Shown in pieces: positions 1 to 40,386 of a DNA stretch of 40,386 bases (positions within the stretch are counted from its first letter, which is position 1; each line of letters opens with the position of its first letter). The position numbers and the translations under genes are program-made. Source of the DNA: Lentzea indica (GTDB taxonomy: Bacteria > Actinomycetota > Actinomycetes > Mycobacteriales > Pseudonocardiaceae); the NCBI RefSeq assembly GCF_012184385.1, contig NZ_VSRL01000059.1, forward strand, positions 1 through 40,386, given 5' to 3'. The notes below the pieces were generated by a model. That model ran no database searches and had not been told where the DNA came from. It saw nothing but the letters and a program-made list of their open reading frames with translations.

Positions 1-314
1 GCGGCCAGCGCGTCGGCGACCGAGCGGACCATCAGCGCGACCGTGTAGATCACCAGCGGCACGATGACGTTGATCTCGTCGAGGATCTTCACGCCGATCA
101 GCACCGGGGTGATCACGATCAGCGCGATGGACGGGATCGTGAAGAGGATGTTGGCCAGCGGGAAGAGGATCGCGCGCGCCGTCGCGGATCGGCTCGCGAA
201 CCACCCGAGCGGAATCGACAGCGCGAACCCGATCAGCACCGGCACGATCGAGAGCCGGAGGTGCACCTCGGTGACTTCCCAGAACCTCTCCCAGTTCTCG
301 AAAATCCAGGTCAC
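1..314 (-). CDS. Glycine betaine/choline-type ABC transporter permease (partial)
   Basis: This is the N-terminal ~104 residues of an inner-membrane permease; the rest lies beyond the window edge. The start is GTG at 314, and its GTGA overlaps the stop of the ATPase gene, so the two are translationally coupled. The translation opens VTWIFENWERFWEVTEVHLRL, then hydrophobic segments around residues 22-40 and 50-72 and the start of a third. This order is typical of OpuBB/OpuCB/ProW (BPD_transp_1) permeases, which begin with a short amphipathic helix before the first membrane span. With the adjacent CBS-bearing ATPase, it probably belongs to an osmoprotectant (glycine betaine, choline, carnitine or proline betaine) importer. 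Substrate is inferred from family and context. Further components, such as a second permease and a binding protein, are expected to the left. Confidence 0.85.
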   Translation of the reverse strand, partial: MTWIFENWERFWEVTEVHLRLSIVPVLIGFALSIPLGWFASRSATARAILFPLANILFTIPSIALIVITPVLIGVKILDEINVIVPLVIYTVALMVRSVADALA

Positions 315-1393
315 TTCGGGACCTCACCCGCCGCGCGGGCCTTCGCGAGCGCTTTGATCACGTCGTCTGCCTGCACGACGCCGACCACCGCGCCGGTCTC
401 GTCGACCGCCACGCCGAGAGCCGACGGCGAGCTGAGCGCCGCGTCGAGCGCGCCGCGCAACGTGGTGCCGTCGTACAGCGAGCCGCCGGAGATCAGGTCC
501 TTCTCGACCACCTCGACCTCACCGTCCACACCGGACAGCCAGCCCTTCGGCCGGTTCTCGTCGTCGACGACGAGCGTCCAGTCCGCGACGGCGATGCGCT
601 CACCGAGCTTCGCCGTGTTGATCGGGTGCACGGGCACGTCGGCGTGCAGGAACGTGAGCGTGCGGTAGCCGCGGTCCCTGCCGACGAACGACGCCACGAA
701 GTCGTTGGCGGGCGCGGCCAGCAGCTCCGTCGGCCGCGCGTACTGCGCGAGGTGCCCGCCGGTCTGGAACACCGCGACGCGCTCACCGAGTTTGAGGGCC
801 TCGTCGATGTCGTGTGTGACGAAGACGATCGTCTTGTCGAGTTCCGCTTGCAGGCGAAGGAGTTCGTTCTGCAGGTCCTCCCGGACGACCGGGTCCACCG
901 CGCTGAACGGCTCGTCCATCAGCAGCACCGGCGGGTCGGCCGCGAGCGCACGCGCGACGCCGACACGTTGCTGCTGACCGCCGGAAAGCTGCGCCGGATA
1001 GCGCTTGCCGAACGCCGGGTCGAGCCCGACGATCTCCAGCAGCTCCGCGGCACGGGTGCGTGCCTTTCGTCTGTCCCAACCGGACAGCAGCGGCACGGTC
1101 GCGACGTTGTCCAGCACGGTGCGGTGCGGGAAGAGACCCGCCTGCTGGATCACGTAGCCGATACCGCGCCGCAGGGTCGGCGGGTCGACGGTCAGGACGT
1201 CCTTGCCGTCCACCAGGATCGTGCCCGACGTGAGGTCGATCATGCGGTTCACCATGCGCAGCGACGTCGTCTTGCCGCAGCCGGAAGGGCCGACGAACAC
1301 CGTGATGGTGCCCGCCTCGACCGTGAGGTCGAGCTCGTCGACAGCGATGGTCCCGTCCTCGAACCGCTTGGTGACGGCCCGGAACTCGATCAC
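311..1393 (-). CDS. Osmoprotectant ABC transporter ATP-binding protein (OpuCA/ProV-like)
   Basis: A 360-residue ATPase subunit that powers import of quaternary-amine compatible solutes. Walker A GPSGCGKT sits at residues 35-42, the signature LSGGQQQR at 136-143 and Walker B LLMDE at 157-161, followed by the FVTHD switch-histidine region. Residues from about 250 to the end form a CBS-type module, which in OpuCA-like proteins senses ionic strength or nucleotides. The start is GTG at 1393 with GGAGGG eight bases upstream. It is first in the visible operon and overlaps the permease by 4 bp. The 131-bp gap to the divergent gene at 1525 should hold its promoter; osmotic control is known for the family but no operator is visible. 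Confidence 0.9.
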   Translation of the reverse strand: MIEFRAVTKRFEDGTIAVDELDLTVEAGTITVFVGPSGCGKTTSLRMVNRMIDLTSGTILVDGKDVLTVDPPTLRRGIGYVIQQAGLFPHRTVLDNVATVPLLSGWDRRKARTRAAELLEIVGLDPAFGKRYPAQLSGGQQQRVGVARALAADPPVLLMDEPFSAVDPVVREDLQNELLRLQAELDKTIVFVTHDIDEALKLGERVAVFQTGGHLAQYARPTELLAAPANDFVASFVGRDRGYRTLTFLHADVPVHPINTAKLGERIAVADWTLVVDDENRPKGWLSGVDGEVEVVEKDLISGGSLYDGTTLRGALDAALSSPSALGVAVDETGAVVGVVQADDVIKALAKARAAGEVPK

Positions 1394-1524
1394 CCGAAGA
1401 TCCCTCCGGTCGTGACGACCTCCCGGTTTGGGTCGCCCTGGATGCAGATCTGTGTGACCTTAACTCGTTCGGCGTACCCCGGCGCAACGTTCCAGGATGT
1501 GACGGGCCGTATGGTTTACCGCTT

Positions 1525-3075
1525 GTGACGATCGACCAGGTTCGCCAGTTGGTGTCGGAGCGCGGCGTGCACGCCCGCAAGCTCCGCGAGGTGTTGTCCC
1601 TGCTCAGCGAGGACTGGCACCCGCTGGCCGAGCTCGTACGCCTGCCCGCCGTGCCCCGCCGCACCGTCCAGGAGCTGCTCAAGGCGGCTGGTGACGACAT
1701 CGAATCTTCAGACGATCGTTACCGCATCGCGCCTGGTCGGGTGGCCTCCTACCGTGAGGCGTTCGACGTTTCGGGAGTTCGCGACCACACGGACGTGCTG
1801 CGCCAGATCCTCGTGGACATCGCCGACGTCCCACCGCCGTTGTCCTCGTTGGATCACGTGCAGGCGACCGCGGAAACCGCTCTCAACCGCGCCGTGTGGC
1901 TGAATTCCACCTACGACCTGGCAGGCAAGCGTTTGCTGTGTCTGGGCGATCACGACCTGACCTCGCTCGCCGTGGCGGCGGTCAATCCTCACGTGTCGAT
2001 CACGGTCGTGGACCTCGACGAGCGACTGCTGGAGTTCATCGACTCGCGGGCGGCCTCTCGCGGCTTCGACGTCCGGACGTTGCACTGCGACATGCGTTTC
2101 GGGCTGCCCGCCTCGGTTCTCGAGTCCTTCGACCTGGTCTTCAGCGACCCGCCCTACTCGCCGGAGGGCATGGGGCTGTTCGCCGGACGTGCCGTCGAGG
2201 CGCTCGCGGACATCTCCGCCGGACGTGTGCTGCTGGCATACGGGTTCTCCGACCGAACGCCCGCGCTGGGGTTGAAGGTGCAGCAGGAACTGCAGAAGCT
2301 CGGGCTGGTGTTCGAGGCGATCCTGCCCGCGTTCCACCGCTTCGACGGTGCCCAGGCCATCGGTTCCGCCGCCGATCTGTACGTCTGCCGGCCGACCGGT
2401 CGGCGCGCGGTGTCCGGCGGGACGCGGATCTACACGCACGGCGCGCAGTCCGTGGAGTCCTCCGGGCCTTCGAAGGAAGCGTTGTCCGCGTTGTCGGAAC
2501 TGGCGCCGCGGCCCGAGTCCTCACCGCCGCCCAAGCCGCGTTCCGCGGGGTGGGCGGAGCCGGTCGGCAAGGGTGCCGCTTCGCTGGCCGTCGACCTGTC
2601 CGCGGATCCGGGACCGTGGTTGCTGCGAACGCTTCTGGCTTCTTCACCGGCCCGGCTGGCCTGCCTGGTGCCGAACAACCACCCGGCCGTGTCGTCGGAG
2701 GCGGGACAGAAGGAACTTCAGGAACTGGTGGCGACGCGGTTCACGCTGAAATTCCTGCGCAACAACCCAGATGGCAAGACCACGATCGTTGTCGCCGATC
2801 AGGTGCTGACCGGAACCCTGTCACTGGGCGACCGCACTGTCCGCGAAGTGCTCATGAAGGCACACGGAAAGCTGCGCAACGTCTGGCGCGAAGCGTTGAT
2901 CACCGCGTCGCAGGGCGTGTTGACCAAGCGGCAGGCCGCGGAGATCGTCGACAACGCCTCCGTGGCGGCCGACGATCTCGAACTGCGGTTGATCGATCTG
3001 CCGAAGCACCGGATCGCGGCGCTGCTGCCGCAGATCTCAGCCAGCGCGCGGTATGTGGAGCGGCCCGAGGGCTAG
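1525..3075 (+). CDS. BpsA-like protein (branched-polyamine synthase fold, PF01861-type) with C-terminal extension
   Basis: This 516-residue protein has three parts. Residues 1-70 look like a winged-helix domain. Residues 110-285 are a Rossmann aminopropyl/methyltransferase-like core with GDHDL at 141-145 and SDPPYS at 207-212. After a Pro/Ser-rich linker (about 295-340) comes a C-terminal domain of about 175 residues that I cannot assign. The first two parts match the N4-bis(aminopropyl)spermidine synthase family of thermophiles, which carries a GDDDL-like motif and a DPP motif. Here the second motif is DPPY, also seen in N-methyltransferases, so either aminopropyl or methyl transfer is possible. 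The start is GTG at 1525 with no Shine-Dalgarno; TATGGT at 1510-1515 could be a -10 for a leaderless message. The 3' end overlaps the convergent GGDEF-EAL gene by 39 bp. Fold assignment is fairly secure, substrate unknown. Confidence 0.75.
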   Translation: MTIDQVRQLVSERGVHARKLREVLSLLSEDWHPLAELVRLPAVPRRTVQELLKAAGDDIESSDDRYRIAPGRVASYREAFDVSGVRDHTDVLRQILVDIADVPPPLSSLDHVQATAETALNRAVWLNSTYDLAGKRLLCLGDHDLTSLAVAAVNPHVSITVVDLDERLLEFIDSRAASRGFDVRTLHCDMRFGLPASVLESFDLVFSDPPYSPEGMGLFAGRAVEALADISAGRVLLAYGFSDRTPALGLKVQQELQKLGLVFEAILPAFHRFDGAQAIGSAADLYVCRPTGRRAVSGGTRIYTHGAQSVESSGPSKEALSALSELAPRPESSPPPKPRSAGWAEPVGKGAASLAVDLSADPGPWLLRTLLASSPARLACLVPNNHPAVSSEAGQKELQELVATRFTLKFLRNNPDGKTTIVVADQVLTGTLSLGDRTVREVLMKAHGKLRNVWREALITASQGVLTKRQAAEIVDNASVAADDLELRLIDLPKHRIAALLPQISASARYVERPEG

Positions 3076-6000
3076 GATCGCGCGGAACTCCTTGGGCGGC
3101 ACCGGACGCGAGAACAACCACCCCTGATACGCGTCCACGCCGACGCCGCGCAGAACGTGGAACTGAGTGGCGGTCTCAACGCCCTCAGCCACGCACTTGC
3201 GTCCCATGGCCCGAGCCATGTCCACCACCGCGCGTGCCACCGCGAAGTCCGAGGAGTCGTTGCCCACACCGGAAACGAACCGCCGGTCCACCTTGATGAT
3301 CTGCGCCGGCAGGTCCTTCAGCCTGGCCAGCGACGAGTACCCGGTCCCGAAGTCGTCCACGGCGAACTGCACACCGCGCTGCACCAGCTCGTCCATCGAC
3401 TGACGCACCCGCGAGGGCAGATCGACCAAGGCGGTCTCGACGAGCTCCAGAACCACCCGGTCCCACGGCACGCCGGACTCCATGATCGCGTTCGACACGA
3501 TGTCGACGAACTCCGGATCGCCCGGCACCAACCCGGCCAGGTTCACCGCCACCGACACCGGACGACCGTCCGGCGCGGGCCAGGTCGCGGCCTCCTTCAA
3601 CGCCGTCCGCAGCACCCAGCGGTCGAGCTCGCGCATCAGGTCGCCCTGCTCGGCCACCGGCAGGAACACGTCCGGCGGCAGCAGCCCTCGATCGGGATGC
3701 GGCCAGCGCACCAGGGCCTCGGCCGTCAGCACGGCACCGTCGACGCCGACAACAGGCTGGAAGTGCAGGGCAAGGCCGTCGTGCTGCAAGGCGTCCCGCA
3801 ACTGGCCTTCGAGGTGCACCTGACGGTCCGCGGAAGCGATCAACGCGGCCGAAGCCAGGGACACGCGCCCGGCGCCGTTGCGCTTCGCCTCGAACATCGC
3901 GGCATCGGCGAACCGCAGCAGGTCCGCGCCGTTGGCTCGCGAGCCGTTCGGCACGGCGGCGCCGATCGAGGCAGAGACCCGGACCAGCTGGCCGTGCACC
4001 GGAACGGCGGTCCTCAGAAGCGAAGCGACACGGGTGGCCAGCGCGTCCACGCCGCCCACTGAGTCGATGTCCTCGCAGATGATCACGTACTCGTCGCCGG
4101 ACAGACGGGCGGCCGTGCAGCCGTCGGGCAGGCCGCCTTCCAGCCGCCTCGCCAGTGCCACGAGGAGCTCGTCGCCCGCGTCGTGGCCGAGGGAGTCGTT
4201 GACGCGCTTGAAGTTGTCGATGTCGCAGAAGAAGACGGCGACCTTGGAACGGCCGGGACCTTCCAGCAGCTTGCCGAGGATCTCCTTCACCAGCGCGCGG
4301 TTCGGGAGGCCGGTCAGCTCGTCGTGGGTGGCCTGGTGACGCAGGGCCTCTGCGGCGCGGCGGCGTTCGGTGATGTCGAGGAACACGATCAGCCAGAAGC
4401 GGCGGCCGTCGTCCTGAACGGACAACGCGATGTGCAGCTCGCAGTAGACCTTCTCGCCGTCGGGACGGACGAGGATGCGCTGCGGGATCTTCTGCGTGCG
4501 TTCGGCGGCCCACTGCAGGCCCGGCGAGGTGTCCTCGGGGTGGGTGAGCTGCTCGGCGGTCATGCCGCGGAGCTGCTCCAGTTCCATGCCGAGGAGATCG
4601 CACAACGCGTCGTTGGCGTCAACCAGGCGCTCGCCCTCGTCGAACAGGCCGATGCCGACGGGAGTGACCGACACGAGGTCGGTGAAGCGCTGCGAGGAAC
4701 GCTTCATGCGGGCCTCGGCGGCGCGCTGCTCCGTGACGTCCTGCGCGGTGCCGACGGCGAGCTGCTTGCCGTGCGGGTCGTGGACGATCATGCCGTGGCA
4801 GCGGAAGATGCGCATTGAGCCGTCGGGGCGCACCATGCGATGTTCGAACTGCATGGCGACCTCGTCCACCACGAGCTGACGGCACAGGTCGTCGACCCAG
4901 CCGCGATCCTCGGGGTGCACCAGATCGAGGTACGCCTGGTAGCTGCCATCAACTTCCGCCGGCAGGCCGACGAGCTCACGCAGCATGTCGGACCACACGA
5001 CCTGGCCGGTCGCCGGGTTCCACTCCCACATGCCGAGGCGGGCGGCCTGCTGCGCGTCCGCCAGTCTTCGGCGGTCTTCGCGCATCTGGCGTTCCAGCGC
5101 GCGTGCCTCGGTGACGTCCTGAATGGTGCCGTGGTAGCGCTCGATGCGGCCGGACGGCGCGATCTCCGCGCGGGCCCGGCACATGTAGACGCGGTCGCCG
5201 ATCTCGCTGCGGACCTCGACTTCGACCGGAGCGTCGTCACGGGTGTGCAGCAGCCGGTGCCGCAGGTCCTTGACGGCCTCCCTGTCGTCGGGGTGCACGC
5301 CGCTGAGGAGGTCGTCGTCCGGGCTCATGCCCAGCTCGGCGTACATCTCCATCAGCACTTCGCTGCGGTGCACGGCGCGCGTGCCGGTCTCGTAGGCCCA
5401 GCTGCCGATGCGGGCGATGCGCTGCGCTTCCAGCAGGCGCGCCCGTTCCTGCGCGAGCTCGGAGGCCGCGCGCTTGGACTCGGTGATGTCGCGGATGTAG
5501 CCGGTGATCTTGTCCAGCTGGCCTTGATCGGTCAGCCTCGCCTCGGCGACGCCCCTGATCCACCGCAGCTGTCCGTCCGGGCGCACGATCCGGTACTCGA
5601 TGTCGATCGGGTCGCCGGTCATCTCACGGCCCTGCCAGTACGACTCGACCATGGCGTAGTCGTCGGGGTGCACGACGTCCAGAACGGCCTGCGCTCCCGG
5701 CACGACCGCGCCGCGTTCGACGCCGAGAAGTTCGTAGTGCGTGTCCGACCAGACGGTCAGGCCGGTCTCCGGGTCGTACTCCCACGAACCCAGCTCCGCG
5801 ACCCGCTGCACCTTGCGCAGGCGGCGCTGTTCGTCGCGCAACGCTTCCGCGGCGGCGGCGAGATCGGAGACGTCGATCAGCAGGACGGCCTGCAGGCCTG
5901 TTCCCGGAACGGCGTGGCGGGCCACGCGCACCGGCAGCTCGGTGCCGTCGGCGCGCAACAGGCGCAGATCGGACTGGTTGCCGAGGAGAAGTTCGCCGAG

Positions 6001-6279
6001 CGGGTGCCCGACGAGGTCGTCGGCTCCCTGGGCAGCGGCCAGCTCCACGGCGGCCGGGTTCGCCTGCATGACGACACCCTTGATGTCGACGAGCAACGAC
6101 GGCGCATCGGGCAGGGTCAGCCCGTCAAGCGTCACCGGAGGCTTCGTAGCCGTCCGTGCACGGCCGTTCACCACCGTCGCGCGTCCCACCCATTTGGGCA
6201 CCGGCCCACCCTCTCCCGTATCCGCCGCCCGCGGCAATTCGGGTGGGCACGACAACGGCACCCGAACGGCGGCAAACAC
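3037..6279 (-). CDS. Multi-PAS GGDEF-EAL cyclic-di-GMP signalling protein
   Basis: A 1080-residue soluble protein with no membrane segment. Five PAS domains lie at roughly residues 55-140, 155-270, 285-395, 405-520 and 530-640; several show the PAS_3 HPDD/HPED motif and end in DxTE. A GGDEF domain follows (about 650-815) with the signature changed to SGDEY at 727-731, so cyclase activity is uncertain. An EAL domain follows (about 825-1065) with intact AEALVRW, VNL, VELVET, DDFGTGYSS, IKVDRRF and AEGVET, predicting an active c-di-GMP phosphodiesterase. The start is GTG at 6279 with GAGGAG seven bases away inside a perfect hairpin. A second candidate is GTG at 6201, preceded by GGAGAGGG. In streptomycetes such proteins control development. 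Input signal unknown. Confidence 0.93.
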   Translation of the reverse strand: MFAAVRVPLSCPPELPRAADTGEGGPVPKWVGRATVVNGRARTATKPPVTLDGLTLPDAPSLLVDIKGVVMQANPAAVELAAAQGADDLVGHPLGELLLGNQSDLRLLRADGTELPVRVARHAVPGTGLQAVLLIDVSDLAAAAEALRDEQRRLRKVQRVAELGSWEYDPETGLTVWSDTHYELLGVERGAVVPGAQAVLDVVHPDDYAMVESYWQGREMTGDPIDIEYRIVRPDGQLRWIRGVAEARLTDQGQLDKITGYIRDITESKRAASELAQERARLLEAQRIARIGSWAYETGTRAVHRSEVLMEMYAELGMSPDDDLLSGVHPDDREAVKDLRHRLLHTRDDAPVEVEVRSEIGDRVYMCRARAEIAPSGRIERYHGTIQDVTEARALERQMREDRRRLADAQQAARLGMWEWNPATGQVVWSDMLRELVGLPAEVDGSYQAYLDLVHPEDRGWVDDLCRQLVVDEVAMQFEHRMVRPDGSMRIFRCHGMIVHDPHGKQLAVGTAQDVTEQRAAEARMKRSSQRFTDLVSVTPVGIGLFDEGERLVDANDALCDLLGMELEQLRGMTAEQLTHPEDTSPGLQWAAERTQKIPQRILVRPDGEKVYCELHIALSVQDDGRRFWLIVFLDITERRRAAEALRHQATHDELTGLPNRALVKEILGKLLEGPGRSKVAVFFCDIDNFKRVNDSLGHDAGDELLVALARRLEGGLPDGCTAARLSGDEYVIICEDIDSVGGVDALATRVASLLRTAVPVHGQLVRVSASIGAAVPNGSRANGADLLRFADAAMFEAKRNGAGRVSLASAALIASADRQVHLEGQLRDALQHDGLALHFQPVVGVDGAVLTAEALVRWPHPDRGLLPPDVFLPVAEQGDLMRELDRWVLRTALKEAATWPAPDGRPVSVAVNLAGLVPGDPEFVDIVSNAIMESGVPWDRVVLELVETALVDLPSRVRQSMDELVQRGVQFAVDDFGTGYSSLARLKDLPAQIIKVDRRFVSGVGNDSSDFAVARAVVDMARAMGRKCVAEGVETATQFHVLRGVGVDAYQGWLFSRPVPPKEFRAILALGPLHIPRAG

Positions 6280-6282
6280 GAA

Positions 6283-6314
6283 CCCTCTCCTCGGGTGAAC
6301 ACCCGAGGAGAGGG
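6283..6314 (-). promoter_or_regulatory. Perfect 15-bp hairpin sequestering the ribosome-binding site of the GGDEF-EAL gene
   Basis: The arms 6283-6297 and 6300-6314 are perfect reverse complements separated by two bases. On the minus strand the 3' arm contains GAGGAGAGGG, and the GTG start at 6279 follows three bases after the arm. The folded RNA would therefore bury the Shine-Dalgarno. A terminator for the upstream malic enzyme gene is the alternative: the bases after the stem (TTCGTGTTT) are only weakly T-rich and overlap the start codon. If translation really starts at 6201, the hairpin is simply in the leader or acts as a terminator. Confidence 0.6.
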
Positions 6315-6425
6315 ACGGTAGCGCTTCGGAGCGTCATCGCCCAGCCCTGCACGGGTTAACGAAAAGCCACGTTCGTGGTTTCGGTCCCCGTGAACTTGCA
6401 AAAGGGTGGCGAATGAACAGCGGGA

Positions 6426-7622
6426 TCAGGCGACGCCGTCGGCCTTCGCGGCAACCGCCACAGCTGCGGCGACCTCGGGTCCGACGCGCGGGTCCAGTGC
6501 GGACGGAACAATTCGATCTGGACCCAAATCATCTTTGGCAACGGCGAGAATGGCGTCCGCGGCCGCGAGTTTCATGCCCTCTGTGATCCGCCGCGCACCC
6601 GCGTCGAGCGCCCCGCGGAAAATGCCGGGGAACGCGAGCACGTTGTTGATCTGGTTCGGGAAGTCACTGCGGCCGGTCGCCACGATCGCGGCGTGCCTGG
6701 CGGCGACCTCCGGATGCACCTCGGGGTCCGGGTTGGACAGTGCGAACACGATCGAGTCGTCCGCCATGCTCGCGATCAGTTCCTCGGACACCTTCGACGA
6801 CGACACGCCGATGAAGACGTCCGCGCCGCGCAGGGCCACGTCGATGCCGCCGTCGAGGTTGCTGGAGTTGGTGACCGCCGCGATCTCTTCCTTGACCGGG
6901 TTGAGGCCGGCGCGACCGGTGCGGACGATGCCGCGCGAGTCGAGCAGCGTGATGTCGCCCGCGCCGGCGGCGATCAGGATCTTGGCGATCGCGATGCCCG
7001 CGGCGCCCGCACCGGAGATGACCACCCGCTGGTCACCGATGTTCTTGCCGAGCACCGTGTTCGCACCGTTGAGCGCGGCGAGCGACACGACGGCCGTGCC
7101 GTGCTGGTCGTCGTGCATGACCGGGCAGTCGAGCGCCTCGATCAGCTTCTGCTCGAGCTCGAAGCAGCGCGGCGCCGAGACGTCCTCGAGGTTGACGGCG
7201 CCGAACGACGGGCGCAGCCTGACCAGCGTCTCGACGATCTCGTCCACGTCCGTCGTGTTGAGCACGAGCGGGATGGAGTCGAGGCCGCCGAACGTCTTGA
7301 ACAGCGCGGACTTGCCCTCCATGACGGGCAGCGACGCGCTGGGGCCGATGTCGCCGAGACCGAGCACGGCGGTGCCGTCGCTGACGACGACGACCAGGCG
7401 GTGCGCCCACGTGTACTTCGCGGCGAGGGCGGCGTCCTCCGCGATGGCCTTGCTCACTCGTGCGACACCGGGGGTGTACGCGATGGACAGCGCTTTCGGG
7501 TCAGCGAGCGAGGCGGTCGCGCCGACCTCGAGCTTCCCGCCCAGGTGCGCGTTGAAGATCTCCTCGTCCGTCAGCTTCGTCGGATCGGAGTTCTCGGTAC
7601 GGGCTTCGTTCACTGCTGTCAC
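6426..7622 (-). CDS. Malic enzyme (malate dehydrogenase, oxaloacetate-decarboxylating)
   Basis: Oxidatively decarboxylates L-malate to pyruvate, reducing NAD(P)+, and links the TCA cycle to pyruvate in the cytosol. The 398 residues match the short bacterial form. YTPGVA lies near the N-terminus, MHDDQHGTA marks the metal/substrate region, SGAGAAGIA is the dinucleotide-binding loop and LSNPDPEVHP follows it. The start is GTG at 7622, preceded by GGAGGG at good distance; a longer reading to 7832 adds an Arg-rich stretch with no family counterpart and is not supported. Cofactor preference (NAD versus NADP) cannot be told by eye. The gene stands alone, followed by 146 bp and the GGDEF-EAL gene in the same direction. 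Confidence 0.93.
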   Translation of the reverse strand: MTAVNEARTENSDPTKLTDEEIFNAHLGGKLEVGATASLADPKALSIAYTPGVARVSKAIAEDAALAAKYTWAHRLVVVVSDGTAVLGLGDIGPSASLPVMEGKSALFKTFGGLDSIPLVLNTTDVDEIVETLVRLRPSFGAVNLEDVSAPRCFELEQKLIEALDCPVMHDDQHGTAVVSLAALNGANTVLGKNIGDQRVVISGAGAAGIAIAKILIAAGAGDITLLDSRGIVRTGRAGLNPVKEEIAAVTNSSNLDGGIDVALRGADVFIGVSSSKVSEELIASMADDSIVFALSNPDPEVHPEVAARHAAIVATGRSDFPNQINNVLAFPGIFRGALDAGARRITEGMKLAAADAILAVAKDDLGPDRIVPSALDPRVGPEVAAAVAVAAKADGVA

Positions 7623-7957
7623 GGCGTCCCTCCTGCGGTGCGGGCGGCGTAGTAGCCCCGGACGTGGGCTCATCACCAAACGGCGCACCGGCCCAGCGTT
7701 GTCACGCCAGGTACACGGGGCCTTGAAAGTCGGTCGACATCTCCCACGAGTTTTGCGTCGGAGAGCCGCCCGAGTGCTGCGGGTGACGGAAGTGTGGCAG
7801 GGTCGCGCTCCGCTGTCTGCGGCGGGGATCACACTTTTTCCGCAGGTCAGAGGGCATGTAGCAAGACGTCCGTCCGGTTTTCTGCACCGACCGGTCGGTT
7901 TATGCAGGCAGGAAGCACCCGATCGGTCAAGAAACTTTGACGCCTTAGAGTGACGGC
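7623..7957. other. Divergent intergenic region (malic enzyme / epimerase) with a palindromic operator candidate
   Basis: These 335 bp separate two divergent genes and must hold both promoters. The clearest element is the perfect 14-bp palindrome ACCGACCGGTCGGT at 7886-7899, the size and symmetry of a TetR-family operator. TAGAGT, about nine bases before the epimerase ATG, may be a -10 element giving a very short or absent leader. No coding sequence or RNA gene is visible. No regulator gene is adjacent, so the binding protein is unknown. Confidence 0.45.
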
Positions 7958-8557
7958 ATGCAGGCGAGTTCGCTGAAAATTGACGGCGCGTTCGAGTTCA
8001 CCCCTCGGACATTCCCCGACGACCGCGGCGTGTTCGTCTCGCCGTACCAGGAGGCCGCCTTCGTCGAGGCGGTCGGACACCCCCTCCGGGTCGCCCAGAC
8101 CAACCACAGCGTCTCCCGAGCGGGGACCATCCGCGGCATCCACTACGCCGACGTCCCGCCGTCCCAGGCCAAGTACGTCTTCTGCCCGCGCGGCTCGTTC
8201 ATCGACATGATCGTCGACATCCGGGTCGGCTCCCCCACGTTCGGCCAGTGGGACGCGGTGCTCGTCGACTCGACGAAGTGCAACGCGGTCTACCTGTCCG
8301 AGGGACTCGGCCACGCGATGATCGCGCTGGAAGACGACACGACCATGAACTACCTCTGCTCCACGGTCTACAACCCGACCGGCGAACACGGCCTGACCCC
8401 GCTCGACCCCGCGTTGGACCTGCCCTGGCCGCGCGAGCTGGCGTTCCTGCTGTCGGAGAAGGACACGTCGGCGCCCACGCTGGCCGAGGCGTACGAAGCC
8501 GGTGTGCTGCCGCGCTACGAGGACTGCGTGGCCCTGTACGCGTCCCTCAAAGCCTGA
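7958..8557 (+). CDS. dTDP-4-dehydro-6-deoxy-sugar 3,5-epimerase family protein (RmlC-like)
   Basis: A 199-residue cupin enzyme of the RmlC family, which epimerises C3/C5 of dTDP-4-keto-6-deoxyglucose on the way to L-rhamnose or antibiotic deoxysugars. Visible family residues are the catalytic His in RGIHY (His62), Lys72 in QAKYVF, the EGLGHAMIALED block and the active-site Tyr in NYLCS (Tyr132). The length is slightly above the usual 180-190. No rmlA, rmlB, rmlD or glycosyltransferase gene is nearby, so the pathway cannot be assigned from context. Its 3' end overlaps convergent sodX by 11 bp. The start ATG has only a weak AGAGTG upstream. Confidence 0.88.
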   Translation: MQASSLKIDGAFEFTPRTFPDDRGVFVSPYQEAAFVEAVGHPLRVAQTNHSVSRAGTIRGIHYADVPPSQAKYVFCPRGSFIDMIVDIRVGSPTFGQWDAVLVDSTKCNAVYLSEGLGHAMIALEDDTTMNYLCSTVYNPTGEHGLTPLDPALDLPWPRELAFLLSEKDTSAPTLAEAYEAGVLPRYEDCVALYASLKA

Positions 8558-8849
8558 GCCTGGGCCTCGGCCACAGTCGAGCCCTGACGACTCCGAGCAC
8601 CTCGGCCGGCCCGAGATGTTCGGAGTCCGTGCTCGCGTAGGGGTTGTCTCCTACTACGTGCCACCCACCGTCCACTGGGTGAGAGGCGCGCTTGATGGAC
8701 AGTTGATCGGGTCTGCCGGCCCACCTGACGAGGACCACCTGGCCCGGCTTGGGCTTCGCACCCCACCTGACCAGCACGATGTCCTCGTGGCGGAGTGCCG
8801 GCACCATCGACGGCCCTGTCACGAGCACGGTAGAGAGGCGCGGTCTCAA
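8547..8849 (-). CDS. sodX: Nickel-type superoxide dismutase maturation protease (SodX, S26 family)
   Basis: A 100-residue signal-peptidase-like protease that removes the N-terminal propeptide of NiSOD so that nickel can bind. GPSMVPAL at 12-19 carries the catalytic Ser14, IKRA at 52-55 the general-base Lys53, and the GDNPYASTDSEHLG block is the S26 box. There is no obvious membrane anchor, as expected for SodX. The start appears to be TTG at 8849, since an in-frame stop lies two codons upstream; internal GTG codons at residues 8 and 10 are alternatives. It is divergent from sodN, leaving 72 bp for both promoters. Confidence 0.9.
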   Translation of the reverse strand: MRPRLSTVLVTGPSMVPALRHEDIVLVRWGAKPKPGQVVLVRWAGRPDQLSIKRASHPVDGGWHVVGDNPYASTDSEHLGPAEVLGVVRARLWPRPRLRL

Positions 8850-8921
8850 CGATCACCCTTCGGTCAGCCGGAGTAGGGTCTTCTTGTCGGAGCATCCACT
8901 GTTTTCATTCTGGGAGGAACG

Positions 8922-9329
8922 ATGCGACTCGTGTCGCGCATTCTCCGCCCGCGCGTCGAAGCCACCGCGCATTGCGACCTGCCCTGCGGCGTCTACGACC
9001 CCGCGCAGGCCCGCATCGAGGCCGAGTCGGTCAAGGCGGTCCAGGAGAAGTACCAGGCGAACGAGGACCCGGAGTTCCGGGAGCGCGCCGTCCTGATCAA
9101 GGAGCAGCGCAGCGAGCTCGTCAAGCACCACCTGTGGGTGCTGTGGACGGACTACTTCAAGCCGCCGCACTTCGAGAAGTACCCCGAGCTGCACGACCTG
9201 TTCAACCGCGCCACCAAGGCCGCGGGTGCGTCGGGCACCAAGGGTTCGATGGACCCCGCGTCGGGTCAGGCCCTGCTGGACCTGATCGCGCAGATCGACA
9301 AGATTTTCTGGGAGACCAAGCAGGGCTGA
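8922..9329 (+). CDS. sodN: Nickel superoxide dismutase
   Basis: Converts superoxide to hydrogen peroxide and oxygen in the cytoplasm using one nickel per subunit of a homohexamer. Residues 1-16 are the propeptide. The mature protein starts HCDLPCGVYDP, which supplies the nickel hook: His1, Cys2 and Cys6 of the mature chain (17, 18 and 22 of the precursor). The 135-residue precursor gives a mature length of about 119, normal for the family. ATG at 8922 is preceded by GGAGGA. sodX is the divergent neighbour and a stem-loop terminator follows at 9351. In Streptomyces the gene is nickel-induced through Nur; no Nur box could be identified here. Confidence 0.97.
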   Translation: MRLVSRILRPRVEATAHCDLPCGVYDPAQARIEAESVKAVQEKYQANEDPEFRERAVLIKEQRSELVKHHLWVLWTDYFKPPHFEKYPELHDLFNRATKAAGASGTKGSMDPASGQALLDLIAQIDKIFWETKQG

Positions 9330-9350
9330 GCCCTCGCTGTCTTTCTGAAC

Positions 9351-9381
9351 GGCGCCGCATCCCTGGGCAGGGTGCGGCGCC
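9351..9381 (+). terminator. Stem-loop terminator of sodN
   Basis: GGCGCCGCATCCCT (9351-9364) pairs with AGGGTGCGGCGCC (9369-9381) across a four-base loop, with one bulged T. It lies 21 bp after the sodN stop. There is no strong T-tract, which is common in actinomycetes. Confidence 0.7.
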
Positions 9382-9460
9382 ATTCGTCGTTCGGGGGTAA
9401 CCCCGGGTTGGTGGCGTGCGATGTGACCTGATGCACACGCTGTGAGGGTGGGGGTTTCGG

Positions 9461-11863
9461 GTGGCCGGTGACTACGAGCGGGACTTCTTCGTGTCGTACA
9501 CCCAGGCCGACAGATCGTGGGCCGAGTGGATCGCCTGGGAGCTGGAGGCGCAGGGTCACCGGGTGTTGATCCAGGCGTGGGACATCGTGCCCGGTAGCAA
9601 CTGGGTCAGTGCGATGCACCAAGGCGTGCAGGTCTCCGAACGCACGATCGCCGTGTTGTCCTCCGCCTATCTGGAGTCCGTGTACGGAGCCGCCGAGTGG
9701 CAGGCCGCGTGGCGCGACGATCCGGCTGGAGGCGACCGGAAGCTGCTGGTGCTGCGGGTGGAGGACTGCGAGCGGCCGAGCCTGCTGGGCTCTGTGGTCT
9801 CGGAGGACCTGTTCGGCTTGGACGAGGTCGCCGCGCGCACACGACTGCATCGTGTCGTTCGAGGTGCGTTGACGGGCCGGCTGAAGCCGCCAGAGCCTCC
9901 TGCGTTTCCTGGGCGGGCCGCCGCCACGAAACCGAGTTTTCCCGGCACGCTGCCCGCTGTGTGGAACGTGCCACCGCGCAACCCCAACTTCACCGGCCGA
10001 GCCGAGTCGTTGGAGCGGATGCGTGAGGCCCTGCGTTCCAGCAAGACGATCGCCGTGCACTCGTTGTACGGCATGGGAGGCGTGGGCAAGACACAACTCG
10101 CGATCGAGTACGCGCACCTCTTCGCAAGCGACTTCGACGTGGTGTGGTGGATCCCCGCCGAACAACCGGCCGTGATCCCCGACCACCTCACCGAGCTCGG
10201 CATCGCCCTGGGCATCGACGTCGACCCGTCCACCACCAAACGGGTTCTGGACTACTTGCGCGGCCGGGCTCGGTGGCTGCTGGTGTTCGACAACGCGGAA
10301 GAGCCGTCCGACCTGTGGCCCTATCTGCCATCGGGCCATGGCCAGGTGGTGATCACAACGCGGCGCGGTGGATTCGCCGCGCTCGGCACCGTGCTGGACC
10401 TCGACGTGCTGGATCGGGCCGAAAGCGTTGCCCTGGTGCAGCGCCGGCTGCGCACCGCGTCCCGCGAGCAGGCCGAGACGCTGGCACAGCTGCTCGGAGA
10501 CTTGCCGCTGGCGATCGAGCAGGCTTGCGCCTACGCCGAGAGCACAGGGTTGTCCGTGGACGACTACGTGCGGCTGTTCCGCGAGCGAGCGGCGGACATG
10601 ATCGGTCGCGGACGGGTCATCAACCGGCACGAGACCCTGACCACGCTGTGGGACCTGTCGCTGACCGCGCTGAGCGAGCGGAATCCCGCTGCGAGCCAGC
10701 TGCTGGACCTGCTGGCGTGGATGGCGCCTGAGCCGGTGCCGCTCGACCTGTTCGTCGACAATCCCGATGAGCTTCCGGTTCCACTGGCTGCGGCGGCACG
10801 AGATCCGCTCGACTGGGCGGAGACCGTCGGCGCCCTGGCCGACGGGTTCTTCGTGCGGCGCACCAGCACCGAGATCACGATCGCCCACCGGCTCCTGCAG
10901 CAGTCGCTGCGAGCACATCACCTCCGCCGGCCCAGCGCGGAGACCCCGCGGCCAGGACGCGCGACCGCGCAGGAGCTCCTCGATGCCGATCTGCCTACCC
11001 AGATCGAGGACGCACCGGAGAACTGGGCGCGATGGCGCGCGTTGCTACCTCATGTCCTCGCGGTCCTCGATGGCATGGAGAGCAGCGCCCCAGAGCACAC
11101 CACCGCACCCAGCCTGTGGCTGCACGAGCGCACGGCCACCTTTCTGCAGGTCACAGCCCGTGCCGTCAACGCCCTCCCTTTGTTCGAACGAGCCCTCGCC
11201 ATCTTCGAAGCCACCTACGGCCCCGACCACGTCAGCGTGGCCACCACTCTGAACAACTTCGGCACTGCACTCAACGACCTGGGCCGCGCCGGCGAAGCCA
11301 AGCCCTTGCTCGAACGTGCCGTCAGCATCAACGAAGCCGCTCACGGGCCCGACCACCCTAGGGTCGCCGTCAATCTCAACAACCTCGGCTACGCGATCAA
11401 CTTGCTGGGCCGCCCGACCGAGGCGATGGACCTCCACGAACGAGCCCTCGCCATCTTCGAAGCCACCTACGGCCCTAATAACGTCGATCTGGCAGCCTGC
11501 CTGAGCAACCTCGGCAACGCGATCAGCGGGTTGGGCCGCCCGGCCGAAGCAATGGACCTCCACGAACGAGCCCTCGCCATCTACGAAGCCACCTACGGCC
11601 CCAACCACCCCTACGTCGCGGTGACTCTGAACAACCTGGGCGACGTCCTCCGCAGAGTCGGCAGATCGGCGGAGGCCCGACCCCTGCACGAACGAGCCGT
11701 CACCATTCGCGAAGCCATCTACGGGCCCGACCATGCCGCGGTCGCTTCCAGCCTGGTCCACCTCGGAAATGCCTTAGTCGATCTGGGACGACGTGACGAG
11801 GCCGAACCGCTGTTCGAGCGAGCAAAGATGATCCGGAAACGCAATGGTGCCGCCCCCGAGTAG
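9461..11863 (+). CDS. TIR-NB-ARC-TPR protein (STAND NTPase, NLR-like)
   Basis: An 800-residue three-part protein. Residues 1-140 form a TIR domain (DFFVSYTQAD start; candidate NADase Glu79 in GAAEW). Residues about 175-500 form an NB-ARC nucleotide switch: NFTGR at 176-180, Walker A GMGGVGKT at 204-211, Walker B LLVFDN at 273-278, ITTR at 298-301 and DLPLA at 347-351. From about residue 575 to 790 there are five 42-residue tetratricopeptide repeats. This order is the bacterial NLR/STAND plan, in which a repeat sensor triggers oligomerisation and TIR effectors hydrolyse NAD+. Similar actinomycete proteins also occur as FxsT in FxSxx-COOH peptide systems, but no radical-SAM or FxSxx gene is present here. 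The start GTG at 9461 follows GGGGG. It stands alone. A role in phage defence or signalling is inference. Confidence 0.9.
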   Translation: MAGDYERDFFVSYTQADRSWAEWIAWELEAQGHRVLIQAWDIVPGSNWVSAMHQGVQVSERTIAVLSSAYLESVYGAAEWQAAWRDDPAGGDRKLLVLRVEDCERPSLLGSVVSEDLFGLDEVAARTRLHRVVRGALTGRLKPPEPPAFPGRAAATKPSFPGTLPAVWNVPPRNPNFTGRAESLERMREALRSSKTIAVHSLYGMGGVGKTQLAIEYAHLFASDFDVVWWIPAEQPAVIPDHLTELGIALGIDVDPSTTKRVLDYLRGRARWLLVFDNAEEPSDLWPYLPSGHGQVVITTRRGGFAALGTVLDLDVLDRAESVALVQRRLRTASREQAETLAQLLGDLPLAIEQACAYAESTGLSVDDYVRLFRERAADMIGRGRVINRHETLTTLWDLSLTALSERNPAASQLLDLLAWMAPEPVPLDLFVDNPDELPVPLAAAARDPLDWAETVGALADGFFVRRTSTEITIAHRLLQQSLRAHHLRRPSAETPRPGRATAQELLDADLPTQIEDAPENWARWRALLPHVLAVLDGMESSAPEHTTAPSLWLHERTATFLQVTARAVNALPLFERALAIFEATYGPDHVSVATTLNNFGTALNDLGRAGEAKPLLERAVSINEAAHGPDHPRVAVNLNNLGYAINLLGRPTEAMDLHERALAIFEATYGPNNVDLAACLSNLGNAISGLGRPAEAMDLHERALAIYEATYGPNHPYVAVTLNNLGDVLRRVGRSAEARPLHERAVTIREAIYGPDHAAVASSLVHLGNALVDLGRRDEAEPLFERAKMIRKRNGAAPE
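11186..11815 (+). repeat. 126-bp tandem repeats encoding the TPR array
   Basis: Five consecutive 126-bp units begin at 11186, 11312, 11438, 11564 and 11690, inside the TPR part of the STAND gene. Units 1, 3 and 4 keep an almost identical stretch of about 38 bp, coding for ERALAIFEATYGP or a one-residue variant, while units 2 and 5 have drifted. Similarity at DNA level, not only protein level, points to recent unit duplication or gene conversion. Confidence 0.85.
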
Positions 11864-11874
11864 GAAGCGGCACC
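11846..11874. terminator. Short stem-loop between convergent genes
   Basis: GGTGCCGC (11846-11853) pairs with GCGGCACC (11867-11874) across 13 bases. It spans the stop codon of the STAND gene and sits 21 bp from the stop of the convergent hydrolase. It may end both transcripts, but the stem is short and lacks a T-tract. Confidence 0.4.
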
Positions 11875-11894
11875 GTTCGCTTGCAACACAAGGA

Positions 11895-14552
11895 TTACGC
11901 GGCGTCCGCCACCTTGCCGGTCACCTCGAACCCGATGCCCGTGGGCGACTCGCCCTCGAACTTGAACCGCACCTGCTCCTCCGCCTCGGTCTCGGAGTCG
12001 GCCGAGGAGGGCACCTTGATCTCGTACGTCGTCTGGCCCGGCGGGACGTACACCCACAGCTCAAGCCCCGTCGAGGAAAGCGGTCGCGACGGCGTGGCCT
12101 CTTCGCCCGAGTTGCCGAAGAACCACTGGGCATCGACGTCCGTTGTGGACAGTTCCGGCGCACCCGAAGGTGCCACCGGCTTGCCCACCACGATGACGCC
12201 GGAGTCGGCGGCCTCCGACAGGGTCAGCTTCCAGGTCAGCGTGCCGCCCTCCTTCACGCTGTCGGCGACCGGCGTGACCGTCACGGTCGGCGCCGGGTCG
12301 TCGTTGCGCACGAGCAGGCCACCAACGGCAGAACCGACAACAGCGTTGGAGATCGCCAGCACCCCGACGGGGTGGCGGGTGTCGGCGCTCCACCTGGTGT
12401 TGCCGGTGAAGGAGACCGGCACCTCGGTGCGGTGCTCGCCCGGCTTCAGCGTCACGAGCTTGGTCACGGGCTGGTTCGCGGAGTCGTTGTAGAAGAGCCG
12501 GACGACGCGAGTGCCGTTGCCGGTGGCGGTGACGGTGATGTTGCGGGTCTGGGTGCCGGAGTTGCCCTCGTCGACCGACGTGACAGTGGCGTCGACGCGG
12601 GCCAGACGCGTTGGCACCACCGGGACGAGACCTTTGTTCCAGCCGTAGGCGTCGATGAGCCACGCCTCGCCGGAAGCGGACTCGGGGACCAGTTCCAGCG
12701 CGGTCACATGACCGATGCCCGCTGGCAGCTGGACGCGGACCTCCTGTGCCCACAGAGCACTCAGGCGCTCGGTGGCCGGCAGACCGGTCACCGAGACCGA
12801 ACCCAGCGAGCGCTTCTGTCCACTTTGGTCAGTTACGGCGACCCCGAAACGAGAAGCAGGCGAGTTGGGCGGCACGGCCAGGCGCAGCGCAAGTTCCTTC
12901 GACCCGTTCAACGAAACGGGCTTGGCGGGGCGAACCTCGCCGGCCTGGCCCGCGGCCGACCACTTCAGCGCGACCGAGAGACGTTCGGGCTGCGAAGCGC
13001 CGTAGCGGAAGCCGACGAAGTGCGGCGAACGGGAACCACCACACGCCACCGCGGCGTCACGTGAAATCTGCTGGCACAGCTTTGCGCTGCCGGAAGCAGA
13101 GATCGCACCGTCCGGGACGACGAATGACTTGCGGTCGCCACCGATGGCGTGCGAGAGAACGCGCGCCGGGTCAGCGGACGGCGCGCGGACGCCGGAGCCG
13201 TCGAGCAGCGGCAACACCGACTCGTCACGGGCCAGGAAGAGACGCGCGGACGCCGCGATGTAGGTGGCGCCCATGGTCTGCTGCTGGTCCGCGGTCAGGC
13301 GGGTCGCCATTCCCGGTGAGCACACCGCGTCGGGTTCCTGGCCAGGCCAGAAGTCGTCACTCGCCGGCGCTTCCGCCTGGCCCGGCGTCCACTCGCTGTT
13401 GAAGAAGTTGTGGTTCGCGCCGACCATGTACAGCGCGCTGTGCAACGCGGCGCCACGACTGAGGCCGCGCGTCTGGTCCAGGAACATCTGCCCCTGCAGG
13501 TCGGAGACGTCGCCGTCGCAGCCGGGCAGGAACGTCACCGACGGCACGTCCGGCGCCGGGTTGTGACCGAAGATCGTCGGGCCGATCAGCACATCGCCGC
13601 GGATGTTCCACCGCACCGGTCCGCTGAACCCCGTGTCACCGGGCGGCGGGGTCAGGCTGTCGGTCGCGGCACGGTTGACGCCCTCACCACCGCGGGAGTG
13701 GCCGACCAGCAACACCTTCGACATGTCGGCGGCGGGCGCCGCCTTCACCGCGGCGGGCACCGAGCCACGGCCTGCCGACCAGTCGGCCCACTTCGCCAGG
13801 TGGTGGCGGACCAACGACGAACGCGCCTGTGCGCCCGCGTCGGCGGTCATCGCATCCTGGGCGTTGACGCCGTTCGCGGAGATCGACACCGTCAGATATC
13901 CCTGCGAGGCCAGCAGTTGCTGCGCCTTCAGGTACCCGCGGTGGCTCGGCACGGCGGTGGATCCGGCCGGGCACGGCCAGGCCATCAGGATCTGGTTCGG
14001 GTTGGTCTTGCTGTAACAGGTGAAGTGCCTGCCGTGCAGGAACAGCACCAGCGGCCGCTTGCCGGAAGCACCCTTGGGCGCGACGACGACGGCCTCCATC
14101 TCGATCGGCGCCGCGTACTCGGGCAGCTTGACCGGGTCGAGCGAGTACTCCCCGGTGCTCGTGGCGTACGGCCCCGGCTTGCCGGGATCCACCGCCGCCT
14201 CCGGCTGCAAGGCGGGCAGTTGGGGCGCGGCGAGCGAAGCAGCCGCGGGCTCGGTGACGTCCAGCCGGCGCCCGGCCGAACGCACCTGGAGCGCGCCCGG
14301 ATTCTTCAGCGAGGCCGACAAAGTGAAGGTGCGCAGGTCGGCCGACTCTCTGGCCAGACCGAGGAACCTGTCCCCCTCCCAGAACTCCACGCCCGCGTCC
14401 GACAACGGCATCGGCGTGGGAGCGGTCCACCGGATCACGTCACCCGCGACGGCCCAACCGGGCGACGGCGGTTCCGGCGCGGCCGACGCGGGCAGAGCCG
14501 GTAGGACCGCGGCGAGCAGAACAGGTATCAAAAGCGCGACTGTGCGGCGCAT
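11895..14552 (-). CDS. Secreted alpha/beta-hydrolase with C-terminal Calx-beta-like domains
   Basis: An 885-residue exported protein. ATG at 14552 begins a signal peptide (MRRTVALLIPVLLAA..., cleavage near ASA-AP at about residue 24); a longer reading to 14621 would bury this and is rejected. The alpha/beta-hydrolase domain has an LFLHGRHF oxyanion region near residue 170 and the nucleophile elbow GHSRGG with Ser286. It resembles large extracellular lipase/chlorophyllase-type proteins of actinomycetes. The last ~250 residues carry two Calx-beta-like segments (VDEGNSGTQTRNITVTATG and VKEGGTLTWKLTLSEA), usually calcium-binding or adhesive. Substrate unknown. It stands alone and converges on the STAND gene. 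The leader upstream of 14552 has an unusual A-rich patch (AAATAAAACAACAA). Confidence 0.82.
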   Translation of the reverse strand: MRRTVALLIPVLLAAVLPALPASAAPEPPSPGWAVAGDVIRWTAPTPMPLSDAGVEFWEGDRFLGLARESADLRTFTLSASLKNPGALQVRSAGRRLDVTEPAAASLAAPQLPALQPEAAVDPGKPGPYATSTGEYSLDPVKLPEYAAPIEMEAVVVAPKGASGKRPLVLFLHGRHFTCYSKTNPNQILMAWPCPAGSTAVPSHRGYLKAQQLLASQGYLTVSISANGVNAQDAMTADAGAQARSSLVRHHLAKWADWSAGRGSVPAAVKAAPAADMSKVLLVGHSRGGEGVNRAATDSLTPPPGDTGFSGPVRWNIRGDVLIGPTIFGHNPAPDVPSVTFLPGCDGDVSDLQGQMFLDQTRGLSRGAALHSALYMVGANHNFFNSEWTPGQAEAPASDDFWPGQEPDAVCSPGMATRLTADQQQTMGATYIAASARLFLARDESVLPLLDGSGVRAPSADPARVLSHAIGGDRKSFVVPDGAISASGSAKLCQQISRDAAVACGGSRSPHFVGFRYGASQPERLSVALKWSAAGQAGEVRPAKPVSLNGSKELALRLAVPPNSPASRFGVAVTDQSGQKRSLGSVSVTGLPATERLSALWAQEVRVQLPAGIGHVTALELVPESASGEAWLIDAYGWNKGLVPVVPTRLARVDATVTSVDEGNSGTQTRNITVTATGNGTRVVRLFYNDSANQPVTKLVTLKPGEHRTEVPVSFTGNTRWSADTRHPVGVLAISNAVVGSAVGGLLVRNDDPAPTVTVTPVADSVKEGGTLTWKLTLSEAADSGVIVVGKPVAPSGAPELSTTDVDAQWFFGNSGEEATPSRPLSSTGLELWVYVPPGQTTYEIKVPSSADSETEAEEQVRFKFEGESPTGIGFEVTGKVADAA

Positions 14553-14717
14553 GTGTGGGTCCCCCTCATAAAGGACGAGCCACTCCGTTCTATCGACGCC
14601 GCACAGCACATGGCACGTCATTGCGCAGGGAATCTGCCAAATAAAACAACAACCCGACCGCAGTAGTACGCCGTTCGGCCCAACGCCGGGGGATGCGTTA
14701 CATGCACAACCGAAACG

Positions 14718-14879
14718 TCACTGGTCCCTGGTGTCGGTTTCGCGCTCGTTCTGGCTCAGTTTGTTCCACGTCGAGGTCAGCTCCGCTCGGATGCGCGCGA
14801 CGCGGACGCCGAAGGCCTCGCGGATCTCCTGGGGGTCGACCTCGTCGGGTGCGCCGTGGTCGGGGTGCTCGGCGGTCAT
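14718..14879 (-). CDS. Small hypothetical protein (53 residues)
   Basis: The ORF reads MTAEHPDHGAPDEV... then a charged helical stretch (IREAFGVRVARIRAEL) and ends NERETDTRDQ. ATG at 14879 is the preferred start; GTG at 14930 would give 70 residues but overlaps the divergent phosphatase leader. The acidic N-terminus and amphipathic helix look protein-like, and the codon third positions are mostly G or C. No family recognised. It could regulate or simply neighbour the divergent phosphatase gene. Confidence 0.5.
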   Translation of the reverse strand: MTAEHPDHGAPDEVDPQEIREAFGVRVARIRAELTSTWNKLSQNERETDTRDQ

Positions 14880-14947
14880 GGCGAGCGGGGTACCTCGAAG
14901 GTGGACTCCCCCAAACGTGCTCCCCGTCACTCCCTAGGATCGAACAG

Positions 14948-15544
14948 GTGAGCACCCACCTCTACCTGCTGCGTCACGGCCAGACCGAATGGTCCGAGAG
15001 CGGCAGGCACACGGGACGCACTGACATCGAGCTGACGCCCGAGGGCGAGCAGCAGGCACGCCGCGCGGGCGCCACGCTCGCACGGCTGAGGGGCACGGAC
15101 CAGGCACCTGCGCTTGTGTTGACCAGTCCCCGGCAACGGGCGACCAGGACCGCGAAGCTGGCCGGCCTGGAGATCACGGCGACGACCGAAGACCTGGCCG
15201 AGTGGGACTACGGCGACTACGAGGGCATCACCACGCCGCAGATTCGCGAGCGCGTTCCCGGGTGGACGGTGTGGTCGCACCCGATGCCCAACGGTGAGAC
15301 GCACGCGGAGGTGCAGGAACGGGCCCGCAAGGTGCTCGGCGAGGCGCGCAAGATCCTGTCCGGCGGCGACGTGGTGCTGGTGGGGCACGGGCACTTCAGC
15401 CGCGTGCTGATCGCGGCGTGGCTGGGACTGGCGCCGGACCAGGGTGTCCACTTCGGACTGGACCCGGCCGGCATCTGCCAGCTGGGCGACGAGCGGGGCG
15501 ACCCGCAGGTGCGCAGGCTCAACGTGCCTGCGTGGGAGGTGTGA
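14948..15544 (+). CDS. Histidine phosphatase family protein (phosphoglycerate mutase-like)
   Basis: A 198-residue enzyme of the branch-1 histidine phosphatase superfamily. LLRHGQTEWS near the N-terminus supplies the phospho-accepting His, TSPRQRATRTA the second Arg block, EWDYGDYEG the acid region and VGHGHFSR the second catalytic His. The short length, without mutase insertions, suggests a broad phosphatase rather than a glycolytic mutase. The start is GTG at 14948 (VSTHLYLLRHG), with AGGA nine bases upstream; the longer frame from 14693 has no family similarity. Its stop overlaps the next ATG (TGATG), so it is co-translated with the acetyltransferase. Confidence 0.9.
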   Translation: MSTHLYLLRHGQTEWSESGRHTGRTDIELTPEGEQQARRAGATLARLRGTDQAPALVLTSPRQRATRTAKLAGLEITATTEDLAEWDYGDYEGITTPQIRERVPGWTVWSHPMPNGETHAEVQERARKVLGEARKILSGGDVVLVGHGHFSRVLIAAWLGLAPDQGVHFGLDPAGICQLGDERGDPQVRRLNVPAWEV

Positions 15545-16017
15545 TGATCCGGCGTGTGGAACCGCGTGACGTCGACGCGGTCGTGAAGCTGGTGCACGAG
15601 CTGGCGCTGTACGAACGGGCACCCGAGCAGTGCCACCTGACCGCGGAACAGCTGCACACCGCGCTGTTCGGCGAGAACCCCGCACTGTTCGGACATGTGG
15701 CCGAAGTGGACGGTCAGGTCGTCGGGATGGCGTTGTGGTTCCTCAACTTCTCGACGTGGGACGGCGTGCACGGCATCTACCTCGAGGACCTCTACGTCAC
15801 GCCGGAGCAACGCGGCAACGGCCTCGGCAAGAAGCTCCTGGAAACACTCGCCCAGGAGTGCGTGGCCAAGGGCTACAGCCGGCTGCAGTGGTCGGTCCTC
15901 AACTGGAACGAGCCGAGCATCCAGTTCTACAAATCGCTCGGTGCCGTCCCAATGGACGAGTGGACGGTGATGCGAGTGGCCGAAGAAGCGCTGCAAAAGC
16001 TGGCCTCTTCACTCTGA
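15544..16017 (+). CDS. GNAT acetyltransferase resembling spermidine/diamine N-acetyltransferase (SSAT)
   Basis: A 157-residue GNAT enzyme transferring acetyl from acetyl-CoA to an amine. The acetyl-CoA loop is RGNGLGKKLL (motif A), preceded by YLEDLYVTPE. The block WNEPSIQFYKSLGA, and the N-terminal LVHELALYERAPEQ, closely resemble eukaryotic-type SSAT/thialysine acetyltransferases (WNEPSINFYKRRGA in the human enzyme, from memory). A polyamine or related diamine is therefore the best substrate guess. The ATG overlaps the phosphatase stop by one base, with GGGAGG just upstream, so the two form an operon. The apparent pairing with the BpsA-like gene at 1525 is only suggestive. Confidence 0.85.
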   Translation: MIRRVEPRDVDAVVKLVHELALYERAPEQCHLTAEQLHTALFGENPALFGHVAEVDGQVVGMALWFLNFSTWDGVHGIYLEDLYVTPEQRGNGLGKKLLETLAQECVAKGYSRLQWSVLNWNEPSIQFYKSLGAVPMDEWTVMRVAEEALQKLASSL

Positions 16018-16146
16018 AGGTTGACGGATGGTCTCGAAAGGCTCACGAAACGGGAATTCCACACAGGACCGGTGCATGGTGCTGGCAGCGTCCCCGCACG
16101 CCGGTCCCCCGGCACCAAAAAGTAAGCGTGGAAAGAAGGAAAGACC

Positions 16147-16563
16147 GTGGGCACTGACCCGACTACCGTCGACCCGGCCGCCGCTGCAGGCATCGGCATC
16201 GTCGGCACGATCATCTACCTGGCCTTCGCCGTCTTCGCGATCGTCGTGATGTGGAAGGTCTTCGCCAAGGCCGGGCAGCCGGGCTGGGCGGCGATCATCC
16301 CGATCTACAACATCTACGTGTGGCTGAAGGTCGCGGGTCGTCCCGGCTGGTGGCTGATCCTGTTCCTGATCCCGATCGTCAACATCGTCATGGCGCTGAT
16401 CGTCTCCATGGACATCGCCAAGTCCTTCGCGAAGGACTCCGTGTTCGGCGTCGTCGCCCTGTGGCTGTTCAGCATCATCGGCTACGCGATCCTCGCGTTC
16501 GGTGGCGCGCAGTACCGCGGCCCGGCCGCGCTGGCGGGCCAGCAGGGCGCCTACCAGGGCTGA
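16147..16563 (+). CDS. DUF5684-type small membrane protein
   Basis: A 138-residue integral membrane protein. A Gly/Ala-rich N-terminus is followed by a transmembrane helix at about residues 16-37, the conserved-looking block FAKAGQPGWAAIIPIYNIYVWLKVAGRPGWWLIL broken by a turn, and further helices at about 70-90 and 100-118. The double PGW motif with IPIYN is typical of the DUF5684 group found near actinomycete signal peptidases; function is unknown. The start is GTG at 16147 with AAGGAA upstream. It is followed by a strong terminator, so it is probably transcribed alone, or as the end of the preceding operon across a 129-bp gap. Confidence 0.82.
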   Translation: MGTDPTTVDPAAAAGIGIVGTIIYLAFAVFAIVVMWKVFAKAGQPGWAAIIPIYNIYVWLKVAGRPGWWLILFLIPIVNIVMALIVSMDIAKSFAKDSVFGVVALWLFSIIGYAILAFGGAQYRGPAALAGQQGAYQG

Positions 16564-16579
16564 GCACCTGAGCACGACC

Positions 16580-16622
16580 AAGGCCGGGCCAGAAGACACC
16601 CCTGTACTTCAGGCCCGGCCTT
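16580..16622 (+). terminator. Stem-loop terminator after the DUF5684 gene
   Basis: AAGGCCGGGCC (16580-16590) is perfectly complementary to GGCCCGGCCTT (16612-16622), with a 21-base loop. It lies 16 bp after the stop codon and insulates the downstream GH28 gene. Confidence 0.75.
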
Positions 16623-16637
16623 CACTATGGTCGGTGA

Positions 16638-16651
16638 TGAAACCGTTTTCA
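16638..16651. promoter_or_regulatory. LacI-family/cre-like operator upstream of the GH28 gene
   Basis: TGAAACCGTTTTCA fits the degenerate catabolite-responsive consensus TGWAANCGNTNWCA at every position and is nearly palindromic. It lies 63 bp before the GH28 ATG, where an operator over the promoter is expected. A second half-site-like AACGTTTC follows at 16653-16660. Control by a LacI-type sugar regulator is inference. Confidence 0.5.
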
Positions 16652-16713
16652 GAACGTTTCAGACGCCGAGCTGCCGCCGCCCTCGACGCAGGACGAGGAA
16701 GGACCTCTCAACG

Positions 16714-18186
16714 ATGAGGCGTCGACTGACCGGCGCGTTCGTCGCACTAGCGGTGGTCGTGGCACCGGTGGGCGTGGCGAAGGCGGCCAGCTTCAACGTC
16801 AAGGACTACGGCGCGAAGGGCGACGGCAAGGCGATCGACTCGGTCGCCATCGACAAGGCCATCGCCGCGGCGAGCGCGGCCAACGGCGGTGTCGTCGAGA
16901 TTCCGCCCGGCACGTACCTGTCCCGCTCGATCCATCTGAAGAGCAACATCACGATCAACATCCAGCAGGGCGCGCGAATCGTGGCGTCCGGCAGCGGCAT
17001 CGACGCGCCGGAGTCCAACCCGAACTCCAGGTACCAGGACTTCGGGCACAGCCACTTCCGCAACGCGCTGCTGTGGGGCGAGAACGTCGAGAACATCAAC
17101 TTCACCGGCAAGGGCGTGATCGACGGCGCCAACAAGCTGGAGACCGGGGAGAACATCCCGGCGGGCAAGGGCGACAAGATGCTGTCGCTCAAGTTCTGCA
17201 AGAACGTCAACATCACCGACGTGACGTTCAGGGAGGCCGGCCACTTCGCGATCATCGTCAACGGCTGCAACGGGATGAAGCTCGACCGCATCACCGTCGA
17301 CACCCCCGACGACCGCGACGGCATCAACTTCATCAACAGCTCCAACATCGAGCTGTCGAACTCCACGGTCATCTCCAGCGACGACGCGGTGGCGTTCAAG
17401 AGCGACTACGCGACCGGCAAGACGTTCCTGAGCGAGAACAACATCGTCCGCGACTCCACGATCCAGTCGACGGAGAACAACGCCATCCAGTTCGGCTCGG
17501 AGACCTGCGGCAGCTTCAAGAACGTCCAGTTCCGCAACCTCAAGGTCACCGGTGCCTCGAAGGCGGGCCTGGGCATGGTGTCGATGGACGGCGCGGTCAT
17601 CGAGGACGTCGTCTACGACAACATCCAGCTCACCAAGACCGCCTCGCCGATCTTCATCCACATCGGCAAGCGCGGCCGCTGCCCGAACAACCCGCCCACG
17701 GGCAAGATCCGCAACATCACCTACCGGAACATCACCGGCACGAACCTGACCGCGCCGCGTGACATCCCCGGCGACCCCGAGTACGCGTCGACCATCTCCG
17801 GCCGCTCGGACTCGAAGATCACCGGTCTGACGTTCGACAACGTGAAGCTGACCGTGCCGGGCAACCACAAGGAGTCGGACGCCTCGAAGAGCCCGCCGGA
17901 GGTGTCCGGCGAGTACCCGCCCCGCATCTTCGGCGTGCGACCGGCGTTCGGGTTCTGGATCCGCAACGCGACCGACGTGAAGTTCCTCAACAGCACGGTC
18001 GAGTTCGAGAAGAACGACGGCCGCCCGGCGTTCACCACCGACAGCGTGCAGAACATCTCGCTCAACGGCGTGAAGGTGGAACGCAGCACTGGCGCGAACG
18101 ACCTGCAGTGGCGCAAGAGCAGCGGAATGTCCGTCACGGACAGCACGACGACGAACGGTCAGGCGTTGCGAGCCAAGACGAACTAG
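16714..18186 (+). CDS. Secreted glycoside hydrolase family 28 (polygalacturonase-like)
   Basis: A 490-residue exported right-handed beta-helix enzyme. The signal peptide covers about residues 1-25, ending VAKAA-SF. The mature start FNVKDYGAKGDGKAIDS is the classic pectate-lyase-superfamily opening. Repeated helix coils follow (NITINI, NVENINFTGKG, NVNITDVTF). SSDDAVAFKSD around 221-231 matches the GH28 DD catalytic pair, with another Asp in DRDGINF at about 202. It likely hydrolyses galacturonan or a related plant polysaccharide. ATG at 16714 follows AGGAAGGA; the frame upstream of it is not coding. It ends in the shared CTAG with the convergent methyltransferase gene. A cre/LacI-like operator lies upstream. 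Confidence 0.88.
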   Translation: MRRRLTGAFVALAVVVAPVGVAKAASFNVKDYGAKGDGKAIDSVAIDKAIAAASAANGGVVEIPPGTYLSRSIHLKSNITINIQQGARIVASGSGIDAPESNPNSRYQDFGHSHFRNALLWGENVENINFTGKGVIDGANKLETGENIPAGKGDKMLSLKFCKNVNITDVTFREAGHFAIIVNGCNGMKLDRITVDTPDDRDGINFINSSNIELSNSTVISSDDAVAFKSDYATGKTFLSENNIVRDSTIQSTENNAIQFGSETCGSFKNVQFRNLKVTGASKAGLGMVSMDGAVIEDVVYDNIQLTKTASPIFIHIGKRGRCPNNPPTGKIRNITYRNITGTNLTAPRDIPGDPEYASTISGRSDSKITGLTFDNVKLTVPGNHKESDASKSPPEVSGEYPPRIFGVRPAFGFWIRNATDVKFLNSTVEFEKNDGRPAFTTDSVQNISLNGVKVERSTGANDLQWRKSSGMSVTDSTTTNGQALRAKTN

Positions 18187-18962
18187 ATGATGCCGACCGC
18201 GCCGTAGGTCGAGGCGTCGGCCGCGGCAGAGGTACCGGGAAGCTCGCCGTCCGCCCTCCAGTGGGCGGCGAGCACCAGCCCCGGCTCCAGCAGCTTCAGA
18301 CCGGAGACGAACTCCTCCACGTCCTGCTTGGACCGCGGCATGAGCTCGGACTCCATGCCGTCCGCGAGGTCGACGATGTGGTCCACCAGCTCCGGCTCGA
18401 CGTCCTTCGTCAGGTGCGTCAACGCGAGAACGCTGCCTTCGCACAGAGCGGCCCGATAGCGCGCAACGACGCCCGCGGGTTCGTCCACGATGTACGGGAG
18501 GATGCCGACCATCAGCACCGCGGTCGGCTGGGTGAAGTCGATGAGGCGGCGCGTCTCAGGGTGACGCAGCACGGCGCCGACGTCGCGGATGTCGGACTGC
18601 ACGATGGCGGCGTTCAGGTTGTCGCGCAGCATCGTGCGGGCGTGGGCGACGGCCACCGGGTCGTGGTCGACGTAGACCACGTTGCACGACGGGTCGATCG
18701 ACTGGGCCACCTCGTGGACGTTGCCGGCGGTCGGGATGCCGCTGCCCAGGTCGAGGAACTGGCGAATGCCCATCTCCTCGACGCACAGCCGCACCACGCG
18801 GCGGGAGAAGGACCTGATCGTCCGTACCATCTCGGCCACGGGGAACTTCTTGATGCTCTCCTCGGCCAACGCGCGGTCAACCGCGAAGTTGTGCGCTCCG
18901 CCGAGGTAGTAGTCGAACAGGCGAGCCACATTTGGGCGTTCGGAATCGCCGTTTGTCGTCAC
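18183..18962 (-). CDS. SAM-dependent methyltransferase (DUF574 / Methyltransf_19)
   Basis: About 259 residues from GTG at 18962. RPNVARLFDYYLGGAHNF is the family hallmark near the N-terminus, followed by the SAM-binding FLDLGSGIPT and VVYVDHDPVAV, and a later LMVGILPYIVDEP block. The family is greatly expanded in actinomycetes and frequently regulated by developmental factors, but substrates are unknown. A longer reading to 19028 is possible; family members usually have 10-25 residues before the RP.VAR motif, so the start is uncertain. The stop shares CTAG with the GH28 stop on the other strand. Confidence 0.88.
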   Translation of the reverse strand: MTTNGDSERPNVARLFDYYLGGAHNFAVDRALAEESIKKFPVAEMVRTIRSFSRRVVRLCVEEMGIRQFLDLGSGIPTAGNVHEVAQSIDPSCNVVYVDHDPVAVAHARTMLRDNLNAAIVQSDIRDVGAVLRHPETRRLIDFTQPTAVLMVGILPYIVDEPAGVVARYRAALCEGSVLALTHLTKDVEPELVDHIVDLADGMESELMPRSKQDVEEFVSGLKLLEPGLVLAAHWRADGELPGTSAAADASTYGAVGII

Positions 18963-19080
18963 CCGCTTCGGGCCGTCCTGCACTGCGCACCTCACCCTGC
19001 TGCCGAGCGGCGCGAACGCTGGAGGCACGGTAACCGGCTACTCCGTTCGTGTCCATCCACCATTCGTGAACACGCAGGGT

Positions 19081-19110
19081 GATGGCCCCCGGCAGAAGCC
19101 GAGGGCCATC
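19081..19110 (-). terminator. Stem-loop terminator of the serine protease gene
   Basis: GATGGCCCCCGGC (19081-19093) pairs with GCCGAGGGCCATC (19098-19110) over a four-base loop with one mismatch. It lies 31 bp downstream of the protease stop on the minus strand. Confidence 0.72.
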
Positions 19111-19140
19111 GCAGGGTTACCGCTGGTCAATCAGGGTGTG

Positions 19141-19854
19141 TCACACGCCCGCGGTCCGCCGGATCCAGTCGCGGTAGGGGGCGTGGTTGACGCTGGTGTA
19201 GTTCGAGACGCTCGAGCGGTCCGAGGTGGACGCGACGCCGACCTGACGGCCGTCCGCGAACATCGGGCCACCGGAGTCTCCACCGGCGGCGATGCCGTCG
19301 ATGCGACGGACGCTGATCGCGACGCCACCGCGGTAGTCACGCCCGTTGGTGGTCGTGACCCGCGTGTCCGCGACCTTCAGGTAGCGCGACTGGCAGTTGA
19401 TCTCCGGCTGGTTGGTGCAGGTGGCGCCCCAGCCGTAGAGCTTCACGGTCTCGCCGACCGAGACGGGCGAGCCCAGCGGGGAGAACGGCGAGGTCATCGA
19501 CGTGGTCACGTGCACCAGCGCCAGGTCGGCCGACGGGTGCTTGACGACCCGGTCACCGGTCACGAGCTGTCCACCGGACGTCTGGTCCAGGCTGCCCGCT
19601 CGGAACGTGTACCTGGCGGTGTTCGAGGCCACGCAGTGCTCAGCGGTCAGGATCCACTGAGGTGCGATCTTGGTGGCCGAGCAGTTCTCCCGCCCGTTGG
19701 CGAACAGGCGCGCCGCGTAGGGGAAGTTCTGGGCGTAGCTGCCACCGATGATCATCGGCGACATTTCGGGGTCCTCGGGCGCCGCCGAGGCCGTCACAGG
19801 TGCGAGGGAGAGCGCCGCCAGGAGGGCGCCCGCGATCGCGGTCAGAACACGCAT
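19141..19854 (-). CDS. Secreted trypsin-like serine protease (S1 family)
   Basis: A 237-residue exported protease. The signal peptide is about residues 1-25 (ALSLAPVTASA-AP), followed by a roughly ten-residue propeptide and mature start IIGGSYAQNFPY at 35. The catalytic triad is His73 (TAEHC), Asp110 (SADLALVH) and Ser194 (GGDSGGP). Four cysteines besides the active-site region (58, 74, 146, 154) suggest two disulfides. It resembles Streptomyces-type trypsins and snapalysin-neighbour proteases. ATG at 19854 has GAGGTGACC upstream. Likely a monocistronic, secreted scavenging or developmental protease. Confidence 0.92.
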   Translation of the reverse strand: MRVLTAIAGALLAALSLAPVTASAAPEDPEMSPMIIGGSYAQNFPYAARLFANGRENCSATKIAPQWILTAEHCVASNTARYTFRAGSLDQTSGGQLVTGDRVVKHPSADLALVHVTTSMTSPFSPLGSPVSVGETVKLYGWGATCTNQPEINCQSRYLKVADTRVTTTNGRDYRGGVAISVRRIDGIAAGGDSGGPMFADGRQVGVASTSDRSSVSNYTSVNHAPYRDWIRRTAGV

Positions 19855-19936
19855 GGTTGGTCACCTCGTGAGTGCAGGGAGTGGTTAAGCAACCACGCAC
19901 AGCTTCACTCGGTCGTGTGAGTCTGACCACCCTCCG

Positions 19937-20371
19937 TTAGTCGGCTTTGTCGCCTTCGTTCACATCAGCCGACTCCGCGGAGTCGTACCCCATCGCCCAG
20001 CGGCGGCCGTCGTTGGTGAACAGCAGCACGAGCACGACGACGCAGTAGATGCCGCCCAACGAGCCGAGCAGCTGCTGCTCCGAGGGTCCGTACGCGTACC
20101 AGGCGCAGCCGAGCAGCAGCAGCTGCGTGACGATCACGGGCGTGCGCGCACCGTGCTGGCCGCGGAACAACATGATCGACGCGAGGACCGCCCCGCCGAA
20201 CCAGATCGCGAGCACTCCGGCGGCGCCGAGGATCGGGCCGCCCGACGGAGCGCCCTGAATCACCCGCACGACGAGCGCGACGGCCAGTGCGATACCGCCC
20301 AAGCCCTGCAGAAAGGTGAGCGCGGCGGCGATGCGCACAGCGCGCGGCGGCGCCGGGGTCGCAGTGGTCAC
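19937..20371 (-). CDS. Hypothetical four-helix membrane protein
   Basis: 144 residues from GTG at 20371, chosen because GAGGAAAGG sits six bases upstream; GTG at 20404 would add eleven hydrophilic residues. Four hydrophobic segments lie around residues 14-35, 45-67, 77-95 and 102-120, separated by short loops, with an acidic cytoplasmic tail (SAESADVNEGDKAD). No family motif recognised. It stands between the protease and the divergent lipid kinase gene. Confidence 0.75.
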   Translation of the reverse strand: MTTATPAPPRAVRIAAALTFLQGLGGIALAVALVVRVIQGAPSGGPILGAAGVLAIWFGGAVLASIMLFRGQHGARTPVIVTQLLLLGCAWYAYGPSEQQLLGSLGGIYCVVVLVLLFTNDGRRWAMGYDSAESADVNEGDKAD

Positions 20372-20622
20372 GGGAGACCTTTCCTCACGTTCTGTACTGG
20401 TCACGGATCGTAGGCCACCCGGTTGGAGGGCTCACTTGGCATGCCCCACGCGGGAAGATCAAGGGGCCTTCAGCGAGCCGGCGGTCGTCCGGGGTGCACT
20501 CGTCTGCGGGGCCTACGCGGAGCTAACGGAAGGGAGATTTGCGCCACGTTCGTGATGCTGGGGCCACCCTGAGGGAGGACATGCGCGCCGCGAACGGTCA
20601 CGCACTGTCCTACTCTCAAGTA

Positions 20623-21558
20623 GTGCGCGCTCTTCTCGTGGTGAACCCGCAGGCGACTACAACTACGCCGGCGGGGCGAGATGTGTTGGCGCACGCACTG
20701 GCCAGCGACGTGAAGCTGGAGATCATCGAAACCTGCTACCGCGGCCACGCGGCGGACGCCGCCAGCCAGGCAGCGGGAGACGGGTTCGACCTGGTCATCG
20801 CCCACGGCGGCGACGGCACGGTCAACGAGGTGGTCAACGGCATCCTGCGCGGTGGCCCCCGCCCCAACAAGCCGATGCTGGGCGTCGTGCCCGGCGGTTC
20901 GGCGAACGTCTTCGCCGGCGCGCTCGGCATCCCGCGCGACCCGGTCGAGGCCACGCACGTCCTGCTCCAGTCGATCGAGCACGGCACCAAGCGCCGCATC
21001 GGGCTCGGGCAGGTCTTCGCGGACGTCATCCACGGCGGCCGCTGGTTCACGTTCAACGCGGGCATGGGCCTGGACGCCGACGTCGTGGCGGGGGTCGAAC
21101 GCAAGCGCGCCAAGGGCCGCAACGCGAGTCCCGCTCTTTATTTGAGCGTTGCCTTCAGGGCGTATGCGCAGAACGTGCGCAAGCCGCAGCACTTCACGGT
21201 CGAGGTTCCTGGAGAGGCGCCGTTCAACGACGTCGGCATGGTGTTCGTGTCGAACACCGACCCGTGGACGTACTTCGGCGACAAGGCGATCCAGCTCAAC
21301 CCCAGCACGTCGTTCGACGGCGGCCTTGGTCTGAGCGCACTGAAGACCCTGCGCGTGCCGACCGTCGGGCGCTACGTCGCCCAGGTCCTCTCGACCGGGA
21401 ATCCCAAGGGCGGAAATCTCGTTCGGCGTGACGACGTGGGTTATGTCAGAGTTAAGTGCGAGGAGCCCGCGAACCTCCAGGTGGACGGCGATTTCCTCGG
21501 CAAGACCACGGCGGTGGAGTTCAGGGCGGTCCCCGACGCGTTGACTGTTGCCGTATAA
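20623..21558 (+). CDS. Diacylglycerol kinase family lipid kinase
   Basis: A 311-residue soluble or peripheral lipid kinase phosphorylating diacylglycerol or a related lipid alcohol with ATP. HGGDGTVNEV at 61-70 is the nucleotide-binding signature and PGGSANVFAGALGIP the second conserved block. NAGMGLDADVV and LQVDGDFLG near the end match the DAGK/YegS C-terminal fold. I chose GTG at 20623 (VRALLVVNPQ), where the family normally begins. TACTCT at 20611-20616 could be a -10 element producing a leaderless message. TTG at 20539 and ATG at 20581 are in-frame alternatives with Shine-Dalgarno-like GGAAGGGAG or GGGAGGAC nearby. It precedes whiB1, as the probable orthologue Rv3218 does in Mycobacterium. 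Confidence 0.88.
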   Translation: MRALLVVNPQATTTTPAGRDVLAHALASDVKLEIIETCYRGHAADAASQAAGDGFDLVIAHGGDGTVNEVVNGILRGGPRPNKPMLGVVPGGSANVFAGALGIPRDPVEATHVLLQSIEHGTKRRIGLGQVFADVIHGGRWFTFNAGMGLDADVVAGVERKRAKGRNASPALYLSVAFRAYAQNVRKPQHFTVEVPGEAPFNDVGMVFVSNTDPWTYFGDKAIQLNPSTSFDGGLGLSALKTLRVPTVGRYVAQVLSTGNPKGGNLVRRDDVGYVRVKCEEPANLQVDGDFLGKTTAVEFRAVPDALTVAV

Positions 21559-21671
21559 GCGACTTGACAGTCCGTGACCGGTTCGTGACCGTCTCGGTAC
21601 CCACCCGGGATGTACTGCAGTCGAGTGACAGCAGAGCGTGAAACCCCTGGTGAACGGTGTCGATCTTTTGG

Positions 21672-21685
21672 GTGAGTTCACTCAC
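21672..21685. promoter_or_regulatory. CRP-like operator 1 upstream of whiB1
   Basis: GTGAGTTCACTCAC fits GTGA-N6-TCAC, the core of the cAMP receptor protein site, and is part of a 16-bp near-palindrome (GGTGAGT/ACTCACC). It is centred 124 bp before the whiB1 start and exactly 50 bp from the second site. Confidence 0.6.
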
Positions 21686-21721
21686 CGGGTCAGTGCTTAC
21701 CCCTTGACATCCCAGCCGTTC

Positions 21722-21735
21722 GTGAAAGCATTCAC
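21722..21735. promoter_or_regulatory. CRP-like operator 2 upstream of whiB1
   Basis: GTGAAAGCATTCAC again fits GTGA-N6-TCAC. It begins 13 bp after TTGACA (21704-21709), a consensus -35 hexamer, so it would cover the -10 region and could repress. Mycobacterial whiB1 is known to be controlled by CRP through two sites. Confidence 0.6.
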
Positions 21736-21802
21736 AAGCACCCCAAAACGACCGCTGACAACCGGCGTGCCCTTGTGCGCGCCTAGCTGAGGAGTAGTTC
21801 CA

Positions 21803-22057
21803 ATGGACTGGCGCCACCGCGCGATCTGCCGCGACGAGGACCCCGAGCTGTTCTTCCCCGTTGGGAACAGTGGTCCCGCGCTGCTTCAGATCGCCGAGGC
21901 GAAGACCGTCTGCCGTCGTTGTCCCGTCGTCTCCGACTGCCTCGCGTGGGCACTGGAGAGCGGCCAGGACGCCGGCGTCTGGGGCGGGATGAGCGAAGAC
22001 GAGCGCCGCGCACTCAAGCGCCGCAACGCCCGCACGCGGGCCCGCAGCAACGCCTGA
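21803..22057 (+). CDS. whiB1: WhiB1-family iron-sulfur transcriptional regulator
   Basis: An 84-residue [4Fe-4S] protein. The cluster ligands are Cys9, Cys37, Cys40 and Cys46 in the pattern C...C..C.....C; the GVWGGMSEDERR turn at 58-69 and the basic tail (KRRNARTRARSNA) complete the family. Size and sequence fit WhiB1/WblE, which binds the primary sigma factor and reacts with nitric oxide; in mycobacteria it is essential. ATG at 21803 has GAGGAG eight bases upstream. A 244-bp leader holds two CRP-like sites, and a perfect terminator follows. Its neighbours (lipid kinase, pdtaS) are as in M. tuberculosis, supporting the whiB1 name. Confidence 0.95.
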   Translation: MDWRHRAICRDEDPELFFPVGNSGPALLQIAEAKTVCRRCPVVSDCLAWALESGQDAGVWGGMSEDERRALKRRNARTRARSNA

Positions 22058-22105
22058 CCAGGCAGTTAGCCGCGAACAAAGCAACACAGCGTTTGATCAT
22101 TTTGG

Positions 22106-22141
22106 AAGAAGCCCGACACCGTGCCAGGTGTCGGGCTTCTT
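22106..22141 (+). terminator. Intrinsic terminator of whiB1
   Basis: AAGAAGCCCGACACC (22106-22120) pairs perfectly with GGTGTCGGGCTTCTT (22127-22141) over a six-base loop, followed by TGTTTG. It lies 48 bp after the stop. Confidence 0.92.
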
Positions 22142-22165
22142 TGTTTGCACACCCTCCCGCATGAC

Positions 22166-22197
22166 CACGTGAGACCGCTGAGGCTGGTCGTCACGTG
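22166..22197 (-). terminator. Probable terminator of pdtaS
   Basis: CACGTGAGACC (22166-22176) pairs with GGTCGTCACGTG (22186-22197), with one bulged base and a nine-base loop. It lies 14 bp beyond the pdtaS stop on the minus strand. The CACGTG ends also make it a possible protein site. Confidence 0.55.
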
Positions 22198-22211
22198 TGC
22201 ACGGCGTTAGT

Positions 22212-23741
22212 TTAGCGCCGCCCTCTGAGCGGTACGCGCAGGACCGCCTCTGTACCGCCTCGGGGCCTTCGCCGCAAGCTCAACGACCCTCTCAATTCGG
22301 AATCAACAAGGGTCCGAACGATCTGCAAACCGAGACGATCCGTGCGCTCCAGGGAGAAACCGGGCGGAAGCCCCTTGCCGTCGTCGGTGATCGACACGTC
22401 GAGCCACTTGGCGGACCGCTCGGAGTGCACGACGACCTCTCCGCGCTGGCCAGGGGCGTAGGCGTGCTCGAAGGCGTTCTGCACGAGCTCGGTCAGCACC
22501 ATGACCAGCGGGGTGGCGATCTCCGCCGGCACGATCCCGAAACCACCCTCGCGGCGCACCTTCACCTGGGTCTCGGTGACGGCGACATCGCTCATCATCG
22601 GGATGACCTTGTCGACCACGTCGTCAAGGTCAACCCGTTCGTCCACGGACATCGACAACGTCTCGTGAACCAGTGCGATGGAGGTCACACGCCGAACCGA
22701 CTCGGCCAGCGCCTCCTTCGCCTCCGGGTTCGTCAGCCTGCGGCTTTGCAACCTGAGCAGCGCGGCCACGGTCTGCAGGTTGTTCTTCACCCGGTGGTGG
22801 ATCTCGCGGATCGTGGCGTCCTTGGACATCAACGCACGGTCACGCCGGCGCACCTCGGTGACGTCCCGGCACAGCACGATCGCGCCCGCGGCCTGCCCGC
22901 GTGGCCGCAAGGGCAAGGATCGGAACAGAACGGCGGCACCGCGTCGTGACTCGGCCTCCATGCGCATGGACGGCTGCCCGTCCAGTGCCTGCCTTATGCG
23001 CTGGGCGACCTCGGTGGCGTCGAACGGATCACCGATGAGGCTGCGGGTCAACGGGGCCAGGTGCACGCCCACGAGATCTGAGGCGTGGCCCATGCGGTGA
23101 TAGGCCGAGAGCGCGTTCGGGCTCGCGAACACCACCGCACCGGACGGATCGAGCCTGATCAGACCGTCGCCGACGCGCGGGCTGGTGTGCACGTCCGGGG
23201 ACGGTTCCGGCGCGGGGAACGTGCCGTCCGCGATCATCTGGCACAGGTCGGCCGCGCTGCCGAGGTACGAGATCTCCAACGGCGAGGGCACGCGCGGCAC
23301 CGCCAGGTTCGTGCTGCGGCTCAGCACCGCGATGACCTGGGTGCCCAGCCGCACCGGGATGGTCTCGCGCCGCACGGGCACGCCCAGGTGCCAGCGGGGG
23401 TCCTCCTCGCGGCAGATGCGGGACTCGTCCATCGCCCTGCGCAGCTGCGGGTGCTCCTCGGAGTCCACCGCGCTGCCGACCACGTCCTCCGGGTGAGCCG
23501 TCGGCGCCGTCGTGGGACGGGCCTGGGCGACGCAGAGGAACGTCTGGTCGTCCAGCGGCACCCACATGAGGAAGTCCGCGAACGAGAGGTCGGAGAGGAG
23601 TTGCCACTCGGCGACGACCAGCTGGAGGTGGTCGACGGCGGCGCCGGAGAGCTTCGTGTGCTCGGCCAGCAGGTCCGTGAGCGTGCTCAGAACTCCTCCA
23701 TGCGAAACTGGTGGGTGAAGCAGTTCGATCCTAGGAGACAC
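22212..23741 (-). CDS. pdtaS: PdtaS-like cytosolic sensor histidine kinase (HWE/HisKA_2 family)
   Basis: About 490-509 residues. An N-terminal GAF-like domain (about 20-175) is followed by a PAS domain (about 185-295), then HisKA_2 with the phospho-accepting His in EIHHRVKNNLQT (His315/316) and an HATPase domain with ELVQNAFEHA (N box), DDGKGLPPGF (G1) and RLGLQI (G2). There is no membrane segment. It signals to the antiterminator-type response regulator PdtaR, not present in this window. Similarity to M. tuberculosis PdtaS begins at LSTLTDLLAEHT, where the mycobacterial Met corresponds to a CTG (23690) preceded by GGAGGAG. GTG at 23741 is the only standard start codon upstream but would overlap the divergent bL37 leader. 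The start is therefore ambiguous. Confidence 0.93.
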   Translation of the reverse strand: MSPRIELLHPPVSHGGVLSTLTDLLAEHTKLSGAAVDHLQLVVAEWQLLSDLSFADFLMWVPLDDQTFLCVAQARPTTAPTAHPEDVVGSAVDSEEHPQLRRAMDESRICREEDPRWHLGVPVRRETIPVRLGTQVIAVLSRSTNLAVPRVPSPLEISYLGSAADLCQMIADGTFPAPEPSPDVHTSPRVGDGLIRLDPSGAVVFASPNALSAYHRMGHASDLVGVHLAPLTRSLIGDPFDATEVAQRIRQALDGQPSMRMEAESRRGAAVLFRSLPLRPRGQAAGAIVLCRDVTEVRRRDRALMSKDATIREIHHRVKNNLQTVAALLRLQSRRLTNPEAKEALAESVRRVTSIALVHETLSMSVDERVDLDDVVDKVIPMMSDVAVTETQVKVRREGGFGIVPAEIATPLVMVLTELVQNAFEHAYAPGQRGEVVVHSERSAKWLDVSITDDGKGLPPGFSLERTDRLGLQIVRTLVDSELRGSLSLRRRPRGGTEAVLRVPLRGRR

Positions 23742-23743
23742 AG

Positions 23744-23818
23744 ATGTCGAAGCGTGCCCGCAAGCGCCGCGACCGCAAGAAGGGTGGCGCGAACCACGGG
23801 AAGCGCCCCAACGCCTGA
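23744..23818 (+). CDS. 50S ribosomal protein bL37 (24 residues)
   Basis: The ORF reads MSKRARKRRDRKKGGANHGK then RPNA and stop. It is the very basic actinobacterial large-subunit protein bL37, known from mycobacterial ribosome structures, whose family ends ANHGKRPN[AS]. AGGAG lies six bases before the ATG and a perfect 16-bp terminator begins eight bases after the stop, so this is a complete, independently transcribed gene. It sits between pdtaS and rsrA, its conserved position. It is easily missed because of its length. Confidence 0.95.
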   Translation: MSKRARKRRDRKKGGANHGKRPNA

Positions 23819-23826
23819 GTGCTGCG

Positions 23827-23862
23827 AAAAGCCCTGGTCACGAGCACGTGACCAGGGCTTTT
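23827..23862. terminator. Bidirectional intrinsic terminator (bL37 / rsrA)
   Basis: AAAAGCCCTGGTCACG (23827-23842) pairs perfectly with CGTGACCAGGGCTTTT (23847-23862) over AGCA. A-rich and T-rich ends on both sides let it stop bL37 transcription rightward and sigR-rsrA transcription leftward. Confidence 0.95.
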
Positions 23863-23873
23863 TGTTGTCCAGC

Positions 23874-24134
23874 TCAGCTCTCGGTGCGAATCTCCACGAT
23901 CGTGGCGCGGATGCGCGCCTTCAGGTCGGACGGGGCGAGATCCCCGCCGCACTTGCGCGCGAGCAACGCCTTGAGGTGCTCCTCCAGCCCGAACTGCTCC
24001 AGGCAGGGGTGGCACTCGTCGAGGTGCGTCTGCAGCGCCGCGCGGCGGGCCTGGTCGCACTCCTGGTCCAGGAAGAGCCAGACCTCGGACAGCACCTCTG
24101 AGCAGTCGGTGTCATGGGGTTCGCCGCAGTTCAT
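23874..24134 (-). CDS. rsrA: Zinc-containing anti-sigma factor RsrA (RshA-type)
   Basis: An 86-residue ZAS-family redox switch that binds and inhibits SigR until disulfide stress oxidises it. The zinc ligands His37, Cys41 and Cys44 (THLDECHPC) and the N-terminal redox cysteine Cys11 (TDCSEVL) are all present; Cys3, Cys26 and Cys62 are additional. The ATG overlaps the sigR stop (ATGA), so production is coupled to its target. It ends 12 bp before the shared bidirectional terminator. Confidence 0.96.
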
Positions 24135-24808
24135 GACGCTTCTCCGTTGTTGCCTCGGAGGAAACCACGCTCACGGGCGACGCCCGCCAGCATGTCGCGG
24201 AGCTGGCGACGGCCCCGGTGCAACCGGGACATCACCGTGCCGATCGGGGTGCCCATGATGTCTGCGATCTCCTTGTACGCGAAGCCTTCGACATCGGCGA
24301 GGTAGACCGCGATCCGGAACTCCTCCGGCAATCGCTGCAATGCTTCCTTGACGTCGCTGTCGGGCAGGTTGTCGAGTGCCTCGACCTCTGCGCTGCGCAG
24401 CCCGGACGAGGTGTGGCTCTCCGCCTGCGCCAGCTGCCAGTCCGTGATCTCGTCGGTCGGCTGCTGAATCGGCTGGCGTTGCTTCTTGCGGTAGCCGTTG
24501 ATGTAGGTGTTCGTCAGGATCCGGTACAGCCACGCCTTGAGGTTCGTGCCCTCCGAGAAGGACGCGAACGCCGAGTAGGCCTTGAGGTACGTCTCCTGGA
24601 CGAGGTCCTCGGCGTCAGCCGGGTTGCGCGTCATGCGCAGGGCAGCCGAGTAGAGCTGATCGAGCATCGGCATAGCGTCGCGCTCGAAACGCGCGGCTCG
24701 CTCCGCCGTCGTCTCCGTTGTGCCGGTGGCGGGCACCGCGCTCCCTTCCCACAGGTTCTGGGTCGGGACCGACAATACGCGGGGCCGCTCGAGCATGTTC
24801 GTCACCAC
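24131..24808 (-). CDS. sigR: ECF sigma factor SigR (SigH of mycobacteria)
   Basis: Up to 225 residues. Region 2 (AGxM-like [21 protein letters not shown]) recognises the -10 element, and region 4 ([41 protein letters not shown]) the -35, with a short linker. Such factors direct the thiol-oxidative stress regulon (thioredoxin, mycothiol). Start candidates are GTG at 24808, GTG at 24805 and ATG at 24796; AAGGA lies one to four bases before the first two. A SigR-type promoter (GGAAT, 16-19 bases, GTT) immediately upstream predicts positive autoregulation with a leader of only a few bases. Followed by rsrA with 4-bp overlap. Confidence 0.95.
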
Positions 24809-24817
24809 GTCCTTCGT

Positions 24818-24844
24818 AACAACGGACGTGCTGGTAGTAATTCC
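24818..24844 (-). promoter_or_regulatory. SigR-dependent autoregulatory promoter
   Basis: On the minus strand GGAAT (24844-24840) is followed after 16 bases by GTT (24823-24821) and again by GTT (24820-24818). This matches the GGAAT-N16-18-GTT pattern of SigR/SigH promoters. It sits just before the sigR start and its -35 lies two bases from the divergent ybaK ATG. Confidence 0.75.
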
Positions 24845-24846
24845 GC

Positions 24847-25323
24847 ATGGCCGGACGTGGGACCCCCGCCACAGCGCTGCTGGACAAGCAGCGGGTGGCG
24901 CACACCTTGCACTCGTACGAGCACGACCCCCGCCACGAGTCCTACGGACTGGAAGCGGCAGAGGCGCTCGGGCTGGTGCCGGAACGCGTCTTCAAGACCC
25001 TCGTGGCCGACGTGGACGGCAAACTCGCGGTCGGCGTCGTGCCGGTGACCGCGCAGCTCGATCTCAAGGGACTCGCCGCGGCGCTGAAGGGCAAGAAGGC
25101 CAAGATGGCCGTGGTGGCCGATGCCGAACGTGCGACGGGCTATGTCGCGGGCGGCATTTCTCCCCTCGGCCAGAAAAAGCGTCTGCCGGTCGCACTGGAC
25201 GAGTCGGCATTGCAATTCGAAACGATTTTCTGCAGCGCCGGTAGGCGTGGTCTCGAAGTCGAGATCACGCCTACCGACCTAGTGCGACTCACCAATGCAT
25301 TGGTCGCCCGAATCAGTGCTTAA
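24847..25323 (+). CDS. ybaK: YbaK-type Cys-tRNA(Pro) deacylase
   Basis: A 158-residue trans-editing enzyme that hydrolyses cysteine mis-attached to tRNA-Pro. The family fold is clear: [19 protein letters not shown] at the N-terminus, [13 protein letters not shown] with the key Lys, then [18 protein letters not shown] and the [14 protein letters not shown]-terminal block. Length is normal. ATG at 24847 has no clear Shine-Dalgarno and lies two bases from the -35 of the divergent sigR promoter, so the two genes share a regulatory region. Its stop overlaps the convergent gene in TTAA. Confidence 0.93.
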
Positions 25324-25829
25324 CTGACCGGCACCGTGATGCCGCCCATCCGGACGTTCGCGCCGATACCAGACTTCGGCCACGCGATGGTGACCAAGTC
25401 GCCCAGCTTGCCCTGGCCGGGCAGGTTGAAGCGGACGAACGCGGGGGACAGCTGAGGACCCTCACCGTCCGATGCCACGTAGGTAACGGCATAGCGATCC
25501 TCGCCGACCGGCGCCTCGGTGTACGGAGGCTGGCCTCCGTTCTGGGAGGCGTGCATGTCCTTGCCGTTCAAGTCGAGGAAGCGCACGTTGCTCACGGTGC
25601 CTCCGATCCTGCAGGTGGCGCCCTCCGCGGAGACAAACCTGATCATGTGCGCCTTGCTCTTGACCGACGGAGAGTGCATGTCGTCGACGCGGATCGCCAG
25701 ATCGCTGCCGGTGCACCAACGGGTCTCCGCCTTTGTGTCGGAGGCCTGAGCGGCGGACGTCGCCACGACGGCCAATGCGGCAGTGCCGGCCAGTGCGGCT
25801 GCGGTCGCGATCGTGCGGAAACGGCTCAC
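25320..25829 (-). CDS. Secreted DUF4232-type protein
   Basis: 169 residues from GTG at 25829, preceded by GGGAGAA at five bases. The signal peptide is about residues 1-29 (ATAAALAGTAALAVVATSAAQA). The mature domain begins TRWCTGSDLAIRVDD and has the second Cys in GATCRIGGTVSNVRFL; this Cys pair, and the SPAFVRF and WPKSG blocks, fit DUF4232, a family of exported actinomycete proteins of unknown function. A longer reading to 25946 adds a non-family Arg-rich stretch. It shares its stop (TTAA) with convergent ybaK. Confidence 0.75.
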   Translation of the reverse strand: MSRFRTIATAAALAGTAALAVVATSAAQASDTKAETRWCTGSDLAIRVDDMHSPSVKSKAHMIRFVSAEGATCRIGGTVSNVRFLDLNGKDMHASQNGGQPPYTEAPVGEDRYAVTYVASDGEGPQLSPAFVRFNLPGQGKLGDLVTIAWPKSGIGANVRMGGITVPVS

Positions 25830-25961
25830 GTGTTCTCCCGAATTCATCCCGATTGGCGTTTGCCTTACACATCGGTTGACGCCGCGGAGATCCACCCGGT
25901 TGTCACGAAGAACGGTATTCGTACTTTTGGTCGATGCCCGTCTCACTTGGACGAGCTCGCT

Positions 25962-26507
25962 CTATTCGCCGATCTGGCCGTCGATCGCTTCCCTGAGCAG
26001 GTCGGCGTGCCCGTTGTGCCGCGAGTACTCCTCGATCATGTGGGTCAGGATCCAGCGCAGGTTCGGGACACGGCCGTCCCGCCACGGCGCGCGCTTGGCC
26101 GGTTGGCCCAGATCGCCCTCGTCGAGAGCTTCGGCGACGGCCTTGCGCGCCCGGTCGACCTCGTCCTGCCAGAGGGCGTTCAGCTGCTCCGGGGTGTCGG
26201 CGGCCGCCGAGTGCCAGTCCCAGTCGTTGTCGGCCTTCCAGTCCACGCTCGCCCACGGCTCCAGCGGCTCGCGGTCGTGCAGGACCGTGTGGAACCACTG
26301 CTGCTCGACGTACGCGAGGTGCTTGATCAGACCGCCGAGCGTCATCGACGACTTGGCGGTGGTCTGGTTCAGCTGCTCCGCCGTCAGGCCTTCGGTCTTC
26401 CACGCGAGGGTGGCGCGGTGGAACTCCAGGAAGCCGGTCAGGGTGGCGAGCTCGTCGCCGTCCATCGGCGGTTCCGGGCGGCCCTGTTCGTCCAGTTGAA
26501 CGGTCAT
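25962..26507 (-). CDS. DinB-superfamily protein (DUF664)
   Basis: A 181-residue four-helix-bundle protein. The putative metal-binding histidines lie in LIKHLAYVEQQWF and in ILTHMIEEYSRHNGHADLLRE, the classic spacing of the DinB/mycothiol-transferase fold. DUF664 members are common in actinomycetes and many are thought to use mycothiol or bacillithiol; no reaction is known here. ATG at 26507 is preferred over 26546, since the extra residues are not family-like. The divergent DasR-type operator lies 39 bp upstream and could affect this gene too. Confidence 0.83.
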   Translation of the reverse strand: MTVQLDEQGRPEPPMDGDELATLTGFLEFHRATLAWKTEGLTAEQLNQTTAKSSMTLGGLIKHLAYVEQQWFHTVLHDREPLEPWASVDWKADNDWDWHSAAADTPEQLNALWQDEVDRARKAVAEALDEGDLGQPAKRAPWRDGRVPNLRWILTHMIEEYSRHNGHADLLREAIDGQIGE

Positions 26508-26545
26508 GGGCGTGATCCCAGCCGAAGTCGTAGAGTGCCACCACA

Positions 26546-26557
26546 TGGTCTAGACCA
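26546..26557. promoter_or_regulatory. Perfect DasR-responsive element (dre)
   Basis: TGGTCTAGACCA is a perfect 12-bp palindrome identical to the core of the dre consensus bound by DasR, the GntR/HutC-type regulator of N-acetylglucosamine use in actinomycetes. It lies 14 bp before the GTG of the DUF7916 gene, overlapping its leader, and 39 bp from the divergent DinB start. TAGAGT at 26531-26536 could be the -10 element, so bound regulator would block elongation. Confidence 0.78.
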
Positions 26558-26571
26558 CAGTGGAGGCAGAC

Positions 26572-27429
26572 GTGCGCATCCTCGACCTCGACCGCACCGG
26601 GCTCGCCGCACTCCGCGGACAGGAACTCTCCAGGGCCGTGGCGGCGTCCGAAGGCCGGACCATGGTCGCCGAGGTGTTCGCCGATCGTGCGGCGCTGTCG
26701 TTCGACGGGCAGACCGGCGTGCACAACGCCGAGCTGATGGCCGCCTTCGGTGCCGACGTCATCGTGCTGAACATGATCGACAGGGTCTGGGACGGCACCA
26801 CGTTCCGCTTCCCCGGTCTCGGCGAACTGGGCAGCCTGGGCGAACTGGCGTCGAAGATCGGCAGGCCGATCGGCGTCAACCTGGAGCCGGGCACCGTCCC
26901 CGAACTGCGCAAAGCCACTCGGGCCAACGCTCAGAGGCTCGCCGACGCGGGCGCGGCGCTCATCGTGCTGACCGCCAACCCGAGCACGGACGGTTCGCTC
27001 GACGGCATGGCCAAAGCGACCGAACAGATCCGGACGGACGCCGCGCTGTGGGTCGGCAAGATGCACCACGCCGGCCATCCCGAACCCATCACCGCGCAGA
27101 AGCTCGTGAACCTGGTCGACGCGGGTGCGGACGGCGTCATCCTCCCGCTCCCCGGCACGTTGCCCGGCGTCACGAGAGAGGCCGCCGCCGAAGCGGTGCA
27201 GGCAGTGCACGAGAAGGGCGCCGTCGTCATGGGCGCTATCGGCACGTCACAGGAGGGCTCACACACCAACGTCGTGCCGCAGCTGGCCCTCACCGCCAAG
27301 GAGATCGGCGTCGACGCGCACCACATCGGCGACTGCTTCCTGCCGGGCATGGGCGACCCCGAGCTGCTCTACGCCTACTCGGTCGCGATCAGGGGCAGGC
27401 GCCACACGTGGACCCGGATGGCGCGTTAG
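26572..27429 (+). CDS. DUF7916-type TIM-barrel protein, DasR-controlled
   Basis: A 285-residue predicted beta/alpha-barrel enzyme of unknown reaction. Family-like blocks are VAEVFADRAALSFDG, NAELMAAFGADVIVLNM, GRPIGVNLEPG, IVLTANPSTDGS, VGKMHHAGH, GADGVILPLPGTLPGVT, MGAIGTSQEG, HHIGD and YSVAIRGRRHTWTRMAR. The arrangement recalls PEP-mutase/isocitrate-lyase or aldolase barrels, and related genes in gut Firmicutes sit with PTS sugar loci (from memory). GTG at 26572 has GGAGG five bases upstream; GTG at 26560 is less likely. The dre immediately upstream ties expression to aminosugar status. Its stop overlaps that of the convergent hydrolase. Confidence 0.75.
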   Translation: MRILDLDRTGLAALRGQELSRAVAASEGRTMVAEVFADRAALSFDGQTGVHNAELMAAFGADVIVLNMIDRVWDGTTFRFPGLGELGSLGELASKIGRPIGVNLEPGTVPELRKATRANAQRLADAGAALIVLTANPSTDGSLDGMAKATEQIRTDAALWVGKMHHAGHPEPITAQKLVNLVDAGADGVILPLPGTLPGVTREAAAEAVQAVHEKGAVVMGAIGTSQEGSHTNVVPQLALTAKEIGVDAHHIGDCFLPGMGDPELLYAYSVAIRGRRHTWTRMAR

Positions 27430-28036
27430 TCCAGCGGGCGCAGCACGCGGTCCAGCCACTCGCCCACGGACCGGCCGACGTCCGCAACGGACGCCTTCAG
27501 CGAGTGGTCGCCCTTCAGCAGCACCACTTCGCGGTGGTGGCCACGCTCGGGCTGTCCGAACGGGTCGTTCTCGCCCTGCACGACCAACGTCGCCACCTCG
27601 ACGCCATCGAGCTCCGCCATGCGGGACTTCTCCGGCTTGCCGGGCGGATGCACCGGGAACGCCAGGCACAGCACCGCCACGGCCTGGCCTTCGACCGAGG
27701 TGCGGCAGGCCACGCGAGCGCCGGACGACCGGCCCCCGAACACCAGGGGCAGGCCGTCGAACCAGCGTTCGCCCAGGTCGTCGACCACGGACAGCCAGGC
27801 AGTGTCGAGCTGGTTGGCCGCGCGGGGGCACGGCGGCCCGCGACGCGGTAGGGCTGTTCGATCAGGGCCACGTGCACGCCGACCTTGTTGGCGGCGTGGC
27901 ACGCGGCGACCAGATCCGGGGCCTCCACGCCGCCACCGGCGCCGTGACCCAGAAGGAGCGCCGCACGCGGTTCGTGGGCACAGTGCAGCGAGGCCCGAGC
28001 CGGACCGTGCGGCGTGTCCACCAACAGCGTTGTCAC
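27426..28036 (-). CDS. Alpha/beta-hydrolase (dienelactone hydrolase/KANL3-Tex30-like), frameshifted
   Basis: Two overlapping frames together form one protein of about 203 residues. The first (from GTG at 28036) gives LLLGHGAGGGVEAPDL and VALIEQPYRVAGRR. The second resumes at NQLDTAWLSVVDDL and carries FGGRSSGARVA (nucleophile Ser in GRSSGA), LVVQGENDPFG (catalytic Asp) and LLKGDHSLK (catalytic His). One added base between about 27811 and 27850 restores a 612-bp reading frame. The start overlaps the SRAP stop (GTGA), so the pair form an operon. Whether the frameshift is real or an error is discussed under findings. Confidence 0.8.
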
Positions 28037-28767
28037 GACAACTCGAACAAGGTGGGTGAGGGCTTCTCGTCTTCAGTGAGCGAGACGCGTTCCATCAGGG
28101 ATGCGTTGTTGTTCTTCACGCTGTTCACCGCCGTCGACACGGGGCGCAGCTCCAGCGCCTCGACGATCGAGGGATCCGGAGCCAGCAGCTCGGACGGATC
28201 CAGGGAGGTCGGGTCGAGCCACGCCGACCAGCGGTCCTGAGGCAGCAGCAACGGCATGCGGTGGTGCACCTCGGTCATCGCGCCGATGGCGTCCGTGGTG
28301 AGCACCGCGCACGTGACGGTGGGAACGTCGTCCTTCCACCACACGGACCAGATGCCGGCCATCGCCAGAGAAGCGCCATCGCCAAGGGTGATGAAGTACG
28401 GCTGTTTGCGCCCCTCGCCCGGCTGCCATTCGTACCAGCCCTCGGCGGGCAGGATGCAGCGGCGCTTGGTCGCGGACTGCTTGTAGGCGGGCTTGGTCAG
28501 CACGCTCTCCGCACGGGCGTTGATCATCTTCGCCGCGCCGGAGAGGTCCTTGGCCCAGTGCGGGACCAGTCCCCAGCGCATCACGCGGATGCTGCGTTCC
28601 ACCTCGTCAGCGTCTTCTGCGGGTTTGCGCTCGACCACCGCCATGACGTGCTTGGTGGGAGCGATGTTGTAGTCAGCCCCTGGCGCCTCGTCGCCGGTTC
28701 CGTCCACCGCGTCGAACTCGGCCGCCAGCAGCGCCGGGTCCTTGGTGGAGGCGTACCTACCACACAA
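28033..28767 (-). CDS. SRAP-domain protein (YedK/HMCES, abasic-site DNA-protein crosslinker)
   Basis: A 244-residue protein that shields abasic sites in single-stranded DNA by a covalent thiazolidine link through its N-terminal cysteine. MCGRYA gives Cys2, YNIAPT the Asn, [11 protein letters not shown] the Glu and [10 protein letters not shown] the active-site His; all are present. The start is TTG at 28767. It must be so because Cys2 has to become N-terminal, and the near-perfect anti-SD complement GGAGGTGATC lies upstream. In M. tuberculosis the homologue is Rv3226c, also next to aroA. It heads an operon with the alpha/beta-hydrolase. Confidence 0.95.
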
Positions 28768-28852
28768 AACCGATCACCTCCGAAGTCGTCATCGTCGCAC
28801 GTCGGGAACACCTGTGCGAGCTGCCCCAACCGTCATGCGGGATCATTCAGGC

Positions 28853-30123
28853 ATGACTCAGCACTGGTCAGCCCCCAGCGCGCCCGGCCAAGTCCATTCG
28901 ACGGTGCCGGTGCCCGGCTCGAAGTCGATCACGAACCGCGTTCTGGTGCTCGCGGCACTCGCCGACGGGCCCTCCACTGTGCACGCGCCGTTGCGCAGTC
29001 GCGACACGGTGCTGATGGCTGCCGCGCTCTCCTCTCTCGGTGTCGGCTTCGCCGATCGCGAGGACGGCGGCTGGGACGTCACGCCCGCCCCGTTGCGCGG
29101 ACCGGCGGACGTCGACTGCGGCCTCGCCGGCACGGTCATGCGGTTCCTGCCGCCCGCCGCCGCGCTGGCTGAGGGCGAGATCCGGTTCGACGGCGACCCG
29201 CACGCCCGCAAGCGGCCGATGAGCACCGTGCTGGGTGCGTTGCGTTCGCTGGGCGCGGACGTCGACGGCGACGGGCTGCCGTTCACGTTGCGCGGCACGG
29301 GGTCGCTGGCCGGTGGTGAGGTGACGATCGACGCGTCGGGCTCGTCGCAGTTCGTCTCCGGGCTGCTGCTCTCCGGTGCGCGGTACGACAAGGGCGTGAC
29401 GGTGCGGCACGACGGCAAGCCCGTGCCCTCGTTGCCGCACATCGACATGACGGTCGAAACGCTGCGTTCGGCCGGTGTCCGGGTGGAGACCGACGCGAAC
29501 CTGTGGCACGTCGAGCCGGGTCCAATCGCCGCACGGACGTGGCACGTGGAGCCTGACCTGTCGAACGCGACGGTGTTTCTGGCGGCGGCCGCGGTGACCG
29601 GTGGCGAGGTGACGGTGCCGGGCTGGCCTGCCGTCACGACTCAGGCCGGTGACGCGGTGCGCGACATCCTGCAGCGCATGGGTTGCACGGTCGAGTTGTC
29701 GGAACGCGGTCTCACTGTGCGCGGCCCGTCTCGCCTGTCCGGTTTGGACATCGACCTGCGCGACGAGAGCGAGCTGACGCCGACGGTGGCCGCCTTGGCG
29801 GCGTTGGCCGGGGGACGCACGCAGATCCGCGGTGTCGCGCACATCCGCGGCCACGAGACCGACCGGATCGCGGCTCTCGTGAACGAGATCAACGCGTTGG
29901 GCGGCAAGCGTCCGAGACCGAGGACGGCCTGATCATCGAGCCTCGGCCGTTGCGTGGTGGCCTGTGGAAGGCCTACGCCGACCACCGGATGGCGACCGCG
30001 GGCGCGATCATCGGCCTGGTGGTGCCGGGCGTCTCCGTCGACGACATCGGCAGCACCACCAAGACGATCCCCGATTTCCCGGGGATGTGGGACGCCATGC
30101 TCACCGGGGGCGCGTTGAAGTGA
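28853..30123 (+). CDS. aroA: EPSP synthase (3-phosphoshikimate 1-carboxyvinyltransferase), frameshifted
   Basis: Transfers enolpyruvate from PEP to shikimate-3-phosphate in the chorismate pathway. [20 protein letters not shown] is the N-terminal signature; [17 protein letters not shown]-like [49 protein letters not shown] and [13 protein letters not shown] follow. The frame breaks near 29907: the first frame ends at a TGA near 29932. The other frame carries the required C-terminus ([41 protein letters not shown]). Inserting one G at AAGCGTCC restores 423 residues, the normal length. ATG at 28853; the stop overlaps the rsgA GTG. An essential biosynthetic gene, so a base error is likelier than decay. 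Confidence 0.93.
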
Positions 30124-31116
30124 GCAAGCGGGACTGGCGCAAGCTCGACGAATCCGACGTGCGCGTGCGCCCCGGCAAGGGCACGCGGCCACGTAGCAAG
30201 AGACGGCCCGAACACGCCGATGCCGAGAGCGCGATGGTGATCGGCGTGGACCGGGGACGCTGGACGTGCGCGTTGGAGTCCGGTGTCGTCGTCACGGCGA
30301 TGCGTGCGCGCGAACTGGGCCGCACGCCCGTGGTGGTGGGCGACCAGGTCGGCATCGTCGGTGACACGTCGGGCCAGCCGGACACGCTGGCCCGCATCGT
30401 GCGCGTCGAGGAACGCACCTCGGTGCTGCGCCGGACCGCGGACGACACCGACCCGTTCGAACGCGTCGTCGTCGCGAACGCCTCCCAGCTCATCATCGTG
30501 TGCGCGCTGATCGATCCCCCACCGCGCACGGGTTTCATCGACCGGTGCCTGGTCGCCGCGTACGCAGGCGGCCTGGAACCGGTGCTGTGCCTGACGAAGT
30601 CCGACCTGGCGTCTCCCGAATCGTTGCTGGCGCTGTACACCGAGCTCGACGTGCCGGTGATCGTGACGCGGTTCGACGAGGAGCCCGCCGTCCTGCGCGC
30701 CAGGCTGACGGACACGGTGTCGTGCCTGATCGGCCACTCCGGCGTCGGCAAGTCCACGTTGGTCAACAAGCTGGTGCCGGACGCGAACCGCGCGGTGGGC
30801 GTGGTGTCCGGCGTCGGCAAGGGCCGGCACACCTCGACCCAGGCCGTGGCGCTGCGCCTGCCCGACGGCGGCTGGGTCGTGGACACGCCGGCATCCGCTC
30901 GTTCGGCCTCGCGCACATCACGCCGAACGACATCGTGAAGGCGTTCCCGGACTTCGCCGAGGCGCCGAGGAGTGCCCGCCCGGCTGCGGCCACCTCGGCG
31001 CGCCGGAGGACCCGGGCTGCATGCTGGACGAGCTCGTGCCGGACGCTCCTGGACGGTTGACGTCGTTGCGGCGGTTGCTGGCTTCCAAGGCAGGTTTGGA
31101 CGAACACCCGGAATGA
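30120..31116 (+). CDS. rsgA: Ribosome small-subunit biogenesis GTPase RsgA, frameshifted twice
   Basis: A circularly permuted GTPase that checks late 30S maturation. After a basic N-terminus comes an OB fold ([27 protein letters not shown]), then G4-like LTKSDL, G1 [10 protein letters not shown]2 GKGRHTST and G3 DTPGIRS, and a C-terminal zinc finger ([16 protein letters not shown]). Reading it needs one extra base near 30890 ([13 protein letters not shown]) and one near 30964 ([12 protein letters not shown]); with both, the length is 999 bp or 332 residues. GTG at 30120 overlaps the aroA stop by 4 bp, as in other actinomycetes. Both changes remove a G or C from a short G/C run. Confidence 0.92.
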
Positions 31117-31144
31117 ACTTGTGCCGGTCAGTCACACTCACGCC

Positions 31145-31630
31145 GTGATCACACGACTGGGAGCCACCGTGCTCGCCGGACTGCTCGGGCTCGGCGCGTG
31201 CACCACCGAGCAACCTGCTGCTCCCGAGCCGCCGAAGTTCGAGAACACCGATGCCTGCACGCTGCTGCGCGGGGAGGAGGTGTTCGAGGTGGACGACCGG
31301 TCGGCGAGCACCACGATCGGGAAGACCAAACGCGACTGCACATGGGCCTCCAGTCGCACCGAGGTCGTCGTGAACCTGCTCCTCAAGCCGTTCGCGGAGG
31401 AGTCGGACCGGCTCATCGCCAACGGCGGCTACGGTGCCGTGATCGGCGACCGCCCGATGACGCGCACGTGCAAGGACGCTTCGGGGCTGGTGACCTGCGA
31501 GGGCGTCGTCGAGGTGCGGGACGGCCAGTTGATCACGATCAAGGTCGTCCGGCGGCACGACGATCCCAACGTCATCGGCCAGCTCACCCAGGAACTGGCG
31601 CTGAAGGCCTTGGAACGGTTGCCGAAGTGA
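31145..31630 (+). CDS. DUF3558-type lipoprotein 1
   Basis: About 161 residues from GTG at 31145. A lipoprotein signal peptide ends in the lipobox LGAC (VLAGLLGLGAC-TT). The mature domain contains DACTLLRGEEV, KRDCTWASS, CKDASGLVTCEG and a C-terminal helix (QLTQELALKALERLPK), fitting DUF3558, a family of actinomycete lipoproteins with paired cysteines and unknown role. It overlaps the next paralogue by 4 bp, forming a two-lipoprotein operon just after rsgA. Confidence 0.82.
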   Translation: MITRLGATVLAGLLGLGACTTEQPAAPEPPKFENTDACTLLRGEEVFEVDDRSASTTIGKTKRDCTWASSRTEVVVNLLLKPFAEESDRLIANGGYGAVIGDRPMTRTCKDASGLVTCEGVVEVRDGQLITIKVVRRHDDPNVIGQLTQELALKALERLPK

Positions 31631-32151
31631 AGCGCCACCTGCCACTCCTGGTCCTGCTCACCGGCTGCACGGCCACGCCAGTGGTGACCACGGCTTCGAG
31701 CACTCCGAGCGAGACGACGACGGTTGCCACGACCTCGCCGCGCATCGACACACCGCGCAAGCTCACCAGCGACCCGTGTCAGCTGCTCACTGCCGCGGAC
31801 TTCGACGGGCCGCTGAACGGGCCTCCGCAGCCGTATCCGGCCATCCCGCGGTCCTGTCTGTTCCAGGTGGGTCCCGGCACCGAGAAGGATCTGATGGTCC
31901 TGGTGGCGTTCGCGGGTGCTTATGCGCGGCCGGACAAGTCCGTGGAGATGCTCGTCGGCGACGGCCACTCGGCAGCGACGTCGTGCGCCACCACCCCTGA
32001 TGGCATGGAGTGCACCACGCTCGTGGCGGTCAACGCGACCGAGTCGCTGAAGGTCGTCGCGCGCCTGCTGAACGGCAACGCCGACCAGGTCGCCTCGATC
32101 GTGCAGGGCTATGCGAAAGACGCGTTCGAACGACTGCCTGTCACGTCCTGA
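31627..32151 (+). CDS. DUF3558-type lipoprotein 2
   Basis: 174 residues from GTG at 31627, which overlaps the previous stop (GTGA). The signal peptide ends with the lipobox LTGC, followed by a Ser/Thr-rich spacer of about 35 residues (TTASSTPSETTTVATTS). The globular part has DPCQLLTAADF, RSCLFQVG, SCATTPDGMECTT and a final helix ending AKDAFERLPVTS, paralogous to the upstream lipoprotein. Likely a tandem duplication. The downstream SDR gene begins 22 bp later. Confidence 0.82.
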   Translation: MKRHLPLLVLLTGCTATPVVTTASSTPSETTTVATTSPRIDTPRKLTSDPCQLLTAADFDGPLNGPPQPYPAIPRSCLFQVGPGTEKDLMVLVAFAGAYARPDKSVEMLVGDGHSAATSCATTPDGMECTTLVAVNATESLKVVARLLNGNADQVASIVQGYAKDAFERLPVTS

Positions 32152-32173
32152 GGCGCTGTCTCGTCCACCTGTC

Positions 32174-32899
32174 ATGAAGGTATTCGTGATCGGTGCGACG
32201 GGTGTGCTCGGACGGGAAGCGGTGCCGCGGCTGCGAGCGGCGGGACACGAGGTCGGGGTGCTGGACCGGCGCACCACCTCGATGTTCGACGCCGGGCAGC
32301 TCGCCACCGCGCTGACGGGCCACGACGCCGTCATCAACCTCGCCACCCGCATTCCGCTCAGCGCGAAGGCCGTCCTGGCCAGCGCATGGGCGGAGAACAA
32401 CCGCATCCGCACCGAGGGCAGCGCCGCACTGGTCGAAGCAACTCGGATGGCCGGCGTCGAGCGGATCGTGCAGGAGGGCATCTCGTTCGTCTACGCGGAC
32501 GGCGGTGACCGGGAGCTCGATGAGGACGCACCCCTCAAGCCGGTCGGGCACATCGCCAGTTCGGTGGAGGCGCAGAAGAACGTGCTCAGGCACCCCGGCG
32601 GCGTGTTCCTGCGCATCGGGATGCTGATCGGCGGCGAGGCGCAGAAACCGCCGGTGCTCGTGGGCGATGGCTGGATGTCGGTCGTGCACCCCGGTGACGC
32701 TGCGGCTGCGGCGATCGCCGCGCTCGAGGCGCCCCCTGGCATCTACAACGTCGGATCGCCGGTGTTGAAGCGGGACATGGGGATCACGCGCCTGCCCAAG
32801 TTCATGGGCAGGCTCTCGGCGTCGCTCGAGGTGTTCGCGCGGTCGCAGCGGGTGGTGAGCACGAAGCTCACCGAGGCCACGGGCTGGAAACCTCGCTAA
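32174..32899 (+). CDS. NAD(P)-dependent epimerase/dehydratase-type (extended SDR) protein
   Basis: 241 residues from ATG at 32174. MKVFVIGATGVLGREAVPRL is the N-terminal Rossmann fold with GATGVLG, followed by GHDAVINLATRIP and RIVQEGISFVYADG. The active-site Tyr/Lys pair of classical SDRs is not obvious in the usual YxxxK spacing, so it may be an atypical NmrA-like or non-catalytic member. No Shine-Dalgarno is evident, and the gene may be translated by reinitiation after the lipoproteins. It shares the CTAA stop overlap with convergent pruA. Confidence 0.82.
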   Translation: MKVFVIGATGVLGREAVPRLRAAGHEVGVLDRRTTSMFDAGQLATALTGHDAVINLATRIPLSAKAVLASAWAENNRIRTEGSAALVEATRMAGVERIVQEGISFVYADGGDRELDEDAPLKPVGHIASSVEAQKNVLRHPGGVFLRIGMLIGGEAQKPPVLVGDGWMSVVHPGDAAAAAIAALEAPPGIYNVGSPVLKRDMGITRLPKFMGRLSASLEVFARSQRVVSTKLTEATGWKPR

Positions 32900-34524
32900 C
32901 CCATGTGCGGGTACTTGTGATCCGTCGGCGGCACCAGGGTTTCCTTGATGGCGCGCGGGCTCGTCCAGCGCTGCAGGTTGTAGATCGAGCCCGCCTTGTC
33001 GTTCGTGCCGGAGCCGCGCGAGCCACCGAACGGCTGCTGCCCGACGACAGCGCCGGTCGGCTTGTCGTTGACGTAGAAGTTGCCCGCGGCGAACCGCAAA
33101 GCGCGATGCGCTTGTTCAACGGCCACGCGGTCGCGCGCGAAGACGGCACCGGTCAGCGCGTACGGGGTGGAGGTGTCGATGGTCTCCATCATCTTCGGGA
33201 AGTCCGCGTCCTCGTAGACGTGCACCGAGAGGATCGGGCCGAAGTACTCCGTCGTGAAGATGTCGTGGTGCGGGTCGGTGCCGAGCAGCACGGTCGGGTC
33301 GACGAAGTAGCCCACCGAGTCGTCGCACGTACCGCCGGCCAGCACCTCGACCGAAGTGGACGCGGACGCCATCAGCAGCGCTTCCTTGTGCTTGGCGAAC
33401 GCGCGGTGGTCGATGACCGCACCGCCGAACGCCGACAGGTCCGTGACATCGCCGTAGGACAAGGACTTGGTGACGTCGAGCAGCTGTTCCCGGACGCCGC
33501 CGTCCCACAACGAACGCGCGACGTACGCACGTGAGGCCGCCGAACACTTCTGGCCCTGGTACTCGAAAGCGCCGCGCACCAACCCGGTGACGAGGGCCCG
33601 GGGATCAGCGGAAGCGTGTGCCAGCACGAAGTCCTTGCCACCGGTCTCACCGACGACGCGCGGGTAGGCGCGGTAGTTGTCGAGGTTGCTCGCCATGGTC
33701 TGCCACAGCGCCTTGAACGTGCGCGTGGAGCCGGTGAAGTGCAGCCCGGCGAAGTACCTGTCCCGCAACGCCACCTGGCTCACCGCCTGGCCGTCACCGG
33801 TGACGAGGTTGATCACACCGGGCGGCAGGCCGGCCTCTTCGAGCAGCCGCATGGTGAAGTGCGCGGCGAGCTGCTGCGTCGGCGACGGCTTCCACACCAC
33901 GGTGTTGCCCATCAACGCGGGCGCCAGCGGCAGGTTGCCGGCGATGGCGGTGAAGTTGAACGGCGTGATCGCCACGACGAACCCGTCGAGCGGCCGGTGG
34001 TCCATCCGGTTCCACACGCCGGGGCTGGAGACCGGCTGCTCCTCGAGGATCCGGCGGCCGAAGTGGACGTTGAAGCGCATGAAGTCGATCAGCTCGCACG
34101 CCGAGTCGATCTCGGCCTGCTGCACGGACTTCGACTGCCCGAGAACCGTGGCGGCGTTGAGGGTGTCGCGCCACGGGCCGCTCAGCAGGTCGGCCGCCCT
34201 CAGCAGAACCGCGGCACGTTCGTCGAACGGCAGCTCCTGCCAGCCGGGCGCGGCGTGCTGGGCCGCTCGCATCGCGTCCGCGACGTCAGCGGACGTGGCC
34301 TGCGCGGACACCCCGAGCACGTGCCGGTGATCGTGCGGCTGAACGACGTCGATGCGCTCACCACCACCCATCCGCTGCTGACCGCCGATGGTCATGGTCA
34401 GCTCGTGTGTGGTGTTCTCGAGCTCTGCGATGCGTGCCTGCAGGCTGGCGCGTTCGGCGCTACCAGGAGCGTAGGTGTGCACGGGCTCGTTGACCGGTTC
34501 GGGTGCAGACGTTACGGCGTCCAT
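32896..34524 (-). CDS. pruA: 1-pyrroline-5-carboxylate / glutamate semialdehyde dehydrogenase
   Basis: Oxidises glutamate-5-semialdehyde (from proline or ornithine breakdown) to glutamate with NAD+. 542 residues from ATG at 34524, the usual length of the monofunctional enzyme. Key blocks are FVVAITPFNFTAIAGNL, VVWKPSPTQ, HFTGSTRTF, GETGGKDFVLAHA (general-base Glu) and EYQGQKCSAASRAYV (catalytic Cys), with the C-terminal QPFGGSRGSGTNDKAG. The frame continues to 35163 but those extra residues are not family-like. No proline dehydrogenase gene is adjacent. Divergent from the glyoxalase gene with only 36 bp between starts. Confidence 0.95.
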   Translation of the reverse strand: MDAVTSAPEPVNEPVHTYAPGSAERASLQARIAELENTTHELTMTIGGQQRMGGGERIDVVQPHDHRHVLGVSAQATSADVADAMRAAQHAAPGWQELPFDERAAVLLRAADLLSGPWRDTLNAATVLGQSKSVQQAEIDSACELIDFMRFNVHFGRRILEEQPVSSPGVWNRMDHRPLDGFVVAITPFNFTAIAGNLPLAPALMGNTVVWKPSPTQQLAAHFTMRLLEEAGLPPGVINLVTGDGQAVSQVALRDRYFAGLHFTGSTRTFKALWQTMASNLDNYRAYPRVVGETGGKDFVLAHASADPRALVTGLVRGAFEYQGQKCSAASRAYVARSLWDGGVREQLLDVTKSLSYGDVTDLSAFGGAVIDHRAFAKHKEALLMASASTSVEVLAGGTCDDSVGYFVDPTVLLGTDPHHDIFTTEYFGPILSVHVYEDADFPKMMETIDTSTPYALTGAVFARDRVAVEQAHRALRFAAGNFYVNDKPTGAVVGQQPFGGSRGSGTNDKAGSIYNLQRWTSPRAIKETLVPPTDHKYPHMG

Positions 34525-34560
34525 TCCCCCATCGTGGCACGCGGTAGTAGGGTCCGTCGG

Positions 34561-34947
34561 GTGGCGCGGGTGACTGGCATCGGCGGGGTTTTCCTGCGTT
34601 CCCGAGATCCTGTGCGCCTGGCCGCCTGGTACCGCGAGAACCTCGGCGTACCGATGAGCGAAAAGGGCACCGTCACCTTCCACTGGCTCGACACCGCGAC
34701 GGACGAACGCCCCGGCACGACCACGATGGCGTTGTTCGCTCAGGACACCGAGTACATCGGCGAGCCGCACCAGCGCACCATGCTGAACCTGCGCGTCGAC
34801 GACCTGCCGTCGTTGATGGCGAGGCTCAAGGCACGCGGGGTCGAGGTGCTGCCGGACACCGAGGACTCGGAGTTCGGGCGCTTCGGGTGGTGCGTTGATC
34901 CGGAGGGCAACCGGATCGAGCTCTGGGAACCCGCAGAAGGCATGTGA
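34561..34947 (+). CDS. Glyoxalase/bleomycin-resistance (VOC) family protein
   Basis: 128 residues from GTG at 34561, with AGGG eight bases upstream. The paired beta-alpha-beta-beta-beta modules are visible: GGVFLRSRDPVRLAAWYRE and, later, LRVDDLPSLMARLKARGVEV, ending with CVDPEGNRIELWEP. This last motif supplies the usual metal-ligand Glu. Substrate not predictable. Divergent from pruA. Confidence 0.88.
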   Translation: MARVTGIGGVFLRSRDPVRLAAWYRENLGVPMSEKGTVTFHWLDTATDERPGTTTMALFAQDTEYIGEPHQRTMLNLRVDDLPSLMARLKARGVEVLPDTEDSEFGRFGWCVDPEGNRIELWEPAEGM

Positions 34948-35537
34948 GCGCCACTGTCGGTGGTGGCCAACTAAGCAGGCTGCCTGAAGTCCTGTCCACC
35001 AACCGCCGAGCGCCCGGCGCCTGGCCCTGATGGCGTCTGCAAGTACCACCAACTCAACATCAACAGGCACCTTTCTACTACCAACAGGTCGCTTCGCGCC
35101 CCGAGCACGCGGTGTCGGTCCTACGGATGCGGAACAAGTTGGGTGTAGTTGAAGGTGATTCAATCAAGAGTCGGTAGTACTTGCAGATGCACTCTGTGCC
35201 CAGGCGCCAGTGACGTCACGGACAAGACTTCTGTCGGTGGTGCTCACTAGTCTTGAAATTGGGGGAACCCGGCCGCAGTCGTGTGTGTGGTGCGTGCTTA
35301 TCGGCTCGACGTGCCGAGCACGAACGGGAGAAATACGACCGGGTAGTCCAACCGCACGCCGTTCACTCGGATACGACCGGGACGCGGTCGTCGGTGAGCC
35401 CGTCACCCGATGGCCGCGTCGATCCCACCCGCATCCCGATGCGCCGAACTCGAAGGACTCGTGGCGCAACGGCCGGTACACGGCAACGCACGTCCCATGT
35501 CGGCAGCCACAAGTCGCTGCTGATCACGTGTCCACGC
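34948..35537. other. 590-bp region without a supported gene
   Basis: No ORF here shows family similarity or the strong third-position G/C bias of its neighbours; the longest candidates (35164-35481 minus, 35210-36031 plus) read as Arg/Ser/Thr-rich shadows. The left two thirds look less GC-rich than the rest of the window, with patches such as CAACTCAACATCAACAGG. It may be a decayed gene, an untranslated RNA or a promoter region. I see no clear repeat, terminator or attachment site. Confidence 0.5.
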
Positions 35538-36029
35538 TCAGAGCAGCTCCAGCACGAACGCGAGCTCCTGCGGCGCGTACCAGGCCAGCTCGTGGTCTTC
35601 CGCACTGCCCAGCGCGAACTCCGCATCCGGGTCGCCCAGGTCCGCGGCGTCCACAACCTCCGCCGCCGCGCGCACGTCCTCTTCCGCCTCGGACGTGTCG
35701 AGGTGCACGGAAGCGACGGCCTTCAACGTCACCGACCCGGAAACCTTCACGACCGAGAAGTCGAGGTCAGGACGCAGCGTCACGTCGTCCATGTCGACCG
35801 CGAGGACCGCACGGCGCGGCTCGGCCTTCTCGTCGCCCGCCAGCAACCGCAACGACGCGCGGGCGGCGTCCAGCATCGCGGCGTACTCCAGCTCCTCCGT
35901 GTCACCGGCGGCGTAGGACTCGCGCAGTGCGGGCGTCAGGGCGAAAGCCGTGCCGCCGATCGGAGTCAGTTCGCCGCTGTCGACGAAGGTGCGCAGCATC
36001 GGCACCGTGGCGGGGATGTAGACCCTCAT
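35538..36029 (-). CDS. DUF6912-type conserved actinobacterial protein
   Basis: A 163-residue acidic cytosolic protein beginning MRVYIPATVPMLRTFVDSG, with later ELEYAAMLDAARASLRLL, RRAVLAVDMDDV and an acidic C-terminus ending in a helix (WYAPQELAFVLELL). This pattern is conserved in actinobacteria without known function. The ATG overlaps the stop of the upstream WS/DGAT gene (ATGA), so the two are co-translated. A link to lipid metabolism is only positional. Confidence 0.75.
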   Translation of the reverse strand: MRVYIPATVPMLRTFVDSGELTPIGGTAFALTPALRESYAAGDTEELEYAAMLDAARASLRLLAGDEKAEPRRAVLAVDMDDVTLRPDLDFSVVKVSGSVTLKAVASVHLDTSEAEEDVRAAAEVVDAADLGDPDAEFALGSAEDHELAWYAPQELAFVLELL

Positions 36030-37419
36030 GACGCGCTCGCCGTTCCCATCAGTTCCTCCACCGACTCCTCGACCATGGTCGCGAGAACGTCCACATCGGA
36101 CATGGCGTCGCGGTCACCGTTCAGCCCGAAGTAAACACCGCCGTCGTACGACGTGACCCCGATGGCCAGCGCCTGGTTCTTGGCGAGCGGGACGACCGGG
36201 AAGATCTCGGTCATTCTCGCGCCTGCCGCGTACAGCGGCACCTGCGGGCCTGGAACGTTGGTGACGATCACGTTGAACAGCCGGCGGCTGAACGAGCTGG
36301 CTGCCCGCGCGCCGAGTGCGTGCAGCGTCGGCGGCGCGAAGCCGGAGACCTTCACCAGCGCGTCGGCGGCGACGGACTGGCCGGACTCCTGGTGGGCGCG
36401 CATCGCGTGGCTGACGTGGTGCAGGCGCACGACCGGGTTCGGTTCGCCGACAGGGAGGTCCACCAGGTAGGCGCTCACGTTGTTGCCCGAGTCGGGGTCG
36501 GCGTCGCGCACTGAGAGAGGCGCCATCGCACGGATCGTGGTGCTGCCGGTGACGTTCTCGCCGCGGCTGAGCAGCCAGTTCCGCATGGCACCGGACAGAG
36601 CGGCGAGCACCACGTCGTTGACGGTGCCGCCGTGGGTCTTGCGGATGGCGCGCAGGTCGTCGAGCTGGGCGCGGGCGACCGCGAACCGGCGCTGCGGCGA
36701 GGTGATGCGGACGTTCAGGGGCGTGCCGGGCGCGGGCGTCGCGGCGGTCCTCACCGCGGACGCGAGCACTCCGAAGGCGTTGAAGACCTTCTCGACCGTG
36801 GCGACGGTGTCGAGCGCGGCACTGCGGACGTTCTCGACGAGTTCACCGGGGCGCTGCACGATGTCGGTCACCGCGTCGGCCACGAGCTGCAGCGAGCTGG
36901 GCTCCGGCTGCGGCATCCAGAGGTTCTCGACGTTCGTGCGCGGCGACGGCGACACGTCCAGCATGACCTGGCCGATCTCCAGTGACGCGATGCCGTCGAT
37001 CATGGCCTGGTGGGTCTTGGTGATGACCGCGGTCTGGTTCTTCGCGAGGCCCTCGACCAGGTAGATCTCCCACAGCGGGCGGGAGTGGTCGAGCGGCCGG
37101 GACATCAGGCGCGCGACCAGGTCGTGCAGCTGGGTGTCGTTGCCCGGCTTGGGCAGGGCGCTGCGGCGCAGTGGTAGGTGACGTCGAAGTCCGGGTCGTC
37201 GACCCAGACCGGGCGCGCGATGCGTCCCGGGACGTGCACGACCTTCTGCCGGTAGCGCGGCACGAGGCTCAGGCGTTGCTCGATGAGGTCGACGAGCTTG
37301 TCGTAGTCGAAGCCCGCCTTGGGCCGTCGGAACACCGCCACGCCGCCGACGTGCATCGGCGTCGTGGAGTCCTCCAGGTACAGGAACGAGGCGTCCAGCG
37401 CTGACAGTCGGTCCGGCAT
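36026..37419 (-). CDS. Wax ester synthase/diacylglycerol acyltransferase (WS/DGAT), frameshifted
   Basis: Makes triacylglycerol or wax esters from acyl-CoA. ATG at 37419 starts MPDRLSALDASFLYLED, the family N-terminus, through PVWVDDPDFDVTYH. The frame then shifts near 37170 and resumes with LHDLVARLMSRPLDHSRPLWEIYLVEG. One added base gives 1395 bp, 464 residues. The usual HHxxxDG catalytic motif reads HQAMIDG, with the second His replaced by Gln, a variant I recall in other actinomycete paralogues that may lower or abolish activity. NVIVTNVPGPQVPLY is the second conserved block. The position before the Rv3235-like and secA genes matches M. tuberculosis tgs3 (Rv3234c). Confidence 0.88.
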
Positions 37420-37429
37420 GCGACCCAGC

Positions 37430-38095
37430 CTAGTGGCGTTTGCGGTCCATCAACTTCTCGAGCGCCGCGCGTTCGGCCGGGTCGCGGTCGTGGCGCTCCA
37501 GCCGGATGCGTGCGGCCTCCGGGATCGCCTCGATCGCCTTCGGGTCCACGTTGGCCATGAACGACCTGAGGAACCGCCACCGCGTGAGCTTCTTGACCGG
37601 CGCGAGGCGGGCGACGGCGAGCGACACCCAGCTCAGCGCGATGTCGAGCCTGCGGTCGCCCTTCGTCGCGGACGCCCAGTCGAGCACCACGGGGCCTTCC
37701 GGGCCGAGCACGACGTTGCCGGGGTGCAGGTCGAGGTGCAGGAGGTTCCCCTCACCGGAGAGGAAGTCGGGCGCCGCGATGACGTCGAGACGGTGGTGCA
37801 GGTCCGCGAGGTCCTTGCCGAGCTGACCGGCGAGCCACGGCTTGCGGCCGATCTCCTCGGACATGCGCGGGCCGGGCACGTACTGCATGACGAGCTCGTC
37901 GGCGGTGGCGTCGTGCACGCGCGGCACGGGGATGCCATGGCCGCTCAGGTACGTCATCATCTCGGCCTCGCGCCGCAGGTCACGGCCGGTGCGCGTGCGT
38001 TTGACGAGCAGCCCGTCGGACCGGATGAACACGTCCGAGTCCTGGCCGCTCGCGAGATGTTGACGTTGCGCGACGCTGCGCATACCTGCCGTCAT
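37430..38095 (-). CDS. Aminoglycoside phosphotransferase/Kdo-kinase-like small kinase
   Basis: About 221 residues from ATG at 38095; ATG codons at 38122, 38113 and 38083 are alternatives and none has a clear Shine-Dalgarno. It has a protein-kinase-like fold: LVKRTRTGRDLRREAEMMTYL supplies the ATP-binding Lys and helix-C Glu, LHLDLHPGNVVLG the catalytic loop (HxDxxxxN) and VVLDWASATKGDRRLDIA the metal-binding Asp. It belongs to the APH/RIO/Bud32-like group, and substrate may be a small molecule or protein. It lies 10 bp downstream of nothing but upstream of the WS/DGAT start, in the same direction, and could be its operon leader. Confidence 0.82.
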   Translation of the reverse strand: MTAGMRSVAQRQHLASGQDSDVFIRSDGLLVKRTRTGRDLRREAEMMTYLSGHGIPVPRVHDATADELVMQYVPGPRMSEEIGRKPWLAGQLGKDLADLHHRLDVIAAPDFLSGEGNLLHLDLHPGNVVLGPEGPVVLDWASATKGDRRLDIALSWVSLAVARLAPVKKLTRWRFLRSFMANVDPKAIEAIPEAARIRLERHDRDPAERAALEKLMDRKRH

Positions 38096-38200
38096 GTGAC
38101 GATCATCATGCATATGATCCAAAGCACAAGGGCCGAATGGCTCTAGTGGAGCTCTTCACCCGTTTGAGACGGCCGTGCTGGGCTCTGTCACCCTCTTCCC

Positions 38201-38959
38201 GTGGAGATCTCGCCCAAGGACCGCTTCGTCACCGTCTACGGCCGCAAGCCAGTGCTGGAGGCGCTGGACGACCCCGCGCTGTCGGTGGACAAGGTGGTGC
38301 TCGCCGACACGGCTCGCGGCCCGGCGGCGCGCGAGATTCTCGACGCGGCGCGGACTCGTGGCGTTGAGGTGCAGCGTGCGACGGCTCAGCGCGTGAAGGT
38401 GCTGGCCGGCAACGGCAAGCAGGACCAGGGCGTGCTCGCCGACGTGGTGGCGCCGCGGATGAAGCCGCTCGCGCTGGCGCTGGAAACCGAAGACCTGCGC
38501 AGTGTCCTGGTGCTCGACGGCATCACGACGCCCGCGAACGTCGGCATGATCCTGCGGACCGCGACCGCCGCGGGCATCGACGGCATCGTGGTGCCGCGCC
38601 GCGGCGTCGCGTCGATCGACCCGCTGGTGGTGAAGGCCTCCGCCGGGGTGGCTTTCCGAGCGCCCGTGCTGCGCTGCGGCACCGCGGCGGAGGCCTCGGC
38701 ATTGTTGCGCGCGTCCGGCTATCCGCTTTACGCGTTGGATTCCCACGCGTCCGACACGATTTATTCCGCCTCTTTCGGTGAACGCGCCGCTTTCGTGCTG
38801 GGCAGCGAAACGTCCGGAATCACCGACGACGTGCGTCCGCACATCACGTCGTGGCTCTCGATTCCGATGGCGGCGGGTGTGGAATCGCTCAACGTTGCTT
38901 CAGCGGCGGCCGTGCTCTGCTTCGAGCTCGTGCGCAGGGCTCAGCTCGACAGCCAGTGA
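38201..38959 (+). CDS. TrmH/SpoU-family RNA 2'-O-methyltransferase
   Basis: A 252-residue SPOUT enzyme methylating ribose 2'-OH in tRNA or rRNA. VTVYGRKPVLEAL opens an N-terminal substrate-binding domain. The knot is formed by LDGITTPANVGMILRTA (motif 1, catalytic Arg), FVLGSETSGI (motif 2) and IPMAAGVESLNVASAAAVLCFE (motif 3). The start is GTG at 38201. The target site cannot be told apart between TrmH, RlmB and resistance-type (Tsr) enzymes by eye. It overlaps the convergent secreted-protein gene by 19 bp. Confidence 0.92.
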   Translation: MEISPKDRFVTVYGRKPVLEALDDPALSVDKVVLADTARGPAAREILDAARTRGVEVQRATAQRVKVLAGNGKQDQGVLADVVAPRMKPLALALETEDLRSVLVLDGITTPANVGMILRTATAAGIDGIVVPRRGVASIDPLVVKASAGVAFRAPVLRCGTAAEASALLRASGYPLYALDSHASDTIYSASFGERAAFVLGSETSGITDDVRPHITSWLSIPMAAGVESLNVASAAAVLCFELVRRAQLDSQ

Positions 38960-39246
38960 ACGTGATAGCCGTCGACGCGGGGGTACCCCAGCAGTGACGT
39001 GCAGACAGCGACCGACGAGTCGCCCCTGACCCGGCCGATGCTGCCGTACTGGTCCCAGAATCCCAGGCCGTTCGAACAGTGGGCGACGGCACGGAAGCGC
39101 CCCGGCCTGCCCTCGTCGCAGAAGACCTCGACCGTGCGCCCGTCTCGCAGGTACTCGTCGTAGCAACCGCGCTCCTGCGCCTGCGCGGGTGATGCAATTG
39201 CCGTGGCTGCAATGGCGACTGCAACACAAGCGACAATTCTTCGCAT
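38941..39246 (-). CDS. Small secreted cysteine-containing protein
   Basis: 101 residues with a signal peptide (about residues 1-23, cleavage AQA-QE). The mature chain of about 78 residues has four cysteines (28, 43, 57, 82), suggesting two disulfide bonds, and aromatic-rich motifs (GFWDQYGSIG, GYHVHWLSS). No family recognised. ATG at 39246 follows a strong GGGGAGAAA. The AT-rich 39,240-39,310 stretch upstream contrasts with the surroundings and probably holds the promoter. Confidence 0.8.
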   Translation of the reverse strand: MRRIVACVAVAIAATAIASPAQAQERGCYDEYLRDGRTVEVFCDEGRPGRFRAVAHCSNGLGFWDQYGSIGRVRGDSSVAVCTSLLGYPRVDGYHVHWLSS

Positions 39247-39330
39247 TTTCTCCCCTATGTATTCGACTGCGTTCTTAATCGACAGTAGTGGGCAGCCGAA
39301 TAGCGGGCAATTACGCTGCGGAGTGAAATC

Positions 39331-39810
39331 TCAATCGCGGAGCGCGATCGCTAGCAGGATTTCCAGCTCCTCGAGGGTGGACCGTGTCGACCGATGGTGG
39401 ACGCCGACCATGCCCGCTTCCGCCGCGCCTCTGACGTTGACCGCGAGGTCGTCGACGAAAACGCACTCCTGCGGCTGGAGGTTCAGCTTGGCGGCGGTGA
39501 GCAGGTAGATCTCGGTCTCCGGCTTCGCGAGCCCGACCTCGCCGGAGATGACCGTGGCGTCGAACAGCCCCTGCCAAGCGGCCGGCGGCTGCCACCACCC
39601 GTCCGCGTTGGACAGCAGGGCGGTCTTCACGCCGTGTTTCCTGGCCCTTCTGAGGGCGGTGAGCAACGGCGGTTCCGCGGCGTTGTCCTCGCCGGGATCG
39701 GTCAGGACGCCGCCGTAGTCGAGCACCAGGGCCTTGAGCACCTTGTGGACGGTACCCACTTTCGAGTGCCACGTGTCCTGATCGGCCCGCCGACGCGCCT
39801 TGTTCGGCAT
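39331..39810 (-). CDS. HAD-superfamily hydrolase
   Basis: Up to 159 residues. Motif I is VLDYGGVLT (the catalytic DxG variant), motif II LLSNAD, motif III Lys in LAKPETEIYLL and motif IV CVFVDDLAVNV. The cap is very small, as in the epoxide-hydrolase-like/YihX group of phosphatases. ATG at 39810 would overlap the start of the divergent Rv3235-like gene (CATG shared). GTG codons at 39759 or 39741, nearer the fold, are equally possible. Substrate unknown. Confidence 0.85.
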   Translation of the reverse strand: MPNKARRRADQDTWHSKVGTVHKVLKALVLDYGGVLTDPGEDNAAEPPLLTALRRARKHGVKTALLSNADGWWQPPAAWQGLFDATVISGEVGLAKPETEIYLLTAAKLNLQPQECVFVDDLAVNVRGAAEAGMVGVHHRSTRSTLEELEILLAIALRD

Positions 39811-40213
39811 GCCCCCAGTTGTTCGTCGTCTGCCCGCCTACGAGCCGCCTGCCGGGGTGGTGGTGATTCCACGGCCCCGGCCACGGCCTGTCTGGGTGCC
39901 GGTGCCGGAACCACCGCCGCCTGCTCTCGACGCCGCCCGGTTGGTCGCGGTCGTGCTGGAGGTCCTGGACGGGCGGCGGGCCGGGCGGCTGTTGCGGCAC
40001 GTCGCCGTGCCAGGGCTGGCCGCACGGCTGGGTTCGCTGGTCCGGTCACGGACCACCCGGATGTTGCGAGTGCCTCGGGTTTGTCATCCGTCACGGTTCG
40101 TGGCAGAGATTTCGGTGACCGTGCGCAGGGACGAGCGGGTGCTGGCGGTGGCCGCTCGCGCCGAGCACCGGAACGGGCGGTGGTGGTTCACCGCGTTCAC
40201 GGTGCTGGAGTGA
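39809..40213 (+). CDS. Rv3235-family (DUF6459) protein
   Basis: About 134 residues from ATG at 39809. A Pro/Arg-rich N-terminus (VRRLPAYEPP, then PRPRPRPVWVPVPEPPPP) precedes a compact domain with LLRHVAVPGLAARL and the C-terminal block VTVRRDERVLAVAARAEHRNGRWWFTAFTVL. This pattern and the position next to secA match Rv3235 of M. tuberculosis, recently linked by family databases to the SecA neighbourhood but without known function. TTG at 39800 would add three residues. Converges on secA with a perfect terminator between. Confidence 0.85.
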   Translation: MPPVVRRLPAYEPPAGVVVIPRPRPRPVWVPVPEPPPPALDAARLVAVVLEVLDGRRAGRLLRHVAVPGLAARLGSLVRSRTTRMLRVPRVCHPSRFVAEISVTVRRDERVLAVAARAEHRNGRWWFTAFTVLE

Positions 40214-40226
40214 GCCCCGAAACGCC

Positions 40227-40263
40227 ACGTGGGCCGCGTTCCAGGAAGGAACGCGGCCCACGT
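40227..40263. terminator. Bidirectional terminator between the Rv3235-like gene and secA
   Basis: ACGTGGGCCGCGTTCC (40227-40242) pairs perfectly with GGAACGCGGCCCACGT (40248-40263) over a five-base loop. It lies 13 bp after one stop and 16 bp after the other. Confidence 0.92.
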
Positions 40264-40279
40264 CGGTGGTGCGGTCGGG

Positions 40280-40386
40280 TCAGCGGCTCTTGCGCTGGTT
40301 CTTCGCTGCCTGGCGGGCCGCCTCGCGGCGCTCCTTGCGGGTGCCGCCCTGCTGCTGGCCGGCGCCGTTGGACTCGCCGTGCTGGT
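40280..40386 (-). CDS. secA: SecA preprotein translocase ATPase, C-terminal end (partial)
   Basis: Only the last 34 complete codons are inside the window. They read QHGESNGAGQQQGG, then the basic tail TRKERREAARQAAKNQRKSR and stop. Such a Gly/Gln linker plus Lys/Arg-rich end is typical of actinobacterial SecA1, which lacks the zinc finger of other SecA proteins. The call rests on this tail and on the Rv3235-secA gene order, since no catalytic motif is visible. Confidence 0.8.
   Translation of the reverse strand, partial: QHGESNGAGQQQGGTRKERREAARQAAKNQRKSR

Follow-up and report, generated by a model that had tools for sequence, protein, structure and literature searches.

A predicted DasR operator before a DUF7916 gene of Lentzea indica points to a probable new member of the DasR regulon

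In actinomycetes, sensing of N-acetylglucosamine (GlcNAc) through DasR, a regulator whose effector is glucosamine-6-phosphate, couples nutrition to development and antibiotic production. The available text of PMC4398421 gives a 16-bp consensus for the DasR target, the dre, as A(G/C)TGGTCTAGACCA(G/C)T and reports similar dre sites in the nagE2 promoter of Streptomyces coelicolor; according to the part of PMC4333415 available, the dre is read by Arg38, Arg48 and Gly69 of NagR. On the metabolic side, the accessible sections of PMC12680351 describe NagS as a GlcNAc-6P dehydratase limited to Streptomycetaceae, and those of McAllister et al. (PMC3283741) describe a pneumococcal ‘PEP phosphonomutase-like’ protein, encoded in a chitobiose-family PTS island, for which HHpred indicated a distant likeness to NanE, IMPDH and GMP reductase; no biochemical function for that protein was found in those sections. 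The open-access literature searched yielded no paper on DUF7916, and none linking DasR with phosphonomutase, nagE2 with haloacid dehalogenase, PEP phosphonomutase with PTS and GntR, or phosphonomutase with hylEfm. Neither ‘phosphonomutase’ nor ‘aldolase’ occurs in the main text of PMC4398421, and the available parts of PMC12680351, PMC12370203 and PMC11076491 mention neither DUF7916 nor phosphonomutase.

The locus compared here with these systems lies in a 40,386-nucleotide stretch of Lentzea indica DNA, hereafter the window. Its DUF7916 (PF25509) gene, assigned by Pfam match and supported by an AlphaFold2 model, encodes 285 amino acids from a GTG start on the forward strand (26572–27429, stop included). 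A 64-bp intergenic region separates it from a divergent gene on the reverse strand (25962–26507) for a PF04978 mycothiol S-transferase of the DinB superfamily. Within this region, the dre core TGGTCTAGACCA (26546–26557), a predicted DasR operator, ends 14 bases before the GTG and lies 38 bp from the start codon of the divergent gene; it is the sole match in the window at up to two mismatches. The forward-strand hexamer TAGAGT (26531–26536), 9 bp 5′ of the dre, is a possible −10 element with a presumed promoter function; the aligned hexamer is TAGAGT, TACAGT or TAGGGT in the eight Lentzea loci examined (the window, L014–L019 and L023), and thus fits TANNNT in all of them. A Shine-Dalgarno sequence, GGAGG (26562–26566, forward strand), is likewise present in all eight Lentzea. 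Another in-frame GTG lies upstream at 26560, and the start at 26572 is favoured because the conserved GGAGG fits it. The palindrome, its distance from the GTG and the TAGAGT element were thus placed correctly in the original prediction. Its description of a ‘perfect’ operator holds for the 12-bp core (12/12) and fails for the flanks, since the Lentzea indica site CATGGTCTAGACCACA agrees with the published 16-bp consensus at 13 of 16 positions.

The Lentzea genome encodes seven UTRA regulators, one of which (L046) is a DasR orthologue that matches S. coelicolor DasR at E 5e-94, excluding the objection that the genome might have no dasR gene. The comparison with the S. coelicolor DasR structure covered L046 alone among the seven, and the residues equivalent to NagR Arg38, Arg48 and Gly69, located by eye in an alignment, are conserved in it. 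The L046 gene is divergent from a DasA-like binding protein gene, next to dasABC, with a dre-like site between them. Genome-wide, perfect core sites number 5, against 2 for the reversed control pattern, and TGGTNTANACCA sites number 13 in 9.97 Mb, against 2 for the reversed pattern. Eight of the 12 TGGTNTANACCA sites other than the one studied here precede chitin, GlcNAc or PTS genes by Pfam match and our own reading: dasA/dasR, an LPMO, a CutC-ABC-GH20 locus, ptsI, a ROK kinase followed by nagA, a GH18 chitinase, glmS and a sorbose-family PTS IIB. Two more precede genes for a GH3 and a CBM2 protein, and the remaining two (L004, an AraC-like gene, and L079) have no clear assignment.

Two of these loci show features of their own. 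At the cutC locus (L002 1501–1512) and at ptsI (L003 1501–1512), the ATG takes its A from the last A of a perfect dre, and this overlap of operator and start codon suggests leaderless or very short leader transcripts. The CutC-family gene stands first in a locus (L038 6358–11463) that bears a dre and also encodes a sugar-binding protein and a GH20 hexosaminidase; in this setting CutC seems to belong with aminosugars and not with copper.

The DUF7916 protein matches PF25509 over residues 4–285 (E 3e-83, 279.7 bits against a cut-off of 27) and contains the motifs GKMHHAGH, PGTLPGVT and GTSQEG noted earlier. The AlphaFold2 model is a confident (βα)8 TIM barrel (mean pLDDT 92.6), in agreement with the fold proposed at the outset. 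Conserved residues stand at every barrel strand end in this model (E34, N67, N103/E105, T134/N136, K163/H165, T225-S226-Q227 and H251/D254), where they probably form the active site. In a Pfam search at E up to 1, DUF7916 was the sole match, with no PEP mutase, aldolase, NanE or HAD profile among the results, and sequence searches for a solved relative returned nothing convincing (best E 0.14 and 0.014). The structure search that had been suggested recovered the TIM-barrel fold, with tied matches at 7–16% identity to enzymes of unrelated reactions and a Foldseek TM-score, normalized by query length, of at most 0.53 among the 50 matches listed; they include MfnB (4rc1, 4u9p), class II FBP/tagatose-bisphosphate aldolases and 2-methylisocitrate lyase. 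Because these scores are tied, they single out no reaction, and we assign neither a reaction nor a family. The invariant K163, H165 and E105 are compatible with class I/II sugar-phosphate aldolases, a likeness that is not diagnostic and goes with a similar fold and no Pfam match. ‘PEP-mutase/aldolase-like’ is therefore at most a resemblance of fold, and the lactate-type product once suggested is unsupported.

Three named enzyme types find no support in the sequence profiles. NanE (ManNAc-6P 2-epimerase, PF04131) and the PEP mutase/isocitrate lyase superfamily give no profile match, and the HAD hydrolase of the database name conflicts with both the lack of a HAD match and a TIM barrel in place of a Rossmann-like core. 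The names ‘PEP phosphonomutase’ and ‘haloacid dehalogenase-like hydrolase’ that databases give to PF25509 members are thus not borne out for the Lentzea member.

DUF7916 is patchily distributed. Matches over the cut-off occur in 3 of 394 genomes of the class, in 9 of 390 of the family (eight Lentzea and one Saccharothrix), in 8 of 24 of the genus and in 13 of 343 Streptomyces genomes; another 394 genomes drawn from the Streptomyces family gave four, one already counted. The closest named orthologues (91–94% identity, seven loci) are all from Lentzea. The Streptomyces searches together supplied 13 full-length genes: seven lie directly 3′ of the GlcNAc permease gene nagE2 (L025, L055, L056, L057, L063, L074 and L075), and the other six (L058–L062 and L064) have no nagE2 in the stretch examined. 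S. silaceus (L022) adds one more nagE2 neighbour, and the upstream sequence of S. atriruber (L021) is identical to that of L057. The name nagE2 follows from the best NCBIfam match, a GlcNAc-specific IIBC model at 467.6 bits (under the cut-off, the permease having no B domain), together with two dre-like sites in the promoter (L035, L021, L022, L055, L056 and L066), as in S. coelicolor. Three shortened DUF7916 copies also stand behind nagE2 (L066/L068 and L076, 84–86% identity to S. silaceus nagE2) or, in L065, behind a more distant NagE-type gene (58%). These shortened and broken copies suggest that the gene was once commoner in Streptomyces and is now being lost.

At up to two mismatches, no dre stands directly before any of the 13 full-length Streptomyces orthologues, and a distant actinomycete copy that covers half of the profile (L026) has none either, its best site having three mismatches and lying 419 bp from the assumed start. 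The reading of a clean nagE2–DUF7916 operon in Streptomyces is weakened by the intergenic gaps: all five that were folded (L025, L055, L056, L057 and L063) contain a very stable long hairpin that may end nagE2 transcription, so read-through into DUF7916 is not assured. By eye, several Streptomyces copies have TANNNT close before the ATG, as in leaderless promoters. In Streptomyces genome G871, an aldose-1-epimerase-family gene is divergent from DUF7916 (L069 8836–9756).

Outside the actinomycetes, DUF7916 recurs beside sugar uptake and breakdown genes. On an E. coli plasmid, a UTRA regulator is divergent and the stop codon of an EIIBC gene overlaps the DUF7916 start; this EIIBC scores above the threshold set for the GlcNAc-specific IIBC model TIGR01998 (573.5 against 553.2 bits). 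In the E. coli collection, all 30 genomes with a match carry it on plasmids, with at least 80% of the gene covered in five and less in 25; ten records listed of these 25 keep only the last 193 bases. In E. faecium, DUF7916 ends a same-strand row of genes with GH20, GH2 (by annotation) and GH84 members. In E. durans it lies between a divergent UTRA regulator and a cellobiose-family EIIC gene, and a perfect 12-bp palindrome, TTGTTATAACAA (L042 8954–8965), stands 23 bp before its start; palindrome and divergent regulator together make a layout much like that of the Lentzea dre. A cellobiose-family EIIC gene also adjoins DUF7916 in Vibrio, and in Photobacterium a UTRA regulator is divergent and the nearest PTS found is fructose/mannosylglycerate-like. 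An E. faecalis record (L043 5907–9915) has DUF7916 after rapZ, a yvcK-family gene and whiA; rapZ and yvcK are linked elsewhere to the control of GlcN-6P and UDP-GlcNAc. These contexts, drawn from several lineages, indicate that DUF7916 goes with PTS uptake and UTRA control, and most specifically with GlcNAc. Given the cellobiose/lactose-family partners in E. durans and Vibrio and the fructose/mannosylglycerate-like one in Photobacterium, its substrate may be something other than an amino sugar in some lineages.

DUF7916 was also set against the core GlcNAc pathway of Lentzea. NagA is over the cut-off in all 24 genomes of the genus, with or without DUF7916, and NanE in none of the 24. NagB also passes the cut-off in none; every genome has a weak match under it, the highest of them scoring 97 bits (G009). 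A SIS-domain protein gene adjoining dasABC in the genome of the window (L091 5377–6417) likely encodes a glucosamine-6-phosphate deaminase. With NagA so uniform and DUF7916 so patchy, the latter looks dispensable for GlcNAc use, and NagA together with the likely SIS-domain deaminase makes an accessory branch more likely than a missing core step. DUF7916 as a substitute for such a step was accordingly set aside, NagA (24/24) and NanE (0/24) being the same regardless of its presence. A tie to NagS toxicity was also dropped, NagS being limited to Streptomycetaceae in the available text of PMC12680351.

Does the palindrome act as a DasR operator, and for which gene? Loose similarity means little: shuffled windows contain 0.73 matches on average at up to two mismatches, with at least one in 50 of 100 shuffles, and even the reversed control pattern has its two perfect sites in the genome. 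When the letters of the 64-bp intergenic region were shuffled 20,000 times, the perfect core never arose. Conservation is the stronger argument. The eight Lentzea orthologues with DNA examined all have a site with at most one mismatch at the same place, 14–15 bp before the start (four with the perfect core and four with TGGTTTAGACCA). Taken alone this is not decisive, because conservation in the Lentzea alignment is almost as high in the block preceding the core (0.95) as in the core (0.96); the 0.58 after the core is partly due to a one-base spacing shift. The Saccharothrix orthologue (75% identity; L020, the same as L053) lies in a different gene neighbourhood, and a perfect core stands 11 bp ahead of its GTG. 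The proposed search for a dre before Pseudonocardiales orthologues found one in 8/8 Lentzea and 1/1 Saccharothrix loci, and in 143,232 bases of these nine loci all nine matches at up to one mismatch are those before DUF7916. The palindrome is thus very unlikely to be a chance occurrence, a reading that conservation leaves scarcely credible. The same Saccharothrix locus bears on whether the operator serves the mycothiol S-transferase gene, its distance to DUF7916 being incidental. Both genes share the 64-bp region, with the site 38 bp from the other start, but in Saccharothrix the site stays with DUF7916 while the divergent neighbour is another, glycosyltransferase-like gene. We therefore regard this explanation as highly improbable, and an effect on the divergent DinB gene, raised in the original prediction, as an unlikely reason for the conservation of the site. 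A real operator might instead be read by a paralogous UTRA regulator. Among the seven, L050 shares 51% identity with the DasR orthologue; L051 stands before a NagE-like EIIC gene, and a dre-like site with one mismatch lies 5′ of L051. Yet it is L046 that adjoins dasABC and matches S. coelicolor DasR so closely, and the gene content at eight of the 12 other sites is typical of DasR, which makes a paralogue an unlikely reader. On this sequence evidence, DasR very probably controls the DUF7916 gene in Lentzea, and the gene is probably a new member of the DasR regulon. Support for this control is good in Lentzea and Saccharothrix; it does not extend to Streptomyces, where the lack of a dre before any of the 13 full-length orthologues goes against the prediction.

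What the enzyme does is the second point on which readings diverge. DUF7916 could be a general partner of PTS uptake, for example a phosphosugar repair or side-product enzyme acting on a substrate common to several PTS sugars, of which the GlcNAc regulon would be a lineage-specific use. Such a role would suit the cellobiose/lactose-family EIIC neighbours in E. durans and Vibrio, the Photobacterium PTS, which by our own reading is accompanied by a GH38-like enzyme, the divergent aldose-1-epimerase-family gene of Streptomyces G871, and the presence of NagA in every Lentzea genome. Against it, the most specific links are all to GlcNAc or hexosaminidases, namely the E. coli plasmid IIBC that exceeds the GlcNAc cut-off, nagE2, GH20/GH84 and the dre, and we consider a general PTS role somewhat unlikely. 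The dre before the gene and the relatives beside GlcNAc uptake and breakdown genes instead suggest that DUF7916 is probably an overlooked amino-sugar enzyme. Judged from gene context and the operator, an aminosugar-linked role is likely. That the protein is a phosphosugar enzyme is probable; that it is specifically a phosphosugar lyase or isomerase is somewhat less likely than not. We would put at slightly less than even odds the wider proposal that DUF7916 is an unrecognised aminosugar-phosphate enzyme across Actinomycetota, Bacillota and Gammaproteobacteria, recruited separately into GlcNAc-PTS operons, hexosaminidase operons and the DasR regulon, with a new reaction on GlcNAc-6-phosphate or a by-product. 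The ‘unrecognised aminosugar-regulon enzyme’ first proposed for this locus thus draws support from the operator, the dasR gene, the eight of 12 regulon-like sites and the aminosugar link across phyla, and is weakened by the missing dre in Streptomyces.

The best overall explanation, a true DasR operator governing a barrel enzyme that acts on a phosphorylated amino sugar, has in our estimate a probability of roughly 0.65. When little aminosugar is available, DasR would bind at 26546–26557, between the likely −10 element and the ribosome-binding site, and block transcription of DUF7916, as the layout of the site and the known mode of action of DasR suggest; a roadblock downstream of TAGAGT would fit the layout. 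As GlcNAc from chitin or cell wall enters and is phosphorylated, DasR would be released, with glucosamine-6-phosphate as effector by analogy with known DasR, and the enzyme would be made alongside chitinase, dasABC, ptsI and the nagK–nagA products. Its substrate would most likely be a phosphorylated amino sugar, either GlcNAc-6-phosphate or one derived from it, with the enzyme working as an accessory isomerase or C–C/C–O lyase and not at a core nag step.

A patchily kept extra enzyme under a dre points to an unknown branch of GlcNAc-6-phosphate metabolism, and DUF7916 genes stand beside GlcNAc transporters or hexosaminidases in three phyla. These proteins are also listed in databases as PEP phosphonomutase and haloacid dehalogenase, names that mislead, and an assay with hexosamine phosphates could put a name to several thousand of them (4257 matches). 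The DUF7916 gene would be new in a known regulon and gives a good starting point for working out what this uncharacterised enzyme family does.

Among described systems, the pneumococcal protein of PMC3283741 shares with DUF7916 a database name and a PTS partner; the two are likened here by name and context. NagS, as presented in the accessible part of PMC12680351, resembles the proposed role in being a non-canonical GlcNAc-6P branch in actinomycetes and differs in being confined to Streptomycetaceae, whereas DUF7916 is found also in Lentzea, Enterococcus, Vibrio and E. coli plasmids. Relative to the DasR regulon of Streptomyces, the Lentzea dre has flanks that depart from the 16-bp consensus, and the target here is a DUF gene that most of the actinomycete genomes searched lack; the two regulons have in common the 12-bp dre core, the DasR orthologue and, in Lentzea, dre-like sites before the chitinase, LPMO, dasA, ptsI, nagK–nagA and glmS genes.
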